Below are positions 1 to 64,000 of a stretch of DNA of 64,000 nucleotides, piece after piece. The notes beneath the pieces are model-generated. The model searched no databases. It saw only the letters and a program-made list of their open reading frames with translations, and had not been told where the DNA came from. The translations under genes and the position numbers were made by a program. Each line of letters opens with the position of its first letter. Position 1 is the stretch's first letter. The stretch is from Deltaproteobacteria bacterium (GTDB taxonomy: Bacteria > Bdellovibrionota_C > UBA2361 > SZUA-149 > JADZAE01): assembly GCA_020852715.1 (NCBI GenBank), contig JADZAE010000084.1:1-64000 (forward strand), given 5' to 3'.

Positions 1-91
1 TATCGAAGAATTTTATAATTCTAAACGCTTGCACTCGACGTTGAATTATAAAACACCTACCATGGTACATGTACTATCGTTGGCAGCTTGA
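1..91 (+). mobile_element. IS3-family transposase, C-terminal end (cut by window edge)
   Basis: The frame starting at base 2 is open into the window and stops at 89-91. It reads EEFYNSKRLHSTLNYKTP, the conserved end of the integrase core of IS3/IS150-type transposases (pattern FYN.KR.HS.L.Y.TP). Only about 29 residues are visible, so completeness cannot be judged. It borders two decayed sensor genes, which fits an insertion-associated rearrangement. Confidence 0.8.
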
Positions 92-114
92 ATATTGAGT
101 GTTAGGGTGCATGA

Positions 115-195
115 GAGGAGTTATCCACAGGGTAGCGCGCAGCTGGCTTTTGACAGCCTGAGCGCTACCCTGTGGGTAACTCCTCCTCTGTTTTT
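115..195. terminator. Long palindrome, possible terminator
   Basis: Two 24-base arms (115-138 and 162-185) pair with one mismatch around a 23-base loop, and a T-run follows at about 191-195. It lies between the transposase end and the oppositely oriented sensor remnant, so a bidirectional terminator is the simplest reading. The left arm contains TTATCCACA, a perfect DnaA-box sequence, but as part of the palindrome. It could instead be an IS end. Confidence 0.5.
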
Positions 196-484
196 ACTGT
201 ACGTTTTTTCGGGGGAAGATCAGATCCTCTGAATTGATATGTATTAATTTTAAATTATCTTCTATTTCTTTGCCTAATTCTAGATAGCCAACAAGCATTC
301 CCTTAGAATATACCGGGTTGACGACTCTTAATGTAAACGTGCCTAATGGTCCTATTTCTATTCCGGCAGCCAATTTACCAGTGCGTTCAGCCTCTAAAGT
401 TGTAAATCTGTTTATTATATCGCCTTGCTTTTCGGGTTTATGAACACGCAAGATACAAGTGCGATCAGGAGTGATAAAATACAT
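194..484 (-). pseudogene. Sensor (Cache-like) domain remnant
   Basis: This 96-residue frame contains CILRVHKPEK, RFTTLEAERTGK, GIEIGPLGTFTLRVV and GYLELGKEIED. These are typical of extracytoplasmic sensing domains in chemoreceptors and histidine kinases. There is no signal peptide, membrane segment or output domain. Upstream sequence is out of frame with it, and it ends just before the 115-185 palindrome. I read it as a fragment of a larger receptor lost at an IS-associated breakpoint; a short expressed protein is unlikely. Confidence 0.6.
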
Positions 485-496
485 ATATGTTATATT

Positions 497-963
497 ATTC
501 TCGCGTTTGAGAAGTTCAAAAATAGGAAAAAACGTTAATTAAATCTTCCCTGGCCTCTTCATATATTTATCCTGGAGGGGAGTAAGCGTTAGAGCCCGGA
601 CTCTCACTATCGACGTAAAAAAAAATACTGCCTTCCTCTTTTCGCCCCATAAGATAAAGAAAACGATACTGAGAATTCGCGCGAACAGCCGACTTCAATT
701 GCGATTTAATTGTTTTATATTCAGGGGTATTAATATCTGCTTCATTCCGCGATAAAGAAGTAATTATATTTCCTTCTAATGTCTGAGATAACAAGCGAGC
801 TTGTTGCAACAAGTTGTCCCGTAAATTGCGATCTGCACTTACTATTAAATAATAGCTAAAGCCTGCACCAAGGAAGGTAATAACCAGAAACAGTTTGATA
901 ATATCGTTCGATTGCCTTATTCTTGCATTTACTAGCTTTACTGTGGCCTGCTCGCGATAGCCT
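497..963 (-). pseudogene. Membrane sensor domain remnant with in-frame stop
   Basis: Reading leftwards from about 963 there is a transmembrane stretch (IKLFLVITFLGAGFSYYLI), then NLLQQARLLSQ, then FLYLMGRKEEGSIFFYVDSE and SNAYSPPG. This resembles the periplasmic sensing domain of PAS-type histidine kinases. A TAA at 567-569 interrupts the frame exactly where the sequence carries on as IYEEAREDLI, so it looks like a nonsense mutation, with further stops after it. No ATG, GTG or TTG start precedes the membrane segment. It lies directly downstream of the chemoreceptor gene on the same strand. It is probably dead, although a stop-truncated membrane-anchored sensor cannot be excluded. Confidence 0.6.
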
Positions 964-975
964 TAATTTGTGTTA

Positions 976-3045
976 TTAATACTTATAGCCTCCGATCAGT
1001 TCATTAAGCATATTGGCTAAATCACGCAAGTTCGTGGCAGCACTCACCGCCTGCGATATTTGCGCTGAAGTATGTTGCGCAGCATCAGAAACTCCATGAA
1101 TGTTCTCTGTCACTAATGCATTACCGTTAGCAGCTTCGTTAATCTGTTTAGTTATTTCTAAGGTTGTCGCATTTTGTTGATCAACAGCAGCAGCTATACC
1201 CTGTGAGGTATTACTGACATTCTTTATCGTTTCGCTAAAACTATTTACAGAATCAACCACTTTCGCGACATATTGTTGAATTGTAACGATTTTTTCTGAT
1301 ATGTTTCCAGTGGCGCTTCCCGTTTGCTTTGCTAATTCTTTTACTTCATTGGCAACCACCGCAAATCCTTTACCCGCTTCACCGGCTCGCGCAGCCTCGA
1401 TCGTAGCGTTTAATGCTAAAAGATTAGTCTGTTCAGCAATCGACTCTATGAGCTTAACAACATTCCCAATTTCTTTGCTGTTTTCGCCTAGCTCCGTGAC
1501 TAGTTGGCTGGTTGAGGAAACTGCGGTATCAGCGTCTTGAGATAATGATGCAGCATGCGCGGCACTATTAGCTATCTCCATAATAGTTGCACTCATTTCT
1601 TCGGCCGCAGATGCAACGGTAGTAAACGTGGAACTTGCTTCTTCAGCCGCAGACGATACGGCAGCAGATTGAGCTGACGTTTCCTCAGCAGTTGCAGAGA
1701 TTTGTTGCGATATAGTTGTAAGATCCTCAGAAGATACGCTTAATGAACTCGCACTTTGAGAAATGGCGGCAATCAATCCAACCATGCCCTCACGCATTTT
1801 TTTGGCTGAGCGGATTAAGCTGCCGGTTTCATTCTGACTGTCTGCGTTTTTTCGAATGGCTTCTTTTTGAAAAACCTCATCTTTGAGATTACCTAAAGCG
1901 AATTCTTGCAGAGCATGATCTATGGCCTTAATTGGAGAAGAAAGCTTCGCTGCAAAAATATTGGATAAGAAGAAAGCAAGCACTATAGAAGCTAGAGCTA
2001 CCCAAAAAGACAAATCTCTGCTGCGCTTTACTTCTGCCATAAACTCATCTACATAGGCGCTATATACGATCACCCAATCCCACTCGGGAAGATAGGCATA
2101 ACCAGCAATTTTTTCGCGAGCGCTTGAATCCCCGGGATTTTTCCACGAATAAAAGGTGGTTTTAGCCTCACCGGGATTAAGAGATTTAGCTTCATTGATA
2201 ATTTCTTGGATAAAAGCTCTCCCATCGGCATCCTTAGCTTCCCAAATATTCTCACCATCGCGATTTCTTTTTGCAGAAAGTAGGTAGTTTCCTTTGCTAT
2301 CAAGAATAAACACGTATCCAGTCTTGCCTATAATTACTCCGGCATAGTTCTCAAGAAGATCTTTATGGGCTTCAGATTCGGGAATACCCACAAATAAAGC
2401 GCCTACAATTTGGCCGTTTATATCTTTAATTGGTTCATAGGCAGTTATATAATCAGCATCTAATACCTCAGCACGACCAATATAGGTCTCACCTTTAACT
2501 ATCGCTTTATAAACAGGCGATTCTATCGGAATGAACGTATTATCCGCGCGCTTGCCGTCCTTTTCGAGGGTAGTTGTAATTCTTAGCAGTCCTTGAGGGA
2601 TAATTTGAAAAATGGTTACATGAGAATTCGCCGCTTTTTTCACTTTATCCACGTAATCGTGATCATAAGCGATTTGTTTCTGATTGATCATTAAAACAGG
2701 AATAGCAAGTTTTACTGTTTCTTTGCTAACTTGGTTAACAGCAATAAGTTCTATAGTTCGATCAACGGACAATTCTATTTTGCGTGCTGTGGCAACACCG
2801 GTAATAATAGCTAGTCTAGCAGTGCTAAGTTTATCCAAGATTTTACTTTTCATTGCATCAGCATAATTGGAAGTATTGACCTGAGCCTCTCTTGCTTGAG
2901 CCTTAAGATTGTTTTCAAGTTTTTCTATGGATACTTTTTTAGTCGTGAAATAGGATAAAAAACCCATTATCAATGCTGGGACTATTACTAATATCATGCT
3001 AATCGCAATAATCTGCCACTTTATGCTGCTGATGCTGATTTTCAT
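976..3045 (-). CDS. Methyl-accepting chemotaxis protein with Cache-type sensor
   Basis: Inner-membrane chemoreceptor of about 689 residues, controlling CheA/CheW. Two membrane segments (residues about 10-32 and 345-370) flank a large periplasmic domain with the Cache-like stretches GKTGYVFILDSKGNYL and YLPEWDWVIVY. A short HAMP-like linker follows, then the signalling domain with the invariant tip EQTNLLALNATIEAARAGE. There is no C-terminal NWETF-type CheR tether; the protein ends GGYKY. The start at 3045 is preferred because AAGGAG lies five bases upstream; the frame is open another 15 codons. A sigma-28-like promoter lies 79 bases upstream. The ligand cannot be inferred. Confidence 0.92.
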   Translation of the reverse strand: MKISISSIKWQIIAISMILVIVPALIMGFLSYFTTKKVSIEKLENNLKAQAREAQVNTSNYADAMKSKILDKLSTARLAIITGVATARKIELSVDRTIELIAVNQVSKETVKLAIPVLMINQKQIAYDHDYVDKVKKAANSHVTIFQIIPQGLLRITTTLEKDGKRADNTFIPIESPVYKAIVKGETYIGRAEVLDADYITAYEPIKDINGQIVGALFVGIPESEAHKDLLENYAGVIIGKTGYVFILDSKGNYLLSAKRNRDGENIWEAKDADGRAFIQEIINEAKSLNPGEAKTTFYSWKNPGDSSAREKIAGYAYLPEWDWVIVYSAYVDEFMAEVKRSRDLSFWVALASIVLAFFLSNIFAAKLSSPIKAIDHALQEFALGNLKDEVFQKEAIRKNADSQNETGSLIRSAKKMREGMVGLIAAISQSASSLSVSSEDLTTISQQISATAEETSAQSAAVSSAAEEASSTFTTVASAAEEMSATIMEIANSAAHAASLSQDADTAVSSTSQLVTELGENSKEIGNVVKLIESIAEQTNLLALNATIEAARAGEAGKGFAVVANEVKELAKQTGSATGNISEKIVTIQQYVAKVVDSVNSFSETIKNVSNTSQGIAAAVDQQNATTLEITKQINEAANGNALVTENIHGVSDAAQHTSAQISQAVSAATNLRDLANMLNELIGGYKY

Positions 3046-3123
3046 AGGAGCTCCTTTTGTTGTGATTTGTGTGTCAAAACCTTTTTGCAAATAAACGTTT
3101 TTTCAAATTGAACTTGCGTTGCG

Positions 3124-3151
3124 TTATTCGGCACTAATGTCCTTTTTCTTA
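3124..3151 (-). promoter_or_regulatory. Candidate sigma-28 (FliA) promoter of the chemoreceptor
   Basis: On the minus strand TAAGAAAA is followed after exactly 11 bases by GCCGAATAA. The flagellar sigma-28 consensus is TAAAGTTT-N11-GCCGATAA, so the -10 box has one extra A. It ends 79 bases before the chosen ATG of the chemoreceptor. Spacing and gene type support it; the match is by eye only. Confidence 0.45.
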
Positions 3152-3780
3152 AGTCAATATCTACGTGCTAGAAAACATATTAATATAGATGCTCATCTCA
3201 CATAGACTGGTGCACCTTTATTTTGATAGTTTTAATAAACATAAAAATAGGTAAGCCTTCACGGATTATTACTAATATGAACATTTACAATTATTTATTG
3301 ACGTTTCCTAATCGGAAACGACTAATCTTGTGATGGCTTAGTCTTCGTCCCCCCATGGTTTTGCTTCGCAAAACTTGCCCCCTCTGGGGGCTTTTGAATA
3401 GAAGCTCAGTAAAGGTCGTGAAGGGTTACAAAAATAGTATGAAAGCCCCTAACCTCTTTAAATATCGAACGGTTATATGGGTTACTTGATACGGCATTTG
3501 CGAACAATGAATTAAGCAAAATCTGGCCATATATTATCAATTAAAACATCTTATCACTCAAGTTTATATTTCGACACAGCCGCACATTTGAGGAGTATTT
3601 ACATTCATACCGTACATAAAAAGTTTACCACCTTAAAATAGGTTTACAGTTTTTTACTTAACTTATGCATTTTAATCGATTAATAAATTCTAACAAATTA
3701 TTTTACTTTCTTGCTAGTTCGGGGCTATAAGGCCAAGCAATTTCGTGCCTTTATTAAGATAAATTAAGAGTTTAAACACA
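3152..3780. other. Long intergenic region with repeats and hairpins
   Basis: I see no gene in these 630 bases. They hold a 23-base sequence (3304-3326) repeated in inverse orientation at 21580-21602, two adjacent hairpins (3358-3374, stem GTTTTGC; 3377-3391, stem GCCCCC followed by TTTT), and a copy of the dispersed ATACCGTACA motif (3607-3626). The promoter of the downstream membrane protein should lie in the last 150 bases. Confidence 0.5.
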
Positions 3781-6270
3781 ATGAAGATTTCATCAAGCGC
3801 TGCTGAAAACCTTAGTATTTTAGAAGATCAATCAAATTCCTCTGCCAGTAGATCAAATAACAATCATCGAACTGAATTAGGGGCAGATTTGCGCCCGGAT
3901 CTAATGACTTATCTTGGAATATTTTTAACATCTTGTTCCGTCCTACTTTTTGAGCTCGTTCTAACAAGAATTTTTGCTGTTATTTTGTGGGCTCACCTCG
4001 CCTTTATGGTCGTAGGAACTGCGCTATTTGGTTTTGGATTAAGTGGCGTGTTTTTAGCTCTCAAGCCAAAAAATCTGAAATTTTCAATTCCGGCCCTATG
4101 CCTCTCCTGCTCACTAAGCATGTTTTTCGCCTACCTTGTAATTTTACATGTTCCTTTCAAAATGTGGGAAACAAGTAGCTTAGCTAATTTGTTTTACCTA
4201 GGTGTCTGGTATATCGCTTTGGTTGTGCCATTCTTTTTTGCAGGGATGGTTATCGCTGAATTACTAAGCTCATATCCTAAGGCCAGCAATAGACTGTATG
4301 GTTTTGACTTAATCGGAGCTGCTTCCGGTTCTTTACTATTATTACCAGTGCTACCGACACTTGCCGGAGAAGGCTCGTTAGCTTTTGCCGCCATGTTAGC
4401 TGCAATCTCAGGCCTTCTTTATTGCCGCAAAGTGCAGATTTCCAAGTTGCTGGTGAGCGTATCAGTTTTAGTAGCTGTGGTCTTTGGCCTTCTCTCATTA
4501 AACGCACCTAGTTGGATGCCGCTTAAACTGCATCAGGCAAAACGTAACTTCAAAACTGCTTATGAAAACAATTTGATTTTAGCAACTCGCTGGAGTCCTA
4601 TGTCGCGAGTTGATATCGCAGAAGGCGGAGAACATAAGAAAAATCGTCGAGCTATCTGGATTGACGGCGGAACAAATCATTCGGGAATGATTAAAGTCAC
4701 CGAAGATATTGATGCTATGTCACCTTTAAAAAATCGCAGTATTGGTGTCGCTTACGCTATTATGGCTGATAAAAATCCAAGGGTTCTAATTATCGGCTCA
4801 TCTGGAGGACATGAGGTATTATTTGCCCTTACCAATAACGCGCAAAAAGTTGATGCCGTGGAGATGGATCCATCAATTGTCAGATTCGTAAAAGATCCGC
4901 GTTTTACCGGCTTCATGGGTAACTTATTTCAAAATTCACGAGTTAATTTAGTTAACGACGAAGGACGTGCTTACATGCGCCGCCAACCAAATGATAGCTA
5001 TGATGTTATTCAGTTTGTGAATAACTACACACCGATTGCTATCGCTTCCGGTGCACTTAACCTTTCGGAAACATTCTTGCTAACCAAAGAAGCATTTTAC
5101 GAATATTTTAGCCACTTGACTGCAAATGGGGTTTTAGCGCTGCATCGTGGAGCTTCGCTACGTGTCGGATTAGCGGCTATTTCTGCGCTTCGTGATATGG
5201 GAATTTCCAATCCCGCAGCGCATTTAGCGATAGTCTACGGTGAATGGCCTATGCATGAAGGATTATTGTTAAAGAAAACTCCTTGGACAGAGGAAGAACT
5301 CGGTAAAGTAAACACTTTTATGCGTAACATAACCCACATGGGTGGTAAGACTTCGTTTATTTTTAATCCACTTCATTCCACAAACGATATTTATTCCCGA
5401 TTATTTACGGCATCAGCTGAAGAACAAGAGAAGCACTATACTAGTCTTGGCATAAATCTTTTTCCGGCCACTGACGATCGTCCTTTTATGGAGCATTATT
5501 TGCAGTTTGGTAAAAAATCATTGTCTGGCGAGATACCTTATGAATTTCGAAGATTTGATAAGGAAAAATGGCAGGGCGTTGTTCCACGTGGAGATTTTCC
5601 TTATGTAATTATTTTGGCTGAATCAGCAATTCTAAGTTTATTATTTGTCGGTTTACCCTTGGCAATATGGGCTAAGAGCTCTTACCAAACGAAGGGATTT
5701 CTGAGAATCATAGCGTACTATGCGGCCTTGGGATTTGGCTTTATTGTTGTTGAAATTTGCCTTATGAAAAAATATGTTCTTTTCTTAGGTAATCCCATTT
5801 ATTCGCTAACTACTATTTTAGTAGTACTCCTACTAGCTGCGGGCCTGGGTAGCTTAGCAGTAGATCGTTTTGATCGTATTAATACAAAAAAAGCCATAAC
5901 TTATTTGGTATCAATTTTGGCGGCATTATTGCTTATCGAAACATTGTTAGCTCCGGCAATTTTTGATTATTTCCTAGGATTAAGCTTTGCTGGGCGACTA
6001 GTAGTAGCGGTATTAATGCTCTTCCCTATGGGTTTTGTGATGGGTATGCCATTCGCTTTGGGATTGCGTTTGATCAATCAAGCACAACCAGATGAGAATG
6101 AACGACGCAAACTTATTGCTTGGGCTTGGGGAATCAATGGTTATGCCACCGTCATTGGCTCAGCGGCAACTGTATTTGTGTCCTTATTTTTTGGATTCAA
6201 GATCGCATTAGCAATTGCTGTTTGCAGCTACCTTCTGGGAATGCTGGCGATTAGGCAAATTTGTAAATAG
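3781..6270 (+). CDS. Polytopic membrane protein with spermidine-synthase-like domain
   Basis: An 829-residue protein. It has an N-terminal block of membrane segments (about residues 40-240), a soluble Rossmann domain with VLIIGSSGGHE (about 336-346) and the acidic motif DAVEMDP (about 358), then a second membrane block (about 610-829). The layout matches the large membrane-embedded aminopropyltransferase/spermidine-synthase-like family, whose substrates are mostly unknown. The usual GGG.G motif is altered to GSSGGH, so decarboxylated-SAM use is uncertain and an O- or N-methyltransferase-like role is possible. The ATG lacks a clear ribosome site. A truncated palindromic repeat follows the stop by 17 bases. 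It appears to be monocistronic. Confidence 0.75.
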   Translation: MKISSSAAENLSILEDQSNSSASRSNNNHRTELGADLRPDLMTYLGIFLTSCSVLLFELVLTRIFAVILWAHLAFMVVGTALFGFGLSGVFLALKPKNLKFSIPALCLSCSLSMFFAYLVILHVPFKMWETSSLANLFYLGVWYIALVVPFFFAGMVIAELLSSYPKASNRLYGFDLIGAASGSLLLLPVLPTLAGEGSLAFAAMLAAISGLLYCRKVQISKLLVSVSVLVAVVFGLLSLNAPSWMPLKLHQAKRNFKTAYENNLILATRWSPMSRVDIAEGGEHKKNRRAIWIDGGTNHSGMIKVTEDIDAMSPLKNRSIGVAYAIMADKNPRVLIIGSSGGHEVLFALTNNAQKVDAVEMDPSIVRFVKDPRFTGFMGNLFQNSRVNLVNDEGRAYMRRQPNDSYDVIQFVNNYTPIAIASGALNLSETFLLTKEAFYEYFSHLTANGVLALHRGASLRVGLAAISALRDMGISNPAAHLAIVYGEWPMHEGLLLKKTPWTEEELGKVNTFMRNITHMGGKTSFIFNPLHSTNDIYSRLFTASAEEQEKHYTSLGINLFPATDDRPFMEHYLQFGKKSLSGEIPYEFRRFDKEKWQGVVPRGDFPYVIILAESAILSLLFVGLPLAIWAKSSYQTKGFLRIIAYYAALGFGFIVVEICLMKKYVLFLGNPIYSLTTILVVLLLAAGLGSLAVDRFDRINTKKAITYLVSILAALLLIETLLAPAIFDYFLGLSFAGRLVVAVLMLFPMGFVMGMPFALGLRLINQAQPDENERRKLIAWAWGINGYATVIGSAATVFVSLFFGFKIALAIAVCSYLLGMLAIRQICK

Positions 6271-6286
6271 CCTGCGGCTATCCTAC

Positions 6287-6324
6287 AAAAATCAGTCGCG
6301 GTGATAGAAAGCCTCAAAGAAATA
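6287..6324. repeat. Truncated copy of dispersed palindromic element
   Basis: This segment matches one arm of the elements at 10154 and 28577: AAAATCAGTCG, then a few variable bases, then TAGAAAGCCTCAAA. The second arm is absent. It sits just after the stop codon of the preceding gene. Confidence 0.6.
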
Positions 6325-6351
6325 AGACTTTCGATACAGCCCCGATATTTG

Positions 6352-6858
6352 CTAGCTGCGTTGTGGCCATAAAGCCACAATTTTTCCATCATCGGATAAA
6401 TGAACTGTTAACTCATCTCCGACAGAAGAAAATCCATAACGCACCGCTCCTCCATTATTACGTATCAGGTCGCGTGCTTGTTTGTCTTCGCCGCGCAAAC
6501 GTAAAGTCGTAAACTCTTTTAATAACACCCCGTCTTTAAGTAAATCCTCATCTAAAAAAGCTACGCATCGGGTATCAATAAATATTTTTCCTGAGGCCTT
6601 TAATTCATCATGATTATCAATTATCGAGGAAAAATCCGGTTCCCCATTTTCTAGTGGAGCAAGAACAATTATCATTTGATAAGGATCGCGATAGACCGAA
6701 TACTCTCCCAACGGAAGTTCTACGTAAAAACCACAATACCTTTTTACTGCTTCCCTAATATTAGCTTCCTCATAACCGGGAGCTATCATCGCGTGAAACT
6801 GCTTATTGGAAAGCATAAACTGATCAATAATAATCAACTTGCCACTAGTAATCGTCAA
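6352..6858 (-). CDS. Hypothetical protein
   Basis: I do not recognise this protein of up to 168 residues. It is soluble, mixed alpha/beta in character and has no signal peptide. The listed start is a TTG; an ATG 14 codons in (MLSNKQFHAM) is an alternative, and neither has a strong ribosome site. It is convergent with the membrane aminopropyltransferase-like gene, with the truncated repeat between them. The even, non-repetitive composition over the whole frame supports a real gene. Confidence 0.55.
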   Translation of the reverse strand: MTITSGKLIIIDQFMLSNKQFHAMIAPGYEEANIREAVKRYCGFYVELPLGEYSVYRDPYQMIIVLAPLENGEPDFSSIIDNHDELKASGKIFIDTRCVAFLDEDLLKDGVLLKEFTTLRLRGEDKQARDLIRNNGGAVRYGFSSVGDELTVHLSDDGKIVALWPQRS

Positions 6859-7100
6859 TTTTTCTGTTTCTAGCGAAGAGGTTCACCGCTCAAAACCATT
6901 AAGATTGTCATGCGTTTGTCTATCCATGCTGCTCATAACTCTAAAGAATCTCCCAATCAAAGACGATACATATTCAGTGCCGGTGAAAACCAACCGCTGG
7001 AGCTGCGTCAGTTTATAAGACTTTCCGTCCGGCTTGTAAAATTTCACCGATGCACAATGATTAAGTATTATCAACCACTGTATAAGTAATTGTTATCGTT

Positions 7101-7589
7101 ATGGCTTTTGAGCTTAGTAATGCAACACCGACTGGAAGCACTGCAACTGTAAAATATGATACAGATAAAGTGCTGCTCGTTGGTAGTTACTCGGATGAAC
7201 TATCGGCCTATCGAGCAAAACGTTCTTGGTTAGATATACTGGCTGCTCATTTCACATTAGAAAAAGGGCGCGACTATGATTTGAACCTAGTAAAACCATG
7301 CTCAGAGAAAGAAATAAATAATTTTACTTTGACCTGTTCTTTTCATTCGGCTTGTGGCCGATATGCTTTTTGGAGGTTGATTAATGGCCAGTCCCCGGAA
7401 GCAGAAAACAAACTAGGACTTTCTCGAAAAAACAAATCACAGCATGAAAAGCTTCTGTCGGCTATTTTTGGCTATGAAACAAAGTCCTCTGTGCCGGCTT
7501 GGATTATGAGTTGCGAAACACGCAGGCCAAGACGTTTAACCAGCCTATTAAAAGCAGCAAGGCATAAATTAAGTTGCTTATTATTTTAA
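7101..7589 (+). CDS. Hypothetical protein
   Basis: An unrecognised 162-residue protein beginning at ATG 7101. The N-terminal 20 residues are Thr/Ala-rich, followed by VLLVGSYSDELSAYRAKRSW and a basic C-terminal tail. Four cysteines fall at about residues 75-170 with no standard metal-binding spacing. No membrane segment or signal peptide is evident. A palindrome at 7628-7682 follows its end, consistent with it being a transcription unit of its own. Confidence 0.5.
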   Translation: MAFELSNATPTGSTATVKYDTDKVLLVGSYSDELSAYRAKRSWLDILAAHFTLEKGRDYDLNLVKPCSEKEINNFTLTCSFHSACGRYAFWRLINGQSPEAENKLGLSRKNKSQHEKLLSAIFGYETKSSVPAWIMSCETRRPRRLTSLLKAARHKLSCLLF

Positions 7590-7627
7590 TAAAGCACATC
7601 AATTAACCTTCCTAAAAATTGTGGCTA

Positions 7628-7682
7628 AACCCATCGCTAATGAATTTTGAGCGAAGTGAAAATTTCATTAGCTTGATGGGTT
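7628..7682. terminator. Palindrome between 7101 gene and HD-domain gene
   Basis: Arms AACCCATC (7628-7635) and GATGGGTT (7675-7682) pair, continued inwards by CTAATGAA and TTCATTAG. The stem is about 16 bp with small bulges. There is no T-tract on either side, so it may be a Rho-independent-like block, an RNA-stabilising hairpin or a binding site. Confidence 0.45.
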
Positions 7683-7734
7683 GATCATCCTATGGCATAG
7701 AAGTAATCAGAAAACAGGTGAAAGAGTTATCCTT

Positions 7735-9087
7735 ATGAATACCAGTATCCCAGAGACAGTGAAAAAGATTTCAAATGTAATAAGTTTTGCTGATGTTGCT
7801 CATCAAACATTAGAATTTGATGCGGCCTTCGAACATTCACGCTTAGTTCTTGAGCTGGTTGATACACGTTGGATGCAACGTTTACGCAATATCAGGCAAA
7901 CAGGTAATACCAACTTTGTTTACATGTTCGCTGAACACTCACGTTTTGGCCATAGTTTAGGCGTCGCCTACTTAGCGATACTTCTCATGAATCACTTGGA
8001 GAAATATTCTCCTGAGCTAGTCTCGCCATACAAAAATGCCGTAGCCGCAGCCGCTTTACTTCACGACATCGGCCATGTTGCCCCGGGTTCGCATTTAGCT
8101 GAACATGTGTGGGGGCAGGACTCAATAGTACGTCATGAGTCCCTAACAAAAAAAATAATTGAACAAGATCCTGAGATTCAGGGGATACTTAATCGCTACG
8201 GTGAAAACTTATCGCAACAGGTTATTGCCATTCTTACCGAGCAAAACGGCGTTCCACATTGGACCAAAGAAATTATTTCGGGCGGTGGTTGGAATGCAGA
8301 CCGCGGAAACTGGTCGATAGTAGATAGCGCTATGTGTAACGTTTCTTATGGACGCTATAATGTATCAGCCTTAATCGGGGCATTTTGTTTGTCTGCTGAT
8401 TTACACCTCGTATTACAGGAAAGTCGCCTTGACGCCTTAACTCACTTTTTTGTTGCTCGAGATTCTATGTATCGACAAGTTTATCAACATCGAACTTTGC
8501 AGGCGACAGATAAATTAAATGAGTTTGTTATTCGTCGCGTGCGTGATATTTTACCGAATGAAGCGAGCGAAGCCAGTGCCGAGAAACAGCTTAATGACTG
8601 GGCTATTTTTCACGACCAACCTATGCTTAAAGTTTTGCTTAGCCGCAACTATGCCGAAGAAGTTCCTCTCAATTGTATTTATGAGATGACTGAAGCCTGG
8701 TGGTTATACCATATTCACCGCTGGTGCTTTGCTAAGGACAAAATTTTACGCGATCTAGCTAGTCGGCTAAGAGATAGAAAATTATTTAAAACTATCAGAC
8801 TAGCAAGCGGGGACTATGAAGCTAATCGCGAGCTATTAAATAAAGCCGAGGAAATAGCCAAGTCCTGCGGTTATGACCCTTCCTACTATGTGGCCATTAT
8901 CAACAATAAAGACAAGCATCGGGCCAAAAAAGAAGAAATTGTAAAGGTTCTACTTGATGATGGACAAATCCTTTCGGCTGCCGAAGTGGAGCCACTGATA
9001 AGGAAAATAATGGAGAAAAGTGGAAATGAGCGCGTTTGGTTGGTAGCGCCAAGCGAAGTAAAAGAAAAACTTGGGCGCAAGCGCTAG
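7735..9087 (+). CDS. HD-domain phosphohydrolase, dGTPase/SAMHD1-like
   Basis: A metal-dependent phosphohydrolase of about 450 residues. The HD signature is clear: RFGHSLGVAYL (first His, about residue 70) and ALLHDIGHVAPGSH (His-Asp pair, about residue 112). The opening region WMQRLRNIRQTG is typical of dNTP triphosphohydrolase-like proteins, which recognise nucleotides through this segment. The start at 7735 (MNTSIPE) has an AAAGAG-type site; the frame is open 18 codons further upstream. The substrate cannot be told from sequence; dNTPs, other phosphate esters or a phage-defence role are all possible. It has no operon partner. Confidence 0.8.
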   Translation: MNTSIPETVKKISNVISFADVAHQTLEFDAAFEHSRLVLELVDTRWMQRLRNIRQTGNTNFVYMFAEHSRFGHSLGVAYLAILLMNHLEKYSPELVSPYKNAVAAAALLHDIGHVAPGSHLAEHVWGQDSIVRHESLTKKIIEQDPEIQGILNRYGENLSQQVIAILTEQNGVPHWTKEIISGGGWNADRGNWSIVDSAMCNVSYGRYNVSALIGAFCLSADLHLVLQESRLDALTHFFVARDSMYRQVYQHRTLQATDKLNEFVIRRVRDILPNEASEASAEKQLNDWAIFHDQPMLKVLLSRNYAEEVPLNCIYEMTEAWWLYHIHRWCFAKDKILRDLASRLRDRKLFKTIRLASGDYEANRELLNKAEEIAKSCGYDPSYYVAIINNKDKHRAKKEEIVKVLLDDGQILSAAEVEPLIRKIMEKSGNERVWLVAPSEVKEKLGRKR

Positions 9088-9677
9088 GCAAGTCCTGCCT
9101 AGCAGCATAGATAAAAATTACCTAGCAAAAAATTTACTGTCTAATTTTTATTTATTTTGTCTAAAATGCAGTCATTAAGTCATCTTTTGTTTAACTAGTT
9201 AATTTTCAATTGCAAATCTCATTTTTCAATAATTTTATTGTCGTTAACTAATTCAGCACTAAACATCGAATATAAAGATAAATTGCATATTTAAGGCCTA
9301 GAACTGGTTGGCAATCATTTTGCTCTATCTCCAGCGCTGATGGAATAAAGTCACCCGATGAGCAAGGTTGCTTGCCTGGTATATTCATAAATTTTGCTCC
9401 GATAAATTTTCAAATTGTTCCGGTAGTGATTCAGATCATCCTTGAACAAGACGAAAGTTGCAGGAACAAAGTTAGACAAAAAATCAATTATCGAATCATC
9501 ATTCGATATTGGTCGATTGCTTGAATATGTTAGGCAAAGGGATATAATGGCTTTTATGTCCATTCGCCCGTAACAAGGACTGATTTAGCGGAGATACTTG
9601 GCACGCTAGGCATGGATGCGGTGCAAAACAAATGGAAAAGGATAAACTGCTCATTTACCTTGGGGAGGGGGATAAGC
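9088..9677. other. AT-rich intergenic region, no gene recognised
   Basis: About 590 bases downstream of the HD-domain gene. Short frames on both strands lack ribosome sites and recognisable content. The promoter for the 9678 gene is expected in the last part. I see no strong hairpin or repeat. Confidence 0.4.
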
Positions 9678-10007
9678 GTGAACAAAATAATTGTATCAAA
9701 AATATTTGAGTCGTTCCAAGACCTCGAACGGGCTATCAAAATCGCACGTAATAGGCTAGACCAAGTAGAAATGCCAGATGAAACGATAATCAATCATCTC
9801 AATCAATACGAAGAAATTTTGCAGAAACAAAAATCTTTGGCTACCGCATTGATCGATTATGTCACACTGAATAATTGGGATGAGGTCGTGCGACATATCA
9901 AGCTCATTAATGGACTATCGATTATGATTCGTGATGATGCTAAGGGACTCATGACAATCAATCACATACCGGAAGGCACTCAGTTGTCTCAAGAAAGTTA
10001 TATTTAA
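9678..10007 (+). CDS. Small helical protein, unknown (FliT/FlgN-like size)
   Basis: About 109 residues from a GTG at 9678, chosen because GGAGGGGG lies seven bases upstream; the frame is open 22 codons further. It is almost entirely helical, with heptad-like stretches (NQYEEILQKQKSLATALIDYV). Size and pattern recall flagellar export chaperones such as FliT or FlgN, but no diagnostic motif is present, so that is only a suggestion. A good Rho-independent terminator follows. Confidence 0.6.
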   Translation: MNKIIVSKIFESFQDLERAIKIARNRLDQVEMPDETIINHLNQYEEILQKQKSLATALIDYVTLNNWDEVVRHIKLINGLSIMIRDDAKGLMTINHIPEGTQLSQESYI

Positions 10008-10016
10008 GCAAACTCT

Positions 10017-10060
10017 GGGTTACCCAAGCCATTAACACAGATTATGGGTAGCCCTTTTTA
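10017..10060 (+). terminator. Rho-independent terminator
   Basis: Stem GGGTTACCCA (10017-10026) with TGGGTAGCCC (10045-10054), 9 of 10 paired, followed directly by TTTTT. It starts ten bases after the stop codon of the small helical protein. Confidence 0.75.
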
Positions 10061-10153
10061 ATTTATTTTAAGTTTTTTGCTAAAGCAGTTCTTCTGACTT
10101 AGTTGCCTGGGCGTGCTGCCATCTTGTCAATTATAACCTTGTTTTGCCCGACA

Positions 10154-10343
10154 TTAACCTAAAAAACTCACTCGAGGCGATAGAAAGCCTCGATGGAAAG
10201 CCTCAAAAAATAAAAAATCGCGCCCACTGACCTTCGAATTTGAAAATCAACAACGGGTGGCGTGATTTTTTATTTTTTGAGGCTACCTAAAGAGAATGAC
10301 TGAATTTTTTAGGTTTAATAAAACGGCTACTGCTGTTTTTAGA
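10154..10343. repeat. Dispersed palindromic element, full copy 1
   Basis: Nested inverted repeats. The outer arms start TTAACCTAAAAAACTCA and end TGAATTTTTTAGGTTTAA (10154-10318). The inner arms are GCCTCAAAAAATAAAAAATCG and CGTGATTTTTTATTTTTTGAGGC. Similarity to the copy at 28577-28757 continues about 25 bases past the right arm. This copy has a small internal duplication of GAAAGCCTCGATG-like sequence. There is no coding capacity, so it is MITE-like or REP-like. Confidence 0.85.
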
Positions 10344-10423
10344 ATTAACACAGAGGTTGCCAAATCTGCATATTTAACGCAATCTTAAGGATATCAAATA
10401 ATCTTTTTATATTTTGAGGGGTT

Positions 10424-11545
10424 TTGATTAGAATCTATATAAAAGTTGCTCGTGGTAATAACTCCGGGATAGCTCTGTTGATGGCAGTATTTGTTATCTC
10501 TTTAGCTAGTATCGTCGTCATGGGTCTTAGTTATCAGAGCCGCTTCGACTTTCGTGCCTCACGCGCTTTTGCTGAAGGAATTCAAGCCGATTATGTCTTA
10601 AAATCCGGTTTAAATGTTGCGAAAACACTAATTCAACTACCTAAGGAGCCTGATCAGGATAATAGACCTGTCACCCAGGATTCATTAAGAGACATGTGGG
10701 CTCGGGTTGATTCTTTAGGTCCACTTAACCAGATCTTATCTGGAGTAGCCGGAGAAATTCGTATCCAAATTATAGATGAAGATAGCAAATTAAATGTCAA
10801 TAATATTGTCACTTCCGGACATGCGGCACCGGCTAATAATAATACTAATAATAATTCGAATTCTTCTACTGGTGCTAATAACAACCAACCACAACAATTA
10901 ACTGAGGCGGAGTTTTGGCAGGAGACATTAAGACAAATATTTTTTGGGTTAGGTTTTGAGGCCGAGAGTTTTGATGAAAATGAATTTAGAACTTTTGGTA
11001 ATAAGGCCTATAATGCACAGCAGCAGGTAGCTGTGCTGCACGACTGGATTGATCAAGATACAAAACCTGCTGATGACGGAGGTATGGAGTCGGGAAAGAC
11101 CAAAGGTATTTTTTATAACCGTCAGCTAAGATCAATGTCGGAAATACTATTAGTTCCAGGCATAACTTTGGAGCGCCTCAATCAAATTAGCCCATTTGTT
11201 ACCGCCGTTAGCTCAAAACAAGGTGCGGACAAAAAACTCAATATTAATACTGTTCCCTTTGAAGTCCTAAGGGCGATGGGGGTACCGGAAACTCAGGCGG
11301 CTGAGCTTGTTCAGGAAAGATTGGGAAAACCAATAACTCAGGAGATCCTCAATACGCTTGCTCAGCTGGTTGATACTCCTAATAATCCATCATTAAGGCG
11401 TTTATTTAAGCTTAATAGCAGTAATTTTTCTGTTATCGTCCGCGTGAAGGGGGCAAATTCCGTGCGCTGGCTTAAGGCACTGGTCAACGCTAATGGCCTT
11501 CCCCCGCAGCGCAAAACAAAAGTCACTAGAATTGAATTTTTCTAG
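10424..11545 (+). CDS. gspK: Type II secretion minor pseudopilin GspK
   Basis: A 373-residue inner-membrane/periplasmic protein. A short basic N-terminus is followed by a prepilin-like hydrophobic helix (GIALLMAVFVISLASIVV, residues about 16-33). The large GspK domain follows, with KLNVNNIV, a WQETLRQIFFGLGF region and LNINTVPFEVLRAMGV, the HhH-like motif of the family. GspK caps the pseudopilus tip with GspI and GspJ. An Asn-rich linker lies at about 137-153. It starts from TTG with GAGGGG four bases upstream. No other gsp gene is in the window, which is odd because gspK normally sits in a long operon. Confidence 0.82.
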   Translation: MIRIYIKVARGNNSGIALLMAVFVISLASIVVMGLSYQSRFDFRASRAFAEGIQADYVLKSGLNVAKTLIQLPKEPDQDNRPVTQDSLRDMWARVDSLGPLNQILSGVAGEIRIQIIDEDSKLNVNNIVTSGHAAPANNNTNNNSNSSTGANNNQPQQLTEAEFWQETLRQIFFGLGFEAESFDENEFRTFGNKAYNAQQQVAVLHDWIDQDTKPADDGGMESGKTKGIFYNRQLRSMSEILLVPGITLERLNQISPFVTAVSSKQGADKKLNINTVPFEVLRAMGVPETQAAELVQERLGKPITQEILNTLAQLVDTPNNPSLRRLFKLNSSNFSVIVRVKGANSVRWLKALVNANGLPPQRKTKVTRIEFF

Positions 11546-11726
11546 CATTGCTTTGCTAGGAAATACTTTTGCACTTTTTGATTATGTCTATTTAAGCCTT
11601 TCCCTTCCTTTAGTTTGGCTAGATTTCCGCCTTTTCTGCTCGATCAGGTTGACAAAAGTATTTAAACCAGATACTTGGCGGCGCCTTAGCAAATTAATTG
11701 AATATAAGTTTTCCTGACGAGGATTT

Positions 11727-11966
11727 ATGTCTAGAGCCTGCCAAATTTCGAACAAAAAAATGCAACGTGGAAACAATGTAAGCCACGCCAATAACCGCAC
11801 AAAAAAAGAATCATGGCCTAATCTCCAGGTTAAGAGGTTATTTGACACTGAAACAGGGAAATGGGTTCGCCTACGTGTCTCAACCAGGATCTTACGGACA
11901 ATCGATAAAAAAGGTTTGGCCGCTACTTTAAAGGACCATAATTTGACTATTGATGCCCTGAAGTAG
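11727..11966 (+). CDS. rpmB: 50S ribosomal protein L28 (bL28)
   Basis: A 79-residue basic protein matching L28 from end to end: MSRACQISNKKMQRGNNVSHANNRT at the start, then PNLQVKRLF and LRVSTRILRTIDKKGL. The normal length is 77-79. Structural protein of the large ribosomal subunit. GAGGA lies six bases before the ATG. It is not beside rpmG, its common partner. As a single-copy, normally essential gene it argues that this replicon is a chromosome or chromid, not a dispensable plasmid. Confidence 0.95.
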   Translation: MSRACQISNKKMQRGNNVSHANNRTKKESWPNLQVKRLFDTETGKWVRLRVSTRILRTIDKKGLAATLKDHNLTIDALK

Positions 11967-12012
11967 TTGTAGCGCAGCAAATTGCTTTCGCCTTAATAAT
12001 TTACAAAATAAA

Positions 12013-12031
12013 AATTTGCTGGCAGCAAATT
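12013..12031. terminator. Hairpin downstream of rpmB
   Basis: AATTTGCT (12013-12020) pairs perfectly with AGCAAATT (12024-12031) around a 3-base loop, about 45 bases after the rpmB stop. There is no T-tract after it, so termination is uncertain. A similar hairpin (AATTTGC/GCAAATT) lies at about 19252-19270. Confidence 0.4.
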
Positions 12032-12231
12032 GCCGGAAACCAAGAGTTGCTTAGTATTTACGGGCAGTTGGATTGTTATATCTGATTAGTTCTTGAAAAG
12101 ACTACCGCTTACACTCAGACTTTTTTGCAAAAGATTCCTCAATTCATACGACAAATAAATAAGATCACCTTAGCAGTCTAGGATAAAAATAGATTTGCTG
12201 GCGTATTAAGTTGTTTAATGGAGGAAAGTAT

Positions 12232-13548
12232 ATGGAATCCCGACCCACTCTCGCTTTTGGTTTTGGAAATCGCGAACAATATTCATCGGTTTCGTCTTCA
12301 GCTCTCAGTAATCCTTTTCGTAATACGGCAAATGCTAATTACAGCTTAGGAATTCGAAACAATAAAGACGGTTCGCACTTATTTGTTAATAATTCACAAT
12401 CAAATTGGCTATCATCAGTTAATCAGCAAGGACCTAGCGCTTATGAAACTCAAAGTTTTTATAAGACAATGGGCCCGGCGGATGAAACAACACCGCCTAC
12501 CGGATTGGAATCTTTTAGCTACGGTTCTAATAACGAAAACAACCCAAACTTAATTGTTCCCCCGGCCACTGATTTGCCTTACATCAAGGCAGCCATAGGA
12601 ACTCCCCCGCTGGCCGGAGAACTGTATATGTCACGCACGGCCAATCTGTTCAATGAAGCCTGGCAAGGAGAAGTGGCTAGCGCCATCGAAAAAAATGGAG
12701 GCTTGGGAACAGCGGAGGATGGTTACTTATCTTTCAGTAAAATAGGTTTTGTGAGGTTAAAAAATGAAAATTTGTCAGCTGAGCAAAATAGACAATTGGC
12801 CGCAATTAGCCTGCAATTGGGAATCCCAATAGAAGACCTACCAAGTCGTTGTCCAGACAATGCGGCCACTAACCCTGATATTAATACCTGGGTTAATGAG
12901 TTCCTGGATGAACATAACAGTAAATTCTCTGCCTTTCTGCAGAATCCAGCTGCAGGGTATTCGCTCAAAGACGGTCGGCACTTATATCATATCAGTGTCA
13001 ATTCTCAGACGGGAGAAATAACTTCCTCACATGAAAAGTTGCACGGTGGAATTCGTGGCTGGTGCGCAAAAAACATGAAATGGTTAAGCCCAACTCTTGA
13101 CGCTATTTCTACCGTCACTAGTTTTATTCCGGGCTGGGGCAAAGTCGCTTCTGTCGCATCTAATGGACTTAAAGCTGCAGGTAATATGATTGCAGCTGGA
13201 AAGTTCAAAGCTAGTGAGCTCTTCTCTTTTGTTACAGATAGCTTGCCATTATTTAAGGGAAAACTGCAAAAATTTGGTGGCAAAGCTGTTAGTTGGATTG
13301 AGAAACAATTTGGAAAAAAGCCTGGTTGGTTAGCTGATCAAGCAAAATATTTAGGCATAGACCTTGATAAAATTCTCGGTCGAGATAAAAAAAGTTCGGT
13401 AGGAAAAGAAGCTAATGGGACAGCGGCTGACACATCGTCTCCGGCGACGGAAAATGCCAACATTTTTGAAGCGATTGAAAAACCAGTTAGCGAATTGGCT
13501 GAAGTTATAGGACTCAAAGATTTCAGCTTAAGCAATCTTTTTAAATAA
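12232..13548 (+). CDS. Unknown protein, Ser/Asn-rich N-terminus and Gly-rich hydrophobic centre
   Basis: A 438-residue protein I do not recognise. The start at 12232 is firm: GGAGG lies seven bases upstream. The first 100 residues are Ser/Asn-rich, lack a Sec signal and look disordered. A central amphipathic-to-hydrophobic part (SPTLDAISTVTSFIPGWG onward, about residues 285-330) is followed by charged helices and a flexible tail. This organisation is common in proteins exported by specialised secretion systems and in pre-toxin-like proteins, but no catalytic motif is visible. It stands alone between rpmB and a terminator. Confidence 0.65.
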   Translation: MESRPTLAFGFGNREQYSSVSSSALSNPFRNTANANYSLGIRNNKDGSHLFVNNSQSNWLSSVNQQGPSAYETQSFYKTMGPADETTPPTGLESFSYGSNNENNPNLIVPPATDLPYIKAAIGTPPLAGELYMSRTANLFNEAWQGEVASAIEKNGGLGTAEDGYLSFSKIGFVRLKNENLSAEQNRQLAAISLQLGIPIEDLPSRCPDNAATNPDINTWVNEFLDEHNSKFSAFLQNPAAGYSLKDGRHLYHISVNSQTGEITSSHEKLHGGIRGWCAKNMKWLSPTLDAISTVTSFIPGWGKVASVASNGLKAAGNMIAAGKFKASELFSFVTDSLPLFKGKLQKFGGKAVSWIEKQFGKKPGWLADQAKYLGIDLDKILGRDKKSSVGKEANGTAADTSSPATENANIFEAIEKPVSELAEVIGLKDFSLSNLFK

Positions 13549-13555
13549 AAATAAC

Positions 13556-13597
13556 GTGTCTATTCACGAAAATTATGTGAATGGACACTCCTTTTTT
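13556..13597. terminator. Bidirectional terminator between convergent genes
   Basis: GTGTCTATTCAC (13556-13567) pairs with GTGAATGGACAC (13577-13588) with one mismatch, followed by a T-rich run. It starts eight bases after the plus-strand stop and touches the minus-strand stop at 13596. Confidence 0.8.
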
Positions 13598-14246
13598 AAT
13601 TTTCAGAGTTCAGTATGCCTTCATGCACTGTACACTCAGCCAATTCGGTTACTCTTTCTGAAAAATCAAAAATCTCCGGCCTGTTCTTAAAGAAAGGTGT
13701 TTTCCCTAAAAGCTCTCGCTGTTCACGACGGTAAGATGTATGAGTTGTTTGCCCTGACCAAAGTGTTACCCCCGTCAAAACATCAACAACTTTAGTATCG
13801 GTAATAAGAACGCTGGGATCAGTAATCGGTAGCAATCGCCCGAGTAGCACCAAATCATAACCGGCATTTCTGGCCAGCATCAGAGCCTGATAGTTACCTT
13901 CATTAAAATCCCCGCGGCGACCGGGCCAGCGATCTCTGAAAAATATTTCAACTACAGGAATTTCCTTGCTACGGATCAACTCCCTCTGAAATATTCTGGC
14001 TAAATCATTACCTAAATCAGAACTTTTGCCGATACCGGAGGCAAAACTTTCCTCAACCCAAAATGGCATAATTCCCATCCTAACCTGAGAATTACTGTGA
14101 TAACGGGCACTTATGCTGGATAAAACTTCTGACTCAATGTCGGCTTGGATCTTGCATTTCGAAGATGTGGTAATGGCCGTAAAGTAACTGCAAGATGTTA
14201 AACCAATTATAAGTGTTAAAAGGAAAAGGTTTTTAATATAGGACAA
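13596..14246 (-). CDS. Lipoprotein, unknown function
   Basis: About 217 residues from a TTG at 14246. That start gives a clean lipoprotein signal: YIKNLFLLTLIIGLTSC, with Cys as the acylated residue. The frame is open to a GTG at 14318, but that would bury the signal sequence and overlap the divergent gene by about 70 bases. The mature part contains RMGIMPFWVEESFA and YDLVLLGRLLPITDPS, a pattern recalling the TolB/FlgO-type fold of envelope lipoproteins. It is divergent from a FlgO-like lipoprotein whose start is only a few bases away, so each promoter must lie inside the other gene or be shared. Confidence 0.65.
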   Translation of the reverse strand: MSYIKNLFLLTLIIGLTSCSYFTAITTSSKCKIQADIESEVLSSISARYHSNSQVRMGIMPFWVEESFASGIGKSSDLGNDLARIFQRELIRSKEIPVVEIFFRDRWPGRRGDFNEGNYQALMLARNAGYDLVLLGRLLPITDPSVLITDTKVVDVLTGVTLWSGQTTHTSYRREQRELLGKTPFFKNRPEIFDFSERVTELAECTVHEGILNSEN

Positions 14247-14251
14247 TGACC

Positions 14252-15004
14252 ATGAAAAACTTCCTGATTTACCGGAGCAGATTGCTGCAAGTTTTAAAAT
14301 TTGCATTCCTAGCCTCACTCTTTTTAATAATATTCATAGCATGCAGTAAACGCTACTACGACCTACCCGCTTACTCGTCACTACCGATTTATAATCCGGA
14401 GAATAACTCAGTTGGACGCTTCAAAACAAGTTATTTAGCCGAACAAATTCATGCTTATTTCCGTGGCAATATTGCCGGTCCACTAGCTGTTACTACTTTT
14501 GTCGATATAGATAATCTTCAGTATAGCTCTTCTTTTGGACGCATACTTGCTGAACAGATCATGAGTGAACTTGTAATGAAAGGTTATAATGTTGTCGAAA
14601 TGCGCAGATCTGACTCGTTTCAAATTCAAGAAGGAGAAGGTGAATTTGCTCTTTCTCGGGAAATTGAAAGGTTAAAACAAAACTACGATATTTCCGGCAT
14701 TGTCGTTGGAACTTACGTAGCCTCTCCTGATAGAGTCTATGTTAATACGCGGATTATTGACCCGCGTACATCTATGGTTGTTTCAGTAGGCTCAGTTGAA
14801 ATGAGCAGGACTTCGGAAATTAGTAAACTGTTACGCAGTAACTCTTACCCTACTTCGATGGAGAGAATTCCACTGCAAAGTAAATACGAAGGGATAAGAA
14901 AAAGTGAGTTATCAGAAGGACACACGTCGAAAAATAAACTACAAGATTCGAAAAGCTCGAGGACTCTAAAATTACCGGCTCCAAAGCTAGAACCCTTGAG
15001 TTAA
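14252..15004 (+). CDS. FlgO-like outer membrane lipoprotein
   Basis: About 250 residues. Signal sequence and lipobox FLASLFLIIFIAC. The core has GPLAVTTFVDIDNLQYSSSFGRILAEQIMSELVMKGYNVVEMR and GTYVASPDRVYVNTRIID, characteristic of the FlgO domain, a family of flagellum-associated outer-membrane lipoproteins in motile Gram-negatives. The C-terminal 50 residues are a charged, probably disordered tail. The ATG at 14252 has AGGA eight bases upstream; an ATG at 14246 is also in frame but too close to it. Other flagellar genes here are only flagellin (41403) and possibly the 9678 gene. Confidence 0.75.
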   Translation: MKNFLIYRSRLLQVLKFAFLASLFLIIFIACSKRYYDLPAYSSLPIYNPENNSVGRFKTSYLAEQIHAYFRGNIAGPLAVTTFVDIDNLQYSSSFGRILAEQIMSELVMKGYNVVEMRRSDSFQIQEGEGEFALSREIERLKQNYDISGIVVGTYVASPDRVYVNTRIIDPRTSMVVSVGSVEMSRTSEISKLLRSNSYPTSMERIPLQSKYEGIRKSELSEGHTSKNKLQDSKSSRTLKLPAPKLEPLS

Positions 15005-15010
15005 GTTCCG

Positions 15011-15673
15011 CTATTTGCTGCTATCTTTGCCATAGTCGCGAATATACTCGGTGCCCGGAGCCATGGGCCCAAGGCTTCCATCCGGCTTGCCCCTCAAAAT
15101 TGGTGGGACTTTTATAGCACTATTGACTTGTTGAAGCTCATTTATCTCTCTAATTTTTGGAATTGCTTTCATAACTGCCTCCGGAGCAAAATATACGGAT
15201 TGATCGCTTGCCCCGACGATCTCAGATGTATTGGCCAGTAAATGCATTTTCTTCTCTATCTTCATCCCCTGACCATCATCAAACTTTTCATAATAAAGCT
15301 TAAAAAACGGCAAATTCGCTGCTGTTTGGCCAGAAGCAGGACGACCATCGTGATACCAAAAGATTCTACTACAAGGACAAAATAAGGCTCTATCTAAGAA
15401 AGTCAAATCACAACCATTAATTGTTGATCTTGTACTCATTGCGGCCCAACCTTTTTGCTCGTCAAAAAAAACCAAAACACTCTTATCTCGAAGATGCGTT
15501 TTGGGATCTAATAAATAGCGAATCTCGCCAAGATCAATAATTTCTGCCGGTCTAACATACGAAGGGGCAAAAAACGTTCGAACTAAAAAAACTATGGTCA
15601 GCATTATGGCAAAAAAACCACCGATCACTAGTGCGAATCTGATAACAAAACTTTTCTCTGATACGTCTTTCAT
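15011..15673 (-). CDS. Membrane-anchored Rieske-fold-like protein lacking cluster ligands
   Basis: About 220 residues. An N-terminal membrane helix (FVIRFALVIGGFFAIMLTIVFLV) precedes a periplasmic domain whose STINGCDLTFLDRALFCPC...FWYHDGRPASG pattern follows the Rieske layout (C-x-H...CPCH...DG...G). The histidines expected in C-x-H and CPCH are replaced, so a 2Fe-2S cluster is unlikely. The protein may derive from a QcrA-type subunit and now play a structural role; a chance resemblance is possible. The ATG at 15673 is preferred because the upstream extension is cysteine- and charge-rich and precedes the membrane helix awkwardly. It is convergent with the FlgO-like gene, seven bases apart. 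Confidence 0.6.
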   Translation of the reverse strand: MKDVSEKSFVIRFALVIGGFFAIMLTIVFLVRTFFAPSYVRPAEIIDLGEIRYLLDPKTHLRDKSVLVFFDEQKGWAAMSTRSTINGCDLTFLDRALFCPCSRIFWYHDGRPASGQTAANLPFFKLYYEKFDDGQGMKIEKKMHLLANTSEIVGASDQSVYFAPEAVMKAIPKIREINELQQVNSAIKVPPILRGKPDGSLGPMAPGTEYIRDYGKDSSK

Positions 15674-15854
15674 AATTTCAATTCTTCTACGCTGACAACT
15701 CGAGACCACTTCACTATGAGATAATACACTGATCAATGCAACAATATAATCTTTAATATCTTCGGGCTCTTTCCGGTTATACGAACCGCTTCCTTGACAG
15801 TAACCTTTAAATACCTGTATCCAGCCCATGGATTTATAAAAAGACGTAATGATT

Positions 15855-16052
15855 CGTTACTTATTGTTCGAATCAGTATGCTAGGGAAGAGCAGTAAGTG
15901 CGAGCTCGATAAATATCTCGATATCTTGCTAAAAATCTGCCACGGTCCCCGCCACTGTGATTGGGTGAAAAGAGTAATTTAAGCCACTGGATAATCTGGG
16001 AAGGTATTACTTAAAGGCGATGAGCCACCCATAAGTCAGGAAACCTGTTTAT
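15855..16052 (+). promoter_or_regulatory. Cobalamin (B12) riboswitch
   Basis: The conserved blocks appear in order: GCCACGGTCCCCGCCACTGTGA (about 15939-15960, equivalent to the GCCCCCGCAACTGT core), AGCCACTGG, GATGAGCCACC and the B12-box end AAGTCAGGAAACCTG (about 16032-16046). It lies upstream of a TonB-dependent receptor of BtuB type, the classical target. Binding adenosylcobalamin should reduce expression. Outer limits are approximate. Confidence 0.88.
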
Positions 16053-16082
16053 AAATCATAAATAAATATCTGAACTTTTCGG

Positions 16083-16123
16083 GGGTTGGAAGTCAGGCTT
16101 AGCATTTAGTCATGCTTCCACCC
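16083..16123 (+). promoter_or_regulatory. Hairpin after the B12 riboswitch (expression platform candidate)
   Basis: GGGTTGGAAG (16083-16092) pairs with CTTCCACCC (16115-16123) with one bulge. No T-tract follows, so control of translation or of an alternative fold seems likelier than simple termination. Confidence 0.45.
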
Positions 16124-16208
16124 TGCTTAGAGTTGGAATCCAGCCTATTTAAACTAAGACCTGCCCTCTTACCTCGTTGTTATGGCCACATTATTTAGCG
16201 AGGGTAAA

Positions 16209-18143
16209 ATGGTTACAATCAAAGTATTACATTTAAGATACTGCCTGACGGCATGGGGCGCGTTTGTTTGTTTCTTATCACCGGCCCTAGCTGATTCCAA
16301 TTCTACCGATATTCCGCAGTTGGTAATTGTCGCTAATCGCGCGCCTAGCGTAGTGAACAATGTCGGTCGATCAATTGATCGCATGGAAGTTAGCAATAAC
16401 GATTCAGCAGTGGCATCGAATAATCTCACAAATGTATTAAGTCCGGCCCCTGGGGTTTATATACCGGAGATCGGTGGCCCCGGTGCCCCGGGTGTTATGC
16501 CCATGGAGATTAGAGGATTTCGCAACGGCGGAACAAAACTTTTACTTAATGGCATGGTCTTAGATGATCCTAGTTCAATCAGTGGCAATTATGAAGCCTT
16601 TTACGGTGCCCTGAACCTTTCTGATATAAAAAGCGTGGAACTTTTAAAAGGATCTGCCGGTGTACTTTATGGTTCCGATGCCCAATCCGGTGTACTAAAC
16701 TTGATTCCATATACTCCGGAGAAAGGGCAAAGCCTTAACTTTCAAATGGAAGGTGGAGCTTATGAAACATTTTCCGAAAACATACAGATTAACCAAGGGA
16801 CAGAAGATATGGGATTGTTCTCTTCGTTATTTCGCGAAGATAGTAGCGGCTTGGATACTCATGGTGATTATAATAACACCACATTGCTTTTAAATTCGCT
16901 GGCGAAACCTTTTGCCGCCAACATTACTATTAACCCGATATTTCGTTTTGTAAACGCTAGTAATGATCTTGATACCAGCCCTACTCTTAATGCTGAGGGT
17001 CATCTCGTAACAAACCAAGATACAGAAAATAACACAGTCGATGCTAATGCCTATTTTCTTGGAGTAGCTACTTTATATGAAGCGCAACCAGGTATTGATG
17101 CTCAATTGAATATCTATCACAATCGCACCAATCGTAATTATTATTTTGAATTCTTCGGCCTGCCCAGCACTTCAGATTTAACTGCCGATTCTTTTCATGT
17201 TGAAAATCAATTTGCCATTACTAGCGACAATAAACAAAATAAATTATTATTTGGCCTTGATTATAACTTCCAACATGTATCCACTGATGCCGATTCAGTA
17301 ACAGATGATGAAAGCAGAGAAATATACGGAGCTTATTTACACGATACTTTAGCTATTTTTCAGGATTACTGGGAACTGGCTGGAGGAGTGAGGGTCACAC
17401 ATGTAAGTGACATCAGCTCAACTTTCCCCACTTTAGAAGCCTCAAATACTTTTCACATACCGGCATTGGGCGGAAAAGTTCATTCCAGTATTGCTCAAGG
17501 TTTTCGTGCACCGACCTTATTTGAGACTAAAGGCAATATGCAGGACTATAATACCGGACAAATCGTCAATGTAGGGAACGACGATCTTGATAAAGAAGAA
17601 AGTTTAAGTTGGGACAGCGGTTATGAACAAACTTTGTTTGACGACAAGATAAAACTAGATATCACTTTTTTTCAAATTGACTCTGAGCAGACGATATTAT
17701 TTGATTATGCAAATTTTACCCATATTAATGGCGGCAGCGGAATTTCTCAGGGCATAGAAACAGCTCTCGACTATCAGGTTAATAACTGGCTGACAAACAG
17801 ATGGGCCTTCACTTATTTAGATAAAGCGCAAGGACTTGATCATTCCCGCCGTCAACGTACTCCCTGGAGCTGGGCAACATGCCAATTAAGCGCAGTTATA
17901 GAAAAATTTACACTAACGTCTATGCTTAAGTATAGAGGTGAACAACAAATTGAATTTTATGGTGTCAGCGAAGAGGCTTCAGAACATGGGGTCTTTCTCG
18001 CTGATCTTTTTGTCGGCTACCAAATCGACAGCAATGCCCAAGTGTATGTGGAGGGGAATAACATTTTCAATCAACAATACACCGAAGGAGGCTATAGCAT
18101 GCCTGATGCCGCTTTTTATGTAGGCTTAAGACTTAGTCTTTAA
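16209..18143 (+). CDS. btuB: TonB-dependent vitamin B12 receptor
   Basis: A 644-residue outer membrane receptor. Signal peptide (MVTIKVLHLRYCLTAWGAFVCFLSPALA), TonB-box-like PQLVIVANRA, then a plug domain with LSPAPGVYIPEIGG, MEIRGFRNGG and VELLKGSAGVLYGSDAQSGVLNL, then a 22-strand barrel ending YVGLRLSL. The receptor imports cobalamin using TonB energy. The B12 riboswitch upstream supports the substrate. The start at 16209 has GAGGG four bases upstream; the frame is open nine codons further. No btuCDF or cobalamin genes are adjacent, so the receptor stands alone. Confidence 0.88.
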   Translation: MVTIKVLHLRYCLTAWGAFVCFLSPALADSNSTDIPQLVIVANRAPSVVNNVGRSIDRMEVSNNDSAVASNNLTNVLSPAPGVYIPEIGGPGAPGVMPMEIRGFRNGGTKLLLNGMVLDDPSSISGNYEAFYGALNLSDIKSVELLKGSAGVLYGSDAQSGVLNLIPYTPEKGQSLNFQMEGGAYETFSENIQINQGTEDMGLFSSLFREDSSGLDTHGDYNNTTLLLNSLAKPFAANITINPIFRFVNASNDLDTSPTLNAEGHLVTNQDTENNTVDANAYFLGVATLYEAQPGIDAQLNIYHNRTNRNYYFEFFGLPSTSDLTADSFHVENQFAITSDNKQNKLLFGLDYNFQHVSTDADSVTDDESREIYGAYLHDTLAIFQDYWELAGGVRVTHVSDISSTFPTLEASNTFHIPALGGKVHSSIAQGFRAPTLFETKGNMQDYNTGQIVNVGNDDLDKEESLSWDSGYEQTLFDDKIKLDITFFQIDSEQTILFDYANFTHINGGSGISQGIETALDYQVNNWLTNRWAFTYLDKAQGLDHSRRQRTPWSWATCQLSAVIEKFTLTSMLKYRGEQQIEFYGVSEEASEHGVFLADLFVGYQIDSNAQVYVEGNNIFNQQYTEGGYSMPDAAFYVGLRLSL

Positions 18144-18210
18144 ATAGCTATCTTGCTCTTAGCTTCTGCCAAACCATACCAAGGGTAAGCCTTCGCAAGG
18201 TAAAATTTTT

Positions 18211-18259
18211 AGTTGAGTCATATTTTGCCTTTTTGGTAAGCCAAACTCATGACTCAACT
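18211..18259. terminator. Inverted repeat downstream of btuB
   Basis: AGTTGAGTCAT (18211-18221) and ATGACTCAACT (18249-18259) are perfect 11-base arms around a 27-base loop, 68 bases after the btuB stop. There is no T-tract, so it could be a terminator aided by other factors or a protein site. Confidence 0.45.
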
Positions 18260-18438
18260 TACAACTTAATCTAGTATTTTCAACTATCTACTTTAGTATA
18301 TCAGTAATATTTTATTTTGCTTATAACGAACTAAATGCAACACTTTATTACACCCCTACTATAACCTCTATAACTAAACAGCGTTGTTTCGATAACGTAC
18401 TTTATGAATTCTGTCCGCCAATCATTAAATGGAGAAAG

Positions 18439-19218
18439 ATGGCTAATATTCAACCAACACCAAGCTCATCACAGATCTCAAGCCCAACCCCTGAGGCCAA
18501 GGCTACGGCAACGCCGGTCGAACAGTTAAGATTACCACCAAGGGATTTAGTACTAGATGATCCCAGAGTTAAAGCGGCGAGAGATTCTCAACCAGAAGAT
18601 TCACATGAACGATTTAATGCTCGCCTAACAGGTCATGTTTGCTTTTATATGGCAGAAGATCTTAAGGAAGGTATCTCACGAGATATGAAAGGCCTTAATC
18701 AAATAGATGATTACCTGAAAGTTAACGCTAAGCGCGTCATCCAGCTATTAGACGGCAAAGCGCAACCACAGCGATATTATTCACTTGATGATCCGGCAAT
18801 AAGCAATGATCGCTTTTACAACCCAATATCGAAAGATTTATTAAAAATTAATGAACAAGTAAAAGATTGGATGAACGATACTTATACAAAAAACTATAGT
18901 CAACAGGAGCAATTCAATCGACTAAACGGACTACTAGAGTTTTTGGGGCAACAAAAGGAGCAAAACGATGCGAAGATAAATAAGGGAAACACCTATCAGA
19001 TGAATTTAGATCGAGCAATTGATAAGGGACGTGAGTTGGTAGGAAACGGGGAATTTTCTGAAGCTCAAAAATTTCTGAATGAGATAAGAAAAAACATTGA
19101 GGGCTTTAAAATTTCACCTTCCGGTTACATAGGGAAGGCGCTGGAAAGTGTTAAAAAAGAATCAGTTAAGACACAACCTCAGCAGGGTTTTTATTTAGAT
19201 AAGATTTTAAAAGAATAA
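18439..19218 (+). CDS. Unknown helical protein with Pro/Ser/Thr-rich N-terminus
   Basis: 259 residues, unrecognised. The first 35 residues are rich in Pro, Ser, Thr and Ala with no Sec signal; the rest is helical and charged (for example QQEQFNRLNGLLEFLGQQKEQND). GGAGA lies five bases before the ATG. The disordered N-terminus followed by a helical body resembles substrates of type III or type IV secretion, as with the 12232 and 31623 genes, but this is inference from composition only. Confidence 0.6.
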   Translation: MANIQPTPSSSQISSPTPEAKATATPVEQLRLPPRDLVLDDPRVKAARDSQPEDSHERFNARLTGHVCFYMAEDLKEGISRDMKGLNQIDDYLKVNAKRVIQLLDGKAQPQRYYSLDDPAISNDRFYNPISKDLLKINEQVKDWMNDTYTKNYSQQEQFNRLNGLLEFLGQQKEQNDAKINKGNTYQMNLDRAIDKGRELVGNGEFSEAQKFLNEIRKNIEGFKISPSGYIGKALESVKKESVKTQPQQGFYLDKILKE

Positions 19219-19354
19219 GCCCTAACCTTTTTGCAGACGAATATTTTTAAAATTTGCTATTCGCAAATTGTAGATTTCTAGCGGGTAGCTTCGTTAAGGC
19301 CACTTACCAGCAAGGCTTCTATTACTAAGAGCTATCGAACGCAGCGATAGTTTA

Positions 19355-20542
19355 CTAGTTGACACTAATTAATAAGCCTTTAAGATAATCCCCTTCCGGA
19401 AAGTTTAGACTCGTATTATGGCAAATAGATTGTTCCAGTCGCTTAATAATTTTCGTGCTGCGCTTGGCATCAACTGCTGCATCGGCAACAATTTTCTGAA
19501 ATAGGGCACTATTGACGTGCCCGGAGCAGGAAAAGGTAAAAAATAATCCACCTGGCTTTAGTAATTTGAAAGCCAATAAATTAATATCTTTATAGCCACG
19601 TGCTCCGGACATTAAGGCATTTTTGCTTTCCACAAATTTTGGCGGATCAAGGATAATTATATCGAATTTGCGATTCTTATCACGATATTTACGCAGTAAC
19701 TCAAAAACATCAGCACAGATAGTTTCATACTTATCCTCGGCAATATTGTTAGCTGACATATTTTCTTTAAGGAGGTCTAAAGTAATTGCCGAAGCCTCAA
19801 CATTAATAACTTTATCCGCTCCGTTTTTTAAAGCATAAACACAATACCCGCCGCTATAGGAAAAGCAATTTAGTATCTCCTTTCCTCGAGCATATTGTCC
19901 TAGCAAGTTACGATTATCTCTCTGATCAAGATAACAACTGGTTTTGTGCCCTTTTTGCACATCAACAAGAAAGGTATGTCCATTTTCTAAAACAGGAACT
20001 CGCTCCGGCGGCATTTCCCCAAACAGAACTCCGCTTTCTAAATTTAATCCTTCTTTCTCTCTGACATCGGCATCTGAACGATTATAAATACCGCGTGGAT
20101 TTAATAATTCACACAGAGCGTTAACTATTTCTTGCCGCCAGCTATCAACTCCGGCGGTTAAAAACTGACATACAAGAAAATTATCATAGCGATCAACAAT
20201 TAAGCCCGGAAGCTGATCAGCCTCGGAGTTTGCAATACGGTAGCAATTAGTCAGTTCGGTATTTATACTTTGTTGACGAAAATTAATTGCTTCTCGAAGA
20301 CGGTTTTTAAGTAAACTAACGTCAAGCGGTACCGATTCCTGAAATGACCAGACACGCACCGCAATTTGTGAATGTTCGGAATAATGCCCATAACCTAAAA
20401 AACGACCTGTGGTGTTTTGTAATTGAATAATATCTCCGGAAGAAACGTTACCTGAAACTTTGGCAATCGCCCCGGAAAACACCCACGGATGTAAGCGTTC
20501 GATTGACTTCTCTCGACCTTGTTTTATCACTACGATTTTCAT
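19355..20542 (-). CDS. rlmI: 23S rRNA (cytosine) methyltransferase RlmI-like
   Basis: 395 residues, the normal length. An N-terminal PUA domain (LHPWVFSGAIAKVSG, GRFLGYGHYS, residues 1-80) is followed by a central EEHEE-type part containing DQRDNRN and a SAM-dependent methyltransferase fold: VLNCF-type motif ILNCFSYSGGYCVYALK, VEAS, and the catalytic-loop motif IIILDPPKFVESK (about residue 297). RlmI methylates C1962 of 23S rRNA (m5C) on SAM. The ATG at 20542 begins MKIVVIKQGREKS. A palindromic repeat element lies in its upstream region. Confidence 0.88.
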   Translation of the reverse strand: MKIVVIKQGREKSIERLHPWVFSGAIAKVSGNVSSGDIIQLQNTTGRFLGYGHYSEHSQIAVRVWSFQESVPLDVSLLKNRLREAINFRQQSINTELTNCYRIANSEADQLPGLIVDRYDNFLVCQFLTAGVDSWRQEIVNALCELLNPRGIYNRSDADVREKEGLNLESGVLFGEMPPERVPVLENGHTFLVDVQKGHKTSCYLDQRDNRNLLGQYARGKEILNCFSYSGGYCVYALKNGADKVINVEASAITLDLLKENMSANNIAEDKYETICADVFELLRKYRDKNRKFDIIILDPPKFVESKNALMSGARGYKDINLLAFKLLKPGGLFFTFSCSGHVNSALFQKIVADAAVDAKRSTKIIKRLEQSICHNTSLNFPEGDYLKGLLISVN

Positions 20543-20581
20543 TATTAGCTATCCTACAGTCATTGACAATTTTGTTTGTAT

Positions 20582-20836
20582 TATCCGGAATGTATCCCGT
20601 CACGACTCATTAATATCTGAAAAAGCAGTTACTTACAAAACATCAAAAATAAAAATTTATATTTTAAAATAACCTGTAACCATCGCGATTCTGAGCCGAA
20701 TACGAGGAAGACGAGTGGCGAGCACCGTAAGTGTAGTGAACTACTCGCAGAGCAATTCGAGAGCCCAAAAGCGGCTCTCGACCCACGATGTCTGACAAAG
20801 TAATCGGCCAAAAGCGTGAACGGGTATTCCGGAATT
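20582..20836. repeat. Complex palindromic repeat element, copy 1
   Basis: Imperfect outer arms TCCGGAATGTATCCCGTCACG (about 20583-20603) and CGTGAACGGGTATTCCGGA (about 20815-20833). Inside are TCGCGATTCTGAGCCGA (20683-20699), a 62-base core (20741-20802) with the hairpin GAGAGCC...GGCTCTC, and CGGCCAAAAGCGTGAACGG (20805-20823). Both flanking blocks recur in the same order at 22735-22845, but the core is inverted there. Noncoding, between rlmI and the PPTase gene. Confidence 0.85.
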
Positions 20837-20853
20837 CAGTTTAGCTAAAGATA

Positions 20854-21498
20854 CTAACTTAATAAATAAGTTAGCACGTAATCATCCTGCCATAAATAAT
20901 GAATACTAACAGGCATATTAAAGCCCATTAGTGCTTTTCTCTGCCCAATAAAACTCATCAAAATCTCGCTTTTGTTTTTCTTTACGCATTGAGCTTCCTG
21001 AAAGCCAAACCACTCTTTGACTAAAGGATAGTGCGCTTTAAAAATCGTCTCTTTAGCCGAAAATAACGACATTATTTCCCTTTCTCGCTGCTCTGGCGCA
21101 TCAGCTAGGTTTTCAACTTCTTTTATAGTAAGAACTCGTTTAGCTATTCCGGTAAAGTTTCTTTTATGGAAATGTTCTAAATCTATTCCTAGCATGTGGA
21201 TTTTAGGATCAGTGCTCACTAGAACAGCCGCATAATTCCCACAGTGAGTAATAGATCCTTTAATGCCTTCACGAAATAGTGGCTGACCACCTACTCCATG
21301 AGTGTAGCTCACGTCAGGTATGGAAAGTTTGGTAAAAACGGTCTGTAATAAATAACTAACCAGCTGTTTTTCTTTATCGCGCTTAGTTAAGTTACCAACG
21401 TTTATGCCATGCTCACAACAATAGGCAACAAAACCCGCATCCCGGTTATCGAGAAGAGAAAACACCGTCTGATTGTCGAATTTTAAATCAAACAACAT
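20854..21498 (-). CDS. 4'-phosphopantetheinyl transferase (EntD/Sfp type)
   Basis: 214 residues. It transfers 4'-phosphopantetheine from CoA to a Ser of a carrier protein, in fatty-acid, polyketide or peptide synthesis. Diagnostic motifs: GSITHCGNYAAV (CoA and substrate site), GIDLE (Mg2+ Asp and Glu, about residue 103) and FSAKETIFKAHYP (W/FS.KE..xK, about 145). The EntD-like proteins are usually 200-240 residues. No carrier-protein or synthase gene lies nearby, so the target is unknown; it may be the only PPTase of the cell. Confidence 0.87.
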   Translation of the reverse strand: MLFDLKFDNQTVFSLLDNRDAGFVAYCCEHGINVGNLTKRDKEKQLVSYLLQTVFTKLSIPDVSYTHGVGGQPLFREGIKGSITHCGNYAAVLVSTDPKIHMLGIDLEHFHKRNFTGIAKRVLTIKEVENLADAPEQREREIMSLFSAKETIFKAHYPLVKEWFGFQEAQCVKKNKSEILMSFIGQRKALMGFNMPVSIHYLWQDDYVLTYLLS

Positions 21499-21810
21499 AT
21501 GCTGTGTTATTTATTACTTTAGTATCCCTGGCTCTCGTTTTATTATTAACCATATAGAGGCTCAATAAGTCTGTACCCAATTAGTCGTTTCCGATTAGGA
21601 AAGGTCTGTAAAAATTGCAAATTATTCAATTTACTCTAGTCAAGAAGTATCAGAAAAGATGACTCTATAATGGGTGCTTTCTCATAAAATTCTATTCAAA
21701 ATATCCAATATTATCAGTTAGTTATGATGGCTTTGGCCTGATGTTTACTAACTTTTAATGATTGGTAATAACCTTTCTGTAAATTAACTACTCAGAGTAT
21801 TAAAGAGTTT
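21499..21810. other. Intergenic region with 23-base repeat
   Basis: No gene seen. Positions 21580-21602 (ATTAGTCGTTTCCGATTAG and 4 more bases) are the exact reverse complement of 3304-3326. This region must hold the divergent promoters of the PPTase and the DjlA-like gene. Confidence 0.5.
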
Positions 21811-22590
21811 ATGTTTATCTTCAAGTTAATTGGGGCAGGAATAGGTTATTCATTGGAGCCCCCTATTGGAAGTTTATTAGGCATAATTATTGGACATGCT
21901 ATAGATGCTGGTCTTGAAGCACGGCAAGAAAATAAACTGGCATCATTATCAGCTAGGAATTCAGCAGCCGCTTTAACTAACCAAATGTTCTTACGTGGGC
22001 TTTTTGGTATGTTTGGCAAAATTGTTCAGGCAAGCGGCAAACTTTCAAAAAAGGAGCAGCAGTCGATCGATAAAATCATTAAATCAAATTTAAAGTTCAC
22101 AAAAAAAACAAAAACAGAAGCGCTAAAATATTTGAAAGAAGGGAGGTTTTCCAATCGTACTTTTGCTTCTTATGCATTGGAATTCTTTGAAGCCAGCGCC
22201 AATGATCATAGTATTCTAAAACCGATACTATTTGCTCTGCTTAATGTCGCTCTTTCTGATGGCTGCATCACTCTTGAAGAAAAACAGTTACTGACAATCG
22301 CTGGGCAAATCTTTGGAATTTCACTGGAACCGCTAAATCAATCTGCAGAACTCGGGTCTGCGACTCCTTCTACTCAAAACGCCGATCCCTACAAAATACT
22401 AGGTTGTAACAAAACCGATCCTCTTTCAGTTATTAGAAAACAGTTTCATAAATTGGCAATCGAATATCATCCAGACAAACTATTATCTAAAGACCTTCCT
22501 GATGATTTCCTGAAATATGCCAATTACCGATTTGCCATAGTTAAACAAGCCTATGATCAAGTTCTTAAAGAAAAGTCTGGGAACAACTGA
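21811..22590 (+). CDS. djlA: DjlA-like TerB/J-domain co-chaperone
   Basis: 259 residues. Hydrophobic Gly-rich N-terminus (FKLIGAGIGYSLEPPIGSLLGIIIGHAIDAG), then a TerB-like helical domain (about 50-165), then a C-terminal J domain ending KQAYDQVLKEK with the essential HPD motif in EYHPDKL (about residue 219). It should stimulate DnaK ATPase, anchored to the inner membrane as in DjlA. The length fits the family (250-270). The ATG has GAG at a poor spacing. An inverted repeat follows its stop by six bases. Confidence 0.85.
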   Translation: MFIFKLIGAGIGYSLEPPIGSLLGIIIGHAIDAGLEARQENKLASLSARNSAAALTNQMFLRGLFGMFGKIVQASGKLSKKEQQSIDKIIKSNLKFTKKTKTEALKYLKEGRFSNRTFASYALEFFEASANDHSILKPILFALLNVALSDGCITLEEKQLLTIAGQIFGISLEPLNQSAELGSATPSTQNADPYKILGCNKTDPLSVIRKQFHKLAIEYHPDKLLSKDLPDDFLKYANYRFAIVKQAYDQVLKEKSGNN

Positions 22591-22596
22591 ATAGTT

Positions 22597-22666
22597 ATAC
22601 CGTACACAAGAAGTGAGTTGAAACAAAGACCTTGTTACCGGGGAAAACTACTCTTGTGTACGGTAT
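22597..22666. repeat. Inverted pair of dispersed ATACCGTACA motifs
   Basis: ATACCGTACACAAGA (22597-22611) and its exact reverse complement (22652-22666) enclose 40 bases, six bases after the djlA-like stop. The left arm continues as AGTGAGTTGAA (to 22622), a 26-base motif found again at 26459-26484 and 48486-48511. It may act as a terminator, but no T-tract follows. Confidence 0.7.
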
Positions 22667-22734
22667 AGAGAAAATCGACGATGGTTTCCTCGGCAGCGAA
22701 AACCCGATTCTCTCCCGAAAATGCTCTTAATGAA

Positions 22735-22845
22735 GCCGTCGCGATTTTGAGCCGACTACTTTGTCAGACATCGTGGGTCGAGAGCTGCTTTTGGGCTCTC
22801 GCATTGCTCCGCGAGTAGCCGGCCAAAAGCGTGAACGGTTACGGC
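22735..22845. repeat. Complex palindromic repeat element, copy 2 (core inverted)
   Basis: Flank TCGCGATTTTGAGCCGA (22739-22755), 62-base core (22757-22818), flank CGGCCAAAAGCGTGAACGG (22820-22838). The core is the reverse complement of 20741-20802 with three mismatches, whereas both flanks keep the orientation of copy 1. The core borders are CTAC on one side and GTAG on the other. A fragment (GCCGTAACCGTTCA) recurs at 28314-28327. Confidence 0.88.
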
Positions 22846-23099
22846 TTATAGCTTTACCTTAGGACAAGGATAGAAAGCATTTATGCTTTTCAGCTTACAA
22901 GTTAATTTACTTTTTGATATTGCTATTTGCACCGTTATCGTCCTTAACTGAGCTGGCTTCCAATTCAATGTAATTTTTGAGAATAAGGTGACAAAACATC
23001 TAATGTCTGAATGAATAAACATTGCGTTGGCAGAAAGTTTGACTACTAGAGAGTTAAGGGTTACCGTCAGAGTAAGATTGGACAGAGATATTCATCATC

Positions 23100-25406
23100 G
23101 TGAAACTTAAATTCTTCATTTTTTTGTTTTTTTTAAACGCCTGTTTATCCTGCGATGGTCAGGCCGACTCCTTATCGCTGGATGATGGCAATAACTATGT
23201 GAAGGGGCAAATTATTTGCGATTATGAGCAATTGCCTAGTGACCCCTCTGTTCTTGAAACCGCTCCCAGAATAGCTGTCTATTTAACAATTGAAGAAGGA
23301 TGGCACATATATTGGTTAAATAGCGGTGATGCTGGGATCCCAACCCAAATAAAATGGTCGCTGCCGGAAGGATTTGAAAGCACAGAAACAAACTGGCCTG
23401 TTCCGCTTCTTATTGAAGAAGCAGGAGGCATTCTAACCTTTGGTTACAAAAACTCAGTGGCACTAATTTCAAATTTAAAATTACCACAGGGCAATATAAT
23501 CAGCGATTATATTGAGATTAAAGCGCTGGTTTCTTTTTTGGTTTGTAAAGATTTATGCATACCGGGAGAGTTAGAGCTTAATAAAACTCTGCAAGTAGTA
23601 GGTAATAAACAAATAGCCTCATCTGCGCAGAGGGATTTGCTTGATAACTTTGAAAAAGATGTTCCGAAAAGTATTGATTTAATACAACGTGAAAATCCTC
23701 AGTTAAATTTGAAGATTACCAATAGTCTGGAGAGCGCTGAATCGGGGGATCAAGGAATGTTGACCTTTGAGCTTAAGAATATAAGTGATGTTTCTGCCGA
23801 TAACTTAATGGCGCAGATATTTCCCTTTCGCAATACAAACATAACATTTGACCGGGCTTATTTTGTTAAACCTCCCAAGAATGGCAAAAGTACTTTTATT
23901 GTTTTACCCTACAAGATCGCCGCTCATACCAAGTCTGATAATTTAATTTTAGCCGGTATCACTAGTCTTAATAAAAAGCCTTTTGCTAGCCCTACCGATC
24001 TTAGTTTTTATTGGACGCAGATGGTAAATTTGAATGGTCATATTGTAAACGAAGAGTTTCCATTAGCTGCAAACTCAAAAGGTAAACTACTGACGTTTCG
24101 CTACAGCAGCGAAGTGAAAGGTAATGACAAATTTTCTAACAAGCTTAACTACTCTCTAATGCTATTGCCATTTCTTGCTATTGTTGCTGGCATCATCTTA
24201 AATTTCATGCCCTGCGTTCTTCCCGTTCTATCACTGAAAATTTATTCAATCGTTAGCAATGCTCAATCATCTGTAAAAGTTCAAAGACAAAGTGCTTTGG
24301 GGTATCTATTAGGTGTGGAGTTTTCTTTTCTTATTCTCGCGCTAATAATCATCGGGTTAAAAAGTTTAGGTGTGGAAGTTGGCTGGGGTTTCCAATTTCA
24401 GAATCCAATATTTGTTTATCTTTTAAGTATCATTGTGTTTTTATTTTCCTTGGCTTGTTTTGATGTTTATCAGTTTAAACTCCCAGCTGGTCAAAAAATA
24501 GATAAATTAATTGATATAGAAAATAATATTTTCAGGAAAAGCCTCCTGGAGGGAATACTAGCTACAATTTTGGCGACACCATGTAGCGCTCCTTTTCTAG
24601 GAACTGTGTTAGCGGTAGCTTTTGCCGCCAGCAATCATGTTACAATCGTCTTGTTTGCCTGTATTGGTTTTGGATTAGCGCTACCTTATGTGATTATATC
24701 ATTGAATAGTCGGCTATCTTCCTTTTTACCAAGGCCCGGCGTTTGGATGATAAGATTAAAGCAAATCATGGGGCTCTTACTTTTGGCTACCGTCGCGTGG
24801 CTTTTAAGTTTATTAACTAATTCTTCGGTTGATGGCGTGATTGGCGGGATCAAAGCAATACTTGCTATTGTGCTTATTATTGTAGTTTTTCGAACGTTAC
24901 CTCGTTTCCATTCACGCTATGAATTTTTGTCACTAGTATTACTAATTTCCTGCATCAGTTACTATTTTCTTCCTGAACCAATTGAGAAAACAGAAGGAAC
25001 GCTAAGGGAACAAACTGGCAGTCATAAAATAGACTGGCTTCCTTATTCAGAAGAACTCATTCATCAGTATCAAAGTGAAAACAAACCGATTTTCATTATG
25101 TTTACTGCTGATTGGTGCTTGACCTGCAAGTTTAATGAAAAATTTATAATCGAAACCAATGCTGTAGTAAAAGCTATTAGCGAATATAAAATTATCCCCA
25201 TCAAAGGGGACTGGAGCGATGGTAATAGCACTATCACTCGTGCTTTAAAAAAATATGGCGTTAATTGGGTTCCTTTTTATGTAATCTTACCTCGCAATGG
25301 ACTGCCGGCAGTTTTTCCGGGGACGGTTTTTACACCAAAAAAATTAATTGATACTTTTAAGCAAATTTCAGCCAATGGCCCTGACAGCCGTCCTGTTCCT
25401 CGCTAA
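23100..25406 (+). CDS. dsbD: Thiol:disulfide interchange protein DsbD
   Basis: 768 residues. It carries electrons from cytoplasmic thioredoxin to periplasmic thiol proteins. N-terminal signal (MKLKFFIFLFFLNACLSC), a periplasmic alpha domain with VCKDLCIPGE (paired Cys, about residue 152), a membrane core of eight helices with FMPCVLPVLSLK and TPCSAPFLG (redox Cys), and a C-terminal thioredoxin domain with ADWCLTCK (about 670). It is longer than the E. coli protein (about 565) because the N-terminal domain is of the larger ScsB/DsbD kind. GTG start at 23100; the ribosome site is weak. Substrates such as cytochrome c maturation or DsbC are not in the window. Confidence 0.9.
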   Translation: MKLKFFIFLFFLNACLSCDGQADSLSLDDGNNYVKGQIICDYEQLPSDPSVLETAPRIAVYLTIEEGWHIYWLNSGDAGIPTQIKWSLPEGFESTETNWPVPLLIEEAGGILTFGYKNSVALISNLKLPQGNIISDYIEIKALVSFLVCKDLCIPGELELNKTLQVVGNKQIASSAQRDLLDNFEKDVPKSIDLIQRENPQLNLKITNSLESAESGDQGMLTFELKNISDVSADNLMAQIFPFRNTNITFDRAYFVKPPKNGKSTFIVLPYKIAAHTKSDNLILAGITSLNKKPFASPTDLSFYWTQMVNLNGHIVNEEFPLAANSKGKLLTFRYSSEVKGNDKFSNKLNYSLMLLPFLAIVAGIILNFMPCVLPVLSLKIYSIVSNAQSSVKVQRQSALGYLLGVEFSFLILALIIIGLKSLGVEVGWGFQFQNPIFVYLLSIIVFLFSLACFDVYQFKLPAGQKIDKLIDIENNIFRKSLLEGILATILATPCSAPFLGTVLAVAFAASNHVTIVLFACIGFGLALPYVIISLNSRLSSFLPRPGVWMIRLKQIMGLLLLATVAWLLSLLTNSSVDGVIGGIKAILAIVLIIVVFRTLPRFHSRYEFLSLVLLISCISYYFLPEPIEKTEGTLREQTGSHKIDWLPYSEELIHQYQSENKPIFIMFTADWCLTCKFNEKFIIETNAVVKAISEYKIIPIKGDWSDGNSTITRALKKYGVNWVPFYVILPRNGLPAVFPGTVFTPKKLIDTFKQISANGPDSRPVPR

Positions 25407-25450
25407 TATTTTGAGAAAAAATGACTAAAATTCAAATAAACTTGTTATCA

Positions 25451-26377
25451 CTACAAAGCAAAGCCTAACGCTACCCAAATGTAGGGAGCCGTTTCCAAAT
25501 TATTTTGAAAAAGATTAGTTCCTTTCGTTTCAAACTCGAACTCATCATTAATTTGCGCACCCGCTTCAAGCTGGATATTAACCACGTCATTAAACCATTG
25601 AATTACTCCACCACCCACTCTATTCTCTCTAACCTGAATATTAAAATCGCCAAGATCACCCTCATAATGATATTGATCGCCACTAATCCAACCACCAATG
25701 TAATATTGTGTCTGGGGCGTATCGTTGTAAGCCAATTTTATTTCAGTAGGCAGGGTAATGTTTAGGTGTGTTTTCCCGTCATTACTAAGTATTCTAACAC
25801 CTAGAATTGGGTAAAACGGGGTGTCATCGAAAATTTCGTTATAAGCCGCGCCTGCGACAATAGCGGCTCCTGGGTTTAAACGATAAACAAACTGAAATTC
25901 TCCATGAAATTGAAAATCATCCTCTGATAACCCATCCATATTGGAATAAATACCAAATGTTGGCAGCGCGGTGAACAACAAGTCTTTTGTTAGGAAAACC
26001 CCATAACCCGTTCCTAACTCTATCTTATGTAAAGCTTCCGATGATAAGGAACCTGCCCTCCCACTACTCGATGAAAAATCGTAATTTCGATAGTCATACT
26101 TCATCGCCATTCGAAAATAAGCGTCATTTGATGTCGGTAAGGGCAACTCTAATCTGCTGAAGGCTTTTTGCAATTCAAACTCTCCGGGCCCGCCATCTTC
26201 TTCCGTCTCTGGTTGATAATAGTAGCCGATCTTGATGTCATCCGGATCAGAATTTAACAAATGAAAAAAATCATTATGGGAATTAACAAATGCTTCAGAT
26301 TTACTGCTTTCGGAAAAACAGGGCAGAGCAAAAATGAATAAACTCAACACTGCAACCAATATATGTATTACTTTCAT
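25451..26377 (-). CDS. Outer membrane beta-barrel-like protein, unknown
   Basis: About 308 residues. Signal peptide MKVIHILVAVLSLFIFALPCFS, then strongly alternating sequence with many aromatics and Gly (for example IELGTGYGVFLTKDLLFTALPTFG), ending YIWVALGFAL. This is typical of an outer membrane beta-barrel or transporter-like protein. I do not recognise a specific family. The ATG at 26377 is preferred over an upstream TTG because it begins the signal peptide. It follows metF on the same strand with a 157-base gap that contains a dispersed 26-base motif. Confidence 0.6.
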   Translation of the reverse strand: MKVIHILVAVLSLFIFALPCFSESSKSEAFVNSHNDFFHLLNSDPDDIKIGYYYQPETEEDGGPGEFELQKAFSRLELPLPTSNDAYFRMAMKYDYRNYDFSSSSGRAGSLSSEALHKIELGTGYGVFLTKDLLFTALPTFGIYSNMDGLSEDDFQFHGEFQFVYRLNPGAAIVAGAAYNEIFDDTPFYPILGVRILSNDGKTHLNITLPTEIKLAYNDTPQTQYYIGGWISGDQYHYEGDLGDFNIQVRENRVGGGVIQWFNDVVNIQLEAGAQINDEFEFETKGTNLFQNNLETAPYIWVALGFAL

Positions 26378-26458
26378 GATCGAGAATACCAACTAAACGC
26401 TATTAATAAAGCAGCACTGAGATTAATTACAAAAATAGTATTACCTAGCAAAGCACCG

Positions 26459-26484
26459 TTCAACTTAATTCTGGTGTATGGTAT
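26459..26484 (-). repeat. Copy of dispersed 26-base motif
   Basis: Read on the minus strand it begins ATACCATACACCAG and ends AAGTTGAA, matching the 22597-22622 motif at 22 of 26 positions. It lies 51 bases downstream of the metF stop, so it may mark transcript ends. Confidence 0.65.
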
Positions 26485-26534
26485 AAATGGCAATTTGACA
26501 ACAGATGAAATTATACTTAATCCGCTAAGAGCCG

Positions 26535-27425
26535 TTATGAAAGAAACTTGCCGTTATCTTGCAGGTTTCTCAATATCTCTCGGGTCTGATGTGATTTGTT
26601 TAATGTAAATATGTGGGCTCCGGGAGCGCCCCCAGCCAGTAGCTCTAAGATAAGTTTTGTTGCGTAATGTATCCCAAGACTGACCACTTCTTCATCCTTT
26701 CCTTCAATGCCTGCTAACTGCGCGGATAGCGACTGTGGAATGCTGGCTCCGCACATTGAGGTAAAGCGCTTTAATTGGGAAATATTCGATATCGGCATTA
26801 TTCCCGGAAGGATGGGTACGGTAATCCCCGCTTTTTGGGTTTTTTCAAGAAAACGAAAGTAAAGTGTACTATCAAAAAACATTTGTGTCATAATCACATC
26901 AGCGCCGGCATCAATTTTTTCTTTTAAATATTTGATGTCAGCTTCCAGTGATATAGCCTCCAAATGCTTTTCAGGATACCCGGCAACAGCTATACTTATT
27001 CCTCCTAGGGAGGAGATAAATTTTGTTAGATTCCGAGCGTTTTCAAATCCGTCAGGATGTTTAACGAAATCTTTTTGGCCGGCTGGTGGATCACCGCGAA
27101 GGGCAAGAATATTGTTGATACCATAACTTCTATACTTAGAAACCATTGCCTCAATCTCACTTTTGCTGTGCCCAATACAAGTAAGATGAGCAACTGCGGA
27201 TTGCTGAAGCTCCGATGTAATATAATAAACCAAATCAAATGTTAGCTCTCTTGTGCCCCCACCGGCCCCATAAGTAACGCTCATAAAATCGGGGTTAAAT
27301 TGGGATAGTTCCTTCATCAACACCTTGGTCGAAGATAGTAGTTCGCTCGTTTTAGGTGGAAAGAACTCAAAGGAAAGACTATGACCCTCTTTCTGAGAAA
27401 TTTGTTTAAACGTTGTTAATTTCAT
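26535..27425 (-). CDS. metF: 5,10-methylenetetrahydrofolate reductase
   Basis: 296 residues, the usual bacterial length. It reduces 5,10-methylene-THF to 5-methyl-THF using FAD and NAD(P)H, feeding methionine synthesis. Motifs: SFEFFPPKT at the N-terminus (catalytic Glu), DFMSVTYGAGG, HLTCIGHS, NILALRGDPP and ITQMFFD-type VIMTQMFFDS, with PGIMPI near the C-terminal third. ATG at 27425. No metH or glyA neighbours. A stem (CCCCTAT.../...ATAGGGG) lies in the upstream 90 bases, function unknown. Confidence 0.93.
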   Translation of the reverse strand: MKLTTFKQISQKEGHSLSFEFFPPKTSELLSSTKVLMKELSQFNPDFMSVTYGAGGGTRELTFDLVYYITSELQQSAVAHLTCIGHSKSEIEAMVSKYRSYGINNILALRGDPPAGQKDFVKHPDGFENARNLTKFISSLGGISIAVAGYPEKHLEAISLEADIKYLKEKIDAGADVIMTQMFFDSTLYFRFLEKTQKAGITVPILPGIMPISNISQLKRFTSMCGASIPQSLSAQLAGIEGKDEEVVSLGIHYATKLILELLAGGAPGAHIFTLNKSHQTREILRNLQDNGKFLS

Positions 27426-27516
27426 CTTTTGAGCAGCCCGAGATAAACCCCTATCCTTTAGCCAATATATCGGCCAAATTTAGTATAAACTATAGGGGCT
27501 TTAAACAAGATGCGTT

Positions 27517-28149
27517 CTATTTGCCAAATAAGGCCCATTTTAAGCGCTGAAAGAATGATGGCTCTTCCGTAGTATCCGGCAGGGATTCATCAATATTGGC
27601 CGGAGCCGTAGTTGCAGTTTTGACCTCTACTGAAGGCAACTCTGATTTAACCGTGGTTACCGGCTTGAGTGTCGGACTTGATCCTTCGCTCTTTTTTGAT
27701 CCAAATAGAAGCGAAGCTAGGGGTTGAAAACGACCCTCTGGTTTTTTAGCTGAGCGGCTCTCTTTATCTAGTTTGCGCTGTTGTTCTTTTCTCAGCCTGG
27801 CCAGCTCTCTCTCTTCCTCTTTTTGCCGTTTTATAATCGCCTTCCTTTCTACTGCTTCAACCTTCCTCTCCCAGTTTTTTAAGGCTAATTCATATTTTTC
27901 CTCTTGCCGAATGATGCTTACTTTTCGCGCTTCATAAGGATTAGATTTTCGTAACGTTGTCTCCTTAGTTTGCCCCAATTTGGGATCCATTCTCCTTGCT
28001 GCTTGTGTAGTATCTCTAGACTGATAATTTGAAAATTTATACGTTGACGCTCCACTTGTTTGCGCTGCCGAATATTTCGGAAATGAAATAAAAACAAACA
28101 ATGCCATAAAGCCAAGCAATCGATAGGCAAATTTAGACATAAACTTCAT
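27517..28149 (-). CDS. Exported coiled-coil protein, unknown
   Basis: 210 residues. Sec signal (KFAYRLLGFMALFVFISFPKYSAAQ), then a long charged coiled coil (about 75-135; KRQKEEERELARLRKEQQRK), then a Pro/Thr-rich linker and a C-terminal FFQRLKWALFGK. It is unrecognised; periplasmic, with a possible cell-wall or envelope-spanning role. ATG 28149, or the ATG three codons later. It has no operon partner. Confidence 0.65.
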   Translation of the reverse strand: MKFMSKFAYRLLGFMALFVFISFPKYSAAQTSGASTYKFSNYQSRDTTQAARRMDPKLGQTKETTLRKSNPYEARKVSIIRQEEKYELALKNWERKVEAVERKAIIKRQKEEERELARLRKEQQRKLDKESRSAKKPEGRFQPLASLLFGSKKSEGSSPTLKPVTTVKSELPSVEVKTATTAPANIDESLPDTTEEPSFFQRLKWALFGK

Positions 28150-28835
28150 ACAATGAATCCCCTATTTCATTTCATGGTCAAATGTTATTGACTATAACAC
28201 AACAACTAATAGCAATGACCTAAGTACTAAATCACAAATCAACGAACGCCCATGTTATGGCTTAGCCTATTAAATTGGTGACTTATCCTTTACTGCTGAC
28301 TCACTTTTCGTATGCCGTAACCGTTCATTATTATTAGCGGGTTCTTACACAAAAGCCCTCATCAAGAGCAAGTTTTGCCTTGCAAAAGCGATGTGGGAGC
28401 TATGTAATCACTCAATGTAACTGCTATTTTATCTATAACAGCTTTGTTTGATTAGTTAATTTGTCCGGTTAACGTTTACTAGGGTCTGAGACAGGCCCAT
28501 GAAGTATCAATGATACTAAGAAGTTATACGTTACCTTATTGGCTTTACTTTAACCATGTACAGCCATCTTTAAATATTAACCTAAAAAAAATCAGTCGAG
28601 GCGGTAGAAAGCCTCAAAAAATAAAAAATCACGCCTACTTACCTTAGAATTTGAAAATCACCAACGGGTGGCGCGATTTTTTATTTTTTTAGGGCTACCT
28701 AAAGAGAATGACTGAGTTTTTTAGGTTTAACAAAACGACTACTGCTGTTTCTAGGATTATGTTAAACGACTGATGTGCATATTTGTTTATTATCCTCGCC
28801 CAAGCACAGTCATTAACAATTTTAGGGTGATAATT
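28150..28835. other. Long intergenic region with repeat copies
   Basis: No gene recognised. It holds the 14-base fragment GCCGTAACCGTTCA (28314-28327), shared with the repeat at 22735, and a full palindromic element (28577-28757). The region 28350-28440 has short hairpins around GTTTTGCCTTGCAAAA. The nitroreductase promoter should lie in the last 80 bases. Confidence 0.5.
28577..28757. repeat. Dispersed palindromic element, full copy 2
   Basis: Outer arms TTAACCTAAAAAAAATCAGTC and GACTGAGTTTTTTAGGTTTAA (28577-28730), inner arms GCCTCAAAAAATAAAAAATC and GCGATTTTTTATTTTTTTAGGGC. Homology to 10154-10343 continues beyond the right arm to about 28757. It shares the AATCAGTC arm with the short element at 54484-54549. 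Confidence 0.85.
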
Positions 28836-29447
28836 ATGAATATTTTTGAATTATTGAACGCTCGTCGAGCTGTTAAAAATTTTGATTCTAATTTCGTTAT
28901 TCCTAACGAAGACATAGAAAAATTGTTATCTGCTGCTACTTTGGCTCCTTCTGCCTTTAATATTCAACACTGGCGTTTTGTAATTATTAAAAATAGAGAA
29001 CTTAGAAACCAGTTAAGAAGTGCGGCTAGGGATCAGCCTCAGGTTACTGATGCATCTTTATTAATTGTTCTTTGTGCCGATTTGCAAGCCTGGACTAAAG
29101 ATCCTGCTAAATATTGGGAGAACGTACCACAGGCGGTTAGGGATTTTATAGTTTCTGCCATACACAATTATTACGCTGATCGCCCCGAGGTGCAGCGAGA
29201 TGAAACTATGCGCTCTTGCGGTATTGTTGCACAGACGATTATGCTTACCGCTAAAGAAATGGGTTACGATAGTTGTCCGATGGATGGCTTTGATTTTGCT
29301 CAGGTCGCTAAAATAATTAATCTTCCCAATGATCATATTATCAGCATGATGATTGCCATCGGTAAAAGTAATAAAGAACCTTTTCCTCGAGCGACTAGGT
29401 TACCGTTAGGTAATATCATAATCAACGATCAGTTTATCACTGCTTGA
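28836..29447 (+). CDS. Nitroreductase-family flavoprotein
   Basis: 203 residues. FMN-dependent NAD(P)H oxidoreductase of the nitroreductase fold. Seen: NARRAVKNFDSNF (FMN phosphate contact Arg), LAPSAFNIQHWRFVI (substrate pocket) and a C-terminal IGKSNKEPFPRATRLPL with the FMN-binding Arg. The start at 28836 follows AGGGTGATAATT; the frame is open 21 codons further. The natural substrate is not predictable. It is monocistronic, flanked by a palindromic repeat. Confidence 0.88.
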   Translation: MNIFELLNARRAVKNFDSNFVIPNEDIEKLLSAATLAPSAFNIQHWRFVIIKNRELRNQLRSAARDQPQVTDASLLIVLCADLQAWTKDPAKYWENVPQAVRDFIVSAIHNYYADRPEVQRDETMRSCGIVAQTIMLTAKEMGYDSCPMDGFDFAQVAKIINLPNDHIISMMIAIGKSNKEPFPRATRLPLGNIIINDQFITA

Positions 29448-29556
29448 TGCTTATATTTTCGTCATAGCTGGACTTATTTACAAGAGTAGTTGGACGGGTT
29501 ATGGCCTGATAAGTTGTTATCGGTAGCTAATTTTATGGTTCCAGACTTTTGTAAGC

Positions 29557-31626
29557 ATGACCACGATTTTTGAGAAATATTTGGGTGCGGCATCAATTGG
29601 CTTAGCTCTAACCTTTTCCGTTTTTTCAACAGTTACTACTTTTTGCCTATCTCCCCTTTTTTACTGTCTTCCACTTGGGATTTGTTTTCTTGCTATTTCT
29701 CTCTGCTCTCCTAATTGCGCCTTTTATTTATTATTGATTGCCTTGCCCCTTTTTGGAAATAAACCTGGCTCCTTACAGGCAATATTTTTAATATTTTTAA
29801 ATTCATTATGGATTATTGCCTTTACTTGCAGACATTATAAAAAAATATTTTCCTTTCCCTCATGGAGTATCCAAAGTTCCAATATATTCTCTGTGCTTGC
29901 TGTTTTATATACATTCATTTCTTGGTTAAGTCTTAGCTCCCTTCGACACGATCTCCTTTTAAACGAACTTAGAGCTTCTGTGCCTATCTTGTCTTTTGAT
30001 TTGTTGCTTACGGGCTGGTGGAATTTCTTAAAAACAACGGAAAATTTACCTTGGTTCCCTGTTTTGTCGGCATTACTTACGACACAAGTATGTTGCACAT
30101 TCTTATTTGTTACCCTTGCGCAAAAAGATGCTAAGCGATTTGTCTACCATTCATTTGCCTCCATTTCTGCAGGCTTACTATTAAGTTTGATATTTGGAAT
30201 TCTTGACTATTATAATTTTTTTGATCTGCGTTATATTAGGGATTTAGATAAATTCACAAATCCTGATGACGTTCAATTTCGACTGCAATCTTTTTTTGGT
30301 CACTCCGGATGGTATGCAGAATATGTAGTTTTAGCAGCTTCTACTTTAGTCAGTTTATTGTCCTTACCTTGGCATAATAAACTAAATAACCTCATTTTGG
30401 TTCTATCTTTATTACTGGCACAACTCATTCTTATCTTAACTTTTCAACGAGGTAGTTGGATTACATTCCCCGTGGTTTTACTTTCAATGATTTTATTATT
30501 CCAAATTGACAGCAAACCTAAGCAGGGAATTCGAATTCAGACTTTTATTCGTGCCGGAGTACTACTGATACTGATAACTTTATTACCAATAATTAGCCTT
30601 TACGGTGCATTAAAATCGACTTTTGTAAATCCTGATCATCGCGTTGATTTTTCTTCTTATGTTGCGCGCTTTAAGGCCATTGACAATTCCAGCGATAGAA
30701 GCCAATTCATGAAAGCAGCTTTGTGGCTAACTAAAGAAAATCCCTTTCTTGGACACGGGGCAGATTCGTTTGCTTTTAAATTTCATGACACTTTTAACCG
30801 TAGAACTTCTAAGTTTTATAAGTTTTTTGATTTACCTCTGCATGGCACTGCTCATAGTTTATATTTACAAATCCTTTCAGGAAAAGGCATTATTGGTCTA
30901 ATTTGTTTTATTTCTTTATTGGCCGTTATTATCTTCAAGTTAGCACAGCAGGTCAGCGTCTCTTGTTTGCAGGGAGATAACTTCGAAAAACGCACATCGA
31001 TCGCGTTATTTTCTTTTTTTCTTTCTTTTAGCCTTTATGGATTTGTTCAGGAGTTATTCTATATCCATAATTTGGAGTTTCTATTCTTCGCAGTATTATC
31101 GTTGCTATTTTTGCTGCCCAAAGCACAGTTCTTAGTTAATGCTAAAACTAAGCTGATAATACTGTCGGTAATAGGAGGAGGATTGTTTGGCCATATAATT
31201 TTTATTAATTTCTTCGCTTCTGCGTCTTCTGCTGATAACTTTTATTCTTATGGATGTTATTCGGCGGAAAAACAAGGAGGAAGAGCTTTCGCTCGTTGGT
31301 GCAATCCCACTAGCCGACAGAGATTTAGAGTTTTACAAAGAAACGCTCAATGCTTAGCTCGAGTTAAGTTTAGGACACATTTTTTTCAGCCCGGCCAACA
31401 AACTGCATATATGCAAATAGTTGAACAAGGGCGCGTAGTTTATCAGCAGCTTGTCTATCCGGGACGAACTTATCGGACAGTCGTAACACTAGCCAAAGTT
31501 AAAGAAAATCAAAATTGCCCATCTAGCGCCTTACTTGAAGTAAAGCTTAATAGCTACTTCATCCCTCGTTCAGTGTTTGGAAAAGGTGATGATTACCGAG
31601 TGCTAGGCGTTCAGGTATTCAACTAA
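29557..31626 (+). CDS. O-antigen ligase/polymerase-like membrane protein
   Basis: 689 residues, about 11 membrane helices up to residue 545, then a soluble 140-residue periplasmic C-terminal extension. The Wzy/WaaL signature is present: FQRGSWITFP (about residue 296, the conserved Arg) and the large periplasmic loop with GHGADSFAFKFHDTF...HGTAHSLYLQIL (HxxxL of O-antigen ligases, about 398-430). It is likely to ligate or polymerise surface glycan, perhaps LPS or an exopolysaccharide. The Arg-rich C-terminal extension is not part of the usual family. Start ATG 29557. It is convergent with the 31623 gene; their stop codons overlap. Confidence 0.75.
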   Translation: MTTIFEKYLGAASIGLALTFSVFSTVTTFCLSPLFYCLPLGICFLAISLCSPNCAFYLLLIALPLFGNKPGSLQAIFLIFLNSLWIIAFTCRHYKKIFSFPSWSIQSSNIFSVLAVLYTFISWLSLSSLRHDLLLNELRASVPILSFDLLLTGWWNFLKTTENLPWFPVLSALLTTQVCCTFLFVTLAQKDAKRFVYHSFASISAGLLLSLIFGILDYYNFFDLRYIRDLDKFTNPDDVQFRLQSFFGHSGWYAEYVVLAASTLVSLLSLPWHNKLNNLILVLSLLLAQLILILTFQRGSWITFPVVLLSMILLFQIDSKPKQGIRIQTFIRAGVLLILITLLPIISLYGALKSTFVNPDHRVDFSSYVARFKAIDNSSDRSQFMKAALWLTKENPFLGHGADSFAFKFHDTFNRRTSKFYKFFDLPLHGTAHSLYLQILSGKGIIGLICFISLLAVIIFKLAQQVSVSCLQGDNFEKRTSIALFSFFLSFSLYGFVQELFYIHNLEFLFFAVLSLLFLLPKAQFLVNAKTKLIILSVIGGGLFGHIIFINFFASASSADNFYSYGCYSAEKQGGRAFARWCNPTSRQRFRVLQRNAQCLARVKFRTHFFQPGQQTAYMQIVEQGRVVYQQLVYPGRTYRTVVTLAKVKENQNCPSSALLEVKLNSYFIPRSVFGKGDDYRVLGVQVFN

Positions 31627-32030
31627 TCTTTTAACAATTCATTGACGGCCTGAGGATCTAAATTAGAATGAGCATCAACTGCTTCATCTGATCCAAATTT
31701 AATTTTGCTACCAGTGGCCTCAGCATGAGTAGTAGCAGCATCAACGTCTTCAAGCTGTGATTGAGCAGATTCTATATTTTCATTAACTAGCTCAGCATCA
31801 GGTCCCAATGCTTCCTGGATGGAATTAGCTGTAGAGCTAGAATACGAAACTGCATCACCGAGCGGCTCTAATGAGTTTTTAATATTATTCTGATTGGCTC
31901 GGCTTTCTACTGGGGCAGAGTTACTTTCTCTGTTCTTCTTATTGGTTGAATCTAAACTTGAAGATAAAGTTTTAAAACTGTCCCGCAGGGCCCTTGGTGA
32001 CAAGAGTGAATTGGAAATTTTGTCAACCAT
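31623..32030 (-). CDS. Small acidic Ser/Asn-rich protein, unknown
   Basis: 135 residues. AAGGAG lies eight bases before the ATG at 32030. The sequence is polar, largely helical and low in hydrophobics (NKKNRESNSAPVESRANQNN; SAQSQLEDVDAATTHAEA), with no signal peptide. Unrecognised; it may be disordered or a secretion substrate. The stop codon shares bases with the stop of the O-antigen ligase-like gene on the other strand. Confidence 0.55.
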   Translation of the reverse strand: MVDKISNSLLSPRALRDSFKTLSSSLDSTNKKNRESNSAPVESRANQNNIKNSLEPLGDAVSYSSSTANSIQEALGPDAELVNENIESAQSQLEDVDAATTHAEATGSKIKFGSDEAVDAHSNLDPQAVNELLKD

Positions 32031-32305
32031 GACAACTACTCCTTGGTATTAGTACCATTAAATGAAAACTTGCTTTTAACTTCCTTAGATATTGCTTCGG
32101 TTTTAATGTGGAAGTGAAAAATCTAAGGGAATACATAAGTAATATCGGCAAATTAGGCAATTACTCAAGGGTTTGAAGCGATTATTTTTGAAATAAAAAC
32201 GGTTATATTTAAGGGACTTAGCATCGCTTGGATGAGATTTATTTTGAATTAACCTCATTATTGGCTATAAGCGCTTAGTTCTTTTAAGAGCTTATTTATT
32301 ACAAC

Positions 32306-33157
32306 ATGAAGTCTTTAAATAAAATTCCTACCTTGAATAAAGCCATTGATGTCACCTGTGCTATTATTACTTTTTCCATCTCTTCAGTGCTCGCGTGCAT
32401 TTGTTCATCAACTGCTTTGGGACAAAATTTGCAAACCGATGCTGTGGATGTTCGCTGGCAAAATGTCAGACCGGGATTAAGTATGTCTGTCTACCCACTT
32501 TCTTCTCCGCCGTTGTATATCGGCTCTGAGATCCTTTTATTCAAAATAGATCTAAGCTTTTTAATGGCAAACCTGGCATTGGCTCAAGATTTGGGACAAC
32601 CTCTATCTGATGTTGAGACGATGACCTTAAATGCCAACGGCATCATTGGTATCAACGCTAATTTTTTTGATCCAGAGGGGAGAGCTCTAGGACTAATCTT
32701 GAAAGATTATAAAATTATTCAAAAGCTCTACGGAATAAAAAAATACGGCGGTATTTTCTACATTAAAGATAATAAGCCAGGATTAGTTAATAAATTGGAA
32801 GAGCTTCCGGCTGATACGCTACTTGCTTTTCAGGCATTTCCCCGCCTTATTTATAAATCCCAACCAATAGCGATCAATTCTTCCGGAGTGGCTACCAGAA
32901 GATCCGGAATCGCTATTACCAAATCTAACGAAATAATTATTTACCTCACCCGGTTAAGGTTTCCAGGTGCGACATTAAATCAGGTGCAGCAGATGTTATT
33001 GGACCCAAGATTGGAGATAACAGATGCTTTAAATCTTGATGGTGGTGGTTCCTCCCAGTTATTTCTCTCATCGGAATTAAACAGTCATGAAGAGATTTTA
33101 GTTACTGGAGGCGATAAAATTCCTGTGGCCTTAATATTTAAAAGCAAGACTAATTAA
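32306..33157 (+). CDS. Phosphodiester glycosidase-like (NAGPA-domain) exported protein
   Basis: 283 residues. N-terminal hydrophobic signal (about 10-40), then a domain with GIINGINANFFDPEGRALGLI-type sequence (about 108-125) and LNLDGGGSSQLFLSS (about 243-257). The LDGGGS motif is the hallmark of the phosphodiester glycosidase family, which removes phosphodiester-linked sugars. It may act on the envelope glycan made by the neighbouring ligase, but this is only context. ATG 32306. trmH follows after 10 bases, probably on one transcript. Confidence 0.78.
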   Translation: MKSLNKIPTLNKAIDVTCAIITFSISSVLACICSSTALGQNLQTDAVDVRWQNVRPGLSMSVYPLSSPPLYIGSEILLFKIDLSFLMANLALAQDLGQPLSDVETMTLNANGIIGINANFFDPEGRALGLILKDYKIIQKLYGIKKYGGIFYIKDNKPGLVNKLEELPADTLLAFQAFPRLIYKSQPIAINSSGVATRRSGIAITKSNEIIIYLTRLRFPGATLNQVQQMLLDPRLEITDALNLDGGGSSQLFLSSELNSHEEILVTGGDKIPVALIFKSKTN

Positions 33158-33167
33158 AATACCAATT

Positions 33168-33848
33168 ATGTCTCCCGATTCATCTACATTTGAACAACTT
33201 TCTGAGTTTGCTGACCCCAAGAGAGTCGCTCGCATTGATGACGTATTAGCGAAACGAACAGGGAATTTAAGAATACTACTGGAAAACATCACCAACGAAC
33301 ACAATATCTCCGCCGTTATAAGAAGCGCCGACGCTTTCGGTATTCAGCATGTTTATTTTATCGGGGCAGAGTTGAGCCTGTGTAAAGGAATCACCATGGG
33401 CAGCGATCGCTGGCTATCCTATTACTACTATTCAACTATTGAGGAAGCTGTTTCGGAATTACATCAAAATAATTTCAAAATAGCAGTTTTGCAGCCTGAG
33501 GAATATCAGTCTCCGAGTGGCACCTTGAAAAGTGTTACTATCTTCGACTTACCCTATGAGGATAATTTAGTGTTGGCTTTTGGTAATGAAAAAAGTGGGA
33601 TATCCCCTACCCTTGCCGGGTTAGCCGATTGGCATGCTTTTATTCCTATGGTCGGTTTTGTTGATAGTTTGAATATATCGGTTGCCGCAGCAATTGCTAT
33701 GTTTTGTTCAATGTTTAGCAATGCCAAGCAAGAAAGGAGAGTTCAACCAATAAGAGCGCAAGAGCAAGAGACTCTTCGCAAACAATGGTTAACCACAGGA
33801 ATTAGAAACTCCAAAGCCATACTTAAAGAGTTAACTAGGCGTCAGTAA
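33168..33848 (+). CDS. trmH: tRNA (guanosine-18-2'-O)-methyltransferase TrmH
   Basis: 226 residues, as in E. coli TrmH (229). SPOUT-fold 2'-O-methyltransferase for G18 of tRNAs. Motif 1 ENITNEHNISAVIRSADAFG (conserved Arg), motif 2 LAFGNEKSGISPTLAGLADW, motif 3 IPMVGFVDSLNISVAAAIAMF. SAM is bound in the trefoil knot formed by motifs 2 and 3. Follows the glycosidase-like gene by 10 bases, so probably co-transcribed. Confidence 0.9.
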   Translation: MSPDSSTFEQLSEFADPKRVARIDDVLAKRTGNLRILLENITNEHNISAVIRSADAFGIQHVYFIGAELSLCKGITMGSDRWLSYYYYSTIEEAVSELHQNNFKIAVLQPEEYQSPSGTLKSVTIFDLPYEDNLVLAFGNEKSGISPTLAGLADWHAFIPMVGFVDSLNISVAAAIAMFCSMFSNAKQERRVQPIRAQEQETLRKQWLTTGIRNSKAILKELTRRQ

Positions 33849-33921
33849 AATGATTAGCGGTTTCGATCTTGTTTTTGAGCGATTCGGAAACAAGTTCGAC
33901 TTCATATTCCTTCCACAGATA

Positions 33922-35262
33922 TTACTTAAGATTTTGTTTAGTCGTCTGCTGAATTAAGCTCTTATAGTATTTCAATCTTTCCTTAATCTGAGCATCAAGG
34001 CCTCGATCTGTAGGTTCATATACGCGAAGATCGCCAAGTTCTGTTGGCAAATATCTTTCAGGAACAAACCCTTGAGGATAGTCATGTGGGTATTTATAAC
34101 CTAAGCTTTTCCCTTGTGACTTCATCAGTTCGGTCGGCGCATTACATAATCGTTTGGGAATTGGAAGATCAGGATGCTTGGCAACCACTTCTTCTATCGC
34201 ACGTAACGCTTTATAACTAGCATTCGACTTTGCACAACAGGCAAGATACACTACGCCTTGCGCCAAATTTATCCGACCCTCAGGCATACCTATTCTTTCT
34301 ATTGCCTTATCTACATTGAGCGCCATTTCCAAAGCACGTGGATCGCAACTAGCATCTTCGGAAGCAAAAATGATCATTCTTCTTGTTATGAATAACGAAT
34401 CTTCACCTGCATCTAATGCTTTTATCATGTAGTATAATGCCGCTTCGGGATCAGAACCACGAAGAGATTTAATAAATGCGGATATGCAATCATAATGGTA
34501 GTCATCTCCCTGATCAAAGAAAGCCGGTTGGTCTCCATAACCCTTAATTACTAATTCCTCAGTTAGAATATTTGCCTTTTCCATTTGGGCGGTTATAGCC
34601 GCCCATTCCAAGCCGTTTAAGACGCGTCTTGCATCCCCTTGAGCTAAACGCACTAATAATTTTATCGCGGCTGGCTGAATATCCAAACCAAGTGTTCCCA
34701 AACCTCGATCTTTGTCCTTAAGTGCCCTATGCACAAGCTCTTCAAGTGCAATATCCGACAAAGGATCAAGCATGATGACACGCATTCGACTGAGTAAAGC
34801 ATTTCGAATACGGAAACTTACATTTTCTGTCGTTTGACCAATAACAGTCAACAGCCCGGATTCAATGTGAGGTAAGAAAGCGTCTTGTTGCGCCTTGTTA
34901 AATCTATGTATCTCATCGACTAAAGCCAGAGTATGTTGTGCTTGCTGATCTAGCAAAGTTTGAGCATCGGCAACAACTTTGCGAACATCAGCAACGCTAT
35001 CTAAAACGCCTGATAAGCGGACAAAATGGTAATTACTCGTATCTGCAATAACTCTGGCTATCGTTGTTTTTCCAGTTCCGGGAGGACCACATAGAATCAC
35101 CGAGGGAAGGTAGCCATGCTGAGATCGTAACAATTGTCCAAATGAAGATTCTTTACCAATAGCGCGATCTTGACCGACAACTTCATCCAGCGTTCTTGGC
35201 CGCATTCTTTCAGCCAAAGGCTCTTGATTTGGCAACGACCGTTGTTTGATTTTGTCTATCAT
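33922..35262 (-). CDS. rarA: Replication-associated recombination protein A (RarA/MgsA)
   Basis: 446 residues, the usual length. AAA+ ATPase related to clamp loaders, acting at stalled replication forks. RMRPRTLDEVVGQDRAIG at the N-terminus, Walker A ILCGPPGTGKTTIARV (about residues 57-70), Walker B LALVDEIHRFNKAQQDAF, sensor-1 VIGQTTENVSF and the C-terminal tetramerisation region with YKYPHDYPQGFV. Its ATG overlaps the acnA stop (ATGA at 35259-35262), indicating translational coupling, an unusual pairing. Confidence 0.92.
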   Translation of the reverse strand: MIDKIKQRSLPNQEPLAERMRPRTLDEVVGQDRAIGKESSFGQLLRSQHGYLPSVILCGPPGTGKTTIARVIADTSNYHFVRLSGVLDSVADVRKVVADAQTLLDQQAQHTLALVDEIHRFNKAQQDAFLPHIESGLLTVIGQTTENVSFRIRNALLSRMRVIMLDPLSDIALEELVHRALKDKDRGLGTLGLDIQPAAIKLLVRLAQGDARRVLNGLEWAAITAQMEKANILTEELVIKGYGDQPAFFDQGDDYHYDCISAFIKSLRGSDPEAALYYMIKALDAGEDSLFITRRMIIFASEDASCDPRALEMALNVDKAIERIGMPEGRINLAQGVVYLACCAKSNASYKALRAIEEVVAKHPDLPIPKRLCNAPTELMKSQGKSLGYKYPHDYPQGFVPERYLPTELGDLRVYEPTDRGLDAQIKERLKYYKSLIQQTTKQNLK

Positions 35263-37946
35263 TTCATTAATTTACTGGTCAGAAAGTTGAGTATCCCACC
35301 AGCAAGATAATAACGAAGCTCTTGCTGAGTATCAACACGACAGCAACCATGGAAATGAGTTTTTTTGCCTTCTGATCCTAAAGCAGAGATATCAACTATC
35401 TTATTAATCGTAAATTCGCCACTAAACGTAATATCAAATAATTCATCGCCCTTTAGACCAAGAGTGGTAAAATTCTCATCAGGAATAAATTCAATGGGTA
35501 TCACACCCAAATATACCAAGTTTGACCGATGTATGCGCTCAAAGCTTTCCGCAAGAACACATTTAACTCTCAGTAAATTAACTGCTTTAGCTGCCCAATC
35601 TCTTGAAGATCCGGTACCGTAATTCTTCCCCGCAATTATAATTAGAGGAGTGCTAGAAGCTTTGTAATTTTCAGCAGCATCGTAAATTGACATTTGTTTC
35701 ATTGATGGAAAATGATTGGTAAAATTTCCCTCTATCTTCGTGCAGAGTAAATTTCTCAAATGAGCGTTAGCGAAAGCTCCTCTAACCATTACCTCATGGT
35801 TACCACGACGGGCGCCATAGGTGTTAAGCTCCTTAACACTTGTTCCTTTGCTTTTTAAAAAACGCCCGGCAGGAGAGTTTTTGCTTATACTCCCAGCGGG
35901 AGAAATGTGATCGGTCGTTATATTATCACCAAAGACGGCTAAAACATTCGCTTTACTTACTAATATTTTCTCCGCGTTAATCTGAGAATTTGTTTGCATA
36001 GTTATAAAAGGTGATTTCTTTATATAGGTCGAATCCGGCCAAGAAAATGCTTTACCGTTATTCCCCGTTAGATTCTCCCATAGCGTGACCTGCTCCGAAT
36101 TTGCTGAAGTTTTAGCAAAGATAGCACCCGTCATTTTCAGATTTTTAAGTAATGCCTCCACCTCTTCTTTTTTGGGGAAAATATCTGTCAGGGTAATAGA
36201 ATTTCCCTGCTTATCATAACCAAATACGGCTTCTGTAATATCTTCTGTAATAGTGCCCAGTAAAGAATAAGCAACTACTAAAGCCGGAGAAGTCAAATAA
36301 TTAGCTTTCACCAAGGGATGAACTCTTCCCTCAAAATTTCTGTTGCCAGAAATTACAGAAGTCACCACTAAATTATTTTTTTTAATTTCTGCTTCTATTT
36401 TCGGAAGAAGCGGCCCAGAGTTCCCAATACATGTGGAACAAGAATAACTAACAATATTAAACCCTAATTGCTCCAAATATTGGAGTAACCCTGCTCTTCT
36501 TAAATACTCGCTTACCGTTACCGAACCGGGGGCTAAAGATTTTTTAATGTGCTCCTTAGGCTTCAAGCCTTTTTCTATGGCGTTTTTAGCCAGCAATGCT
36601 GCAGTAATCATCAGCCTAGGATTGGCTGTGTTTGTACAAGAAGTAATAGCCGCAATTACAATATCACCGTGGTTCAATCCCGATTCTCGCATCGCGGTGT
36701 CGAACGGCAAACCATATCCCCCACTATCTTTAGCAGTAATCAATGTTTCATTGAAGGCATAAGCAACAGTGCTTATAGACTGCTTTTGATGCGGCTTTTT
36801 CGGGCCGGATAACAAAGGTGAAATCTTTGCTAAATCAATACTGATCGTTTGGTCGTAGGCAACAGGAGATGAATCTCGGTATAAGTATTGTGATCTGAAA
36901 TATCGATCAACCAGAGTTACTTTATCCTCGCTTTCCCCACGCAATCTTAAAAAGTCTACTACCTGCTCGTCAAAAGGAAAAAAAGCAACTGTGCTGCCAT
37001 ATTCAGGGCACATGTTACTAATTGTCGCTCGATCAAAGACAGATAATCGATTCAATCCTTCCCCGTAGAATTCGACAAATTTACTAACAATCCCGGTTTT
37101 TCGGAGTGTCGCCGTAATCTCCAAAGCAACATCGGTTATGGAGGAGCCCGGCGCTAGATCTCCTGTTAGCTCCACGCCGACAACTTGAGGAAGATTTAAG
37201 CTTACAGATTCACCTAACATCACAGCCTCAGCCTCAATTCCTCCTACTCCCCATCCCAAAACACCCAAGCCATTGATCATCGTAGTATGAGAGTCCGTAC
37301 CAATGCAGCTGTCAGGATATAGAAGTTTTTTATTTTCATCGATCAGCAAAACAGGAGAAAGTCGCTCCAAATTAAGCTGATGGATGATTCCTTGGTTGGG
37401 CGGAATTATTGTCAAATTAGAAAATGCCTTATCTGCCCATTTTAAAAACTCATATCTTTCTTTATTTCTTTGAAAATCTAGCAGTTCATTCTTTTCTAAC
37501 GCATCATTAGTGTGCCAGTAGTCAACTTGAATGGAGTGATCAATGATTAAATGGCAAGGAATTTGCGGGTTGACTGTTTCAGCGGTGACACCTTGAGCAA
37601 CAAGCTGATCTCGAATTGTTGCTAAATCTATCAAAACCGGCACACCAGTAAAATCCTGTAAAACTATCCGCCCTGGCCAAAAATTAATTTCTGCACCAAG
37701 ATCGGATTTCGCCCTGGCCGTGTAGCTGTTGAATAAATTCAAATGTGCTTGCGTTGCTAAATCTGTGGGATCAAAATTTCGCAATAAGCACTCAAGGATA
37801 TGTCTAATGCAATAAGGTAATCCCCCTAAAGATAACGAATTTGTTTTGGCATATTCTGGTAAACTATAAACAAAATATTTGCCTAATCCGTCGACCGATG
37901 CCGATACCAAGCAAGATTGGAGTCCTTTTTGCGGATGTTGCGACAT
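35259..37946 (-). CDS. acnA: Aconitate hydratase A
   Basis: 895 residues, as usual for the AcnA/IRP type. Interconverts citrate and isocitrate in the TCA cycle using a 4Fe-4S cluster. Cluster ligands: AAITSCTNTANPR (about residue 435) and SYSCSTCIGNSGPL (about 500). Other marks: GTDSHTTMINGLGVLGWGVGGIEAE, and in the swivel domain NYGTGSSRDWAAKA (about 775). ATG 37946. Overlaps rarA by four bases. It is a core metabolic gene, relevant to replicon type. Confidence 0.95.
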   Translation of the reverse strand: MSQHPQKGLQSCLVSASVDGLGKYFVYSLPEYAKTNSLSLGGLPYCIRHILECLLRNFDPTDLATQAHLNLFNSYTARAKSDLGAEINFWPGRIVLQDFTGVPVLIDLATIRDQLVAQGVTAETVNPQIPCHLIIDHSIQVDYWHTNDALEKNELLDFQRNKERYEFLKWADKAFSNLTIIPPNQGIIHQLNLERLSPVLLIDENKKLLYPDSCIGTDSHTTMINGLGVLGWGVGGIEAEAVMLGESVSLNLPQVVGVELTGDLAPGSSITDVALEITATLRKTGIVSKFVEFYGEGLNRLSVFDRATISNMCPEYGSTVAFFPFDEQVVDFLRLRGESEDKVTLVDRYFRSQYLYRDSSPVAYDQTISIDLAKISPLLSGPKKPHQKQSISTVAYAFNETLITAKDSGGYGLPFDTAMRESGLNHGDIVIAAITSCTNTANPRLMITAALLAKNAIEKGLKPKEHIKKSLAPGSVTVSEYLRRAGLLQYLEQLGFNIVSYSCSTCIGNSGPLLPKIEAEIKKNNLVVTSVISGNRNFEGRVHPLVKANYLTSPALVVAYSLLGTITEDITEAVFGYDKQGNSITLTDIFPKKEEVEALLKNLKMTGAIFAKTSANSEQVTLWENLTGNNGKAFSWPDSTYIKKSPFITMQTNSQINAEKILVSKANVLAVFGDNITTDHISPAGSISKNSPAGRFLKSKGTSVKELNTYGARRGNHEVMVRGAFANAHLRNLLCTKIEGNFTNHFPSMKQMSIYDAAENYKASSTPLIIIAGKNYGTGSSRDWAAKAVNLLRVKCVLAESFERIHRSNLVYLGVIPIEFIPDENFTTLGLKGDELFDITFSGEFTINKIVDISALGSEGKKTHFHGCCRVDTQQELRYYLAGGILNFLTSKLMK

Positions 37947-38044
37947 ATTCCCTCGGAAATTTCCACTTTATTTATTTGGCTTTAGCCATTATATTAATAA
38001 TCTAGAGAGCTATTACTAAATCGATTGTTTTAGGAGCTGACTAT

Positions 38045-38620
38045 ATGAGTTCCCCATTAACTGATTTATCATCACTAGAAAATAAAATTGTAGATGTGGT
38101 TATTAAGCCACTGAAAACTCATGCTGATGATCGAGGTTTTTTTCGTGAGATTATTCGAAATACGGATGATATTTTTTGTGGACCCTTTGCTCAGTGGAGC
38201 CATAGTAAAATGGCTGTAAATACGGTTAAAGCTTGGCACTATCATCACATTCAATATGACTGGTGGTATATTGCGATGGGGCAAGCTCATATCGTTTTGT
38301 ATGATTTACGCGTGGAGAGTTCTACTTTTGGCCAAAAATTGGAGTTTGATTTAGGTGATACAGATTATGGCCAAGACGTTTTATCTGCTGTCGTGCGCAT
38401 TCCTCCCGGAGTTGCCCACGCCTGCAAAGCTCTGGTTAACAATACCCATCTCCTTTATGTTACTAGTGAGACTTATAACCCGAATGACGAAGGTCGTTAT
38501 CCCTACAATGACAAGCTATTTGACCATAATTGGGGAAATGAAGAGGAGCTTATTGTGGTTGAAAATGATAAAAGAGCGTTCAAACCGACGGGCAAAAGGA
38601 CTATTTTAGCTAGTCGCTAA
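38045..38620 (+). CDS. dTDP-4-dehydrorhamnose 3,5-epimerase-like sugar epimerase
   Basis: 191 residues, cupin fold as RmlC. DDRGFFREI near the N-terminus and AWHYHHIQYDWWYIAMG, with the active-site-type His cluster, are seen. RmlC makes dTDP-4-dehydro-L-rhamnose for O-antigen. Spacing differs from canonical RmlC (KGTLRGLHYQ.P is replaced by KAWHYHHIQYDWW), so the substrate may be a different nucleotide sugar. ATG 38045 with GGAGCTGA upstream. Other rml genes are not in the window. Confidence 0.72.
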   Translation: MSSPLTDLSSLENKIVDVVIKPLKTHADDRGFFREIIRNTDDIFCGPFAQWSHSKMAVNTVKAWHYHHIQYDWWYIAMGQAHIVLYDLRVESSTFGQKLEFDLGDTDYGQDVLSAVVRIPPGVAHACKALVNNTHLLYVTSETYNPNDEGRYPYNDKLFDHNWGNEEELIVVENDKRAFKPTGKRTILASR

Positions 38621-38751
38621 TATAAACCCTAAGTATTCCATACCAAAAAACCAATTTTTTGTTGACGTATTTGTTCCATCTATTTACTGTGTTGCCCATC
38701 TGCTATCATAGATAGCGTTCCTGGTTGAGGATAATTTGGGATGAGTAAGCT

Positions 38752-39258
38752 ATGGAAAATCGATCGACTAATACTAATAACGTTACTCCCATTAACAGAG
38801 AGTATACAGCGAAAGAAATACAATCTGTTTTGAGGGCGTTAACTAATGAGGATGAAAAAATAGGTCTTGCTCTTTTAAATTACTACGCAAGGACCGATTT
38901 AGTCGCTGCCACTGGAAGAACCACTAGTCGCGGCAGAAGAAAGTATAGCTATTCAGATGTTGTTTTATTGTCTTGGTTGTTTCGCATGAAAAGAGAAGGT
39001 TTGCCGGTGAACCGCTTTCGCCGCGGTATTGCCTATCTTCGCAAACGTTTACCAAAGTTACACGCCAACCCCAAAGATATGATTATGGTTACTGATGGTA
39101 AAAATTTATTTATCAAAAACCGCATCAGTGATCGCGAAGATATCGCCGAGGTGCTGACAGGGCAAGAAGCCGGACAATATGTTTGGGCTTACTCTATCGG
39201 ATCTCTTATTGAAGAAGTCGACAGTGTCATAGTGAATAAGCTTCTCAAAGCTGCGTAG
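38752..39258 (+). CDS. MerR-like winged-helix regulator
   Basis: 168 residues. A MerR-type HTH with wing: VAATGRTTSRGRRKYSYSDVVLLSWLFRMKREGLPVNRFRRGIAYLR in fragments; the RRKYSYSDVVLL segment corresponds to R-x-Y-T-x-x-D-L in MerR proteins. The C-terminal half is not typical of a known effector domain. Six bases upstream of gmhA, so probably co-transcribed and perhaps controlling LPS sugar genes. Start ATG at 38752 just after TAAGCT. Confidence 0.65.
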   Translation: MENRSTNTNNVTPINREYTAKEIQSVLRALTNEDEKIGLALLNYYARTDLVAATGRTTSRGRRKYSYSDVVLLSWLFRMKREGLPVNRFRRGIAYLRKRLPKLHANPKDMIMVTDGKNLFIKNRISDREDIAEVLTGQEAGQYVWAYSIGSLIEEVDSVIVNKLLKAA

Positions 39259-39263
39259 TTATA

Positions 39264-39842
39264 ATGTCAGTTGAGCTCTCCCGCATAGTTGAGCAGCGCA
39301 TTCAAGAATCGATTCTTGTCAAGTCTCAGTTTATAGCTAACGCCGGAGTCATATCCGATATTGCTACCCAGTTAATAAAAACTATTCGAAATGACGGTTG
39401 TATTTTTACCTGCGGAAATGGTGGCTCATCTTGCGATGCTATGCATTTTGTTGAGGAATTGGTTGCTCGCTACAAGCGGGAAAGGCCGGGAATTAAAGCA
39501 CAGCATTTATGCGATGTTTCCACCATTACCTGTTGGGCAAACGATTACGATTATCAGTCTATTTTCGAGCGCCAAGTAACAACTTTTATTAAATCCTGTG
39601 ATGCATTAGTCGCCTTTTCGACTAGTGGTAACTCAGAAAATGTCAATCGAGCATTAGCCGCGGCTAAGCAAAAAGGAGCTTTTACTATTTTATTTAGCGG
39701 TAAAGATGGGGGGAAGGGAAAATCCATTGCTGATTGTTCAGTTATCGTTCCCAGCCAAGAGACGGCGCGTATTCAAGAGGCCCACATTATGGTTGTCCAT
39801 ATCCTCTGCGAGTTAATTGAGAACGCCATTTATCCAATATAG
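39264..39842 (+). CDS. gmhA: Sedoheptulose-7-phosphate isomerase (GmhA-like)
   Basis: 192 residues. SIS-fold isomerase making D-glycero-D-manno-heptose 7-phosphate, the first step of heptose for LPS core. IFTCGNGGSSCDAMHFVEELVARYKRE is the hallmark (CGNGGSA.DA.H). Then FSTSGNSENVNRALAAAK and RIQEAHIMVVHILCELIE. The usual residues for Zn and phosphate contacts appear present. It starts six bases after the MerR-like gene; three bases separate its stop from the convergent aroE stop. Confidence 0.88.
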   Translation: MSVELSRIVEQRIQESILVKSQFIANAGVISDIATQLIKTIRNDGCIFTCGNGGSSCDAMHFVEELVARYKRERPGIKAQHLCDVSTITCWANDYDYQSIFERQVTTFIKSCDALVAFSTSGNSENVNRALAAAKQKGAFTILFSGKDGGKGKSIADCSVIVPSQETARIQEAHIMVVHILCELIENAIYPI

Positions 39843-39844
39843 AT

Positions 39845-40705
39845 TCAGTTCTTGATACCGAAACTGATTAAACCCGTTTTTTGCGCTTCTTCGTATAAAG
39901 CATTTTCCATAACTTTAATTGGCGCCGAACAACCGGTAAAAAGTTCAAACTGTGCAATCGCTTGATAAAGCAACATTCTCAAGCCGTGAATCGCTACTGC
40001 TCCCCTTCTCTGGGCCTCCAAAATGAGAGCAGTATCTCTGGTTACCATATCGAAAACGATATGTTTCTCCATTATTTGTTCAAAAGAAAACGGGAAATCA
40101 TTGCTTGGCACCAAATGTGATCCAATTGGAGTGGCGTTAATGATCAAATCTATCTCTGCGAGCGTTTGTTTTTTCAATTCATCAAAATCTATACCGACAA
40201 CAGCAACCAACTTAGCTACTTCTTCGCTACGAGCATTACTTCTATTACAAACGACAATGTTTCCGACACCTAAGTGCCTAAGCGCATAAATGCAGGCACG
40301 AGCTGCGCCTCCGGCACCTAAAATTAGCGCATTTTTATTTCTTAAGTCGCTGATTTTTTCTTTTAGCGCCTCCTGAATACCTACCCAATCGGTATTTGCT
40401 CCCAATAAACTTTGGCCATCATTAATAATAGTATTGATGGCACCAATTTTGAGTGCTTCATCGGTTAACTTATCAACTTGAGATATCGCTCTTTCTTTAT
40501 GGGGGATAGTTAGGCTATAGCCACGAATTCCAATACCTTTCATAGCGTTAATCGCCGCTTGTGTATCGTTTGTATCCAAAGCCGAATAGTAAAATGGTAT
40601 TTTTATGTGATTAAAACCTGCTGAGTGCATAGCGTAGCTTAATGTTGTTGGCGAAATGGCTACTAAAGCACATAAATGCGGATAGGCTAATTTATTTGCT
40701 GGCAT
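39845..40705 (-). CDS. aroE: Shikimate dehydrogenase
   Basis: 286 residues. NADPH-dependent reduction of 3-dehydroshikimate in aromatic amino acid synthesis. Shikimate-binding SLTIPHKER (catalytic Lys), TDWVG (Asn-Thr-Asp block), NADP site GAGGAARACIYAL and VCNRSNARS, then INATPIGSH (Asn-Ala-Thr) and the C-terminal GLRMLLYQAIAQFELFTG. ATG 40705. Convergent with gmhA, only three bases apart. Confidence 0.93.
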   Translation of the reverse strand: MPANKLAYPHLCALVAISPTTLSYAMHSAGFNHIKIPFYYSALDTNDTQAAINAMKGIGIRGYSLTIPHKERAISQVDKLTDEALKIGAINTIINDGQSLLGANTDWVGIQEALKEKISDLRNKNALILGAGGAARACIYALRHLGVGNIVVCNRSNARSEEVAKLVAVVGIDFDELKKQTLAEIDLIINATPIGSHLVPSNDFPFSFEQIMEKHIVFDMVTRDTALILEAQRRGAVAIHGLRMLLYQAIAQFELFTGCSAPIKVMENALYEEAQKTGLISFGIKN

Positions 40706-41037
40706 AGACAGTATGCACCCTTATTTTGCTAATTCCACCACGAAACTCAGGTCCGGCTGTGGCTATTAGAGGTTGATTTGCTTTGCGAAAACCATCCTTC
40801 TGCCCGAGGCTTTATAATCTACTTGACGTCCAGCAATACAGCCCATGACGAGACAATGATAGCAGCTATTTAGCCTATTTAAAACAATATTTATTTTTAC
40901 GCATAGAGAATTAGCTTTTAGGGTTGCACATTTCTTATCTATGGTCATAACTCTGGTAGAGCTTAACAAGCATGTAATTATGTCACACGTTTAAAGAATT
41001 TCGCCATTTTATTTATTTATTTGTTTGCTTTTAAGAT
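40706..41037. other. Intergenic region, nothing recognised
   Basis: About 330 bases between divergent genes. It must contain the promoters for aroE and for the 41038 gene. No convincing gene, hairpin or repeat seen. Confidence 0.4.
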
Positions 41038-41391
41038 ATGAAAAAAATACTCGCATTAATTGTTTTATTATTGCTATTGGCTTTATTTCTTTCCCCTGGA
41101 TCGAAAGACGAGGTTTTTCAACAGGACATGTCCGAGAGTGGAACCGATGTAACTAGGTTTGGCCAGGGCGACCAGGATAAAGAGTATTACATTCAACCAG
41201 AACTCTCTACTACTGAAACAGTGTTTTGTAAGGGAATGGGAAACACCCGTTCTTGCTCAAATAGGCCTCTTCACCCCATGTTTGAAAATGCCAAAGAATT
41301 AGGAATGGACATTCCTGAAAAACAAGCTTCTCGTAAGTATACTGATCGCCAAAACAAGAATAGATTTTTCTCATTCTTGTTCGGCGATTAG
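41038..41391 (+). CDS. Small membrane-anchored protein, unknown
   Basis: 117 residues. N-terminal hydrophobic anchor (ILALIVLLLLLALFLS) then a polar domain with two cysteines (FCKGMGNTRSCSNRP). Unrecognised. It lies 11 bases before the convergent flagellin stop, so it may be incidental to motility. The ATG lacks a strong ribosome site. Confidence 0.55.
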   Translation: MKKILALIVLLLLLALFLSPGSKDEVFQQDMSESGTDVTRFGQGDQDKEYYIQPELSTTETVFCKGMGNTRSCSNRPLHPMFENAKELGMDIPEKQASRKYTDRQNKNRFFSFLFGD

Positions 41392-41402
41392 TTTAAGTTA
41401 AT

Positions 41403-42263
41403 TTATTGTAACAGTGTCAATGCTAGTGTTGGTTGTTGGTTAGCCTGGGCCAATACTGAGGATGCGGCCTGCTGTAAGATATTTGTTCTAGTGAGCTCAG
41501 CAGCTTCATAGGCTACGTCCACGTCACGAATACGACTTTCCGCAGACATGAAATTTTCTCGCGCAACTAATAAGTTATTGATAGCTACATTAAGTCGACT
41601 TTCTGCAGCACCCAAACTACCACGAGAGGTAGTAATGGAGTTAATCGCTAATTTTACAGCATCTAGCGCAATTCTTGCTGAAACTTGAGCCCCAATAATT
41701 GTTGTATCATTAATTGAATAGGTCAAACTAGAGGACCCGTTAGCAGCTAATCCCAGCGCTGCTAAGGTTGCCTGCACACCAGAATATGATACTTGTGATG
41801 ATCTACTACCGTCAAAACCTACTTGGAATACAACTTCAGCACCACCAGATAACAATGCCAAGTCATTAAATTCTGTGGTTTTTGAAATACGCTCTACTTC
41901 GCTCGCCAGATTTCTAAATTCGAGAGCTAGAGCTGAACGTTGGATTGTACTGAACACACCGTTTGCAGATTGTTCAGCCAATTCCGCCATACGCACTAAT
42001 ACGGTGGTAATTTCGCTCATCGCGCCATCGGTAATAGCAATAATTGAAATACCATCACTTGCGTTTCTTACGCCAATCGAAGCAATTCGAGCGTCCGACC
42101 TTAACTGTTCGGCAATAGCTAAACCGGCAGCATCATCAGATACTTTAGTAATACGCAAACCAGATGATAGGCGCGCATAAGCAGTTCTTAATCTCTCCGT
42201 GCTTTCATTTAAGTAACGTTGAGCTTCCAGCGATGGAATATTTGTCCTTATGTTAATACCCAT
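41403..42263 (-). CDS. fliC: Flagellin
   Basis: 286 residues, the short form with D0/D1 domains and little surface insertion. N-terminus IRTNIPSLEAQRYLNESTERLRTAYARLSSGLRITKVSDDAAGLAIAE-type flagellin core. C-terminus AESRIRDVDVAYEAAELTRTNILQQAASSVLAQAN-type, ending in LLQ. Exported by the flagellar type III apparatus and polymerised into the filament. GGAGGGG lies seven bases before the ATG. A sigma-54-like promoter lies about 144 bases upstream. No other filament gene (fliD, fliS, flaG) is adjacent. Confidence 0.95.
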   Translation of the reverse strand: MGINIRTNIPSLEAQRYLNESTERLRTAYARLSSGLRITKVSDDAAGLAIAEQLRSDARIASIGVRNASDGISIIAITDGAMSEITTVLVRMAELAEQSANGVFSTIQRSALALEFRNLASEVERISKTTEFNDLALLSGGAEVVFQVGFDGSRSSQVSYSGVQATLAALGLAANGSSSLTYSINDTTIIGAQVSARIALDAVKLAINSITTSRGSLGAAESRLNVAINNLLVARENFMSAESRIRDVDVAYEAAELTRTNILQQAASSVLAQANQQPTLALTLLQ

Positions 42264-42406
42264 TTTATAACCCCTCCGTGATAACCTTTCTTTGTGACTC
42301 GCTTTCTAAAAGCGCTATCTTAATCATCTACCATTACTATTCAGCCATGCGTTCTTTTACTAATTGCAATTAAACAACATAGCTCTCTTGCCCTCTCGAG
42401 TGCTGA

Positions 42407-42422
42407 GCAGTAATCATGCCAA
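42407..42422 (-). promoter_or_regulatory. Candidate sigma-54 promoter of flagellin
   Basis: The minus strand reads TTGGCATGATTACTGC, matching TGGCAC-N5-TTGC with the key GG (-24) and GC (-12) ten bases apart. It is about 144 bases upstream of the flagellin ATG. A sigma-54 activator is encoded at 48531. By eye only. Confidence 0.5.
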
Positions 42423-42444
42423 GAGCGGCACAATCAGTTTGTGC

Positions 42445-43422
42445 CTACCCCATATCTCCATCAAATAATCTTTTATTCTGAGATACTCGCGCTACGTAAT
42501 CTCTTGTACTCAAAGGTAAATATCTTTTTATTGAATCAAATTGTCCTGGATTCTTACCGGAATTTTTAGCTTTTTCTTGTGCTTCAGCCACTGCCCCTTC
42601 GCCAACGTTGTAAGCAGCAACGGCAATTTTTTCCAGTTCATTGGCATTATTAGCCGGGAAAGTTTTCAATTTAGGGGCCAATTCAGTTGGAGTTGAAAAT
42701 ATATTATGTAAATGCCGTAGATAACCGACCCCCAGATATGTATTTTGCTGGGGATCAAACGGCTTGTATTTGGAGCTTAGGCCAAGACGTTTGATCATTT
42801 CTTTAGCTGTGGAATCCAATAACTGGAAAAGCCCTTTAGAATAAAAACCATCTGAGCTGACGGCTTTATGGTTAAAAGAGGACTCTGCTTTGGCGATCGC
42901 CAGTGCCAAACTGGGATCAAGCCCATGATATCTTCCCGATGCGGATATCATATCCATATACCCTTTTTTATCAAAATTCAGTGCTAGCTGCTCTTTAGGC
43001 ATTCTAGCTATTTCATTTTCCAACATGCGGCTTACATACTCAGAGGCATCTTTGCTTACCGTAATAGCCTTCGTAGTTGGACCATTGTATGCCATTGCCG
43101 GTGTAATCTTGACGGGGACCGTCAGTTGATTGACGCTTGGATCATCAATGACAGTAACTGTGCTGTCGGGTTCATTGGGTTGGCTTAGACTAACCACTTT
43201 ACTGTTTATAGAATGCTGAAAGGAGTTTATATTAGATAGATAATCCGATGTGTCAGAAATATTTTTATTAGAACTTACTGCCTTGGATTCACTGCTTTTT
43301 TTCTCAAAATCGGCTAAAACTTGGCTAAAGTTAGTGTTGCTAATTTCCTTTGGGCGAGAATATGGATTGGAGCTAATTCGCTCTAAAGCATCTTGATATG
43401 AAAGATGAAATATACGGCCCAT
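42445..43422 (-). CDS. Lytic transglycosylase (SLT domain)
   Basis: About 325 residues from ATG 43422 (MGRIFHL); the frame reaches 43494. The C-terminal SLT domain is plain: GLDPSLALAIAKAESSFNHKAVSSDG (catalytic Glu), KGLFQLLDSTAKEM and NTYLGVGYLRHL, AAYNVGEGAV. It cleaves peptidoglycan. The N-terminal 170 residues are low-complexity and no clear signal peptide is seen. It lies 14 bases downstream of the repA stop, as often with conjugation-associated transglycosylases; a flagellar or general role is also possible. Confidence 0.8.
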   Translation of the reverse strand: MGRIFHLSYQDALERISSNPYSRPKEISNTNFSQVLADFEKKSSESKAVSSNKNISDTSDYLSNINSFQHSINSKVVSLSQPNEPDSTVTVIDDPSVNQLTVPVKITPAMAYNGPTTKAITVSKDASEYVSRMLENEIARMPKEQLALNFDKKGYMDMISASGRYHGLDPSLALAIAKAESSFNHKAVSSDGFYSKGLFQLLDSTAKEMIKRLGLSSKYKPFDPQQNTYLGVGYLRHLHNIFSTPTELAPKLKTFPANNANELEKIAVAAYNVGEGAVAEAQEKAKNSGKNPGQFDSIKRYLPLSTRDYVARVSQNKRLFDGDMG

Positions 43423-43508
43423 AAAACCTATAATTGACAAAATACTTTTCGCTCTCCTATCCCGGAAAAGCATCTTTCGTGCCAAGTATAGCAAACTAAT
43501 GGTCTAGA

Positions 43509-45053
43509 TTAAGCCAAGTTTTCTCTATCGACCCATTCTTCAAATGACAGGATACTTGCGGAACTCAGTAATTCGGATTTAACCATACCATTAAAAGCCT
43601 GTTTATATTTATCTGCCCCCAAGACTTGTTTTAAACAGGATATCTTATTTTCAACCTTTGATCTTACGATTGCCACTGCTTCGCTTGAAAATGTCGAAAC
43701 GAGCTTATGATATTCTTGGTTAACATAATTTTCATATAACAAGCGTGTTTTTCTATTTTTCTCTTCACTAGTTTTCTTTTGTGACATTAATTTTAACTCT
43801 GGTCTCTTGCTCCTAATTGCTACAATAGATTCAGTTGTCGGTAATTTAAATTCGGTTGGCCTTTCTACGGCTCTATACAAAAAACCGATAGGATTTCTTG
43901 AAATTTTAGCGTTATTGGTTTCAACAAGCTCATCATAATAGCTTATTATTTTACTAATACGCTCTAAAGATCCTAAATCTTTTTCAGCTAGCAAATGCTT
44001 TACTTGTCCGGAAGAAAGCCCTCTCTTTACTAAGGCCGAAGCAACTTGATCAAACAAAGTAGTATTTGGACCTTCCGACTGTACTTCTGATTTGACCTCA
44101 ACCACTTTATTTTTCCAAACATCAGCTGCAGTCGAAGAGTAATCCGGTAGTACAGCCGTTTGAGTGCCAGCTTTAGTAAATTTAACAATGGTTCCTTCTC
44201 CCCTGCCCTCAAAATCAACGCTGGCAAGAAAACCTTTAGCTATTAATTCATCACAAGCCGGCATTAGCTGCTGCTTAATCGACGATACATACTGATAAGT
44301 TCTCGATAACCCCAATTTTTCAAAAACTAAAACCATTAAAGGTTTTTCCAATGTTCGAGAATAGTAAAAATGCTTATCTAAATATCGATATAACCTCCGA
44401 CTAACTGCACTTTTTAAAGAAAAATAAAACTCCAAATCGATTTTTTTGATAAAACCCGACTTGAAAGAGTCAAACATTAACTCGCTCCAGATAAAATAGC
44501 TATTAGGATTTTTTGTCGAATTTCCCCCGCGTTCATCATTTATTTCATACGCATCAATAATACCAAAATTCTTTGTTTGATAGGCTTTCAATGAATTATC
44601 ATAAAACGCATTACTGGCTTTAATTCTTAGTCCACTAAGACGATCAAGCGATTTGGTAAGACGACTATAGCTCCTTCCCTCGGTCGTCCAACGCAATATT
44701 TTTAGCAACTCATATCTTGTAAAATAAACCTTTCGTTCGTGAAAATTCTGCTCTTTAGTTAGCCGCATTAAACCCAAAATAACATCATCATCAGTAGATG
44801 TCGGCAATCCAAATTTGTCAGCACCTGTAATTACCCACTGGCGATTTATGATTTCGCCTGATGATAATTTTACCGAATCGCTAAACTCCAAAGTCTTAAC
44901 TGAAGGATTAGTCCTCGTGGATAACACAGCAAGCGGAAACTCTGCTAAGTTCATTTCGTCTCGCGAAACAGCAGATCCACGCATAGAATAACCATGCAGC
45001 ATTTTAGCATTGCTGGTAACTGGATATTCAGTTTGGTTTACTTGTGCTTGCAT
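43509..45053 (-). CDS. repA: Plasmid-type replication initiator RepA
   Basis: 514 residues. The N-terminal 330 residues match the replication initiator A family: RQWVITGADKFGLPTSTDDDVILGLMRL, YFTRYELLKILRW, SYSRLTKSLDRLSGL, LYRYLDKHFYYSRTLEKPL. Such proteins bind iterons and recruit the replisome. The C-terminal 180 residues are basic/helical and unfamiliar. The iteron block lies 170-410 bases upstream of its ATG, in the gap shared with parA, a normal rep/par layout. Its presence with core metabolic genes is the central oddity here. Confidence 0.82.
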   Translation of the reverse strand: MQAQVNQTEYPVTSNAKMLHGYSMRGSAVSRDEMNLAEFPLAVLSTRTNPSVKTLEFSDSVKLSSGEIINRQWVITGADKFGLPTSTDDDVILGLMRLTKEQNFHERKVYFTRYELLKILRWTTEGRSYSRLTKSLDRLSGLRIKASNAFYDNSLKAYQTKNFGIIDAYEINDERGGNSTKNPNSYFIWSELMFDSFKSGFIKKIDLEFYFSLKSAVSRRLYRYLDKHFYYSRTLEKPLMVLVFEKLGLSRTYQYVSSIKQQLMPACDELIAKGFLASVDFEGRGEGTIVKFTKAGTQTAVLPDYSSTAADVWKNKVVEVKSEVQSEGPNTTLFDQVASALVKRGLSSGQVKHLLAEKDLGSLERISKIISYYDELVETNNAKISRNPIGFLYRAVERPTEFKLPTTESIVAIRSKRPELKLMSQKKTSEEKNRKTRLLYENYVNQEYHKLVSTFSSEAVAIVRSKVENKISCLKQVLGADKYKQAFNGMVKSELLSSASILSFEEWVDRENLA

Positions 45054-45837
45054 AATATTTTCTCAAAACAAATTTTTTGGTTTAAGTAACTTTAACTCGT
45101 TCGCTAGGTTGCTACAATGTAATGTAGTTTAAATCAACATTAGTTTTTATCTTAGTACGTTCTGTGCTGACGAGAAAAACCTTGTAATATCAATAACTAA
45201 GGTGAAGAAAAAAACTTCATTTCACGATATATCTAAAGGTCGTTTCACTATATTAGTCATATTAAATTCACGATAAGGCTTGTTTGGAAGCACGATTCTT
45301 CTTAAGCCAAAGCACAATGATTAATTCCAGGCACGATAAAATTTTGTTCAATGCACGATTTACGCTTGTTAAGGGAATGCTTAGTTCGAAGCACGATGAA
45401 ATTCGCAAAACAGCCAATTAGTTCAAAGCACGATTGTTTATTCTTAAGTCAAGACACGATAAAGTAGGGAGAAGTATGTTAAGAAAAGGCTTAACTAATT
45501 GATAACAAAATATATAATGGTCATATCCTTGCCATTAATATAGATCTCTAGTTGCTGTCACTGTTTTATTCTTTCAGTAAGAGTCAAATGTTTAGATCTT
45601 AATAACTATCTAAAATAACACAATATAAATTTATGATCAGCTATTTTAGAAAATTGATTTTAGGTTGGTTTTTTTTATTAATTTAATTCATTGCACGACG
45701 TATTATATCGTACTTTAGGCACAAAAAAGTAAAATTTCGTTACTGAAATTTGGTATTTTTTTCGTTCAATGCTATGGAGCAAAAGCGTTAGTTATAGCTT
45801 AATTATATGAAGTAAACTTACTTTCCGAGAGGCTTCT
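45054..45837. other. Candidate iteron-type replication origin
   Basis: Between the divergent repA and parA. Iterons of about 17 bases, consensus TTAGTTCNAAGCACGAT, have their CACGAT ends at 45269, 45291, 45332, 45354, 45392, 45429 and 45455, plus a variant (CACAAT) at 45313 and a partial at 45223. Spacings of 19-22 and 37-38 fit one and two helical-turn multiples. An AT-rich stretch follows (about 45590-45720), suited to unwinding. A palindrome AAATTTC/GAAATTT lies at 45732-45751 before parA. No TTATCCACA DnaA box was found. Confidence 0.8.
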
Positions 45838-46608
45838 TTGACTGCCATATACGCAATAGTAAACCAGAAGGGTGGAGTTGGAAAAACTACAACAGCAGCT
45901 AATATTGGTGCTGCCTTGGCATTGCGACATAGCAAGCGTGTTCTCTTAATAGATCTTGATGCTCAGGCCAATTTAAGTGCTCATCTAGGATATTCCATAA
46001 ATGATCCTAGCTCCGGATTGTCCATGTATGACGTCCTGCGCTACGGTAAGAAAATAGAAGAAATAATCGTTAAGGTATCTGACAATTTGCATCTTGCACC
46101 TGCCAGTTTGTTATTAAGTGCTGCAGATCTGGAGTTAGGCGGAGTTATTGGCCGTGAGTCTTTATTAAAGAGGGCTCTTGTGTCTGCAGCATCAAATTAT
46201 GATTTTATTATTATCGACTGTCCTCCATCTCTCGGACTTCTTTCATTGAACGGGTTAGTTGCGGCATCTCGAGTTCTAATGCCGGTTCAGAGCGAGTTTT
46301 TAGCTTTGCACGGAGTGAGGCAGCTACTAGATACGATTGATAGCGTAAGAAATGCCTATAATCCGGCCCTAGCTGTCGGCGGAGTATTAATATGTCTTTT
46401 TGATGCCAAAAAGAAATTAGCAAACAGTGTAGCCGATACTGTCAAAAGCTATTTTGGTGATTTAGCTTTCAAAACAATAATAAGAACAAACGTGGCATTG
46501 GCCGAAGCTCCGGCAAAGGGGGAGTCTATTTTTTCTTACTCTCCTAAGAGTAGGGGGGCTGAGGATTATGCTGCCTTAGCTGATGAGATTATAGAACGTG
46601 GTGCGTAA
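45838..46608 (+). CDS. parA: Partition ATPase ParA
   Basis: 256 residues, the chromosomal/short plasmid type without an N-terminal HTH. Deviant Walker A NQKGGVGKTTTAANIG (signature Lys, residues 9-24), LLIDLDAQANLSAHLG, IIIDCPPSLGLLSLN (Walker B region). Binds DNA nonspecifically and positions ParB-parS complexes. TTG start at 45838 with GAGAGG six bases upstream. parB overlaps by 11 bases, so coupled. Confidence 0.93.
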   Translation: MTAIYAIVNQKGGVGKTTTAANIGAALALRHSKRVLLIDLDAQANLSAHLGYSINDPSSGLSMYDVLRYGKKIEEIIVKVSDNLHLAPASLLLSAADLELGGVIGRESLLKRALVSAASNYDFIIIDCPPSLGLLSLNGLVAASRVLMPVQSEFLALHGVRQLLDTIDSVRNAYNPALAVGGVLICLFDAKKKLANSVADTVKSYFGDLAFKTIIRTNVALAEAPAKGESIFSYSPKSRGAEDYAALADEIIERGA

Positions 46609-47482
46609 ACAATTAGACTTTTCGATCAATCCTTTGCTATCTGGACCAACCCTCAATGAGAGAACTAAGTCCGGCAGTCCTTATCGTGAACTGAACATAG
46701 ATGATATAGACGTCGATCTCAATCAGCCTAGAAAGACATTTGATGAGCAGGCGTTATCTGAGTTGGCTGAATCTATTAAGGTTCATGGAGTATTATGCCC
46801 AATACTAGTCAAGGCTGTTGAAGGCGGAACTTTTAGGATAATTGCAGGAGAACGGCGATATAGGGCTAGTAAGTTGGCTGGCTGCTCTACAATTCCAGCA
46901 GTTGTAAGCTTTGACGAAGATAGCGATAGCCCTAGCATTTTAGCAAAACAACTTATCGAGAACCTACAAAGATCTGATATTAATCCTCTGGAGAGAGCTA
47001 TTGCAATAGGAGACCTACGAGAGAAAGCTAAGTGGAGCATTCGTGAGATTGCTTCGAATTTAGGTATTTCTAAAGGATCTGTCCAGCGTAGCCTCGAAGT
47101 ATTGTTGCTCCCAGATGATTTAAAAGCGGCATTAAGTCAGGGCGAATCGGAAAGTAAGGTGTTAATGTTGAGCTTAGTTGAAGATCGTGAATTGAGAAAA
47201 ATTTTACTCGAGAAGCTCGATTCGTTAACTCGTGAAAATATAAAAGCTGAAATTGAGAAAATCGGCTTAGGAAAAGAAAAGTACCACGGTGGTACACAAG
47301 CTAGAAAAGCACAGACTGAGCACTCAGAAAGTGATAGGCGTATAATAGATGACTTGCAAAATTCTCTAAGAACTAAGGTCAACATCATCAGAGGTAAATC
47401 GGATGATAGTGGAAAACTTATAATTGAGTTTTATTCATCTGAAGACCTCAGTGGAATATTTGATAAATTGGTAAAAGAATAA
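46598..47482 (+). CDS. parB: Partition protein ParB
   Basis: 294 residues. N-terminal CTPase domain with NQPRKTFDEQALSELAESI, ILVKAVEGGTFRIIAGERRYRASKLAG, then LIENLQRSDINPLERA and an HTH (WSIREIASNLGISKGSVQRSLEVL), then a dimerisation tail. GTG start overlapping parA. Two palindromes suitable as parS lie inside the gene (47281-47295) and just after it (47489-47503). Confidence 0.93.
   Translation: MVRKQLDFSINPLLSGPTLNERTKSGSPYRELNIDDIDVDLNQPRKTFDEQALSELAESIKVHGVLCPILVKAVEGGTFRIIAGERRYRASKLAGCSTIPAVVSFDEDSDSPSILAKQLIENLQRSDINPLERAIAIGDLREKAKWSIREIASNLGISKGSVQRSLEVLLLPDDLKAALSQGESESKVLMLSLVEDRELRKILLEKLDSLTRENIKAEIEKIGLGKEKYHGGTQARKAQTEHSESDRRIIDDLQNSLRTKVNIIRGKSDDSGKLIIEFYSSEDLSGIFDKLVKE
47281..47295. 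promoter_or_regulatory. Candidate parS site 1
   Basis: GTACCACGGTGGTAC, a perfect 15-base palindrome (7+1+7) within parB. The same half-sites recur at 47489. It does not resemble the universal chromosomal parS TGTTTCACGTGAAACA. A site within or beside parB is typical of partition loci. Confidence 0.7.
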
Positions 47483-47488
47483 TAGCGG

Positions 47489-47503
47489 GTACCACCGCGG
47501 TAC
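47489..47503. promoter_or_regulatory. Candidate parS site 2
   Basis: GTACCACCGCGGTAC, one mismatch to the site 1 palindrome, seven bases after the parB stop and seven before the next ATG. Confidence 0.7.
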
Positions 47504-47509
47504 AATCAG

Positions 47510-48394
47510 ATGAAAATAGATAATAATATTAAAGGGTTGCGAGAATTCTTCGAAGCTGATCTGGCGAAATTTTTGCATCAAATGCATGATGATACCAGAT
47601 TGTGGCAAGCATGTGATTATTGCTTAACGGCTCCAGGAAAACGGATCCGACCTGTTTTAACATTAATGGTTGGGCAAATGATAGGAGTGCCACTAGAGAA
47701 GTTAATAAATTATTCCGCTGCTATCGAGTTTCTACATAATTCATCTTTAGTTCATGATGATTTACCAGGGATAGATAATGATGATTATCGGCGGGGAAGG
47801 TTAACGTGTCACAAGCAATATGATGAAGGAACTGCCATTTTAGCAGGAGACGCCTTAATCGTCCTAGCATATCAGTTGATTTGTTACGATTCGCACATTA
47901 GCAACGATCAAAAGCAAATTTTGGTTAATATTCTTAGCGATGCTTTTTATAAGTTATGTATTGGTCAGGTCCTAGATCTTGCAAATATGGGGCATCAGCG
48001 CTCTGATAATCAGAACGTTGAAGAGTTATTTCTTGAGCTTAAGCGTCGGCACTTACACAAAACCGGTGCGTTAATGTCTTGCTGCTTTAGTGGCCCAGCG
48101 GCTATAGCAGGGGAGAATGATAATAAATTCGAGTTTTTAACGAATATTGGCGAGCACTTAGGTCTATTATTTCAAATGACAGATGACATATTGGATGCCC
48201 AGGAAAGTGGCAATACTCAGGCTCAAGACGAGAGGCTCGGTCTAATTACTTATGTTAGTTTGTTTGGCATTGATGAAGCTCGGCGCTATGCCAAACATTC
48301 AGCCGACGAAATAATAGAAAAACTTTCTTCCTTTGGTGGTAAAGCAGAAGATTTGAAAGAATTTGTTAGATATATAGAATCAAGAACAGTTTAG
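47510..48394 (+). CDS. Polyprenyl diphosphate synthase (FPP/GGPP type)
   Basis: 294 residues. Prenyl chain elongation from DMAPP/IPP. First Asp-rich motif HDDLPGIDNDDYRRG (D-D-x4-D, with the trailing Arg-Arg), CQ-type KRIRP at 45, second motif TDDILDAQE (D-D-x2-D). The Leu/Pro-containing first motif DDLPGID is typical of FPP synthases (IspA) of bacteria. 27 bases downstream of parB with parS in the gap, so probably transcribed with parAB. Polyprenyl supply is normally a chromosomal function. Confidence 0.88.
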   Translation: MKIDNNIKGLREFFEADLAKFLHQMHDDTRLWQACDYCLTAPGKRIRPVLTLMVGQMIGVPLEKLINYSAAIEFLHNSSLVHDDLPGIDNDDYRRGRLTCHKQYDEGTAILAGDALIVLAYQLICYDSHISNDQKQILVNILSDAFYKLCIGQVLDLANMGHQRSDNQNVEELFLELKRRHLHKTGALMSCCFSGPAAIAGENDNKFEFLTNIGEHLGLLFQMTDDILDAQESGNTQAQDERLGLITYVSLFGIDEARRYAKHSADEIIEKLSSFGGKAEDLKEFVRYIESRTV

Positions 48395-48429
48395 TTTTTG
48401 TTGCCTTAGATTTTATTCCTTTAACGCTT

Positions 48430-48511
48430 ATACCATAACCAAAAAATAAATTAACTTTTGAGCTGAAAAACATAAATGCTGTCTATTCAACTTCCTTTCT
48501 GTATACGGTAT
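48430..48511. repeat. Imperfect inverted pair of dispersed ATACCGTA motif
   Basis: ATACCATAACC (48430 onward, plus strand) faces ATACCGTATACAG...AAGTTGAA (48511 to 48486, minus strand). The right motif matches 22597-22622 at 21 of 26 positions. Lies between two convergent genes, so it may function as a terminator region. Confidence 0.6.
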
Positions 48512-48530
48512 AATTTCGCTTAGGTTTACC

Positions 48531-49865
48531 CTAAATTTTTATTTGGTTGCTTTTTATTTTATTGAGTAACGTTTTGTAGCTTACACCCAATATTTTGGCT
48601 GCTTTTGTTTTATTTCCATGAGCTTTCGTTAGTGCGTTTTTTATTGATTCAACTTCCGCTTTTTTTGCGGCAGCGCTCGCACGTTCAGCTAGTTTCAAGA
48701 CTTCATTTGTAGCCTCGCTGATCACGGACTCAACATTTATTTGCTTTATAATATCATCATCTGCAGTAAAGACTAAGGCCTGTTCGATTGCGTTCTTTAA
48801 CTGTCGGACATTTCCGGGCCAACTATATGAAAATAAGGCATTTAAGGCAGTTTTGCTTAAGGCTGGTGAGCATTTGCCTTCATTAACTGAAAGACTTTTA
48901 ACAAAGTAGTTTGCTAATAGTTCAATGTCTTTCTTTCTTTCGCGAAGAGGGGGGATTTCCAGAATTACTACTCCTAGCCGATAGTATAAATCATGACGTA
49001 TCAATTTCTCTTCAACCGCTTTTGCGATATTACAATGCGTAGATGAAATGATACGAACATCTATTTTGCGCGTTGAATTTGAGCCCAGCGGTCTAATCTC
49101 TTCATCTTGAAGAACTCTTAGGAGTTTCATTTGTAAAGCTTGAGGCATGTTGGCGATTTCATCGAGAAAGATTGTGCCGCCGTGAGCACTTTCAAATAAT
49201 CCGATATGTTTGGAAAATGCCCCGGTAAAAGCGCCTTCCTCATGACCAAAAAGCTCGCTTTCTAGCATATCAGCCGGAATCGATCCGCAACAAATGGGAA
49301 TAAACGGGAAATCTCGTCTCGTGCTTTGTTCGTGAATGTAACGAGCAACTAGTTCTTTGCCTGTACCACTTTCACCTAGAATCATAACCGGTGACTTTAT
49401 TGGTGCGACCTTGGCAGCTTGGTGAAGGACCAGTTTTGTGTTTTCGTCTTCTGTTATGAATGGTTGACTAGGCGTTCCATTTTTTGAGGTAAGTGTATTA
49501 AGATTTTGTGAACTTTCCAGATTTCTTAACAACGAACATAACATGCTGGGATCAAATGGCTTTGTTATAAAATCTGCAGCTCCTAGCTTCATTGCCTGAA
49601 CAGCAATCTCTATACTGCCAAAGGCTGTCATGACGACAATCGGGATTAATGGCAATTGCAGTTTTGCTATGCGCACAAATTCAAGTCCGCTTAAGCCCGG
49701 TAGTTTTAAATCGGATAAGACTAAAGAAAAAGGCTGTGTTTTTATCGCATTAAGCGCTTCCTCAGCGTTAGAAAAAGATTCAACGTCAAAACCGCTTTCT
49801 TGTAACACGGCACAAAGAGCATCTCGCAGAGATTTAGTATCCTCAATTAGAGCTATTTTTGACAT
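48531..49865 (-). CDS. Sigma-54-dependent response regulator (NtrC/AtoC type)
   Basis: 444 residues from the ATG at 49865 (MSKIALIED); the frame is open eight codons further. Receiver domain with LVLSDLKLPGLSG (phospho-acceptor Asp), VVMTAFG and ITKPFDPSML (Thr/Lys switch), AAA+ domain with GESGTGKELVARYIH (Walker A), GAFTGAFSKHIGLFE (sigma-54 loop) and GTIFLDEI, and a Fis-type HTH (GNKTKAAKILGVSYKTLLNKI). Activates sigma-54 promoters such as the candidate before flagellin. The cognate kinase is not next to it. Confidence 0.92.
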   Translation of the reverse strand: MSKIALIEDTKSLRDALCAVLQESGFDVESFSNAEEALNAIKTQPFSLVLSDLKLPGLSGLEFVRIAKLQLPLIPIVVMTAFGSIEIAVQAMKLGAADFITKPFDPSMLCSLLRNLESSQNLNTLTSKNGTPSQPFITEDENTKLVLHQAAKVAPIKSPVMILGESGTGKELVARYIHEQSTRRDFPFIPICCGSIPADMLESELFGHEEGAFTGAFSKHIGLFESAHGGTIFLDEIANMPQALQMKLLRVLQDEEIRPLGSNSTRKIDVRIISSTHCNIAKAVEEKLIRHDLYYRLGVVILEIPPLRERKKDIELLANYFVKSLSVNEGKCSPALSKTALNALFSYSWPGNVRQLKNAIEQALVFTADDDIIKQINVESVISEATNEVLKLAERASAAAKKAEVESIKNALTKAHGNKTKAAKILGVSYKTLLNKIKSNQIKI

Positions 49866-50269
49866 AAAGACACAACTTAACATACTCATGCTTTAATTAC
49901 TTTATGGTATTCGAGTGTATTATCGGCATAGATTCCAAATCATAAAGCCTTAAAATCATGAATTACTTATCTTCTGAGCTGTAGCCCAATAAGTTAAATA
50001 GATCGTATCGCAACTAGCTGAATATACTCATAGTATTGTTCTAAGTAGAATCTCTTGATGCGTTGATTAAATGTTCAACGGTAAATGAAGCATTTTACTA
50101 AAATTAGAGATTATTAAGTGAGGTTTTTGAGCAAAGAGACTCCAATCGGAACAGCACAAAAGCTTTGTAATTTGTAATAATAATTGCAGAGCAGCGGAGT
50201 AGTGGCCTCGCTGTGGAGGTTATTGAAAACGGGTTATTACATAATAAATATTTAATTAACAGGTTGGTT
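49866..50269. other. Intergenic region before pilin-like gene
   Basis: About 400 bases with divergent promoters expected for the response regulator and the pilin-like gene. Nothing else recognised. Confidence 0.4.
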
Positions 50270-50734
50270 ATGAAAATGATGTTAGCAAAAATAAAAAAAG
50301 CAAACAAAGTGCTTAGCGATTTTAGCATTAAGCATCATACCCAAGTTTCAAATTATATGTACCACAATAGATCTAAAATCATTTTGGCTCAGGGGTGCTT
50401 ACTTCTTGCTATAGGGTTAGTAAATATTGCGCAGGCTGATGCTGGTTTAGGCGGTGCAGGCGGCAGTGCCGGCTTTGATGATAAGTATATCAAGGATGCG
50501 ATTTGTAAGGTAATGGACGTTATTGAAGGTGCATTTGGTGCGTTATTAATGACTGTGGCCGGACTGGGCGCAATAGTATCTGCGGCGATTGGTGCTTACA
50601 AGTCAGCAATGAATTGTATGATAGTCGCTTTAGGCTCATGGGTTATTCGTTCTTTTGTTACTTTGTATTTTGGTAAAGAAGTATTTGGCGATAGTTGCAA
50701 AAGCGGTCGCTCAGTGAAGACGCCAAATATTTAA
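50270..50734 (+). CDS. Conjugative pilin-like protein (TraA/VirB2-like)
   Basis: About 154 residues from ATG 50270. A long N-terminal leader, a hydrophobic helix ending AQADAG (residues about 42-60, possible signal-peptidase site), then a Gly-rich segment and two membrane helices (AFGALLMTVAGLGAIVSAAIGAY; MNCMIVALGSWVIRSFVTLYF). This leader-plus-two-helix layout matches pilins of type IV secretion (TraA, VirB2). An alternative is another small holin-like membrane protein. It lies about 10 kb from the tra genes on the same side of parAB. Confidence 0.6.
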   Translation: MKMMLAKIKKANKVLSDFSIKHHTQVSNYMYHNRSKIILAQGCLLLAIGLVNIAQADAGLGGAGGSAGFDDKYIKDAICKVMDVIEGAFGALLMTVAGLGAIVSAAIGAYKSAMNCMIVALGSWVIRSFVTLYFGKEVFGDSCKSGRSVKTPNI

Positions 50735-50896
50735 GTAAAATAAAGTAAGAAAGTTCATCAACCACATCGTAAAAAGTTTTCAATAAATAACTTTCACGCG
50801 TGGATTTTTAGTCTTATATGGGTTATTGTACTTAAGTGTGAGCGTTTGGGTGACGTATATTCCACCTGTATAAAAAAATTTATAGTGAAAGTTTTC

Positions 50897-51475
50897 ATGG
50901 CCAGCACGCCGACAACATTAAATTCTAGACTTCGGGTACTAATCGCTAAGTCCTTTAGAGCGGAGAAGTTATATGCCTCGATGAAAAATGATCGTGGCGC
51001 TTTGTTACCTGACACAGGCAAAGTTATAGATTTTGCTAATACTATTCGCGCTGAAGTTTGGCAGCAAACTCATTGTCAGCTGAGAAAGGCACTAAATGAA
51101 ATTGTTTTATTAGGTAGTTCCACTGCTATTTTAAAGTCTCTGGTTGAGCTTTACAATGAGATGCTTAGCTTAATTGAGAAACATAATGTTAGCATATCGG
51201 AGCTAACAGTTAGGCTAAAAGAAGATTCTGCACGGCATGAATTTGTTCATTGTCTTAAGTTATCGGTTGATCTTATCCGCTGTAAGTCTTTTATTCAGGT
51301 GAATCAGTTAATCGCTGACGAGCTCCATGAAATAATTCGGCATTCTAGGAAAGGTGAGGTTGTTTTTTCTGAATCACCGGAGCTTGAAGAACTTCAGTCT
51401 GGAGAAGATTTCTTAGGAGTTGCCGACAATGTCATCCCGTTTAAACGAAAAGCCGTGAATAGCAAAGAAAGATAG
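50897..51475 (+). CDS. Hypothetical helical protein
   Basis: 192 residues from ATG 50897 (MASTPTT; frame open to 50846). Soluble and helical; sequence such as LVELYNEMLSLIEKHNVSI and a C-terminal EELQSGEDFLGVADNVIPFKRK tail. Unrecognised. Between the pilin-like and ParA-like genes on the same strand, so possibly part of one accessory module. ATG is preceded by GTGAAAG. Confidence 0.55.
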   Translation: MASTPTTLNSRLRVLIAKSFRAEKLYASMKNDRGALLPDTGKVIDFANTIRAEVWQQTHCQLRKALNEIVLLGSSTAILKSLVELYNEMLSLIEKHNVSISELTVRLKEDSARHEFVHCLKLSVDLIRCKSFIQVNQLIADELHEIIRHSRKGEVVFSESPELEELQSGEDFLGVADNVIPFKRKAVNSKER

Positions 51476-51648
51476 CAGCGGTCTGTGGAAATCACACTAA
51501 ATAATTAAAATTCGCTTACCGTTCTTTTATAAAAAACCTTTGACACCTTTACTCTTTTTATACGATATCACGGCTTCGCCTCAAGCAATGGATTGCCATT
51601 GTGACGACTGTATAGTGGTTGATTAGAATTATCGGTGGTACTAAAATT

Positions 51649-52713
51649 ATGGGGATAGTGTGTTTAGCATCTTTAAAGGGTGGAGTTGGTAAAACCTCTA
51701 TTGCTATCAATATAGGACATGCTTTTGCCAAGCGCGGTTGTCGTACGCTATTAATTGACTTGGATCCCACTGCGCACACCAGCCACTATTTTAATATTGG
51801 AGAATTATCGCCAGGTGATCCTGATACGTCTTTGGCCAAACTTTTCTTAGGATTAAGAAATCAAGATCCGACTCAGTATTGCCAAGAGTCTCTGGAACGT
51901 TCTTTAAATGGAGAAGCTAAGTTCATTCAGCCAGTTCGTGCAAATCTGGATATCATACATAGTAGTTCTGAGCTTCGTTATTTTTATTGGGGCAGGGGAG
52001 CGAGAATATTTTGTTCTCTATTTTCACGCCTAATTAGTGAGCTTAAAAACGAATATGATCACATTATAATAGATACTCCACCTGATTTTAATGTCTTAGT
52101 TCGTAATGCTGTGGCTGTTTCCGATCTGGTTTTGGTGCCGGTTGATTCCAGTTCAATGAGTATCCATTGCATGGAAGATATTATCGGTTGTTGCTCTCAT
52201 ATTAATGGGCCGAGTTGGGGAATTATTAGAAATCTTGTCGGCAAAAACGCAAAAAAGATCCAAAGACTGTCGCAATCGCGGCTGGAAAAACATTTGTCAT
52301 TATCTAAAGAAACATCTTCCTTGCCTTCTGAATATTCTGAAGAGGAAGAATTGGACTCCAGTTTTTTCCAACTTATGGAAAGCGAGCAAGAAGTCTTTAC
52401 AAAAGATAGCAAAGTTTCCTTTCTCAGGGATTCTTCTTCCATACAAAACAGCAAACCAATCGATGATACAATTTATTTGCTTAATGCCGTGATTAACAGG
52501 ACTGAGCAGCAGAATAAACTAAGTTATCTAAACAAGACAGCGTTTGATCTGCGTGAAACATCTGCTTTGGCCGAGCAGTATGTAATTTTGGCTCGTGAAA
52601 TAGAAGAGCTACTTTACATTGTTAGCGATGAAATGAATTTGTTGGAAGACGACACAGAAGATACTGACGACTTAGACGATAATGATTTATGGTTGGAAGC
52701 GAGTGGCGTCTAA
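51649..52713 (+). CDS. Orphan ParA/MinD-like ATPase with acidic C-terminus
   Basis: 354 residues from ATG 51649. SLKGGVGKTSIAINIGHAFAKRG (deviant Walker A with signature Lys), LLIDLDPTAHTSHYF and IIIDTPPDFNVLV are clear. A ~100-residue insertion rich in Ser/Glu (SLPSEYSEEEELDSSFF) precedes the last helical part, and the end is very acidic (EDDTEDTDDLDDND). No ParB partner follows. Similar orphan ATPases position conjugation machinery, flagella or chemoreceptor clusters. Ends overlapping the convergent 52687 gene by about 27 bases. Confidence 0.75.
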   Translation: MGIVCLASLKGGVGKTSIAINIGHAFAKRGCRTLLIDLDPTAHTSHYFNIGELSPGDPDTSLAKLFLGLRNQDPTQYCQESLERSLNGEAKFIQPVRANLDIIHSSSELRYFYWGRGARIFCSLFSRLISELKNEYDHIIIDTPPDFNVLVRNAVAVSDLVLVPVDSSSMSIHCMEDIIGCCSHINGPSWGIIRNLVGKNAKKIQRLSQSRLEKHLSLSKETSSLPSEYSEEEELDSSFFQLMESEQEVFTKDSKVSFLRDSSSIQNSKPIDDTIYLLNAVINRTEQQNKLSYLNKTAFDLRETSALAEQYVILAREIEELLYIVSDEMNLLEDDTEDTDDLDDNDLWLEASGV

Positions 52714-53676
52714 GTATTCACGAAAATTATGTATCTGTATAAGCTGTAGAGTTTCCGCCGTATTTTTATCTAAAGCAAAATCTCCAAAATCCTCTACCTG
52801 TAATTTCTTGGCAATGTCTGGAAAAGTTTGATCGAATCTTGAAAGCGGAACGCGTAGTTTGCAGTTATCTGGCAAAATAATTCTTGCTGCTGCTAAGAAT
52901 CGAGTGATGTTTTTTTGAAAATTATTTTGGATATTCTTTGAGAATACAGACAATGTTTGATCGATCGTAATAAACCACTTATGATTAGATCCCGGAACGA
53001 GAATTTCATTCTTTATATACAAAATATCCGGCAAAAGGAAAGAAGTATAATATTTTTTGATACCCTTCTTTAAAATACGTAATTTTAATACATGGGCAAT
53101 GCAACATGAAAAGCCCATCTCTGCTGCTATTTTATGTATTATTAAATCTTGTCCGCCATCAATATTGTTAAGACCGTGCGCTAAAAATTCTCTTAAAATA
53201 TCCTCAACTGCGGTATAAAAGCAGATAGTCTCACTTCTTGCTTCCAGTGCAGCAAGTATATCATAGGTGCTCGGGCAAATATATGAAAAGGGGATATCGG
53301 TAGGACATGTTTCTTTTATCTCAGCTAACAATGACAAAAGGTCAGAAAGAAAAAACTTGCCGTGCCAACGGTCAATGGCAACGGAAAAACTATCATTATT
53401 AACCAGCAAACTGTTCATGTCTGTCAGCTTATTAATCGCATCTTTAATCGTAAAATATGAACCATACTTTTCAATATTTGCCGCAATGGGCATAAAAATA
53501 ACCTGGCGGTATTGGGGCAAAAGCCGATCGTCCGAAGTTAAATATTTTACCCTTATTAGTTCCAAAAGTTTTTCTACATTAGTTATTGAAAATATTTTTT
53601 TGTAGTCTTCGGTATCGAAAACTTGCTGCTCGTTTAGCTTTTTTGATAATTGTTCAAAAGCGGTTTGTCTTTTCAT
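52687..53676 (-). CDS. Hypothetical protein
   Basis: 329 residues, unrecognised. Soluble and mixed, with no repeats or signal peptide. Its 3' end overlaps the ParA-like gene on the other strand by 27 bases. It follows ubiE by 17 bases on the same strand, so co-transcription is likely. ATG 53676 (MKRQTAFEQL). Confidence 0.6.
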   Translation of the reverse strand: MKRQTAFEQLSKKLNEQQVFDTEDYKKIFSITNVEKLLELIRVKYLTSDDRLLPQYRQVIFMPIAANIEKYGSYFTIKDAINKLTDMNSLLVNNDSFSVAIDRWHGKFFLSDLLSLLAEIKETCPTDIPFSYICPSTYDILAALEARSETICFYTAVEDILREFLAHGLNNIDGGQDLIIHKIAAEMGFSCCIAHVLKLRILKKGIKKYYTSFLLPDILYIKNEILVPGSNHKWFITIDQTLSVFSKNIQNNFQKNITRFLAAARIILPDNCKLRVPLSRFDQTFPDIAKKLQVEDFGDFALDKNTAETLQLIQIHNFREYLDATRFQP

Positions 53677-53693
53677 TCTTATTACTAATAAAT

Positions 53694-54404
53694 TTAATTG
53701 AGTCTTTTGGAGCCTTCATATAACCAACAAATACCCCATAATAAAGGGTGAGCAGAATTATCAGTAAAGCCAGCCGCTTCCATAAGTGAGGTAAAAGCAT
53801 TTCCGCGCGGAAACTCGATAGCTGAAGTTGCTAAATACTTATAGGGCTTTTTTGTTCCAGAAAGTAGGCCACCAAGCGTTGGTAATATAACTCTTAGATA
53901 AATTTGGTAAAACCGGTTAACGAGCGGATTTATTGGCCTTCCAAATTCAAGAATAAGTAATTTCCCGCCTGGTTGAAGAAGGCGGCGACATTCCTGTAGC
54001 GTGCTATCAATTTGTGGAACGTTGCGGATGCCAAACCCAATTGTGATTAGATCAAAGTAAGATTCTGGAAAGGGAACCTTTGTTGCACTAATTTGAAAAA
54101 AAGCAGTGTTGCAGCGCTGAAGAATGTTTTTATTTTGTTTCGATAACTTATCTCTAGCTTCAGCCAGCATTTTATTTGAGATATCGATTCCAATGGCTTC
54201 TTTTAGGGAAGATATCTGACGTATTAACAGAAAGAGCAAATCTCCTGTTCCTGTGCAAAGATCTAACAATTTTTGCGGCGAATTTTTTTGCCCGCGCTTA
54301 AGTAGCTGTTGCCGCCAATAACGATGAATACCGAAACTTAAATAGTCGTTAATGCTATCATAACTGCGGGCAATAGAATCAAATAAAGCTTCCGTATCTG
54401 GCAT
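53694..54404 (-). CDS. ubiE: Ubiquinone/menaquinone methyltransferase UbiE/MenG
   Basis: 236 residues. SAM-dependent C-methyltransferase of quinone synthesis. FDSIARSYDSINDYLSFGIHRYWR at the N-terminus, LLDLCTGTGDLL (SAM motif I), TIGFGIRNVP and LLQPGGKLLILEFGRP, with YRYL-like PYKYLATSAIEFP, as in the family. Its presence implies a respiratory quinone. Located downstream of a T4SS-linked cluster and the short palindrome at 54484. Confidence 0.92.
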   Translation of the reverse strand: MPDTEALFDSIARSYDSINDYLSFGIHRYWRQQLLKRGQKNSPQKLLDLCTGTGDLLFLLIRQISSLKEAIGIDISNKMLAEARDKLSKQNKNILQRCNTAFFQISATKVPFPESYFDLITIGFGIRNVPQIDSTLQECRRLLQPGGKLLILEFGRPINPLVNRFYQIYLRVILPTLGGLLSGTKKPYKYLATSAIEFPRGNAFTSLMEAAGFTDNSAHPLLWGICWLYEGSKRLN

Positions 54405-54483
54405 TATTCTTTATTCTCTAAGCAACCTCTGCCGGGGCCAGTAGCGCATTTTCCTGATCCTAAAAACGGCAGCGGCCATTTTA

Positions 54484-54549
54484 TTAAACCTAAAAAATCA
54501 GTCAATTCCTTTGAGGATCTCCCTCGCCCGACTGATTTTATTAGGTTAA
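54484..54549. repeat. Short palindromic element/terminator
   Basis: Arms TTAAACCTAAAAAATCAGTC (54484-54503) and GACTGATTTTATTAGGTTAA (54530-54549) pair with slight mismatch. The same arm sequence opens the large palindromic elements at 28577 and 10154. Here the centre is only 26 bases. It overlaps the stop of the 54546 gene, so it may act as its terminator. Confidence 0.75.
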
Positions 54550-55058
54550 TTAACAGATTGGCGAGTTTGTCCTGTTCCCTTTTCCGCCGCTGGTGAAATC
54601 TGAGCGGCAACTTGCTGGTAGATTGGCGAAGCGGACAAAACAAGACAAGCATTACAAGCTAGTTCAATAGACAAGAGGTCTCTTGGGCCGAGTTTTATAC
54701 GTCTTCGTTCATCTTCTGTCCTACCGGATACAATTCGTAACCAGCACATTTCTTCGCCCGATAAGGCCCCCTGTGATCCTTTAGGCTTATCTCGATATAA
54801 CTTAATTAGAATGTCTCCTTCCTCTGCATGAAGAATGATATTTTCATCTAAAGACTCAACACCATATAAAAAGGCTCGCGCTGTAGCCCAAAGACCACCA
54901 ACGGCTTCTAATGGAACTAAGATGTCGCAAGCTCCCGGAGACTCAGGGGCAAGTTCTCCATTGACACTGGGAACATAACAAAGACGTAGCCCATTAACTT
55001 CGGGAATTAACTGTAATCTCCCGAACGACTTGCTAACAGTGAACATCATTTTTTCCAT
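54546..55058 (-). CDS. Hypothetical protein beside coupling ATPase
   Basis: About 170 residues. AGGAGGG lies three bases before the ATG at 55058 and ten more before the next in-frame ATG, so the exact start is unclear. Contains EMCWLRIVSGRTEDERRRIKLGPRD and a hydrophobic SIELACNACLVLSASPIYQQV helix. No family recognised. Same strand as the coupling ATPase, 156 bases downstream of it, so it may belong to the conjugation set. Confidence 0.6.
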   Translation of the reverse strand: MEKMMFTVSKSFGRLQLIPEVNGLRLCYVPSVNGELAPESPGACDILVPLEAVGGLWATARAFLYGVESLDENIILHAEEGDILIKLYRDKPKGSQGALSGEEMCWLRIVSGRTEDERRRIKLGPRDLLSIELACNACLVLSASPIYQQVAAQISPAAEKGTGQTRQSVN

Positions 55059-55213
55059 AACCCTCCTAAACATTATCAAAGAACCTGTTAACCTTATTAA
55101 AACTCACAAGTTCAAATGACGAATTTTATATTCATAAAATAATAAAAAGTCCAATACCGAGGATGCTAAACTATCAACAGAAAACCCCTAAAATAAGATC
55201 CTTTATCAATAAA

Positions 55214-57493
55214 CTAATGTAGGCTCTTGGGCTTTTCGTTACCAGTCGATGGTTGTTTGCTTTTTGTCGAAGTCCCTCCCAAAGAAAACTTTTTTTTCGG
55301 CGACTCGTTAGGTTGAATATTAAATTTAGGAGATGCTAACCCCCTGGGTTTATTAGCAGTTTGTGCCGAAGAATCAGATTTGCCTTGAGGCGTTTTTTTC
55401 TCTGGCACATTACTGCTTGATTCGGTGACTTTATCATTAGTGGTATTAACTACCGGTGCCGGGCCTGTGACAATAGTTGTTCGGCTACGTGCTATTCCCT
55501 TAAAGCCCTTAAATAAATTAATTCTAAATGAACCTGGTTCCTCCGGGCTTTGGTCTGTTTCAGAACTATCACGCATTCCTTCTGCACCATTAGCGGAAGT
55601 TTTACCTCTGGCATTCATTTCTCCCAAATAGCTATTTTCTCCTCTACTGTAGTCCCTTTCTGTTTCAGCACGCTCAACGGATAGGATATGTTCATCTACC
55701 CATTCTGCTAGTCCTATTTCATCAGCTTCCACCGCTTCATATCGAACAAGGAATTCCCTTCCTTCCCAGGAAGTAGGAACTTCACCATCAAACCAAATAG
55801 CGCGCCCTTTTCTTAATCTACCATCTCCTTTGTCAAACCAAGCCAAGCCTTTCTCTGCGGACATTTCATGTTTCAGTTCCTCAGGGCTAACCAAGTCCTC
55901 CTCATCTTCCGCTATAGTAATGCCATCGCGTAGAGAATCTGAACTCCTCCTGTTGATTTCTAAATTTTTTGTTAGCTCCCGGGCATTGATGCCGATTGAG
56001 GCAGCGGTAGATACGCTTTGCTTTTGCTTAGTAATTTTACCAATCCACTCTGACATATCCAGTGCCGTGCGATTATCTCCTATGCGCATGATAACTTTAA
56101 GATTAACGTTGGCAATAACACGTTCGTAGAATTGCTCACTAAGCCCCATGGTTGTATCCATTAGTCCACCAATCGACTGTGCCCCAAACAATAAAGCAAA
56201 GCGTCCTTTTCGAGCCAATTCAAATAAATTTGCCCAAGTTGGACCAAATGTTGATGCCCCTTCGTCGATCATCACCATGTGTGGATCTTCTAAACGATAG
56301 CCACGGCTGGAAGTGATTTCTCCGATAGAAACCTCTAAATCTTCACGAAAGACCTTAACCATTCGTGCAGCACTTTCGGCTTCTTCTAAGCGTGGCAACA
56401 TATAATAAATTATTTTTCCGCGTCTGATGGCATCGGTTAAAGAAAGATCAGCGCGCGGAGCACAAAACATTTCCCCCGCCTCAGAGTTGGAAATAGAGTG
56501 CAGTTCAGAAGCGATACCTCGTAAGTTATCAGTTAACCGTGCCGAATCTAATCCACCCTTTGCTGTTCGATAACTGCTAGCTAAATGCCCAAGTTCCACC
56601 ATTGCTTGTTTTGCCCCCTTTTCATGCAAAAGTCCCCGCAATCTAGGGTAAGCGACAGTAAATGCCGAGAGGGCTACGGCGACATCGCGCACAGACCAAG
56701 CCAAGCCTAAGCTCTCCATCGCTCTAACCACGCGGTAAACCGCATCAGCCGCTAAACGGTCATAATGTTTGGTCGTGCTTTGGTCTGATGTTGGTGGCAA
56801 GCCGCAACGAAGCACTTTTCGTGCTTTGACATCAGCTCTTTGGGTAGTAAAAACGAAATTGTAGGCGCAAACAGGATCGAAGGGGTCAATGACAATCAAA
56901 TCTTCAATTCTTCCCGTAATTAATGCCATTAAAATAATATCAGCGAGTGTTCCGGGGTCCCTTTTGGCATCAATAAAAGTTAAACCACTGGCACGTCCGC
57001 GGGCCATTTGTTGAAACATTAAGCCTTCCAGCCACAAGGTTTTACCGACACCTGTTTTTGCAAAAACACAGCCATGTCCACAGAGCTCATCGTCTGTTAC
57101 CAAGATGGGCTTGCCGCTATCAATTTCAAAGCCGACCACATACTTATCAATCATTACATTGCCTTGCTCTTTACATTCGGCAATAGTTTTAGAAAAAGCC
57201 TCCCTATCGGGTGGAAAGCCAATAACCGGCGCACCATTTCGCCTCGCAGATTCGGCAAGGCGCTCTTTTTCTATCCATGAGTGCCGGCCCCAACTGGCAA
57301 GAGCAAAGAAAAGCGCAACTGCAGGAATGATTCCGGCAATTATAAACCACGCCCAGGAAGCTAGGTGGGAATTCCAAGGAACTATAATAATAAAAATGAC
57401 ACTAGCGATCACAGCCCGGCAAGCTGTCCAGGTGCTTTGCAGTTGAGCGGCAAGCTCTCGCATGAAATCAATTTTTTCGTACTGCCTTGCCAT
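55214..57493 (-). CDS. traD: Type IV secretion coupling ATPase (TraD/IcmO type)
   Basis: 759 residues. Two N-terminal membrane helices (about 22-40 and 46-68), VirD4/TraD-type ATPase domain: Walker A FAKTGVGKTLWLEGLMF (about 140-155), TFIDAKRDPG, Walker B PHMVMIDEGAS (about 403), LLFGAQSIGGL and DNRTALDMSEWIG. The Ser/Lys/Pro-rich 150-residue tail probably recruits substrate. It couples relaxase-DNA or effectors to the secretion channel. The F-like tra genes at 61135 onward suggest TraD; some motifs are IcmO-like. Two bases separate it from the 57496 gene. Confidence 0.85.
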   Translation of the reverse strand: MARQYEKIDFMRELAAQLQSTWTACRAVIASVIFIIIVPWNSHLASWAWFIIAGIIPAVALFFALASWGRHSWIEKERLAESARRNGAPVIGFPPDREAFSKTIAECKEQGNVMIDKYVVGFEIDSGKPILVTDDELCGHGCVFAKTGVGKTLWLEGLMFQQMARGRASGLTFIDAKRDPGTLADIILMALITGRIEDLIVIDPFDPVCAYNFVFTTQRADVKARKVLRCGLPPTSDQSTTKHYDRLAADAVYRVVRAMESLGLAWSVRDVAVALSAFTVAYPRLRGLLHEKGAKQAMVELGHLASSYRTAKGGLDSARLTDNLRGIASELHSISNSEAGEMFCAPRADLSLTDAIRRGKIIYYMLPRLEEAESAARMVKVFREDLEVSIGEITSSRGYRLEDPHMVMIDEGASTFGPTWANLFELARKGRFALLFGAQSIGGLMDTTMGLSEQFYERVIANVNLKVIMRIGDNRTALDMSEWIGKITKQKQSVSTAASIGINARELTKNLEINRRSSDSLRDGITIAEDEEDLVSPEELKHEMSAEKGLAWFDKGDGRLRKGRAIWFDGEVPTSWEGREFLVRYEAVEADEIGLAEWVDEHILSVERAETERDYSRGENSYLGEMNARGKTSANGAEGMRDSSETDQSPEEPGSFRINLFKGFKGIARSRTTIVTGPAPVVNTTNDKVTESSSNVPEKKTPQGKSDSSAQTANKPRGLASPKFNIQPNESPKKKFSLGGTSTKSKQPSTGNEKPKSLH

Positions 57494-57495
57494 AA

Positions 57496-59685
57496 TTATT
57501 TAATCAAAGCTTTCCCTAATGTTAGATCTTCGCCATTGGTGGCATCCAAAATACCCTTAGTGGACAATTCCTTTTTAGTAGCCAAATCACTTGCGTAAGA
57601 ATCGGTGTCAACAAACACGGTAATGTTGTCCGGATGCACAGCTTCTCCAAAATAATCTCGCTCCCAATTTGGGCCAAATAGGTCCCTAAACCTTCTTTGT
57701 CTCAAAGGAACCATCGTGGGAAATCCCAATATTTCGGGATGTCTTGCATCATTGGCAGGATTAACTACCACGGTAAAAACAATACCGTTATCAGGCACTC
57801 CGTCATCGCCTACGCGAGTTGAGAGCCAGTTATATCTAGTCAACATGCGATGAATAATGATCCATTTGTCCTCATCTGATACCTTTCCTTCTACAGTTGC
57901 AGCTCCTAATAACCCATCGAGTTTATCTGCTTGCCTTTGAAATCCCGGTAATCGCGCGGAAACAGCAAGCAACTTACTCAACTTTTTGGACTCCCGGATT
58001 AACGATGAAATACGTTCAAGTCTTTCCATCGGGTATCTTTGCAGAGCAAGCGATATGATTACATCTTGGGGGATTAACACGACGGACTTAAACACGAGCC
58101 CCTTATCAATACTCGACGCCTGCTCTGATTTGCTGGAACGTTCTTCTTCAGCAAGGGACTCCGTGTGCTTGGCCAAATTATCGCGCCAGTTATGCATAAC
58201 CTCTTCGATATTAGCATCAAGTTCTGTAATTGTAGCAATATCTTTCTTTTTCTGACGCGGAGCAGATAAAACCTCCAAAACATCGCGTAATGCTCGACTG
58301 GGTAGAGGCATATTTTCCGGCAAAAAAGAACGCGCAAAATCGCCATGTCTTCTTGAGCATAAAATAGCTTGTCTAATAATTAAGCGATTATCCCCATCGA
58401 ATTCATTGTGGTAGCTGACCACGGAGTGCAATACCGCCCGGGCTTGGAGATGAGGGAACTGAGAAATTTTTATAAAATGATTTTCGACTTTTTTATAAAC
58501 TAAGCACTTGCCGGCCTCGATACTTAAATAGGCACAAGCAATTGCTGAAGGGGAGAGAACCGCCAAAGCGTGCGCCCGCAAAGGGGTCATTAAGTTTAGC
58601 AATAGACGCATAAGTGGCGAACACTTGGGACTTATCTTTGCTACAAATTGTTGGTAACGTTCAAATTCTATTTCCTCAATTGTTTTACGTTTAGCTGAGG
58701 GGCGAAAAAATTCGCGAAGCATTCTATGAACCGATAGGAGGGCAGGAAGGATTTCTTCAGAATTCTTTTCGATAGTTCCTTCTTCATTGGAGGCGTACCC
58801 CGTGACGCTGAGAATCTCATTTTTATTCTTTTTCGAGACATCGGTTTCTTCTTCCACCGGCTTTTCTTCGTCGACGATACAGGGATAATCAGGGTAAGCC
58901 AGTATTATTTGAACTAGCCCTAATGTTGTTTCGCAGAAAGCATTATAGTTTTTAAGAGTTTTGACTAAGTTATGATTTATCGCAGAATTTACTGCTACCT
59001 GATTGGGGCAGGCGAGGCCGGGACAGGCTATATTTGTTGCGCTAAAGCTATCATTTAACCGAAAAGGTCCATAAATACCCGAATAAAAAACAGATTTTCC
59101 ACGGTCGCAAATACTTAATATGGGGTCAAAGCCTTTTAATGAGCGAAAATATTTGATCGCCGCAAAACCACATATTGCAGCGATAATCCAAAATGGAGCA
59201 AAAGCTATTAAGATAAACAGAAGACGTAACAAGAAACTAATAACCCGTGAAGCAATACCACTACTCAGATCTTGGGCGCTTATATGGTCAAAGGGATTAA
59301 TTTCTGCTCCCGCATTGTTTTTAATATTCAGGGTGGCAGGTAAATAAGCAAGGGATACAAGCCTTCTGGAGAATCCCCCATAAAAGTTAGTAGCCTTGCT
59401 CCCTAGCGGCATTCGGGAAAGAAAATTAGTTCGATCAATGATTAATTTTTCTAATGCACTTTGCTCAAGTCGAGAGGAGTTACTCTGTTGTGCAGATTTT
59501 ATGTTTGTTCGATCAACAACGAATTTATTCTCAAGAGAAGTTATGGGGTTAAGGAAAGCAATAATAAAGAATGTTATGAGCAAGAAAGAGATAAAAGCAG
59601 TGCGTGAAAAACGCAGGGATTTATATTTTGCTTGTTCTGCTTGCTCCTGGAGGAGGGCTAGACGTTTTTGAAGATCGTATCCCAC
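57496..59685 (-). CDS. Large bitopic membrane protein linked to coupling ATPase
   Basis: 729 residues. Two membrane helices (about 26-48 and 160-185) then a 540-residue soluble, presumably cytoplasmic domain with repeated helical stretches (HALAVLSPSAIACAYLS; LHSVVSYHNEFD; AILCSRRHGDFA). Not recognised. Position and polarity next to the coupling ATPase recall DotM/IcmP or TrbA proteins, which also pair with a coupling ATPase, but no motif confirms this, and this protein is much longer. A two-base gap from its stop to traD indicates translational coupling. Confidence 0.65.
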   Translation of the reverse strand: MGYDLQKRLALLQEQAEQAKYKSLRFSRTAFISFLLITFFIIAFLNPITSLENKFVVDRTNIKSAQQSNSSRLEQSALEKLIIDRTNFLSRMPLGSKATNFYGGFSRRLVSLAYLPATLNIKNNAGAEINPFDHISAQDLSSGIASRVISFLLRLLFILIAFAPFWIIAAICGFAAIKYFRSLKGFDPILSICDRGKSVFYSGIYGPFRLNDSFSATNIACPGLACPNQVAVNSAINHNLVKTLKNYNAFCETTLGLVQIILAYPDYPCIVDEEKPVEEETDVSKKNKNEILSVTGYASNEEGTIEKNSEEILPALLSVHRMLREFFRPSAKRKTIEEIEFERYQQFVAKISPKCSPLMRLLLNLMTPLRAHALAVLSPSAIACAYLSIEAGKCLVYKKVENHFIKISQFPHLQARAVLHSVVSYHNEFDGDNRLIIRQAILCSRRHGDFARSFLPENMPLPSRALRDVLEVLSAPRQKKKDIATITELDANIEEVMHNWRDNLAKHTESLAEEERSSKSEQASSIDKGLVFKSVVLIPQDVIISLALQRYPMERLERISSLIRESKKLSKLLAVSARLPGFQRQADKLDGLLGAATVEGKVSDEDKWIIIHRMLTRYNWLSTRVGDDGVPDNGIVFTVVVNPANDARHPEILGFPTMVPLRQRRFRDLFGPNWERDYFGEAVHPDNITVFVDTDSYASDLATKKELSTKGILDATNGEDLTLGKALIK

Positions 59686-60248
59686 AACAAGTTAAACCTT
59701 TTAAAATTACCCTTAAGTATCCGCAACGCTACTGCCGCCATATTTTGTTATTAGCATATTCCGTCACAATATGTCTAAATCCCACATTTAACCTCACATT
59801 TTTTAAGAGAAAATCGAAACCAGTCATGGGAGAAGACACCATGTTATGCCTTAGCAGACAGAAAGTATCTCATTTATTCTTATTAATTATATGCGCCTAT
59901 ATTTCAACAAACAAAACCCGATATCTTACTGAATATATTCATAAATAAATAAATATTACCTAAATGCAAAGTTAAATGGCTTCTCTATGCACTCTATATA
60001 TAAACAATTTTTCAAAATCTGCCGATTGCATTTCAATAAACTACTGTATCAGCACGGTTCTAACATGTTTCTACAAGTTAATTTTGGGAAAACATTGGGA
60101 TAGCTGATACATAGGTTAGCTTTTTTACAATAACAATCCCGGAGACATTCACCGCATACAGCGGTGTTCTGTTTCTTTTAGAAAGCAACAGGGTTAGGGA
60201 TTGTTGCAGAGTGGGTCAGATGTAATTCATGTTATCGCGGTGGTAAAT
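59686..60248. other. Divergent promoter region of the T4SS gene sets
   Basis: No gene seen over about 560 bases. A hairpin CACCGC-ATACA-GCGGTG (60150-60166), followed by a T-rich stretch, lies 83 bases before the 60249 ATG and could attenuate the tra transcript. Promoters for both the minus-strand coupling genes and plus-strand tra genes must lie here. Confidence 0.5.
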
Positions 60249-61124
60249 ATGAGATTCCATAAAAGTTTTCTTCTAGCACTACTAATAATTAATCTAACGA
60301 TTGCCGAAATCAGTATATCTCAGCAATCGACAATCACTGGAGAGTCTGAACGAGGTTCTGCAGCGATTGGTCATTATGCAAGGTCACGATCTTTACTTGT
60401 AGAAGCATTAGCTGAATTTGAGTTGGGGAGGCGACTGGCTGATCCGGGATTAATTATAGATACAGAGCAGTGGCGAATGACACTTGTCTCCCGCACAGAA
60501 GAGCTTAACAGAATTCTTGATCCTAAACCTCGCGTAACAAGAAGTGGCGTCCGTTTCAAAGCAAACTCTAAGCTAATTCGCCAAGATAGAGTTCCGAGCG
60601 TTGAAGAATATAAGCAAATGCCAAAAGACTCCAATGTTTACGGAGAAAGCTCCACTAGTGACTCTCTAAAAAAACCGTCAAAACAAAAAACATCAAAACA
60701 GAAGGCGGTATTACCCGGAGTAAAGGGAGCCAAAGAACGTGTACAAAAGTCTGCTTCCAGTAAAGCTTCTCATCTTGAAGACAGCGAGGAAGAGCAAACA
60801 GTGGGTTCCGATATTTCTGAAGATGTGGAAGCACAAAAATCAGTTAAGTCTAAAAAATCCGTTGATAGTCAGCCGGATGACTCCGAAAAGCTGGACCAAG
60901 ATAGTTATCCTACAGCTGAAAATACTGAAGAATTAGAGGCAAAGCCACTCCCTGAGAGCGCCAACAAACCAGAAGAAACACAAAAACCTGAGGCCGATAG
61001 TGCTTTTGACTACCAGATGAATAATGGAAGTGAAACACAGGCGGATAACGCTGATATTAACAAGCAAATTGATCAGGTGATACAAGAAAAAGTGGAAGAA
61101 TTAAGTAATAAGCCAACGAACTAA
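60249..61124 (+). CDS. Exported Lys/Glu/Ser-rich protein, first in tra operon
   Basis: 291 residues from ATG 60249. Sec signal (FHKSFLLALLIINLTIAEISIS), a short conserved-looking part (SRSLLVEALAEFELGRRLADPGLII), then a very long low-complexity tail of Lys, Ser, Glu and Asp. Probably periplasmic and extended. Unrecognised. Its stop lies ten bases before the TraL-like ATG, and the set looks like one operon through 64000. Confidence 0.65.
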   Translation: MRFHKSFLLALLIINLTIAEISISQQSTITGESERGSAAIGHYARSRSLLVEALAEFELGRRLADPGLIIDTEQWRMTLVSRTEELNRILDPKPRVTRSGVRFKANSKLIRQDRVPSVEEYKQMPKDSNVYGESSTSDSLKKPSKQKTSKQKAVLPGVKGAKERVQKSASSKASHLEDSEEEQTVGSDISEDVEAQKSVKSKKSVDSQPDDSEKLDQDSYPTAENTEELEAKPLPESANKPEETQKPEADSAFDYQMNNGSETQADNADINKQIDQVIQEKVEELSNKPTN

Positions 61125-61134
61125 GGGTTTAAAC

Positions 61135-61554
61135 ATGGAATTTGATGACGGTGAAGTATTACCGGGCCTAAATGAAAAATGGACGTTTTTTGGCGCCACT
61201 GCGTTTGAGTGGGCTATTGGCCTCGTTTCATTTATGATGCCTAGTATTTTCGCTCCCAACGGCAAAATCGGTGTGATGATACCCTTCATGTTAATTGCTT
61301 GGGTCTTAACTACATATAGTTTTGCCAGTTTAAGGCAGCTCTATCCGGATGAGGAAAGGGGTGTTTCTAATTCATTTATGACAGCCTGCGGATTTGAACC
61401 GGTGAACATCCCCAGTCCAGCAAAATTGCAACCATATTGGAGTGCCGCTCCGATTAAAGAGCTGGATAAGGAAAGTCGTTTCGTAGCGGTAGATTTAGAT
61501 AAGATGTTTCCTAGTTTTGAAGATCAGTTACGAGAAGAAGAACAGGAAGGATAG
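61135..61554 (+). CDS. traL: TraL/VirB3-like T4SS membrane protein
   Basis: 139 residues. GLNEKWTFFGATAFEWAIGLVSFMMPSIF and a second helix (GVMIPFMLIAWVLTTYSF) form the two-helix TraL/VirB3 pattern, followed by a soluble tail longer than in F TraL (91 residues). Core inner-membrane piece of the mating channel. ATG 61135. Directly before two TraE-like genes, as in the traA-L-E-K order of F-like systems. Confidence 0.7.
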   Translation: MEFDDGEVLPGLNEKWTFFGATAFEWAIGLVSFMMPSIFAPNGKIGVMIPFMLIAWVLTTYSFASLRQLYPDEERGVSNSFMTACGFEPVNIPSPAKLQPYWSAAPIKELDKESRFVAVDLDKMFPSFEDQLREEEQEG

Positions 61555-61561
61555 TTTATTT

Positions 61562-62278
61562 ATGGCAGAGGATAAAGCAATAGATAAATTAAAAGTTGAC
61601 TTGAACACCATCAGTCAAGTTGATGGTCGAGCCGGCGCGGATACTATCCGACTATGGGAGGGCTATCGTGAACAAGCCTTCATGTGGAGAGCTATCTCTA
61701 TAATTCAAATGCCGGCGACATTATTTGCTTTATTGGGGATGTTAATAATGTATCTGACGGCGGATATTACTATTGAACCTCCGGAACATCCGCAGCCGGG
61801 AATTTACTCAGTTAAATATTTACCGGATAGCGAGTTCTTACGTGCGGCTACAGAACTGGTAAATTTAATAGCTTCCTATCAACCACGTACAGCTGAAATT
61901 CAGTTTAAAAAAGCCAGAGAGATGCTTTGGGAACCGGCGTTGACAGAATTTGAAGATAGAATGATTGGCGACGAGTTGCAAAAGCTTATCATGAGCAATC
62001 GCTCGCAGGTCTTCTTAGTAAATAATCGCTTAGTAAGAATTCAACGTTTTCCGCAAAAGGATGTAGTAGTTGTCCGACTACCGGGAACTTTACAAAAGTT
62101 AATATCCAATTCTCAAGCATTAGAAACTGAGGAGTATTGCTACTATATTAAGATGACGACAATTCCACGAAGTGTTTACAATGAAAGTGGCATCGTAGTT
62201 ATTGATATCAGAGTTAAAAAACAATCCAGCAAAGAAATAGACGAGCTGGATCAGCAAGAACAAAAAATGCTAGGGTAG
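61562..62278 (+). CDS. traE: TraE/VirB8-like protein, paralogue 1
   Basis: 238 residues from ATG 61562 (GGAAGGA upstream). REQAFMWRAISIIQMPATLFALLG-type N-terminal anchor, then a periplasmic VirB8-like domain: LVNLIASYQPRTAEIQF and MTTIPRSVYNESGIVVIDIRV. It aligns along its length with the next gene. It assembles the periplasmic part of the channel. Six bases from the next gene. Confidence 0.78.
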   Translation: MAEDKAIDKLKVDLNTISQVDGRAGADTIRLWEGYREQAFMWRAISIIQMPATLFALLGMLIMYLTADITIEPPEHPQPGIYSVKYLPDSEFLRAATELVNLIASYQPRTAEIQFKKAREMLWEPALTEFEDRMIGDELQKLIMSNRSQVFLVNNRLVRIQRFPQKDVVVVRLPGTLQKLISNSQALETEEYCYYIKMTTIPRSVYNESGIVVIDIRVKKQSSKEIDELDQQEQKMLG

Positions 62279-62283
62279 CTAGG

Positions 62284-63069
62284 ATGGAAGGAGTGATCTC
62301 ACAAAATATTGGAAAAGAGGAGCAGCAGAGCGCTTCTCTTATTAACAAAGTGTACCGTGAACAGTCTTATATGTGGCGAGCACTTGCGCTCATCCAATTT
62401 CCCACTACGGCGATAGCGATTATTATCGCTATCGTAATGTATGTTTCGGCAGATGTAATTGTTGATGTTAAACCAAGACCAGCGCCGGGGTATTTTTTAG
62501 TAGAAGAAATCCCAGAACAAGAATTCATAAAATATTCTATTGAATTTGTTAATCTCATTAGTTCCTTCCAACCATCAGTTGCTGAGCGACAGTTTCGCCA
62601 TGCGTTAAATTTTTTACAAGGCGAGTTTTACGGGCAGTTCAATATAAAATACCTTCAAGGATTACCTTCAGAGCAGTCACGGCTTAGTGAAATAATGCAG
62701 CTGCAAAGGGCACAAATGTTTTACATTAATCGGGATTTAGTGGTCGCTCAGATTGAAAATGATCCGGAAGATCCGCGACAAGATAGAGTTATTGTTCGTG
62801 TTCCCGGAGAACTCTATACTTTTCTTAATGGTGTATATCAGCAGAATCGCATTGATTATGGTGTTTACTATGTAACATTGCAGACGATTCCTAACACGGC
62901 ATTTAATCAAAATGGGATCACAATTATTAATCTGCGCTTAGAAAATTCTGTAAATGGCGTCAGAGGTTCCTCTATCTACGGGGAACTCGAGAAGGCCGAT
63001 AAACTGTTGCAAGTAAAGGCTAAGAGAAAAAGAAAACCGACGCCGTTTACTCGGTATGAATGGAAATAA
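62284..63069 (+). CDS. traE: TraE/VirB8-like protein, paralogue 2
   Basis: 261 residues. Same layout as paralogue 1: YREQSYMWRALALIQFPTTAIAIIIAIVMY, FVNLISSFQPSVAERQF, LQTIPNTAFNQNGITIINLRL. The motif pairs YREQ.(F/Y)MWRA and VNLI.S.QP..AE.QF are shared. It carries a basic C-terminal tail (KRKRKPTPF). Two VirB8-like proteins side by side suggests a heteromeric assembly. ATG 62284 follows the previous stop by six bases. Confidence 0.78.
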   Translation: MEGVISQNIGKEEQQSASLINKVYREQSYMWRALALIQFPTTAIAIIIAIVMYVSADVIVDVKPRPAPGYFLVEEIPEQEFIKYSIEFVNLISSFQPSVAERQFRHALNFLQGEFYGQFNIKYLQGLPSEQSRLSEIMQLQRAQMFYINRDLVVAQIENDPEDPRQDRVIVRVPGELYTFLNGVYQQNRIDYGVYYVTLQTIPNTAFNQNGITIINLRLENSVNGVRGSSIYGELEKADKLLQVKAKRKRKPTPFTRYEWK

Positions 63070-63098
63070 ATTTTGGCAATTGGATTAAGAGAGGAAGT

Positions 63099-63902
63099 AT
63101 GAAGATAAATGAGATTAGGTTAGGAAGAGCAAAATTAGGCGCATTTTGTTTTATCTACTTTTTAGTGAGTATGTTATTGTGTTGTCCAAATGAAACATGG
63201 GCACGAGAAATGCGCTATGATGGTAAAGAAGAGGTCGTCTATGTAAATCCCGGAGAAGCGACACAGATTACATTTCCTTCAAAAATATCGAGTGGCTTTA
63301 AAAATAAAGGATCAAAGATAACTCTAGATAAACAAGATAACTACTTAATCATCTATGCTGATCCGACCTTAGGATTAGAGGGCGAAGTCATCGTTGTGCA
63401 AATTGATGACAAGCGAACGTATTCCATACGTATTATGCCAGCTTCGCAGGAAGCACCAAGAGATGACATAATTGTAATTAATGACACACGTCCTCCGGTT
63501 GAAGATACAGAACAAGAGCAGATTCAAATGAGTAAACCTTCAGCGGTTACTGAGTTAATGAAGGCACTGATATTGATTGCTGAATTTGGCCGGCAAAAAG
63601 GAATCCCCGGTTATCGAAGGTCGAATCAATATTCAGGCGAAACCATTTTGCATGATGGAACGATGAAGGTGACCATTGATGAGATATTTATGGGCAGCAA
63701 CTTATGGGGTTATGTTTTGACTGCGGAAAATATGCTTGATACCACGCAGAAAATTAACCCGGCAACTTTTCGCCTAGATGGAACACGTGCTGTTATTGCG
63801 CAGCGTTGGGAATTAGCGCCACAGCCACAGACACCGGAACAGGACCTGGCTAAGGCGCATATTGCTAAGATTTATGTTGTTACAAAGTCAAAAAGGCGTT
63901 GA
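63099..63902 (+). CDS. traK: TraK-like secretin-related periplasmic protein
   Basis: 267 residues from ATG 63099 (GAGAGGAAGT upstream). Signal peptide with LGAFCFIYFLVSMLLCC, then a beta-rich region VNPGEATQITFPSKISSGFK and LIIYADPTLGLEGEVIVVQI, as in TraK, which forms the outer membrane core with TraB and TraV. Ends ATGA-like overlap with the lipoprotein gene. Confidence 0.75.
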   Translation: MKINEIRLGRAKLGAFCFIYFLVSMLLCCPNETWAREMRYDGKEEVVYVNPGEATQITFPSKISSGFKNKGSKITLDKQDNYLIIYADPTLGLEGEVIVVQIDDKRTYSIRIMPASQEAPRDDIIVINDTRPPVEDTEQEQIQMSKPSAVTELMKALILIAEFGRQKGIPGYRRSNQYSGETILHDGTMKVTIDEIFMGSNLWGYVLTAENMLDTTQKINPATFRLDGTRAVIAQRWELAPQPQTPEQDLAKAHIAKIYVVTKSKRR

Positions 63903-64000
63903 TGATGAAAACTATTAGATTAGTATTTTTACTTTTGCTGATGCTGCAATTAAGCTGCCGGGAATCTGTGGAGAGAAGAAGTGAGCAAAGGACTAACAAT
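63902..64000 (+). CDS. Lipoprotein (TraV-like), cut by window edge
   Basis: Only 33 codons seen: MMKTIRLVFLLLLMLQLSC, a good lipobox with Cys at residue 19, then a polar stretch. Position directly after traK suggests TraV, the outer membrane lipoprotein of F-type systems. Overlaps the traK stop (TGATG). Confidence 0.6.
   Translation, partial: MMKTIRLVFLLLLMLQLSCRESVERRSEQRTNN

What the first reader, a model, noticed from the sequence alone, without database searches (positions are those of the whole stretch)
20741..22838. Repeat pair in which the 62-base core is inverted but the flanks are not
At 20683-20823 and 22739-22838 the flanks TCGCGATT(C/T)TGAGCCGA and CGGCCAAAAGCGTGAACGG have the same orientation and order, yet the 62-base core (20741-20802 vs 22757-22818) is reverse-complemented with only three mismatches. 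Copy 1 also has about 41 extra bases between left flank and core. The core borders are short inverted sequences (GCCGACTAC / GTAGCCGGC in copy 2). This could be a small invertible segment, or a hairpin-based element formed by inversion at its palindromic arms. It may also be a structured RNA or REP-like mobile unit.
Basis: seen in the sequence. Interest (0 to 1): 0.65.

Follow-up and report, generated by a model that had tools for sequence, protein, structure and literature searches.

The report
Hairpin repeat with flipped core
The two window copies belong to a large, apparently undescribed family of hairpin-forming DNA repeats found in several bacterial phyla; the flipped centre of one copy is best read as a single copying error inside a hairpin, not a genetic switch.

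Summary
The 62-base cores (20741-20802 and 22757-22818) are inverted relative to each other with 3 mismatches, while the flanks keep their order, and copy 1 carries 41 extra bases. The reading as an invertible switch is not supported. About 30 places in this genome hold the repeat. The inverted junction occurs once, in copy 2; 21 other sites have the ordinary junction. No recombinase was found near by.

Copy 1 is a 236-bp non-autonomous unit of IS66 type, bounded by a perfect 8-bp target duplication (TCCGGAAT). Copy 2 is reproduced exactly in length (111/111 ungapped, 105 identical) by one double template switch at short inverted repeats in a longer relative (L005 type). That single event explains both the inversion and the missing bases.

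The wider result is more interesting. The ~127-nt core is a rod-like hairpin with very strong covariation (38/39 pairs with double changes). It occurs in 15 of 46 held genomes of the phylum, up to 38 copies each, and in MAGs labelled Betaproteobacteria, Muproteobacteria, Clostridia, Parcubacteria and Bacteroidetes. No Rfam family matches, and no held paper contains its motif strings. Many copies sit at the centre of copy-specific inverted repeats. Its mobiliser and function are unknown.

The parts
20584..20591 (.). 8-bp target-site duplication TCCGGAAT, left
   Evidence: Perfect 8-bp direct repeat at both ends of copy 1
20592..20827 (+). Copy 1: 236-bp non-autonomous IS66-type unit (left end GTATCCCGTCACG, right end CGTGAACGGGTAT) made of an AT-rich left part and the structured hairpin
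   Evidence: Ends and target duplication; family copies compared
20676..20827 (+). Structured hairpin of copy 1, with an extra side hairpin (TTCGAGAGCCC...GGCTCTCGA) compared with the 127-nt basic form
   Evidence: Covariance model match 83.6 bits; 20683-20823 folds at -51.7 kcal/mol, z -4.0
20741..20802 (+). 62-base core, ordinary orientation
   Evidence: 3 mismatches to the reverse complement of 22757-22818
20828..20835 (.). 8-bp target-site duplication TCCGGAAT, right
22732..22842 (+). Copy 2: 111-bp hairpin with rearranged centre; ordinary left and right arms, no AT-rich left part, no recognisable target duplication
   Evidence: Model matches on both strands (+33.7, -28.9 bits); unique junction
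22751..22755 (+). Left switch point: GCCGA shared by the left arm and the inverted right arm
   Evidence: Alignment of copy 2 with the predicted switch product
22757..22818 (-). 62-base core, inverted orientation
22813..22817 (+). Right switch point: AGTAG (within one base) shared by the inverted core and the right arm

Best explanation
Both copies belong to one family of intergenic repeats whose core is a long, imperfect, rod-like hairpin. Shown: the family, its conserved structure, and the IS66-type ends and 8-bp target duplications of the full-length units in this genome, including copy 1. Inferred: copy 1 was inserted by an IS66-family transposase acting in trans. Inferred: copy 2 comes from a longer unit of the L005 type in which the copying polymerase switched, at the 5-base inverted match GCCGA, to the complementary strand, copied the core backwards, and switched back at AGTAG. 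That one event inverted the core and removed the left half. The same kind of fold-back copying may also help keep the two arms complementary, but the conserved internal-loop sequences imply that something (a protein, or an RNA function) also recognises the element.
For: The predicted switch product of L005 or L006 aligns to copy 2 over 111/111 positions without a gap, 105 identical (score 99), against a best un-inverted alignment to the same parents with about 210 gap positions (scores 20-22); copy 2 also shares the GCTGCTTTTGG variant with L005. The inverted junction occurs once in the genome. 8-bp duplications at full-length units: 7 of 12 perfect and two more at 7/8, mean 6.9 matches against 4.8 when ends are re-paired at random, maximum 6.2 in 2000 re-pairings. 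A degraded IS66 copy in the same genome has terminal repeats GTAACCCTTCACG / GCAACCCTTCACG against GTAACCGTTCACG here. Structure: on 11 copies; on 45 (89.2% paired against 63.8% shuffled, covariation 0.598, at most 0.151 when slid); on 43 distinct matches gathered with the finished model, most of them not in its training set (0.704 against 0.168). Template switching between inverted repeats is documented to homogenise arms and invert spacers (PMC8604942) and to create and maintain hairpins (PMC8794818).
Against: A two-step history (inversion, then deletion) would give nearly the same sequence. The direct parent of copy 2 is not seen; only relatives about 95% identical are. Copy 2 has no recognisable target duplication, so how it reached this site is unknown. 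Reads could not be inspected. Mobilisation by IS66 rests on ends and target duplications only; the intact 508-aa IS66 transposase in the genome was not linked to matching ends. Pair counts were made on alignments fitted to the model.
Confidence: 0.77

Rival explanations
1. A small invertible DNA segment: a recombinase flips the core between short inverted sites and so switches neighbouring expression.
For: The core lies between short inverted matches (CTACT / AGTAG), and the two orientations exist in two copies.
Against: Only 1 of 22 junction sites is inverted; no recombinase family among ten flanking ORFs; the switch points are 5-base matches that are part of the hairpin stem; copy 2 also lost the left half, which a simple flip would not cause.
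Confidence: 0.04
2. REP-like elements moved by a Y1 (REP-associated) transposase acting on the hairpin.
For: Eight Y1_Tnp genes in the genome; dispersed hairpins in intergenic regions.
Against: Five of 15 genomes with the element have no Y1_Tnp hit (G004, G008, G009, G011, G034; one of these is 94% complete), while 27 of 31 genomes without the element do have one. No element was found in the fetched stretches around four of the Y1 genes.
Confidence: 0.07
3. The element is a conserved structured RNA (a small RNA or transcript-end structure) spread by hitchhiking on transposons; the covariation reflects selection on the RNA. This is compatible with the template-switch origin of copy 2.
For: Very strong covariation with conserved internal-loop sequences across phyla; some copies lie directly at tRNA gene ends (L088, L131, L101, L159).
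Against: Found near genes in every relative orientation (tandem 14, convergent 11, divergent 4 of 42 with simple ORF calls); no Rfam relative; no expression data; fold-back copying alone can generate paired changes (PMC8794818).
Confidence: 0.3
4. Assembly error at copy 2.
For: The genome is a draft in 84 contigs and could not be checked against reads.
Against: The inverted stretch is under 80 bases, shorter than ordinary short reads, with unique flanks on both sides in one contig, and it has its own base differences from every other copy compared.
Confidence: 0.04

Closest known systems
Non-autonomous units (MITEs) of the IS66 family
   Same: Ends beginning GTAAC/GTATC, 8-bp target duplications, no coding capacity, a degraded IS66 copy with near-identical ends in the same genome.
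   Different: They carry a conserved structured hairpin that also occurs outside IS66-type ends in other genomes and phyla.
Stem-loop repeat families of bacterial genomes (systematic survey PMC2267715; ERIC- and REP-type repeats)
   Same: Dispersed, mostly intergenic, imperfect palindromes with a shared predicted structure.
   Different: Structure and internal-loop motifs are shared across several phyla, and the outer stem is often copy-specific. Sequence comparison with ERIC or the 92 survey families was not done.
Template-switch mutations at inverted repeats (PMC8604942, PMC8794818)
   Same: Spacer inversion between short inverted repeats and arm homogenisation.
   Different: Here the event also removed one side of the spacer, and it hit a dispersed mobile repeat.

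Membership tests
IS66-type non-autonomous unit (copy 1 and full-length relatives) | 8-bp target duplication | tested here: met
   7/12 perfect, 2 more 7/8, copy 1 perfect; 8-bp DR stated for IS66 in PMC11946415
IS66-type non-autonomous unit (copy 1 and full-length relatives) | Terminal inverted repeats of 20-30 bp starting GTAAGCG or similar | tested here: inconclusive
   Ends are GTAACCGTTCACG and GTATCCGTTCACGAC: GTA(A/T)C start is met, GTAAGCG is not exact; ISDge4 of the IS66 family has GTAACTGCTCAGCA (PMC12898284)
IS66-type non-autonomous unit (copy 1 and full-length relatives) | Related autonomous element with matching ends in the genome | tested here: inconclusive
   Degraded copy in contig 61 has ends that differ from the unit's by one to three bases in 13; ends of the intact 508-aa copy were not found
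IS66-type unit (copy 2) | 8-bp target duplication | tested here: not met
   No matching 8-mers seen beside 22732-22842 (read by eye)
REP/RAYT system | Presence linked to a Y1 REP-associated transposase | tested here: not met
   10/15 carriers against 27/31 non-carriers have PF01797
Invertible promoter or phase-variable segment | Linked recombinase and both orientations at one site | tested here: not met
   No recombinase among ten flanking ORFs; one inverted copy among 22 sites; reads not available
Known structured RNA (Rfam 15) | Match to a curated family | tested here: not met
   No match at the element
Integron attC site | R'/R'' core sites GTTRRRY / RYYYAAC and recombination by IntI | not tested
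   Considered because of covarying arms; no systematic test was made

The most novel reading that the evidence does not exclude
A cross-phylum mobile hairpin whose body (motifs GACGAGG, GAGCAGC, ACGAAGTA in internal loops) is recognised by an unknown factor, and whose outer stem is taken from the insertion site: fold-back copying makes an inverted copy of the neighbouring DNA, even of tRNA 3' ends, so that every copy ends up inside its own palindrome. It rides in units of different transposon families in different hosts.
Probability: 0.3. Interest if true: 0.78.

Novelty: new variant of a known kind. Interest (0 to 1): 0.52.

Why it matters
The flipped core is a clean natural example of spacer inversion by template switching in a bacterial repeat. 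The family itself would matter more: a structured element shared by several phyla, with up to 38 copies per genome, absent from Rfam, and with its strongly covarying stem often continued into copy-specific inverted repeats. It gives a direct test of whether paired changes in hairpins come from selection or from fold-back copying, which is an open question for all covariation-based structure calls.

Tried and rejected
Invertible switch: rejected. REP/RAYT link: not supported by co-occurrence. Known RNA family: none. Plasmid and phage copies: none by blastn, none in viral contigs by pattern. An RNA pseudoknot suggested by the exchange of GCACC/GGAGC between copies was dropped because the consensus is one nested rod. 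'Insertion into pre-existing terminators' as a general rule was not adopted: tRNA-end sequence takes part in the inverted repeat in two tRNA loci (L088 with its sister L131, and L101), and two Oscillospiraceae sites have empty relatives with no palindrome there; but some stems do look like terminators (L114, L159), so a mixed picture remains. The Solirubrobacteraceae pattern hit (L146) was a chance match: no model hit in its genome. The first pattern scan of genome contigs with the window-type sequence found nothing.

Full report
What was claimed and what is there. This is correct: the core differs by 3 of 62 bases after reverse complementation, the right flank is a direct repeat, and copy 1 is 41 bases longer between the same outer points (152 against 111). 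The next best match to the core anywhere in the window is at chance level (31 of 62). Both cores lie in intergenic DNA. Copy 1 sits between an RNA-methyltransferase-like gene (19355-20542, -) and a phosphopantetheinyl transferase gene (20854-21498, -); copy 2 lies between a TerB/DnaJ-domain gene (21811-22590, +) and a DsbD-like gene (23100-25406, +).

The pair is part of a family. A search of the window's own genome gave 43 matches, many of them the two halves of one unit, on about 30 places. Full-length units run from GTATCCGTTCACGAC to CGTGAACGGTTAC and are 194 to 405 bp long, the longer ones through extra side hairpins. Seven of twelve, copy 1 among them, are flanked by perfect 8-bp duplications (copy 1: TCCGGAAT at 20584-20591 and 20828-20835) and two more by 7/8 matches; re-pairing ends at random never reached the observed mean in 2000 trials. 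Ends starting GTAA and 8-bp duplications are the marks of the IS66 family (PMC11946415; PMC12898284). A degraded IS66 transposase copy in the same genome has ends GTAACCCTTCACG and GCAACCCTTCACG. I therefore file copy 1 as a non-autonomous IS66-type unit. That an IS66 transposase moved it is inference.

Copy 2. The motif GAGCCGACTACTTTGTCAGA, allowing 3 mismatches, occurs at 22 sites in the genome. Only copy 2 has GAG before the shared CCGACTAC; the other sites read TGG, the ordinary right arm. So all other copies keep one fixed relation of arm and core. I built, for each relative, the product of a double template switch: left arm up to GCCGA, then the reverse complement of the stretch CTACT...AGTAG, then the right arm. 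For L005 and L006 this product has exactly 111 bases and matches copy 2 ungapped with 105 identities; without inversion the same parents align with about 210 gap positions and scores of 20-22 instead of 99. The variant GCTGCTTTTGG is shared with L005. One event thus accounts for inversion and loss of the left half. Template switching between short inverted repeats is known to invert spacers and homogenise arms (PMC8604942) and to create and repair hairpin stems (PMC8794818). An invertible switch would need several inverted copies or a recombinase; neither was found.

What the element is. Eleven basic copies fold as one nested rod with 17 of 39 pairs showing double compensatory changes. A covariance model from these copies found further copies in seven other genomes (six other genera) of the order. 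A second model from 45 diverse copies found copies in 15 of the 46 held genomes of the phylum, 38 in one of them. The phylum's name was not given; one member genome, G008, has the contig lengths and hit positions of 'Deltaproteobacteria bacterium isolate SJ526' (inference). A pattern scan of GTDB contigs for GACGAGGMRCGG...CCGYRACGAAGWAW gave 15 contigs, five from SJ526 and others labelled Betaproteobacteria, Candidatus Muproteobacteria, Oscillospiraceae, Clostridia, Parcubacteria, Bacteroidetes, an unclassified bacterium and Solirubrobacteraceae. Model search of the nine genomes other than SJ526 found 2 to 8 copies in eight; the Solirubrobacteraceae one had none and is a chance pattern hit, which serves as a negative control. 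These are MAGs, so single labels may be wrong through contamination, but several copies per genome in eight genomes are hard to explain that way.

Structure evidence. On 45 copies, 89.2% of cells pair against 63.8% after shuffling, 38 of 39 pairs have changes on both sides, and the covariation score is 0.598 against at most 0.151 when partners are slid. On 43 distinct matches gathered afterwards with the finished model, most of them not in its training set, the figures are 84.3% against 49.9%, 39 of 39, and 0.704 against at most 0.159. Both alignments were fitted to the structure, which inflates the counts, but not to this degree under the slid control. Between the stems lie conserved internal-loop motifs (GACGAGG opposite ACGAAGTA; CGAG opposite TGAGCAGC; read). 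They look like tandem YGAR/YGAR G-A motifs; this reading is from my own knowledge. No Rfam family matches, and no held paper contains the motif strings.

Copy-specific stems. Outside the model, 20 of 47 copies, nearly all from the phylum, have flanks that pair with each other better than the 99th percentile of flanks taken from different copies. Examples are 22 bp in L098, 24 bp in L089 and about 30 bp in L157/L165. Some of these stems are recognisable ends of other mobile units: GGGAAGCTCTGA with CTAG on both sides in L136 and related ends in L111/L115 (IS5-like by my reading), and GTAAGCGTTCAGG with an 8-bp TAATTAAT duplication in L153. Others take in host sequence: in L088 and its sister-genome counterpart L131 the stem contains the last nine bases of a tRNA gene and their inverted copy, and L101 shows the same for another tRNA with more decay. 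A tRNA 3' end is constrained, so the opposite arm is likelier to be the copy. This fits fold-back copying that extends the hairpin into its flank. Empty relatives exist for two Oscillospiraceae copies. One sits between two genes that look like moeA and moaA, where G074 and G071 have only 10-20 bases and no palindrome, and G047 a remnant. The other sits just after a stop codon, present in G049 and G047 and absent in G074 and G073. In those two sites no pre-existing palindrome is seen, but their copy-specific stems are also short, so they do not decide the question for the window's phylum.

Who moves it. Presence of Y1 transposases does not track the element: 10 of 15 carriers and 27 of 31 non-carriers have them. 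No copy was found in viral contigs by pattern, or by blastn in plasmids or phages. My best view is that different transposons carry it in different hosts. Whether it also has its own mode of movement, and whether RNA or DNA is the functional form, is open.

Verdict. The flipped core is real and well explained as a one-off template switch in a mobile hairpin; the reading as a switch is rejected. The family behind it appears undescribed as far as these tools can tell, and deserves follow-up.

Noticed in passing
window 22596-22667: A perfect 16-bp inverted repeat (TATACCGTACACAAGA / TCTTGTGTACGGTATA) with a 40-base interior, just after the TerB/DnaJ-domain gene and about 65 bp before copy 2; terminator-like in place but without a T-run.
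   Followed up: no
L017 (around 1400-1500), L049 (around 1370-1500), L003 upstream of the element: A second repeat with ends AAGCCTTCACA...TGTGAAGGCTT lies inside or beside several copies of the hairpin element, in L049 replacing its right arm.
   Followed up: no
L037 and L036, around Y1 transposase genes: Short repeats GGTACCGGGTGCTAGT (L037) and GGTGCCCTGCACC-like (L036) cluster around Y1 transposase genes and may be the true REP-type partners of those genes.
   Followed up: no
L088 left flank (G012) near the tRNA gene: Besides the element, partial direct and inverted copies of the tRNA 3' end (GTCCCATCGCCAGCTCCATTTTCGC) lie within about 250 bp, suggesting repeated copying events at this site.
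   Followed up: partly
aligned copies, A1 columns 48-52 with 75-79: Two groups of copies have GCACC...GGAGC or GGAGC...GCACC at the same stem, both keeping a central A-A mismatch; this exchange is not explained by a simple template switch.
   Followed up: partly
window 15841-16066: Cobalamin riboswitch (77.3 bits) upstream of the ORF 16182-18143, which looks like a TonB-dependent receptor.
   Followed up: no
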